DNA of 13,302 bases from an uncultured Oscillospiraceae bacterium (GTDB lineage: Bacteria > Bacillota > Clostridia > Oscillospirales > Acutalibacteraceae). The position numbers were made by a program, and so were the translations under genes. Positions 1 through 13,302 of the stretch are shown here, piece by piece. Numbering within the stretch: position 1 is the first letter of the stretch; each line of letters begins with the position of its first letter. Location: NCBI GenBank assembly GCA_905203795.1, contig CAJKXG010000009.1, positions 1 through 13,302 of the forward strand, read 5' to 3'. Under the pieces are notes generated by a model. The model searched no databases. It worked only from the letters and a program-made list of their open reading frames with translations, and was not told where the DNA came from.

Positions 1-1340
1 TAGTTCTCGAGATTCTCGCGGCGCGCACCCGGACGGGCGGCGGACACCGCGTCGGCGGCTTGCACCAAGCACGCGACCACGGTTTGCGGCTCGACGTCGC
101 CGTGGTGCGCTTGGATCGCGTGGATCACGGCGTCGTTTTCCTTATATTTGCGGGCAATATCCACGCCGATCTCGACATGCGAGCCTTCGATCTCGTGATC
201 GACCGCTTTGCCGATGTCATGCAGCAAGCCGGCGCGGCGGGCGATGACCGGATCGATGCCCAATTCGCTCGCCATGATGCCGGACAGGAACGCCACTTCC
301 ATCGAATGGTTGAGCACGTTCTGCCCGTAGCTGGTGCGGTAACGCAGACGACCGAGCAGCCGCATGATCTCGGGATGGATACCGTGCAGACCGGTCTCCA
401 GCACCGCGCGTTCGCCCTCGGACTTGATGGTGGCTTCCACCTCGCGGCGCGCCTTTTCCACCATTTCCTCGATGCGGGCGGGATGGATGCGACCGTCCGA
501 AATCAGCCGTTCCAGCGCGATGCGCGCGATCTCGCGGCGCACCGGATCGAAGCCGGACAGCGTGATCGCTTCCGGTGTGTCGTCGATGATCAGATCGACG
601 CCGGTCAGCGTTTCGATGGCGCGGATGTTGCGCCCTTCGCGACCGATGATGCGTCCTTTCATTTCGTCGTTGGGCAACGGCACGACCGACACGGTCGTCT
701 CCGTGACCTGATCCGCCGCCACGCGTTGGATGGCGTGGGAGATCAGATTGCGGGCGCGCGCGTCCGCTTCATCCTTGAGCTGCGTCTCAAATTCGGAGAG
801 CTTCAACGCTTTTTCATGCGTCAGCTCTGCCTCCAGATTGTTCAGCAAGTACTCCTTGGCCTGCTCGGCAGTGAAGCCGGAAATGCGTTCCAGCATTTCA
901 AACTGCCCTTTTTTGAGACTTTCGACATCCGCCAGACGCGCCTCGATATCCTTTTGACGCTTGGCGATGGTCTCTTCCTTTTTCTCGTAATTCTCGATTT
1001 TACGATCGAGGGTTTCTTCCTTTTGCTGCAAGCGGCGCTCCTGACGGGTGATGTCGTTGCGGCGCTCCTTCAGCTCGCGATCCGCTTCGTTGCGCAGACG
1101 ATGGATCTCATCCTTGGCTTCCAGCAACGATTCCTTTTTTTTGGAATCAGCGGCAGCCTTCGCATCCTTGATGATGCGTTCCGCTTCCTGTTCGGCAGAA
1201 CCGATTGCGGCTTCCGCAATCTTCCGCCGGTGTTCGATACCTTTTTTGAATGCGATCAATCCGGCGATCACACCGCCGACGGCAAGCCCGCCGACACACA
1301 TCAAAACGGCAATAATAATAGAAACCTGCACTTGTGCCAT
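1..1340 (-). CDS. rny: Ribonuclease Y (5' part; 3' end lies beyond the left edge)
   Basis: RNase Y is the membrane-anchored endoribonuclease that starts mRNA decay in many Firmicutes. The frame starts at the ATG at 1340, behind CAGGAGGTGT, and is open to the window edge (446 codons; Bacillus RNase Y is about 520 residues, so roughly 70 are missing). Visible in order: an N-terminal membrane helix (about residues 4-30), a long charged coiled coil (about 30-200), a KH RNA-binding domain with the GRIIGREGR loop at 229-237, and the HD phosphohydrolase domain with the metal-binding His-Asp pair in LLHDIGKA at 374-375. The last residues read [14 protein letters not shown], as expected for this family, so the frame is intact to the edge. 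The gene has its own strong promoter and an unusually long leader, described separately. Identity is very secure from the KH-HD architecture. Confidence 0.97.
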
Positions 1341-1618
1341 ACACCTCCTGAAAATAGTTAGACATAAAACCAATCGGAGGGGCACCGATACAAACCCGAC
1401 GCGGGTGGAAAATCAGCTTATATTTATGTCCGAAAAACAGCCAAAGCTGCCCGGTATAAAAAGCGGCAAACCCTGCCGCAACAGCCAAAGAGAATTGTAT
1501 CGGTACACCTCATACACCGAAAATGCCCGATCGCGGTTATGTACCGAAACCGACCATCTGAATATCATCATCACCAAAAACGGTAAAACCAATTTTCGGC
1601 ACGATATACCCAACGTAT
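1341..1618 (-). promoter_or_regulatory. Long structured 5' leader of rny
   Basis: Between the predicted transcription start (about 1612) and the rny start codon lie about 270 nt with no convincing gene. Read as RNA on the minus strand it holds: segment S1 (TCGGTACA, + positions 1540-1547); segment S2 (1495-1507); a terminator-like hairpin (1456-1479); segment S3 (1384-1393); and the ribosome binding site (about 1342-1349). S2 can pair with S1 over 8 bp, or with S3 over 10 bp (ACCGATACAA with TTGTATCGGT), but not both fully, because both use positions 1500-1504. Two direct repeats are also present: AACAGCCAAAG at 1436-1446 and 1480-1490, flanking the hairpin, and TAAAACCAAT at 1365-1374 and 1584-1593. 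I read this as a candidate cis-regulatory RNA. Its function is inferred, not recognised as a known family. Confidence 0.55.
1456..1479 (-). terminator. Terminator-like hairpin inside the rny leader (candidate attenuator)
   Basis: On the minus strand the sequence is GCGGCA, a 5-nt loop GGGTT, TGCCGC, then TTTTTAT: a perfect 6-bp GC-rich stem followed directly by a U-run, as in intrinsic terminators. It lies about 130 nt after the predicted start of transcription and about 120 nt before the rny ATG, so it could stop transcription before the gene. An 11-bp direct repeat flanks it. Confidence 0.5.
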
Positions 1619-1647
1619 ATTGTACACATTTTACACGGCTGTGTCAA
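1619..1647 (-). promoter_or_regulatory. Housekeeping sigma-factor promoter of rny
   Basis: On the minus strand the -35 box TTGACA (1642-1647) and the -10 box TACAAT (1619-1624) are separated by exactly 17 bp. The -35 box is a perfect consensus match and the -10 box has one mismatch. Transcription should start near 1612. It lies 60 bp downstream of the mltG stop codon, so rny need not depend on mltG transcription; no clear terminator is visible between them. Confidence 0.85.
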
Positions 1648-1709
1648 GGGGGTGTCGGTATTTTTATACAAATTGAGTAGAATTTTTGCAGAATGCCGTT
1701 TTTATACGC

Positions 1710-2705
1710 TCATCCGTACATGCCGATACCGTGTTCGCGGCAGACGGCTTCGTGTTCGGCATAGGTTTCGGAGTAATAGGTAATGCCGGTTTTGAAATCG
1801 AAAGCAAAGAAATAGCAATTGGCGATTTCCGCTTCGTCGGACGGCTGCCACGCCGCATTCAGCGCCGCCAGACCGGGATTGGCGATGGCGCCGACGGGCA
1901 GTCCGCGGCAGACATACGTGTCGTAGGCGCCCTCGTCGCACGTGATGCCCGCTGCCGCCAGTTCGCGCAGATAGGCGTAGCTGGCGTCGCATTGCAGGGA
2001 CGGAAACTCTGCCGGATGTTCCAGCCGATTTTGCAGGACGCGCGCCACGCGTTTCATATCGGCGACGTTGCCGACCTCCCGCTGTACGATAGAAGCGAAT
2101 ATGACCAGTTCGTCCAGCGAACGGTTGCCCAGTTGTTCGCGCAGCGCGGCGGTGCGGTAATCGAAATTGTCGAGAAACCGCCGCAGGGCCGACTCGCCGG
2201 AGCAGTCGCGGTAGAATTCATAGGTGTCGGGAAACAAGTAGCCCTCCAGGCGAAACGCGCGTCCCGCGGCGTCCGGCAGATCGGCGGCAAACGCGTAGTC
2301 GGAGATATCGGCGGTCTGCACCGCCTGATAAAAGGCGTCGGCGGTGCACACACCCCGATCCTCCAGCAACGCCGCGATGCGGGGAACACTGTATCCCTCA
2401 GGAATGGTCACGCGCACCGTGTTGGCGATCGGCGGTGCGGGGAATACGCTCAGCTTGCCGACGCTGTATTGCAAAATCAGACGGGCGTCGGAGCTGTCGA
2501 TGCTGCCGCTGCCGTCTGTATCCGCCGCTTCGGTTTTCGCCGTGGACAAGGCGAGCTTGCCCACAGAGGCTTGCAGCACGATGCGGGCATCACTGCTGTC
2601 GATGCCGCCGTCGCCGTTAACATCGCCGATGCGTGCCGCCGACACGGGCATCCCCATCAGCAATCCTGCCGCCAGCACCAATCCGAGTCCCCGTTTCCAC
2701 CGCAT
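1710..2705 (-). CDS. mltG: MltG/YceG-type endolytic murein transglycosylase with N-terminal dockerin repeats
   Basis: MltG cleaves nascent glycan strands of peptidoglycan and so ends their polymerisation. I start at the ATG at 2705 because GGAGG precedes it and a typical signal peptide follows (MRWKRG, hydrophobic core, AxA-like VSA-A cleavage site near residue 23-24). A longer in-frame start at 2768 would lie inside the -35 box. The mature 331-residue protein begins with two dockerin type I repeats (about 27-51 and 61-85). Each has a calcium loop of the DxNxDGxxDxxD type followed by an [RL]-x-x-LQ helix. The YceG domain follows (about 95-325), with EGYLFPDTYEF at 154-164, ASIVQRE at 204-210 whose E210 fits the catalytic glutamate, and GLPVGAIANPG at 268-278. 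MltG proteins are normally single-pass membrane proteins; a cleavable signal plus dockerin is odd. The catalytic family is secure; surface tethering through a cohesin is inferred. Confidence 0.9.
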   Translation of the reverse strand: MRWKRGLGLVLAAGLLMGMPVSAARIGDVNGDGGIDSSDARIVLQASVGKLALSTAKTEAADTDGSGSIDSSDARLILQYSVGKLSVFPAPPIANTVRVTIPEGYSVPRIAALLEDRGVCTADAFYQAVQTADISDYAFAADLPDAAGRAFRLEGYLFPDTYEFYRDCSGESALRRFLDNFDYRTAALREQLGNRSLDELVIFASIVQREVGNVADMKRVARVLQNRLEHPAEFPSLQCDASYAYLRELAAAGITCDEGAYDTYVCRGLPVGAIANPGLAALNAAWQPSDEAEIANCYFFAFDFKTGITYYSETYAEHEAVCREHGIGMYG

Positions 2706-2739
2706 ACTGCATCCTCCGTTTGCGCAAGATTTTGCTATC

Positions 2740-2768
2740 AGCATACTCCAAAACGCCTCTTTCGTCAA
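2740..2768 (-). promoter_or_regulatory. Promoter of the dockerin-MltG gene
   Basis: On the minus strand TTGACG (2763-2768) and TATGCT (2740-2745) are 17 bp apart, about 35 bp upstream of the chosen ATG at 2705. The position of this promoter supports the short start of the coding region. Confidence 0.6.
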
Positions 2769-2805
2769 GAATTTGCGAAAATTCTTCCGTATAGCGGGCA
2801 GCGGG

Positions 2806-2834
2806 TTGACTTTTACGCATCAAACGGGTACAAT
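2806..2834 (+). promoter_or_regulatory. Promoter of the proC-rsmD-coaD operon
   Basis: TTGACT (2806-2811) and TACAAT (2829-2834) are separated by 17 bp, with an AT-rich stretch after. The predicted start of transcription near 2841 gives a short leader of about 32 nt before proC. It is divergent from the mltG promoter, with 37 bp between the two -35 boxes. Confidence 0.8.
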
Positions 2835-2872
2835 AATCCTATATATGCTTTATAAAAGGGACTGTCGAGACT

Positions 2873-3667
2873 ATGAAAGTGGGATTTATCGGAGCGGGCA
2901 ACATGGCGGGCGCGATCGTGCGCGGCATGGTGTCCGGCGGATTTCGCGGAAGCGATATTGTGATCTACGATGTGGACAACGCCAAGCAAATGGCGCTGTT
3001 TGAGGAATGCGGCGTGTGTCCTGCCGGCTCGGCGGCGGAGGTTGTGTCGCAGGTGGATGCGGTGGTATTTGCCGTCAAGCCGCAGGTGTTTCCGTCGGTG
3101 CTGTCCCCGTTGGCGGCGACGCTGCAATCCTACCGTCCGCTGATCATTTCCATTGCGGCAGGGAAAACCATCGCGTCGATCGAGGACTTGATCGGCGTGG
3201 GGCTACCGGTCGTGCGCGTGATGCCCAACATCAATGCCAAGGTCGGCGAAGCGATGTCGGCGTTCTGCGGCAACGCGCAGGTGGGGGACGCGCACCGCGA
3301 CATGGTGCGCACGATCCTGGGCGCGGTCGGCGAGGTCATGGAACTGGAGGAAAAGCTGTTTTCCGCTTTTTCGACGCTGGCGGGCTGCTCGCCCGCGTTT
3401 GCACTGCTGTATATCGACGCGCTGGCGGAAGCGGGCGTGCGCTACGGCATCCCGAAGGCGTTGTCACTGAAGATCGTATCGCAGACGGTGCTGGGTACGG
3501 CGCGCTTGCTGCAGGAAAGCGGCGAGCATCCGCGCGCGCTGATGGATCAGGTGTGTTCGCCTGCGGGCACGACGATCGAAGGCGTGGCGGCGTTGCAGCA
3601 GGGCGGCTTTGAAACGGCAATTTTGGAGGCGGCGCGCGCCAGCTATGAGCGCGACAAACAATTATAA
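2873..3667 (+). CDS. proC: Pyrroline-5-carboxylate reductase
   Basis: Catalyses the last step of proline synthesis: NAD(P)H-dependent reduction of 1-pyrroline-5-carboxylate to L-proline in the cytoplasm. The 264-residue product has the usual length. The N-terminal Rossmann fold shows GFIGAGNMA at 4-12, and VKPQ is at 68-71. The family signature DQVCSPAGTTIEGVAAL at 225-241 and the preceding helical dimerisation region (AGCSPAFALLYIDALAEAG, 170-188) are clear. The segment RVMPNINAKVG (115-125) carries NINA where many ProC proteins have NTPA. The ATG at 2873 follows a weak AAAGGG about 12 nt upstream. It is the first gene of the operon; rsmD follows after 9 nt. Functional linkage to rsmD and coaD is not obvious, so this is probably a housekeeping grouping. 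Confidence 0.95.
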   Translation: MKVGFIGAGNMAGAIVRGMVSGGFRGSDIVIYDVDNAKQMALFEECGVCPAGSAAEVVSQVDAVVFAVKPQVFPSVLSPLAATLQSYRPLIISIAAGKTIASIEDLIGVGLPVVRVMPNINAKVGEAMSAFCGNAQVGDAHRDMVRTILGAVGEVMELEEKLFSAFSTLAGCSPAFALLYIDALAEAGVRYGIPKALSLKIVSQTVLGTARLLQESGEHPRALMDQVCSPAGTTIEGVAALQQGGFETAILEAARASYERDKQL

Positions 3668-3676
3668 GGAGTTACT

Positions 3677-4210
3677 ATGAAAGTGATTACAGGCACCCAT
3701 CGCGGACGGGTGCTGCAAACGCTGGAAGGCGAGGAAACGCGTCCCACCGCCCAACGGGTGAAGGAGGGGCTGTTCAGCGCCATCCAATTTGAAATCGAAG
3801 GGCGGCAGGTGCTGGATCTGTTTGCCGGTTCGGGTCAGCTCGGCATCGAAGCGCTCAGCCGCGGAGCGGCGGGCTGTTTGTTTATCGACCGCAATCCCGA
3901 TGCGGCGGCAATCGTGCGTTCCAATCTGGTGGCATTGGGGTTGACGGCGAACACGCGGGTGGTGTGTCAGGATTCGCTGGCCTATCTGGCGCACGCGAAA
4001 GAGCCGTTTGACTTGGTATTTCTCGATCCGCCGTACGCGGCGGGACTGCTCGAGCCTGCGCTGACGGCGGTCGCACCGCTGGTGCGCGAGGGCGGTGTGA
4101 TCGTATGCGAGAGCGAGTCGGATACGCCGCTGCCGGAGCAGGTGGGCGGTGCGTCGCTGTATCGCCGGTATCGGTACGGGCGCGTGACCGTGCGCATTTA
4201 TCGTGTGTAA
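3677..4210 (+). CDS. rsmD: 16S rRNA (guanine966-N2)-methyltransferase RsmD
   Basis: RsmD methylates N2 of G966 of 16S rRNA during 30S subunit assembly, using S-adenosylmethionine. The 177-residue protein is of normal length. It shows the N-terminal RsmD motif RPTAQRVKEGLF (22-33), the SAM-binding motif I VLDLFAGSGQLGIEALSRGA (45-64), and the catalytic motif IV LDPPY (116-120) typical of N2-guanine methyltransferases. The ATG at 3677 has a good AAGGAG seven bases upstream. The start of coaD lies 13 nt after the rsmD stop; rsmD-coaD adjacency is a widespread arrangement in Firmicutes and supports both calls. Confidence 0.95.
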   Translation: MKVITGTHRGRVLQTLEGEETRPTAQRVKEGLFSAIQFEIEGRQVLDLFAGSGQLGIEALSRGAAGCLFIDRNPDAAAIVRSNLVALGLTANTRVVCQDSLAYLAHAKEPFDLVFLDPPYAAGLLEPALTAVAPLVREGGVIVCESESDTPLPEQVGGASLYRRYRYGRVTVRIYRV

Positions 4211-4223
4211 GGGGGCGGAAGAT

Positions 4224-4709
4224 ATGAGGATTGCGGTGTGTCCGGGCAGCTTTGACCCGGTGACCAATGGACATATTGACATCATCCGCCGCGCGTCGGC
4301 GTTGTTCGACCGTGTGATCGTGGCGGTGGCGACCAATTCATCGAAAAAGGCGCTGTTTACCAAGGCGGAGCGGGTGGCGTTGCTGCGCCGCGTGACAATG
4401 GATCTGCCGAATGTCGAGATCGATGCGTACGACGGTCTGCTGGCGGAATATGTGCGGGGGAAACACGCCTGTGCCATTGTCAAGGGGCTGCGCGCCATGT
4501 CGGATTTCGAGTATGAATTTCAGATGGCGCTGACCAACCGTAAGCTGAACGGCGACGCGGAAACGGTGTTTTTGGCGACGACGGTGGAGAACATGTACCT
4601 GTCCTCCAGTTTGGTCAAGGAAGTGGCGAGTCTCGGCGGCGATATTGCGGAATTTGTTCCTGCTTGCATCATGCAGGATATTTTGGATAAAATCGAAAGG
4701 AAGGGTTAA
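4224..4709 (+). CDS. coaD: Phosphopantetheine adenylyltransferase
   Basis: CoaD transfers AMP from ATP to 4'-phosphopantetheine, giving dephospho-CoA, the penultimate step of coenzyme A synthesis. I choose the ATG at 4224 because it follows GGGGGCGG and gives the standard family N-terminus and a normal 161-residue length; an in-frame GTG at 4203 would overlap the rsmD stop. Seen: the nucleotidyltransferase motif GSFDPVTNGH (8-17, with TNGH as the T/HxGH signature), VKGLRAMSDFEYEFQMA (86-102) lining the pantetheine pocket, and LSSSLVKE (126-133), the counterpart of the ISSTxxR/K nucleotide-binding motif. The stop is two bases before the start of the next gene, so the two are almost certainly co-transcribed and probably translationally coupled. 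Confidence 0.95.
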   Translation: MRIAVCPGSFDPVTNGHIDIIRRASALFDRVIVAVATNSSKKALFTKAERVALLRRVTMDLPNVEIDAYDGLLAEYVRGKHACAIVKGLRAMSDFEYEFQMALTNRKLNGDAETVFLATTVENMYLSSSLVKEVASLGGDIAEFVPACIMQDILDKIERKG

Positions 4710-4711
4710 AC

Positions 4712-5182
4712 ATGACGGTCGAGGAAATTTTGGAGAACATTGACGACATGATCGACAACGCGCTGAGCCTGCCGCTGTCCGGCGGCAAATGTCTGATGAA
4801 GGCGGATCAACTGCGCGATCTGGTGGACGACATCCGCGCCAACATTCCGATCGAGGTGCGGCAGGCGAAAGCGATCGTCGCCGATCGCGCGGAGATCATC
4901 GCCACCGCGCGGCGGGAAGCGGAAACCATCGTGCGCAATGCGGAGGAGCGCGCCCGCCGTCTGATCGCGGAGGAGGAAGTCGTGAAGCAGGCGCAGGCGA
5001 AGGCGAGCGAGATGCTCAGCCAAGCGCAGCAGAAGTCCCGCGAAATGCGCAAAAGCGCCTACGATTTTTCGGAGGAGATGCTCAAACAGACGGAAGAGGA
5101 GCTGGCGAAGCGCGTGGGCGAGGTGCGTCAGGTGCGCCAAAGTCTGCGCAATCCTCCGGCTTCTACGATACAGGAACAATAA
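4712..5182 (+). CDS. Coiled-coil protein of unknown function
   Basis: I do not recognise a characterised function. The 156-residue product has no signal peptide or membrane segment. Its first 40 residues look globular and acidic (MTVEEILENIDDMIDNALSL). From about residue 48 to 146 it is a nearly continuous, highly charged Ala/Glu/Arg/Lys-rich helix with heptad-like spacing, predicting a long coiled coil resembling the stalk b-subunit of ATP synthase or DivIVA-like scaffolds. Such similarity is often only compositional. The ATG at 4712 follows the coaD stop by 2 nt, with GGAAGGG upstream, so it is the fourth gene of the proC operon; the operon terminator follows at once. Possible roles (division or sporulation scaffold) are guesses. 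Confidence 0.8.
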   Translation: MTVEEILENIDDMIDNALSLPLSGGKCLMKADQLRDLVDDIRANIPIEVRQAKAIVADRAEIIATARREAETIVRNAEERARRLIAEEEVVKQAQAKASEMLSQAQQKSREMRKSAYDFSEEMLKQTEEELAKRVGEVRQVRQSLRNPPASTIQEQ

Positions 5183-5193
5183 GAAGGAAAGCA

Positions 5194-5228
5194 AAAACGG
5201 GTTGCAGCCATCTGCTGCAACCCGTTTT
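5194..5228. terminator. Bidirectional intrinsic terminator between convergent genes
   Basis: A perfect 15-bp inverted repeat (AAAACGGGTTGCAGC and its complement) encloses a 5-nt loop at 5209-5213. Because the arms begin with AAAA and end with TTTT, it gives a U-run in either direction. It begins 11 bases after the stop of the coiled-coil gene and ends one base before the last codon of the XRE gene, so it serves both convergent units. Confidence 0.93.
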
Positions 5229-5229
5229 G

Positions 5230-6408
5230 TCATATGCAAATCCGGCGTTTTTTCCGCCGATACAGCGCATACCCCACGGCAATTTCCACCACATAAAGGG
5301 CGATCCATGCACCGTTGATCATCGTCTGTACCTCATTGCCGCTTGCCAGATCCTGAGAGGTATACACTGTTACAGGCAGCATATCGGCGCTGCCGCCCCA
5401 CTTCCACAGTATCACGTCCGATCTGCGGCAATCGTATTTGCAAAGCACCGTGCCGTTATCGTCCACGACAGACTCGGTTCCGTAGCCCCCGTAACTTTCT
5501 TCAAAGTCGGAGGGCGTTTCCATAAACTCTTTGAAATCTGCCCAATTGTCAAAGGTGGTGCCGGCGGTAAAATCGCTCGCCGTAGTCATGCTGTTGAACA
5601 CCAGTTGTCCGAACAGGGTTATCAGCAGGACGCACACGAGGGGCAGTACCCGGCGGAATGCGCGTTTTTGGGCGGTGCGTGTGTCATCGGTGGCGGAGGG
5701 CAGGTGCAGATTCAGCACAAACACCAAAATGCCGCAGACCACGGCGGCTATCACGCCGAACAGAGCACCGTATGTCAGCCACGTGAAGCCCTCCAAACCC
5801 AGATAGGGATCCCACGGCAGCACGATCAGCGGCAGGGTGGCGGCAAACAGGATCGCCACAGCAATCATGCATCGTTCCGTTATGCCGATGACCGTCCACC
5901 TGTAGGCGAACAAGGCTTTTTCATCCGTATCCTCGTCGCCCACCGCCGTCAGCGCCAGCGAGGTGAACACACTTTGGCAAAGGATGGCGACCACATAGAA
6001 GATGCAGGCGATGAAAAACCCCACATATGCTCGCTGAAATCCGAAATTGGCGATCATGGCGCCGATCAGACCGACAGCTCCCAGCCCGATGGGCAGCATG
6101 CTGCGAGTGAAAAACTTAGTGTAACTGCGGCGCATCAGCCATTGACGCCGCTTTTCTGCCTGTACAGCGGCGTGCTCCTCGCTGACTTTTTCTGTGTTCA
6201 AGCGTTCCCCGCGCAGCAATTCATCGGCGGTGACGCCGAATATCTCCGCCAGCACGGGGATCAGCGTCAAATCGGGAACGGTCACATCCCGCTCCCAACG
6301 GCTGACCGCTTTGTCTGAAACATGCAGTTTTTCTGCCAGTTCCGCTTGAGTCATGCCGTTGGCTTTGCGCAGTACAGCGATAAATGCGCCGAGGGTTTTC
6401 TTTTCCAT
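5230..6408 (-). CDS. XRE-family regulator with a multi-pass membrane domain
   Basis: The product starts with a Cro/CI-type helix-turn-helix (about 5-65; MTQAELAEKLHVSDKAVSRW at 19-38, then VPDLTLIPVLAEIFGVTADELL). It continues into a membrane part with segments near 103-124, 127-153, 178-198, 208-234, 254-273 and 367-383. About 90 residues (275-365) between the last two segments contain WADFKEFMETP and a DDNGTVLCKY stretch and may be extracytoplasmic. The tail is basic (RRKKRRI). The ATG at 6408 (392 residues) has AAGGAG 8 nt upstream; an in-frame GTG nine bases earlier is too close to it. This is the design of a one-component membrane-bound regulator. Ligand and targets are unknown; two dyads upstream suggest autoregulation. 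It is convergent to the proC operon and lies downstream of tatD. Confidence 0.85.
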   Translation of the reverse strand: MEKKTLGAFIAVLRKANGMTQAELAEKLHVSDKAVSRWERDVTVPDLTLIPVLAEIFGVTADELLRGERLNTEKVSEEHAAVQAEKRRQWLMRRSYTKFFTRSMLPIGLGAVGLIGAMIANFGFQRAYVGFFIACIFYVVAILCQSVFTSLALTAVGDEDTDEKALFAYRWTVIGITERCMIAVAILFAATLPLIVLPWDPYLGLEGFTWLTYGALFGVIAAVVCGILVFVLNLHLPSATDDTRTAQKRAFRRVLPLVCVLLITLFGQLVFNSMTTASDFTAGTTFDNWADFKEFMETPSDFEESYGGYGTESVVDDNGTVLCKYDCRRSDVILWKWGGSADMLPVTVYTSQDLASGNEVQTMINGAWIALYVVEIAVGYALYRRKKRRICI

Positions 6409-6425
6409 GGAATACACTCCTTATG

Positions 6426-6441
6426 CGACCGAGAACGGTCG
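6426..6441. promoter_or_regulatory. Inverted repeat just upstream of the XRE gene
   Basis: CGACCG and CGGTCG form a perfect 6-bp dyad around a 4-nt centre. It lies about 18-33 bases before the ATG at 6408, next to the ribosome binding site and downstream of a possible -10 box (TAGAAT, minus strand, 6454-6459, without a good -35). It may be an operator or an mRNA hairpin. Confidence 0.35.
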
Positions 6442-6502
6442 GTTGATAGCCTCATTCTACCGTCCCGAGAGAAAAATCACCACCCCGTAAACCGAAAATC
6501 AC

Positions 6503-6517
6503 TCTCAGAAACTGAGA
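6503..6517. promoter_or_regulatory. Candidate operator dyad upstream of the XRE gene
   Basis: TCTCAG-AAA-CTGAGA is a perfect dyad with a 3-bp centre, a size and symmetry common for XRE dimers. It lies between the tatD stop (6525) and the XRE gene, about 45 bp upstream of the possible -10 box TAGAAT. Binding by the neighbouring XRE protein is an inference from position. Confidence 0.4.
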
Positions 6518-6524
6518 ATCGGCG

Positions 6525-7307
6525 TCAAACAAGGGGGCAGGTTTGGGGACGGATGCCGAACAGCGTTTCCGCGTTGCGGCGTGTGACGGCGAGCAATTCT
6601 TCCGCCGATACGCCGCGCAGTTCTGCGATGCGGGCGGCGGTGTGCGCGATCATGCGCGAGTCGCAGCGTTTGCCGCGAAAGGGGACGGGCGACATGTACG
6701 GCGCGTCGGTCTCGAGCAGCAGTCGGTCGGCGGGCACGGCGGCGGCGACCAACGGCGCTTTGCGGGCGTTTTTGAAGGTGACAGCGCCGCCCAGCCCGAT
6801 GTACATGCCAAGACGTACCACCTCGCGCATCATCTCCACGCTGCCGGAAAAGCAGTGCACCACCCCCGCAGGACGGTGCTTTTGCAGCAACCGCAGGGTG
6901 TCCTCGTGCGCGTCGCGGTCATGAACGATGACAGGCGCGCCCAGTTCGTTTGCCAACAGCAATTGCTGCTCGAAGCACCACAGTTGCTGTTCGCGCGGGC
7001 AGGCGTCGTCGTAATAATAGTCCAGCCCGATCTCGCCGACAGCGACCGCTTTCGGGTGGGCGTACAGCTTCCGCAGCGTGTCGAGGTCGGCGGCGGTCAT
7101 GGCTGCCGCCGCTTCGGGATGTACCCCCACCGCCGCGTACACGAACGGATACGCGTCCGCCATCGCCAGTGACCGCCGCGCCGAAGCGAGATCGCTCGCC
7201 GCATTGACGATGCCGACCACCCCTACCGCCTGCATCGCCGTCAGCAAGTCATCCCGATCTGCGTCAAACGCACTGTCGTCATAGTGGGCATGTGAATCGA
7301 AAATCAT
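6525..7307 (-). CDS. tatD: TatD-family metal-dependent deoxyribonuclease/hydrolase
   Basis: TatD enzymes are cytoplasmic TIM-barrel metalloenzymes with 3'-5' exonuclease activity, linked to DNA repair. The 260-residue length is normal. All metal ligands can be placed: H6 and H8 in DSHAHYD, E92 in GEIGLDYYYD, H129 in VIVHDRDA, H151 in VVHCFSG, and D201 in ETDAPYMSP; RGKR follows at 211-214. The ATG at 7307 has GGAGGA upstream, and its first bases overlap the stop of the upstream HAAS gene (ATGA, 7304-7307), indicating translational coupling. In many Firmicutes tatD directly follows metG; here padR and the HAAS gene lie between them, so tatD expression probably follows the padR promoter. No separate promoter is apparent. 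Confidence 0.95.
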   Translation of the reverse strand: MIFDSHAHYDDSAFDADRDDLLTAMQAVGVVGIVNAASDLASARRSLAMADAYPFVYAAVGVHPEAAAAMTAADLDTLRKLYAHPKAVAVGEIGLDYYYDDACPREQQLWCFEQQLLLANELGAPVIVHDRDAHEDTLRLLQKHRPAGVVHCFSGSVEMMREVVRLGMYIGLGGAVTFKNARKAPLVAAAVPADRLLLETDAPYMSPVPFRGKRCDSRMIAHTAARIAELRGVSAEELLAVTRRNAETLFGIRPQTCPLV

Positions 7308-8851
7308 GGATTTGTCCTCCTATATACGGTATGAATGGTACCGCTTTCCTGCCAACAGCCGCGTTCGCCGGAGTATATCCCGCCGCTCGAAAGATGATCA
7401 TGCAGTTCGCTGTACTGAAAATTCATGCGGAAACAGGTGCTTTGATAGGCAAAGCGTATGCTGTAGGTGAAATCCTGGGAATTGGGCAGGGAAGCGGCGG
7501 TCGTCAGCACACCGCGTTGACCGCTTTTGCCGGATATCGCGGCAAACTCGATTCCCAGCATCGGATCGGTCTTGTAAAACGGGTGATACGCACAGGACTG
7601 CCCGTTTTCCTCTGCCAGCAGCACTGCACTGCCGTTTTCGGCACATGTGCCGTCCGGCAGCCACAGCGAGAGCTGGCAGATCGTGTTGGCGGTCGGCGGT
7701 TTGCGCCATTCGTAATAGACGGGGAAACGGGATTCACCGTTATCGAGCAGGGTGCAGACGCCGGTCAGCGCGACAAGATCGCTCACGTCCCGCTGAATGC
7801 TCTCCACTTCTACGGCGGATTCGTATGGCAGCAGTTCGCTTTGGGGGAGCGCGTCCAGCACATCGTCGGGGAATCCCAATTTCAGCAGGTGATCGCGCAC
7901 CGCATCCGCCCGTGCACAGGTGTCGTCGTCCGTGCCGACATCGCGCGGTTCATAGGGGTGCAGTGTCGGTTGACGGTTGCTTACCAGCCATGCGCTGCCG
8001 ATCGGCAGCAACAGCGCGACTGCCGTGATCAGCGCCAGTACCGCTTTGCCCTTCCCCGTGAGCGGGCGATAGGCGGCGGGCGTGTCGGCGTCGTCCGCAC
8101 ACAGCATCACGTTTGCACGGCGGAAACGCACCAAAATGACGATGAACAGTGGGAGCACGATCAGAAATGCCAGCGAATTGGTGCTCGTGGTATTTCCGCT
8201 TAAGAGTACGTCCGCCCAAGCTACCGCTTCGATGACCAAATAAAGCAGTCCGCAGCGGCGCAGTTTGCGCATATCCTTGCGCGGCAGCAGGTCGGCAAGA
8301 CCATTGCTGATGAGGGAGAGGAAAATCATTACGGCAATGTTGGAAACGAGCATCAGCAGCAGGGACAGGTATGCCCACGTATTGGGAAACGGCAGGGTGT
8401 TGCCGATCCCTTGCGCGACGGTCAGCGTGCAGGGGATCAGATAGACCCAGAATGCCGTGTTCAGCCGACGGTTACAGGTGCGCAGTTTCAGCATGGCGGT
8501 CACGATCAGCAGCATACCGATGGACGTGGTGATGGCGGCAAGATAGCCGATGTTCAAACGGAAAAACAAGAAAAATAAGCCCCACCATAGTTGCGTACGG
8601 GCATTTTGCAGGTCCAGCGACGGGTCGCGGGCGTGGATGGCGCCGAGTCGGTTGCCCACCGCTTCAGGTTCGCCCATTTCCTCCGTGGCGCGTGTCCATG
8701 CGTCGGCTTCGCCCATGCCGCATTGCATCAGCCGCTCGGCGTGCTCCTCGAGATGCGTCAGCAGTTCTTCCCGCACGTCTGCACGCGCGCGGCGATGGGG
8801 GATGTGCCCGCAAACGCGATCAAGATAGCGCTCCACCTCAGACGGGCGCAT
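7304..8851 (-). CDS. HAAS-domain (permease prefix) multi-pass membrane protein
   Basis: The first 73 residues match the HAAS/DUF1700-type domain found beside PadR genes: MRPSEVERYLDRVC, REELLTHLEEHAERL and a TEEMGEPEAVGNRLG end. This is followed by about seven membrane segments (near 88-100, 102-122, 131-150, 158-181, 200-218, 226-242 and 269-290) and a 225-residue C-terminal domain, probably extracytoplasmic, that I do not recognise. The start at 8851 lies inside padR (14-nt overlap) and the stop overlaps the tatD start, so the three genes form a tightly coupled unit. HAAS proteins are known partners of PadR repressors and often sense or act at the membrane; a specific substrate cannot be inferred. 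Length is 515 residues. Confidence 0.82.
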   Translation of the reverse strand: MRPSEVERYLDRVCGHIPHRRARADVREELLTHLEEHAERLMQCGMGEADAWTRATEEMGEPEAVGNRLGAIHARDPSLDLQNARTQLWWGLFFLFFRLNIGYLAAITTSIGMLLIVTAMLKLRTCNRRLNTAFWVYLIPCTLTVAQGIGNTLPFPNTWAYLSLLLMLVSNIAVMIFLSLISNGLADLLPRKDMRKLRRCGLLYLVIEAVAWADVLLSGNTTSTNSLAFLIVLPLFIVILVRFRRANVMLCADDADTPAAYRPLTGKGKAVLALITAVALLLPIGSAWLVSNRQPTLHPYEPRDVGTDDDTCARADAVRDHLLKLGFPDDVLDALPQSELLPYESAVEVESIQRDVSDLVALTGVCTLLDNGESRFPVYYEWRKPPTANTICQLSLWLPDGTCAENGSAVLLAEENGQSCAYHPFYKTDPMLGIEFAAISGKSGQRGVLTTAASLPNSQDFTYSIRFAYQSTCFRMNFQYSELHDHLSSGGIYSGERGCWQESGTIHTVYRRTNP

Positions 8852-9182
8852 ACGATTCGCCTCCCAACACCTTGCGGACGGCGGTGGCGTAGGTGTCGAA
8901 CTCCGCCATGCGGCGTTCCAGTTCCCGCTGCCCCTTGTCGGTCAGGTGATAATACTTGCGTCGGCGGGCGGCGTCGGTGTCCTCCCAGCGGGAAGTGAGA
9001 CAGCCCTCCAGTTCCAGCGCGTGCAGGATGGGGTACAGCGTGCCCTCGTTCAGTTGAAACACGTCCTCCGACAGTTGTTCCAGTTCCCGAATGATCTGAT
9101 ACCCGTACCTGTCTTGCCCCTGCATCACGCTCAGCACCAGCATCGCCGTGCTGCCCTTGACCAGTTCCTTGCTGACTTTCAT
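8838..9182 (-). CDS. PadR-family transcriptional regulator
   Basis: A 114-residue winged-helix repressor: VKGSTAMLVLSVMQGQDRYG (8-27) covers the first helices, YGYQIIRELE (26-35) helix 2, LNEGTLYPILHALELEG (44-60) the recognition helix, and RRRKYYHLTDKGQREL (73-88) the wing; the last helix would mediate dimerisation. I start at the ATG at 9182 because AAGGGG lies 6 nt upstream and the family N-terminus follows; an in-frame TTG at 9212 would extend into the operator. It overlaps the downstream HAAS gene by 14 nt. A perfect dyad at its own promoter suggests autorepression, with the HAAS protein and tatD under the same control. Confidence 0.93.
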   Translation of the reverse strand: MKVSKELVKGSTAMLVLSVMQGQDRYGYQIIRELEQLSEDVFQLNEGTLYPILHALELEGCLTSRWEDTDAARRRKYYHLTDKGQRELERRMAEFDTYATAVRKVLGGESYAPV

Positions 9183-9209
9183 GCGTAGCCCCTTCTTATC
9201 CTCGAATTC

Positions 9210-9234
9210 CAATGCATCGTAAATCTATGCATTG
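9210..9234. promoter_or_regulatory. Candidate PadR operator
   Basis: CAATGCAT and ATGCATTG form a perfect 8-bp inverted repeat with a 9-bp centre. It abuts the -10 box of the padR promoter and covers the predicted transcription start (about 9228), the ideal place for an autorepressor. PadR-family operators are typically short dyads of ATGT/ACAT type with 8-10 bp between the arms, so size and position fit. Binding is inferred. Confidence 0.6.
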
Positions 9235-11471
9235 AGTATACCATAAGGAAGAAGCATTGTCAAGTAAAAAAGCAAAAAGGGCATCCGCATAGGGATGTCC
9301 TTTCGGTTTGCCTTTATAAAGGGGATGAAGGCAGTATGAAAAATTTTCCACAAAGGCATGGCAAAGTAGTCAAGCCGGGTCGTTTGCTCACCGCAAGTGC
9401 GATTGCCCGCCGCAGGGGGTAGCGGCTCGCGCTGCGGCAGTATTGCGATCGTTTTCCCATCAGCGCGGCGGCGCACCCCAGCCGGGTCGATTGCCCGCCG
9501 CAGGGCGTAGCGGCTCGCGCTGCGGGGGGTCAGCCCGTCTACGAACAACACCTTCACGTCCTCACTGCCGTCGTCCTTGACCGCGTCGGCGGCGAGAATC
9601 ATGCCGGCGCTTTCCACACCGCATAAGGTGGCGGGCTTGAGGTTCGCAACGACGATCACGCTGTGTCCTGTCAGTTCCTCCGGCTTGTACCACGGCGCAA
9701 TGCCGGAACACACCGTGCGCGGCGTACCGCTGCCGTCGTCCAGCGTCAATTTCAACAGCTTCTTCGCGCGCTTGACCGGCTCGCACGCCGTGATCTTGGC
9801 GACGCGCAGATCGACCTTTGCAAACTCGTCGATGGTGATCTGATCAAGAAACGCCACAAACGGCACGTCCGGCTTTTCCGGTTTGGCTGCCGCTTGCTGC
9901 TCGGCGGCAATCTCCGCCAGCACCTTTTCCGCGTCCAGACGCGCAAACAGCGGCGTCGGCGTGCCCACGGCAAACGTCTCCGTGCCGCCGAACGCAGCGG
10001 TGGACTCCATGGTGGTCAGTTCCTCCGTCACCTGCAATTGGGCAAAGATCGCCGCCGCCGTGTCCGGCATCGCGGGAGTCAGCAGCACCGCCAGCGTGCG
10101 GATGCTTTCCAGCAGGTTGTACAGCACCGCGTTCAGACGCGGACGCTGTGCCTCGTCCTTGGCAAGCACCCACGGAGCGGTCTCGTCAATATATTTGTTG
10201 CAGCGGCGGGCGAGGTTCATCACCGCGTCCAGCGCGTCCGCATTGTGCCAGCTGTCCATCAGGCGAATGTACGCCGCGCGGGTGTCGGCGACAGTCGCCA
10301 GCAGATCCGCGTCCGCTTCGTCCTTGACCGTCGGGCGGGACACCTTGCCGTCGAAATATTTGTTGGTCATCGCGATGCTGCGGTTGACCAGATTGCCCAG
10401 CGTGTTCGCCAGATCGGCGTTGTACTTGTTGATGACGTTTTCGTACGTGATGGTGCCGTCCTGCGCAAACGGGATCTCGGAGAGCAGGTAATACCGCACC
10501 GCGTCCACACCGAACCGCGCCGCCAGCTCGTCCGCATACAGCACATTGCCGCGGGATTTGCTCATCTTGTCCTCGCCGGACAGCAGCCACGGATGCCCCA
10601 GCACCTGCTTCGGCAGCGGCAGTCCCAGTGCCATCAGGATAATGGGCCAGTAAATGGTGTGGAAGCGCACGATGTCCTTGCCGATCACGTGCAGATCCGC
10701 CGGCCAGTAATGCTCGAACTTGTCACCGCTGCCGTCGGGATGATAGCCGATGCCGGTGATATAGTTGGACAGCGCGTCGATCCACACATAGATGACGTGT
10801 TTATCGTCGAATTCGACCGGAATGCCCCATTTGAAGGTCGTGCGGGACACACACAGATCGGTCAGCCCGGGCTTCAGGAAATTGTTGATCATCTCGGCGC
10901 GGCGGGAATCCGGCTGGAAAAACGCGGGGTTGTCCTCGTAGTATTTCATCAGCCGATCCTGATATTTGCTCAGACGCAGGAAATACGCTTCTTCTTTCGC
11001 GTCGGTCACGTCGCGGCCGCAGTCGGGGCATTTGCCGTCCTTGAGCTGCGACGCGGTGAAAAACGATTCGCAGGGGACGCAGTATTTGCCCTCGTACTCG
11101 CTTTTGTAGATATCGCCCTGCTCGTACAGCTTTTTGAAGATCGCCTGCACGGCGGCTTCATGATCGGCGTCGGTGGTGCGGATGAAGCGGTCGTAGGTGA
11201 CGTTCATGCAATCCCAAACCGCCTTGATCTGCGCCGACACGCCGTCCACGTATTCCTTGGGGCTGACGCCCTGTTCGCGGGCGGCTTCCTCGATTTTTTG
11301 CCCGTGCTCGTCCGAGCCGGTGAGAAAATATACATCGAATCCCATCATGCGCTTATAGCGGGCGATCATGTCCGCCAGCACCGGATCGTATGTGTTGCCG
11401 ATGTGCGGCTTGCGCGACGTGTAAGCGATCGCGGTGGTGATATAGAAATTTTCCTTGTTAGCGTGTTCCAC
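9225..11471 (-). CDS. metG: Methionyl-tRNA synthetase with C-terminal tRNA-binding domain and an aberrant tail
   Basis: Charges tRNA-Met with methionine. The start is a GTG at 11471 with AGGAGG 7 nt upstream; no better ATG is near. Seen: the class I motif PHIGN (22-26), zinc ligands C131, C134, C148 and C151 (CVPC...CPDC), WIDALSNYITG (230-240), and KMSKS at 302-306. There is an anticodon-binding helical domain and a C-terminal OB-fold tRNA-binding domain (about 555-645; DEFAKVDLRVAKI and SGIAPWYKPEELTG). Conserved sequence ends at VLFVDGLTP, residue 649, where proteins of this type normally stop within a few residues. The frame instead continues 99 codons through two palindromic repeats, the terminator and the padR promoter to a TAG at 9225-9227. 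The tail has no recognisable domain. The enzyme core is complete and probably active. Confidence 0.95.
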   Translation of the reverse strand: MEHANKENFYITTAIAYTSRKPHIGNTYDPVLADMIARYKRMMGFDVYFLTGSDEHGQKIEEAAREQGVSPKEYVDGVSAQIKAVWDCMNVTYDRFIRTTDADHEAAVQAIFKKLYEQGDIYKSEYEGKYCVPCESFFTASQLKDGKCPDCGRDVTDAKEEAYFLRLSKYQDRLMKYYEDNPAFFQPDSRRAEMINNFLKPGLTDLCVSRTTFKWGIPVEFDDKHVIYVWIDALSNYITGIGYHPDGSGDKFEHYWPADLHVIGKDIVRFHTIYWPIILMALGLPLPKQVLGHPWLLSGEDKMSKSRGNVLYADELAARFGVDAVRYYLLSEIPFAQDGTITYENVINKYNADLANTLGNLVNRSIAMTNKYFDGKVSRPTVKDEADADLLATVADTRAAYIRLMDSWHNADALDAVMNLARRCNKYIDETAPWVLAKDEAQRPRLNAVLYNLLESIRTLAVLLTPAMPDTAAAIFAQLQVTEELTTMESTAAFGGTETFAVGTPTPLFARLDAEKVLAEIAAEQQAAAKPEKPDVPFVAFLDQITIDEFAKVDLRVAKITACEPVKRAKKLLKLTLDDGSGTPRTVCSGIAPWYKPEELTGHSVIVVANLKPATLCGVESAGMILAADAVKDDGSEDVKVLFVDGLTPRSASRYALRRAIDPAGVRRRADGKTIAILPQREPLPPAAGNRTCGEQTTRLDYFAMPLWKIFHTAFIPFIKANRKDIPMRMPFLLFYLTMLLPYGILNA
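9235..9263 (-). promoter_or_regulatory. Promoter of the padR-HAAS-tatD unit
   Basis: On the minus strand TTGACA (9258-9263) and TATACT (9235-9240) are 17 bp apart, and TGG precedes the -10 box as an extended -10. The whole promoter lies inside the prolonged metG frame. Confidence 0.88.
9264..9303 (-). terminator. Intrinsic terminator behind metG
   Basis: On the minus strand AAAGG-A-CATCC, a 6-nt loop, and GGATG-C-CCTTT form a 10-bp stem with one mismatch (+ positions 9276-9303), followed by TTTTTGCTTTTTT. It is correctly placed to end metG transcription just before the padR promoter. However, the prolonged metG reading frame passes straight through it, and its stop codon (9225-9227) lies beyond the U-run. 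Confidence 0.75.
9373..9399 (+). repeat. Degenerate partial copy of the metG-tail repeat
   Basis: AGCCGGGTCG (9373-9382) recurs exactly at 9480-9489, where it leads directly into the second 38-bp copy. Here it is followed by TTTGCTCACCGCAAGTG, which resembles the start of the 38-bp unit (ATTGCCCGCCGCAGGG) with several changes. It looks like a decayed partial unit before the first full copy. Confidence 0.5.
9400..9437 (+). repeat. 38-bp palindromic repeat, copy 1 (REP-like)
   Basis: Begins CGATTGCCCGCCGCAGG and ends GGCTCGCGCTGCGG. It is identical to the copy at 9488-9525 except for one base (G instead of C at 9418). The part from 9410 to 9437 forms an imperfect hairpin closed by CCGCAG and CTGCGG. 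Both copies have the same orientation, with starts 88 bp apart, inside the metG frame. Confidence 0.85.
9488..9525 (+). repeat. 38-bp palindromic repeat, copy 2 (REP-like)
   Basis: Shares 37 of 38 bases with copy 1. The hairpin at 9498-9525 has CCGCAG/CTGCGG closing pairs, one C-C-type mismatch and an inner 3-bp GCG/CGC stem. Its right end coincides exactly with the last conserved MetRS codons (Thr-Pro, 9525-9530), so it occupies the place of the natural metG end. Confidence 0.88.
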
Positions 11472-11505
11472 AGGGATTCCTCCTTTTCAAATATTACAAC
11501 AATAC

Positions 11506-11535
11506 AGTATACCACAATAGAGGGCGTTTTGGCAA
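11506..11535 (-). promoter_or_regulatory. Promoter of metG
   Basis: On the minus strand TTGCCA (11530-11535) and TATACT (11506-11511) are 18 bp apart, with TGG before the -10 box (extended -10). The -35 box lies within 10 bp of the azlD stop. The leader is short (about 28 nt), so there is no room for a T-box riboswitch. Confidence 0.75.
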
Positions 11536-11539
11536 GACT

Positions 11540-11869
11540 TTATGCAAATATCGTCTGCACCAGCAGCATATAGGTCAGTGTGCCTGCGGCGATGCTGAGC
11601 AGGGTGTTGCGCCGCCAAAGGTGGATCGCCGCCAGCACGAGGAGCGCCAGCAGCTCCGGCAGCCCGTGCGGTGCGGCGAGCACATCCACGCCGCGCAGAC
11701 AATACACCACCAACAGTCCCATGGCGGCACAGGGCAGCACCTTGCCGATGTAGGTGATGGCGGCGGGGGCACGGCGGTTGTCGGGGAAGCATATGAACGG
11801 CAGAAAGCGGGTGATGAGCGTACCCAACATCATCATGCCCACCGTGATCAGCAATTGCGTGTCGGTCAT
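11540..11869 (-). CDS. azlD: AzlD-family branched-chain amino acid export subunit
   Basis: AzlD is the small membrane partner of AzlC in branched-chain amino acid (and azaleucine) efflux. The 109-residue length is typical. It begins MTDTQLLITVGMMMLGTLITRFLPF, a hallmark N-terminal helix with the TRFLPF motif, and has about four hydrophobic segments in total. The ATG at 11869 overlaps the azlC stop (ATGA, 11866-11869), so translation is coupled; GGGAG lies about 10 nt upstream inside azlC. A longer open frame to 12034 has an arginine/histidine-rich extension that merely overlaps azlC and is not family-like. The substrate is inferred from the family; no regulator gene of the Lrp/AzlB type is next to it. 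Confidence 0.92.
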   Translation of the reverse strand: MTDTQLLITVGMMMLGTLITRFLPFICFPDNRRAPAAITYIGKVLPCAAMGLLVVYCLRGVDVLAAPHGLPELLALLVLAAIHLWRRNTLLSIAAGTLTYMLLVQTIFA

Positions 11870-12579
11870 GTGTCCGATTCTCCCTTCTCGATCGGTTTGC
11901 GCAGGAGAAACAGCATCGCGACGATGGCGCACATGGCGGGGATGATGAAATGGTCCGCGCCGAACAACAAGAGGCAGCCGAGCGAACAGCCTACGCCGAT
12001 GAGAGCGGGCAGGTGATGCTTCTGCGCCCGCCACTGGTCGAGAAAAATGACGGCGAACAGCGCGGTCAGCGCGAAATCCAGCCCTGTCGTGTCGAAGGTG
12101 AGCAGCGAGCCGAACGCCGCGCCGAGCAATCCCGCGCCCACCCAGTACACATAGTCGAGCGCCGACACATACAGCATGAACAGGCGGCGGCTGACCCCTG
12201 CGGGCGGCTCGGCAGAACAGACGATGGAGAAGGTCTCATCGGTCAGCCAAAAGATGAGCAGCGGCTTGCACACTCCCATGCCGCGATAGCTGTCCAGCAT
12301 GGAGATGCCGTAGAACAGATGCCGCGCGTTGACCACCAGTGTCAGCAGCAGCGCGTGCAGCGGGTTGAACGCCGCCACCAGCAGCGTTAGCCCGACATAT
12401 TGCATCGAACCCGCATAGACGCAGGTGCTGAGAAGCACTGTCCAGCCGATGCCGAAGCCGTTTGTGCGCATGAGGACGCCGTAGGCGAAGCCGAGAAACC
12501 CGTAGCCGGTCAGCACGGGGACGGTGTGTGGGAATGCCGCCTTGAGCGCGTGTATGTGTTCCGATAGGCGTGAAGGCAT
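11866..12579 (-). CDS. azlC: AzlC-family branched-chain amino acid export permease
   Basis: AzlC is the large subunit of the AzlCD efflux system. The 237-residue product starts at the ATG at 12579 behind GGGGGA, in MPSRLSEHIHALKAAFPHTVPVLTGYGFLGFAYGVLM; longer starts would run into the promoter. Typical family stretches are YAGSMQYVGLTLLVA (about 75-89), VVNARHLFYGISM (about 101-113) and FWLTDETFSIV (about 128-138), spread over roughly seven to eight membrane helices. The end overlaps azlD by 4 nt. The pair forms a short operon with its own promoter; metG downstream has a separate promoter. Confidence 0.94.
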   Translation of the reverse strand: MPSRLSEHIHALKAAFPHTVPVLTGYGFLGFAYGVLMRTNGFGIGWTVLLSTCVYAGSMQYVGLTLLVAAFNPLHALLLTLVVNARHLFYGISMLDSYRGMGVCKPLLIFWLTDETFSIVCSAEPPAGVSRRLFMLYVSALDYVYWVGAGLLGAAFGSLLTFDTTGLDFALTALFAVIFLDQWRAQKHHLPALIGVGCSLGCLLLFGADHFIIPAMCAIVAMLFLLRKPIEKGESDT

Positions 12580-12610
12580 GAAAATTCCCCCTTTTTGTCG
12601 TGTGGTTTTT

Positions 12611-12639
12611 ACTATATCACCCGCACAAGCGCTTGTCAA
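12611..12639 (-). promoter_or_regulatory. Promoter of azlCD with an embedded palindrome
   Basis: On the minus strand TTGACA (12634-12639) and TATAGT (12611-12616) are 17 bp apart. A perfect 12-bp palindrome, ACAAGCGCTTGT (12625-12636), overlaps the -35 box and the upstream half of the spacer, a position where a bound protein would block RNA polymerase. Whether it is an operator is unproven. Confidence 0.78.
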
Positions 12640-12688
12640 TCGGCGGGGTACAACAGAAGAATTGTCATAAAAATTTCACAAAAATGTA

Positions 12689-12717
12689 TTGTATAAAACC
12701 TCGCTTTGTGGTATGAT
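12689..12717 (+). promoter_or_regulatory. Promoter of the hpf gene
   Basis: TTGTAT (12689-12694) and TATGAT (12712-12717) are 17 bp apart, with TGG before the -10 box as an extended -10. The predicted start near 12724 leaves a leader of about 50 nt. Confidence 0.65.
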
Positions 12718-12724
12718 ATTCACA

Positions 12725-12744
12725 GAGAAATGGAAAAGTTTCTC
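12725..12744 (+). other. Hairpin at the predicted 5' end of the hpf mRNA
   Basis: GAGAAA and TTTCTC form a perfect 6-bp stem around an 8-nt loop, starting at the predicted first nucleotides of the transcript. It could protect the 5' end from decay. The stem is AT-rich and modest, so support is weak. Confidence 0.3.
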
Positions 12745-12773
12745 CAAAATACACGAAGGGAATGGTTGTACGT

Positions 12774-13292
12774 ATGAAGATGACAATTATCGGACGCAAA
12801 GTGAGTATCCGCCCGTCTTTTGAAGAGCGCACGGCGAAAAAGCTGGCGAAGCTGGACAAGTTTTTTGCCGATGACGCGGATTGCGTTGTTACGGTCAGTC
12901 AGGTACAGCGTGTCCAACGTGTGGAAGCGACGGTGCGCTGCGGCGGTATGCTGTACCGCGCCGAAGTGATGGAGGAAAACGCCGACGACGCGGTGGATCG
13001 GCTGGTGGATATTCTGATTCGGCAGATTCGCCGCAACAAAACGCGGCTGGAAAAGCGGCTGCGTGCGGACGCGTTTACGGCGGCGGAGGAGGACGCGGAG
13101 GAAGAGGAGTTCCGCGTGGTGCGTTCCAAGAGCTTCCCCGTCAAGCCGCTGGATGTGGAGGAAGCCATTTTGCAGATGAATCTGCTGGGGCATCAGTTTT
13201 TCATGTTCCGCAACATGGACACCGACGAGATCAACGTCGTCTATCGCCGCAACGACGGCGGCTACGGCTTGCTGGAGCCGGACGCCGATTAA
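12774..13292 (+). CDS. hpf: Ribosome hibernation promoting factor, long form
   Basis: Long HPF dimerises 70S ribosomes into inactive 100S particles in stationary phase or stress. The 172-residue protein has the N-terminal S30AE domain (about 1-98; MKMTIIGRKVSIRPSFEERTAKKL start), an acidic linker (about 103-112), and the C-terminal dimerisation domain (about 114-168) with RSKSFPVKPLDVEEAILQMN and the end DGGYGLLEP. I choose the ATG at 12774 because it gives the family N-terminus. AAGGGA lies about 12 nt upstream, somewhat far, while the in-frame ATG at 12762 is only about one base from it. It has its own promoter and is divergent from azlCD. No further gene fits before the right edge. Confidence 0.93.
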   Translation: MKMTIIGRKVSIRPSFEERTAKKLAKLDKFFADDADCVVTVSQVQRVQRVEATVRCGGMLYRAEVMEENADDAVDRLVDILIRQIRRNKTRLEKRLRADAFTAAEEDAEEEEFRVVRSKSFPVKPLDVEEAILQMNLLGHQFFMFRNMDTDEINVVYRRNDGGYGLLEPDAD

Positions 13293-13302
13293 ACGATGTG
13301 CC

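Follow-up and report, generated by a model that had tools for sequence, protein, structure and literature searches.

RNase Y initiates mRNA decay in many bacteria and determines global mRNA turnover in many Gram-positives. It cleaves A+U-rich single strands adjoining structures, and its level must stay within limits. In Bacillus subtilis RNase Y represses its own mRNA via cuts in the 164-nt 5' UTR and the early reading frame (PMC10303841). The Shine-Dalgarno sequence (SD) of B. subtilis rny is very strong and can sit in a strong structure, which has counterparts in close relatives and extends to codon 13 (PMC10303841). The strongest cuts were located within the first 50 nt, and a long rny fusion without the 5' UTR retained part of the control (PMC10303841). 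Mutations that weakened the structure over the SD had no significant effect on expression and made the control only slightly weaker (PMC10303841). The positions of the cuts, the control without the UTR and the structure mutants argue against a simple transfer of this mechanism to the leader analysed here. The link to RNase Y self-control made by the original prediction for this leader is plausible; what does not hold is its description as an unproven parallel, since such control is established in B. subtilis (PMC10303841).

The window, i.e. the whole stretch of 13,302 nt that we analysed, stems from an uncultured Oscillospiraceae bacterium and carries rny at its edge (Table 1). The rny product contains the domains RNase_Y_N, KH_1 and HD. 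A near-perfect promoter and a leader of about 270 nt had been predicted; the promoter indeed matches the consensus at 11 of 12 positions, being the best among five promoter-like sites in 1000-4000, and the start inferred from it yields a leader of about 280 nt. Judged from its sequence, the gene has its own sigma-A promoter and a long 5' UTR, as described for the autoregulated rny of B. subtilis. Translation probably starts at the GTG 1331-1329 rather than at the ATG 1340-1338, which is merely 3 nt past GGAGG, because the GTG is in frame and its 12-nt spacing is near that of the relatives L003 and L122 with an apparent GTG start about 13 nt past GGAGG. With boundaries picked after inspection, the leader fold 1613-1330 had a z of -3.1 with equal stability in 1 of 200 shuffles, and the 5' hairpin 1613-1559 reached -18.4 compared to -9.1 ± 2.2 kcal/mol with none of 500 shuffles as stable. 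Leader-encoded peptides were considered and rejected, as the frames 1613-1413 and 1488-1147 by eye lacked a well-placed SD; in frame 1488-1147 some 17 nt separate the TTG and the GAGGUG of S2.

A further gene of the window (1710-2705, minus strand) encodes a lytic transglycosylase of the MltG/YceG-like type (PF02618, 166.7 bits) whose N terminus carries a dockerin type I domain (PF00404, 38 bits with a cut-off of 22.9). A cell-wall enzyme joined to a module of the cellulosome type is an unusual combination.

Table 1. Features of rny and its leader, in coordinates of the window
Feature	Position	Strand	Description
rny, RNase Y	3..1331	-	TIGR03319 606 bits, cut-off 454; runs off the window
rny start codon, probable	1329..1331	-	GTG; 12-nt spacer after GGAGG; alternative ATG 1338-1340
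Shine-Dalgarno core	1344..1348	-	GGAGG; from sequence
Masking hairpin S3-SD	1326..1393	-	four helix segments; fold test of 1394-1322
S3, anti-SD strand	1374..1393	-	partners: S2, or SD/start
A+U-rich stretch between S2 and S3	1407..1429	-	candidate RNase Y cutting site
Terminator-like hairpin	1456..1479	-	GCGGCA-GGGUU-UGCCGC then UUUUUAU; stem-loop 1479-1463; inside S2-S3
S2	1495..1511	-	GAGGUGUACCGAUACAA; ribosome-binding-site look-alike; pairs with S3 (anti-anti-SD)
S1	1540..1547	-	8-bp pairing with S2 possible; weakly supported
5' hairpin of leader	1559..1613	-	starts UUGGGUAUAUC, common to relatives L005 and L006
rny mRNA leader	1332..1613	-	about 280 nt; start near 1612 inferred from promoter
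sigma-A/70-type promoter of rny	1619..1647	-	TTGACA (1647-1642), 17 nt, TACAAT (1624-1619); 11/12 consensus

The prediction had centred on three segments, S1, S2 and S3, of which S2 would pair with either of the others. The 8 contiguous pairs of S1-S2 were found as predicted (1540-1547 with 1507-1500), and both helices use 1500-1504 and exclude each other. The 10 bp proposed for S2-S3 are present as well, as part of a longer helix that pairs at 16 of 17 positions (1495-1511 with 1393-1377) and is interrupted by one U-C mismatch at 1507/1381. The S2-S3 duplex had an energy of -24.9 kcal/mol, and the domain 1512-1359, its boundaries again picked after inspection, had a z of -3.1 with 3 of 500 shuffles equally stable. 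S1-S2 had a predicted pair probability of just 0.14-0.2, and no comparative support was found for it.

Overlooked by the prediction was a further pairing of S3, namely with the SD and start region. CCUCC and GUGCC of S3 are complementary to GGAGG and to the GGCAC just 3' of GGAGG, and the resulting hairpin extends to the GTG codon (1393-1388/1326-1331, 1385-1381/1334-1338, 1380-1376/1344-1348 and 1375-1374/1350-1351). The segment 1394-1322 folded with -24.2 compared to -15.3 ± 2.8 kcal/mol, and 2 of 500 shuffles were as stable. In a fixed frame that covered 45 nt upstream and 28 nt downstream of the first base of GGAGG, the window had a z of -2.8 with 1 of 200 shuffles and an SD unpaired probability of 0.0; among the 111 sequences assayed in this way, including the window, z was below -2 in 10. 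Because the locus had been picked for S1, S2 and S3 and not for S3-SD, the latter is a largely independent observation. S3 can act as an anti-SD strand that pairs with the SD, and S2 is a mutually exclusive second partner of that strand. The competition supported by the data is that of S2-S3 with S3-SD and not that of S1-S2 with S2-S3, and the predicted pairings are a better fit to a translational switch than to an attenuator.

Folding of 1613-1311 yielded -97.1 kcal/mol for the masked form, which is the free minimum, -95.3 kcal/mol with S2-S3 and -96.2 kcal/mol with S1-S2, where the mask is also retained. The difference of less than 2 kcal/mol between the masked and the S2-S3 form is inside the error of the method. 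With S2-S3 formed, the start was covered by a hairpin of just -5.1 kcal/mol. When S2 was removed (5' end at 1494 or further in), the unpaired probability of GGAGG was 0.001; with S2 present (5' end at 1512) it was 0.158. At predicted equilibrium of the full leader it was 0.03, i.e. the SD was mostly masked, so an open state of the intact leader would need kinetic trapping or a factor. Prefix folds of RNA that stopped at 1376 or at 1350, with S3 complete, had S2-S3 in the minimum; RNA that reached 1320, past the start, had the masked fold. Transcription yields S3 ahead of the start, so the open form would probably appear first.

These data are consistent with a cis-acting RNA with two folds that serves feedback control by RNase Y through masking of the rny start, a reading whose chances we hold to be evenly balanced. 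The S2-S3 fold is predicted to arise first in transcription; as long as S2 holds S3, the start would be left nearly open, with a weak hairpin of -5 kcal/mol. In the alternative fold S3 would turn forward onto the SD and the start codons and hide both (-24 kcal/mol). As our hypothesis for the trigger, RNase Y in excess would cut the A+U-rich region between S2 and S3, where 1428-1429, 1419-1422 and 1407-1412 were predicted to be unpaired with S2-S3 forced, or would bind there, and so separate the strands. The freed S3 would then mask the start, and the rny message would be silenced and decay. A cut between the two strands would switch the leader off permanently. We infer that both folds form in the cell and alter translation, with RNase Y as the trigger.

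For comparison, rny loci were collected from a genome scan (the best 80 among the matches listed), from searches around the genomes G005 and G001, which overlapped strongly and each recovered rny from 111 of 118 genomes, and from added loci. Rows were dropped for too little upstream DNA (L038 and L106), for genomes already included (seven loci), and where leaders were too short for the test or had no GGAGG near the start. In a set of 112 upstream regions of related rny genes, a promoter matching at least 10 of 12 positions lay within 600 nt in 111 regions compared to 5.2 expected from shuffles, and at least 11 of 12 were matched in 98 of 112 compared to 0.8 expected; the identical leaders L032 and L097 are counted twice in these numbers where both qualified. 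The median leader length of the 112 regions was 202 nt. The window and its relatives show no conservation of leader sequence, and the window leader had no DNA match in 296 related genomes at an E of 1e-3, an empty answer that shows little.

By eye the rny leaders fall into several classes of diverse sequence, with many leaders fitting none. Class A comprises 11 loci (L001, L002, L004, L114, L119-L121; L003, L111, L113, L117) that by eye have a hairpin with a GUGGCG loop within a short closing helix, followed by two GC-rich hairpins, the last of which is terminator-like (CCCC then a U run) before rny, making class A a better attenuator candidate than the window leader. Class B has 10 loci by pattern with a GGGNNNNACGCACCC hairpin, and class C has 19 loci with the near-invariant blocks GACUC..GCCGUUA and UAACGGCACC..AAGGAGGUGUCA. 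The class B block was found in 5 of 394 genomes, 4 of them upstream of rny, and the class C block in 3 of 394, all 3 upstream of rny; these patterns were derived from rny leaders and required an exact match, and therefore say little on frequency. Among L001-L121 several leader classes are clade-specific and conserved in sequence, with no Rfam match in the loci tested; classes B and C may represent new RNA families. Class D has 6 loci with the shared 5' motif GGCATATAAGTGG. Further types are a Ruminococcus flavefaciens type and class E (L027, L046, L105, L107, L108 and L110) with a GAACnCGC hairpin loop, which in some members may by eye form a pseudoknot with a GCGGUU just 5' of the SD. In the close relatives L005, L006, L081, L085 and L122 a hexanucleotide [AU]CGGUG, judged by eye, recurs in hairpin loops towards the 5' end of the leader or beside such loops. 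By eye the window leader shares only its first 11 nt with L005 and L006, and only a U run plus AUACC after a hairpin with some class A leaders; homology to either was rejected.

The layout of the window recurred in class D. Its members L152-L157 (genomes G310, G182, G007, G312, G311 and G065) were picked by the 5' motif before rny and not by pairing. The 13-base motif occurred in 28 of 398 genomes in all, and a reversed-pattern control gave matches of similar order; most matches beyond class D are probably due to chance. A long-range helix with its 3' strand a little upstream of the SD was present in 6/6 members, and the 5' strands are SD-like (GGGGUGC, GGGGCGC, GGGGCAC and GGAGCGC). At helix positions 3, 5, 6 and 8 both sides changed while pairing was kept: G-C or A-U at position 3, C-G, U-G or U-A at position 5 (bulged in L156 and L157), G-U, G-C or A-U at position 6, and A-U or G-C at position 8 (unpaired in L152 and L153). 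These changes were read from explicit duplex tables, as in MAFFT alignments the 3' strand was shifted from one row to the next. The 3' strand of the helix can also fold onto the SD in all six leaders with -10.6 to -20.5 kcal/mol. In the fixed frame the unpaired probability of the class D SD was 0.0 to 0.21 and z was -0.9 to -2.3, significant at 0.05 in 2 of 6. Both pairings were also present in L086. In class C the strands of the key helix are almost invariant and provide covariation evidence neither way.

Pairing of the 45 nt before the SD with the distal leader was then compared with shuffles. The value of the window was reached in 11 of 2000 shuffles, those of the class D leaders in 0, 0, 2, 5, 6 and 20 of 300. 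Among 99 relatives, 18 had a p ≤ 0.05 and 7 a p ≤ 0.01 (L007 and L087 enter this long-range test twice, under other names). Local masking exceeded shuffles (p ≤ 0.05) in 0/11 class A, 0/10 class B, 3/19 class C and 2/6 class D leaders. In a joint test of long-range and local pairing both p were ≤ 0.1 in 9 of 111 rny leaders with about 1 expected, and both were ≤ 0.05 in 5 of 111; the window belongs to the 9, as do 4 of the 6 leaders of class D. The nearest relatives by RNase Y sequence, L122, L082 and L111, did not pass. None of 28 control genes passed, a number too small for a contrast on its own. Where both qualified, L032 and L097 count twice in the long-range, local-masking and joint tests; they count once in the swaps between 102 leaders and the dinucleotide shuffles below.

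Swapping of partners between 102 leaders showed that the own segments fit best, with a sum of -1913.3 compared to -1754.3 ± 34.2 for permuted partners (0 of 20,000 permutations, and again 0 of 20,000 when corrected for G+C). The distal leader of the window ranked 1 of 102 for the pre-SD segment of the window. Class D alone was matched in 97 and class D plus the window in 8 of 20,000 permutations; the counts were 9,609 for class C, 15,836 for class A and 2,034 of 20,000 for the other 64 leaders. On the S3-SD side there was no partner specificity (2,896 of 20,000); because the SD is near-constant this is to be expected, and the result gives no support either. Since partners from one genome share composition, we also used dinucleotide-shuffled copies of the same leaders. 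Here z was -5.9 for all 102 leaders (0/300), -7.3 for class D (0/300), -3.6 for the window (1/300) and -4.5 for class C (0/300), whereas class A had +0.6 (218/300) and the other 64 leaders had -1.4 (26/300). These results do not bear out the concern that the swap signal reflects nothing but shared composition. Thus the pairing signal is confined to classes C and D and the window and is not a property of every rny leader. Our computations show the competing helices with their stabilities, the repeated layout in relatives and an arrangement of promoter plus leader that recurs.

The leader might instead be chiefly a substrate of RNase Y, whose A+U-rich single strands are cut to start decay and whose helices are incidental. 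We regard this as unlikely, albeit as the most serious of the other explanations. It has the advantage of a mechanism demonstrated in B. subtilis (PMC10303841), and would agree with related rny leaders being long yet diverse in sequence. However, if just unpaired A+U were selected, one would expect neither the double changes in the class D helices nor a pre-SD pairing that, in classes C and D and the window, exceeds what composition gives.

The attenuator reading of S1, S2 and S3 in the original prediction did not withstand analysis. Its terminator-like hairpin is there, enclosed by S2-S3 as predicted (1479-1463 followed by UUUUUAU, -9.4 kcal/mol), and is plausible as an intrinsic terminator; moreover, in close relatives the leaders of class A finish with a GC-rich hairpin and a U run before rny. 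In transcription attenuation this hairpin and its U run would stop transcription under control of an upstream antiterminator. Yet S2-S3 encloses the terminator arms with no overlap and is not an antiterminator helix that excludes the terminator. Because S3 (1377-1393) is transcribed later than the hairpin, which is complete by then, S2-S3 cannot govern termination. The only candidate antiterminator seen by eye spans 5 bp and would join UGCCG close to the 5' end to CGGCA in the terminator arm, and terminator-like sites in 1000-4000 were not enriched with 2 found compared to 3.9 expected. Attenuation appears improbable to us.

Equally improbable is an ordinary long leader without regulatory use, in which the pairings arose by chance. 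The length of the S2-S3 helix alone is unremarkable, as 39 of 500 shuffles had, somewhere in the leader, a helix of 17 nt in which 16 or more positions paired, and a first shuffle test on duplex energies, with L032 and L097 counted twice where both qualified, was not significant (joint 76/1000). The tests in fixed windows, the shuffle and swap tests over 102 leaders and the recurrence in six relatives speak against chance.

Least probable is a riboswitch that would sense a small molecule or ion through its 5' domains and use S2, S3 and the SD as its expression platform: the architecture is that of translational riboswitches in general and some rny leader classes such as class C have sequence-conserved blocks, but no Rfam class was found in the leaders tested, the window leader is not conserved in sequence among relatives, and rny is not a metabolic gene. 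The prediction that no known riboswitch class is present agrees with our Rfam search, which had 0 matches at gathering score in the whole window; the best match below threshold in 1250-1700 was PinT with 20.6 bits compared to a gathering score of 60 (E 0.072). Rfam searches of 20 + 10 rny loci, including all six class D genomes, had no match within an rny leader; the only two matches, a tRNA (L017) and a glycine riboswitch (L063), lay outside of it. In the titles and abstract openings searched, the literature on rny leaders had no description of a comparable leader, which is a weak kind of absence.

Taken together we favor the view that S3 is shared between S2 and the SD in a feedback switch of rny. 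The wider proposition, i.e. a translational switch triggered by RNase Y cuts together with unrelated, fast-evolving rny leader classes across the order that keep control and have no Rfam match in those tested, is doubtful. The strong promoters and long leaders at 111 of 112 rny regions, in several unrelated classes, make self-control testable across gut Firmicutes.

To our knowledge, no SD-masking competition is part of the 5' UTR of E. coli rne. In translational riboswitches and ribosomal-protein leaders SD, anti-SD and anti-anti-SD compete for exposure of the ribosome-binding site. The window leader is like these in that three segments compete for the ribosome-binding site, and unlike them in that no known aptamer, ligand or protein site was recognised in it. 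With E. coli RNase E and rne it has in common a decay-initiating RNase with its own long structured leader (cited in PMC10303841). The rne system differs in that binding to a stem-loop without cutting is thought to speed cuts elsewhere (cited in PMC10303841). B. subtilis rny is closer, being the same gene with a sigma-A promoter, a long 5' UTR and a strong structure over the SD into the reading frame (PMC10303841). Its control is by cleavage, and a long-range strand that competes for the mask is not described in the passages we refer to, unlike in the window (PMC10303841). If true, our reading of the window leader would describe a feedback device that joins RNA cutting to the start of translation and is thrown by RNase Y itself, and it would differ from both the cleavage control of B. 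subtilis and the binding-type control of RNase E.
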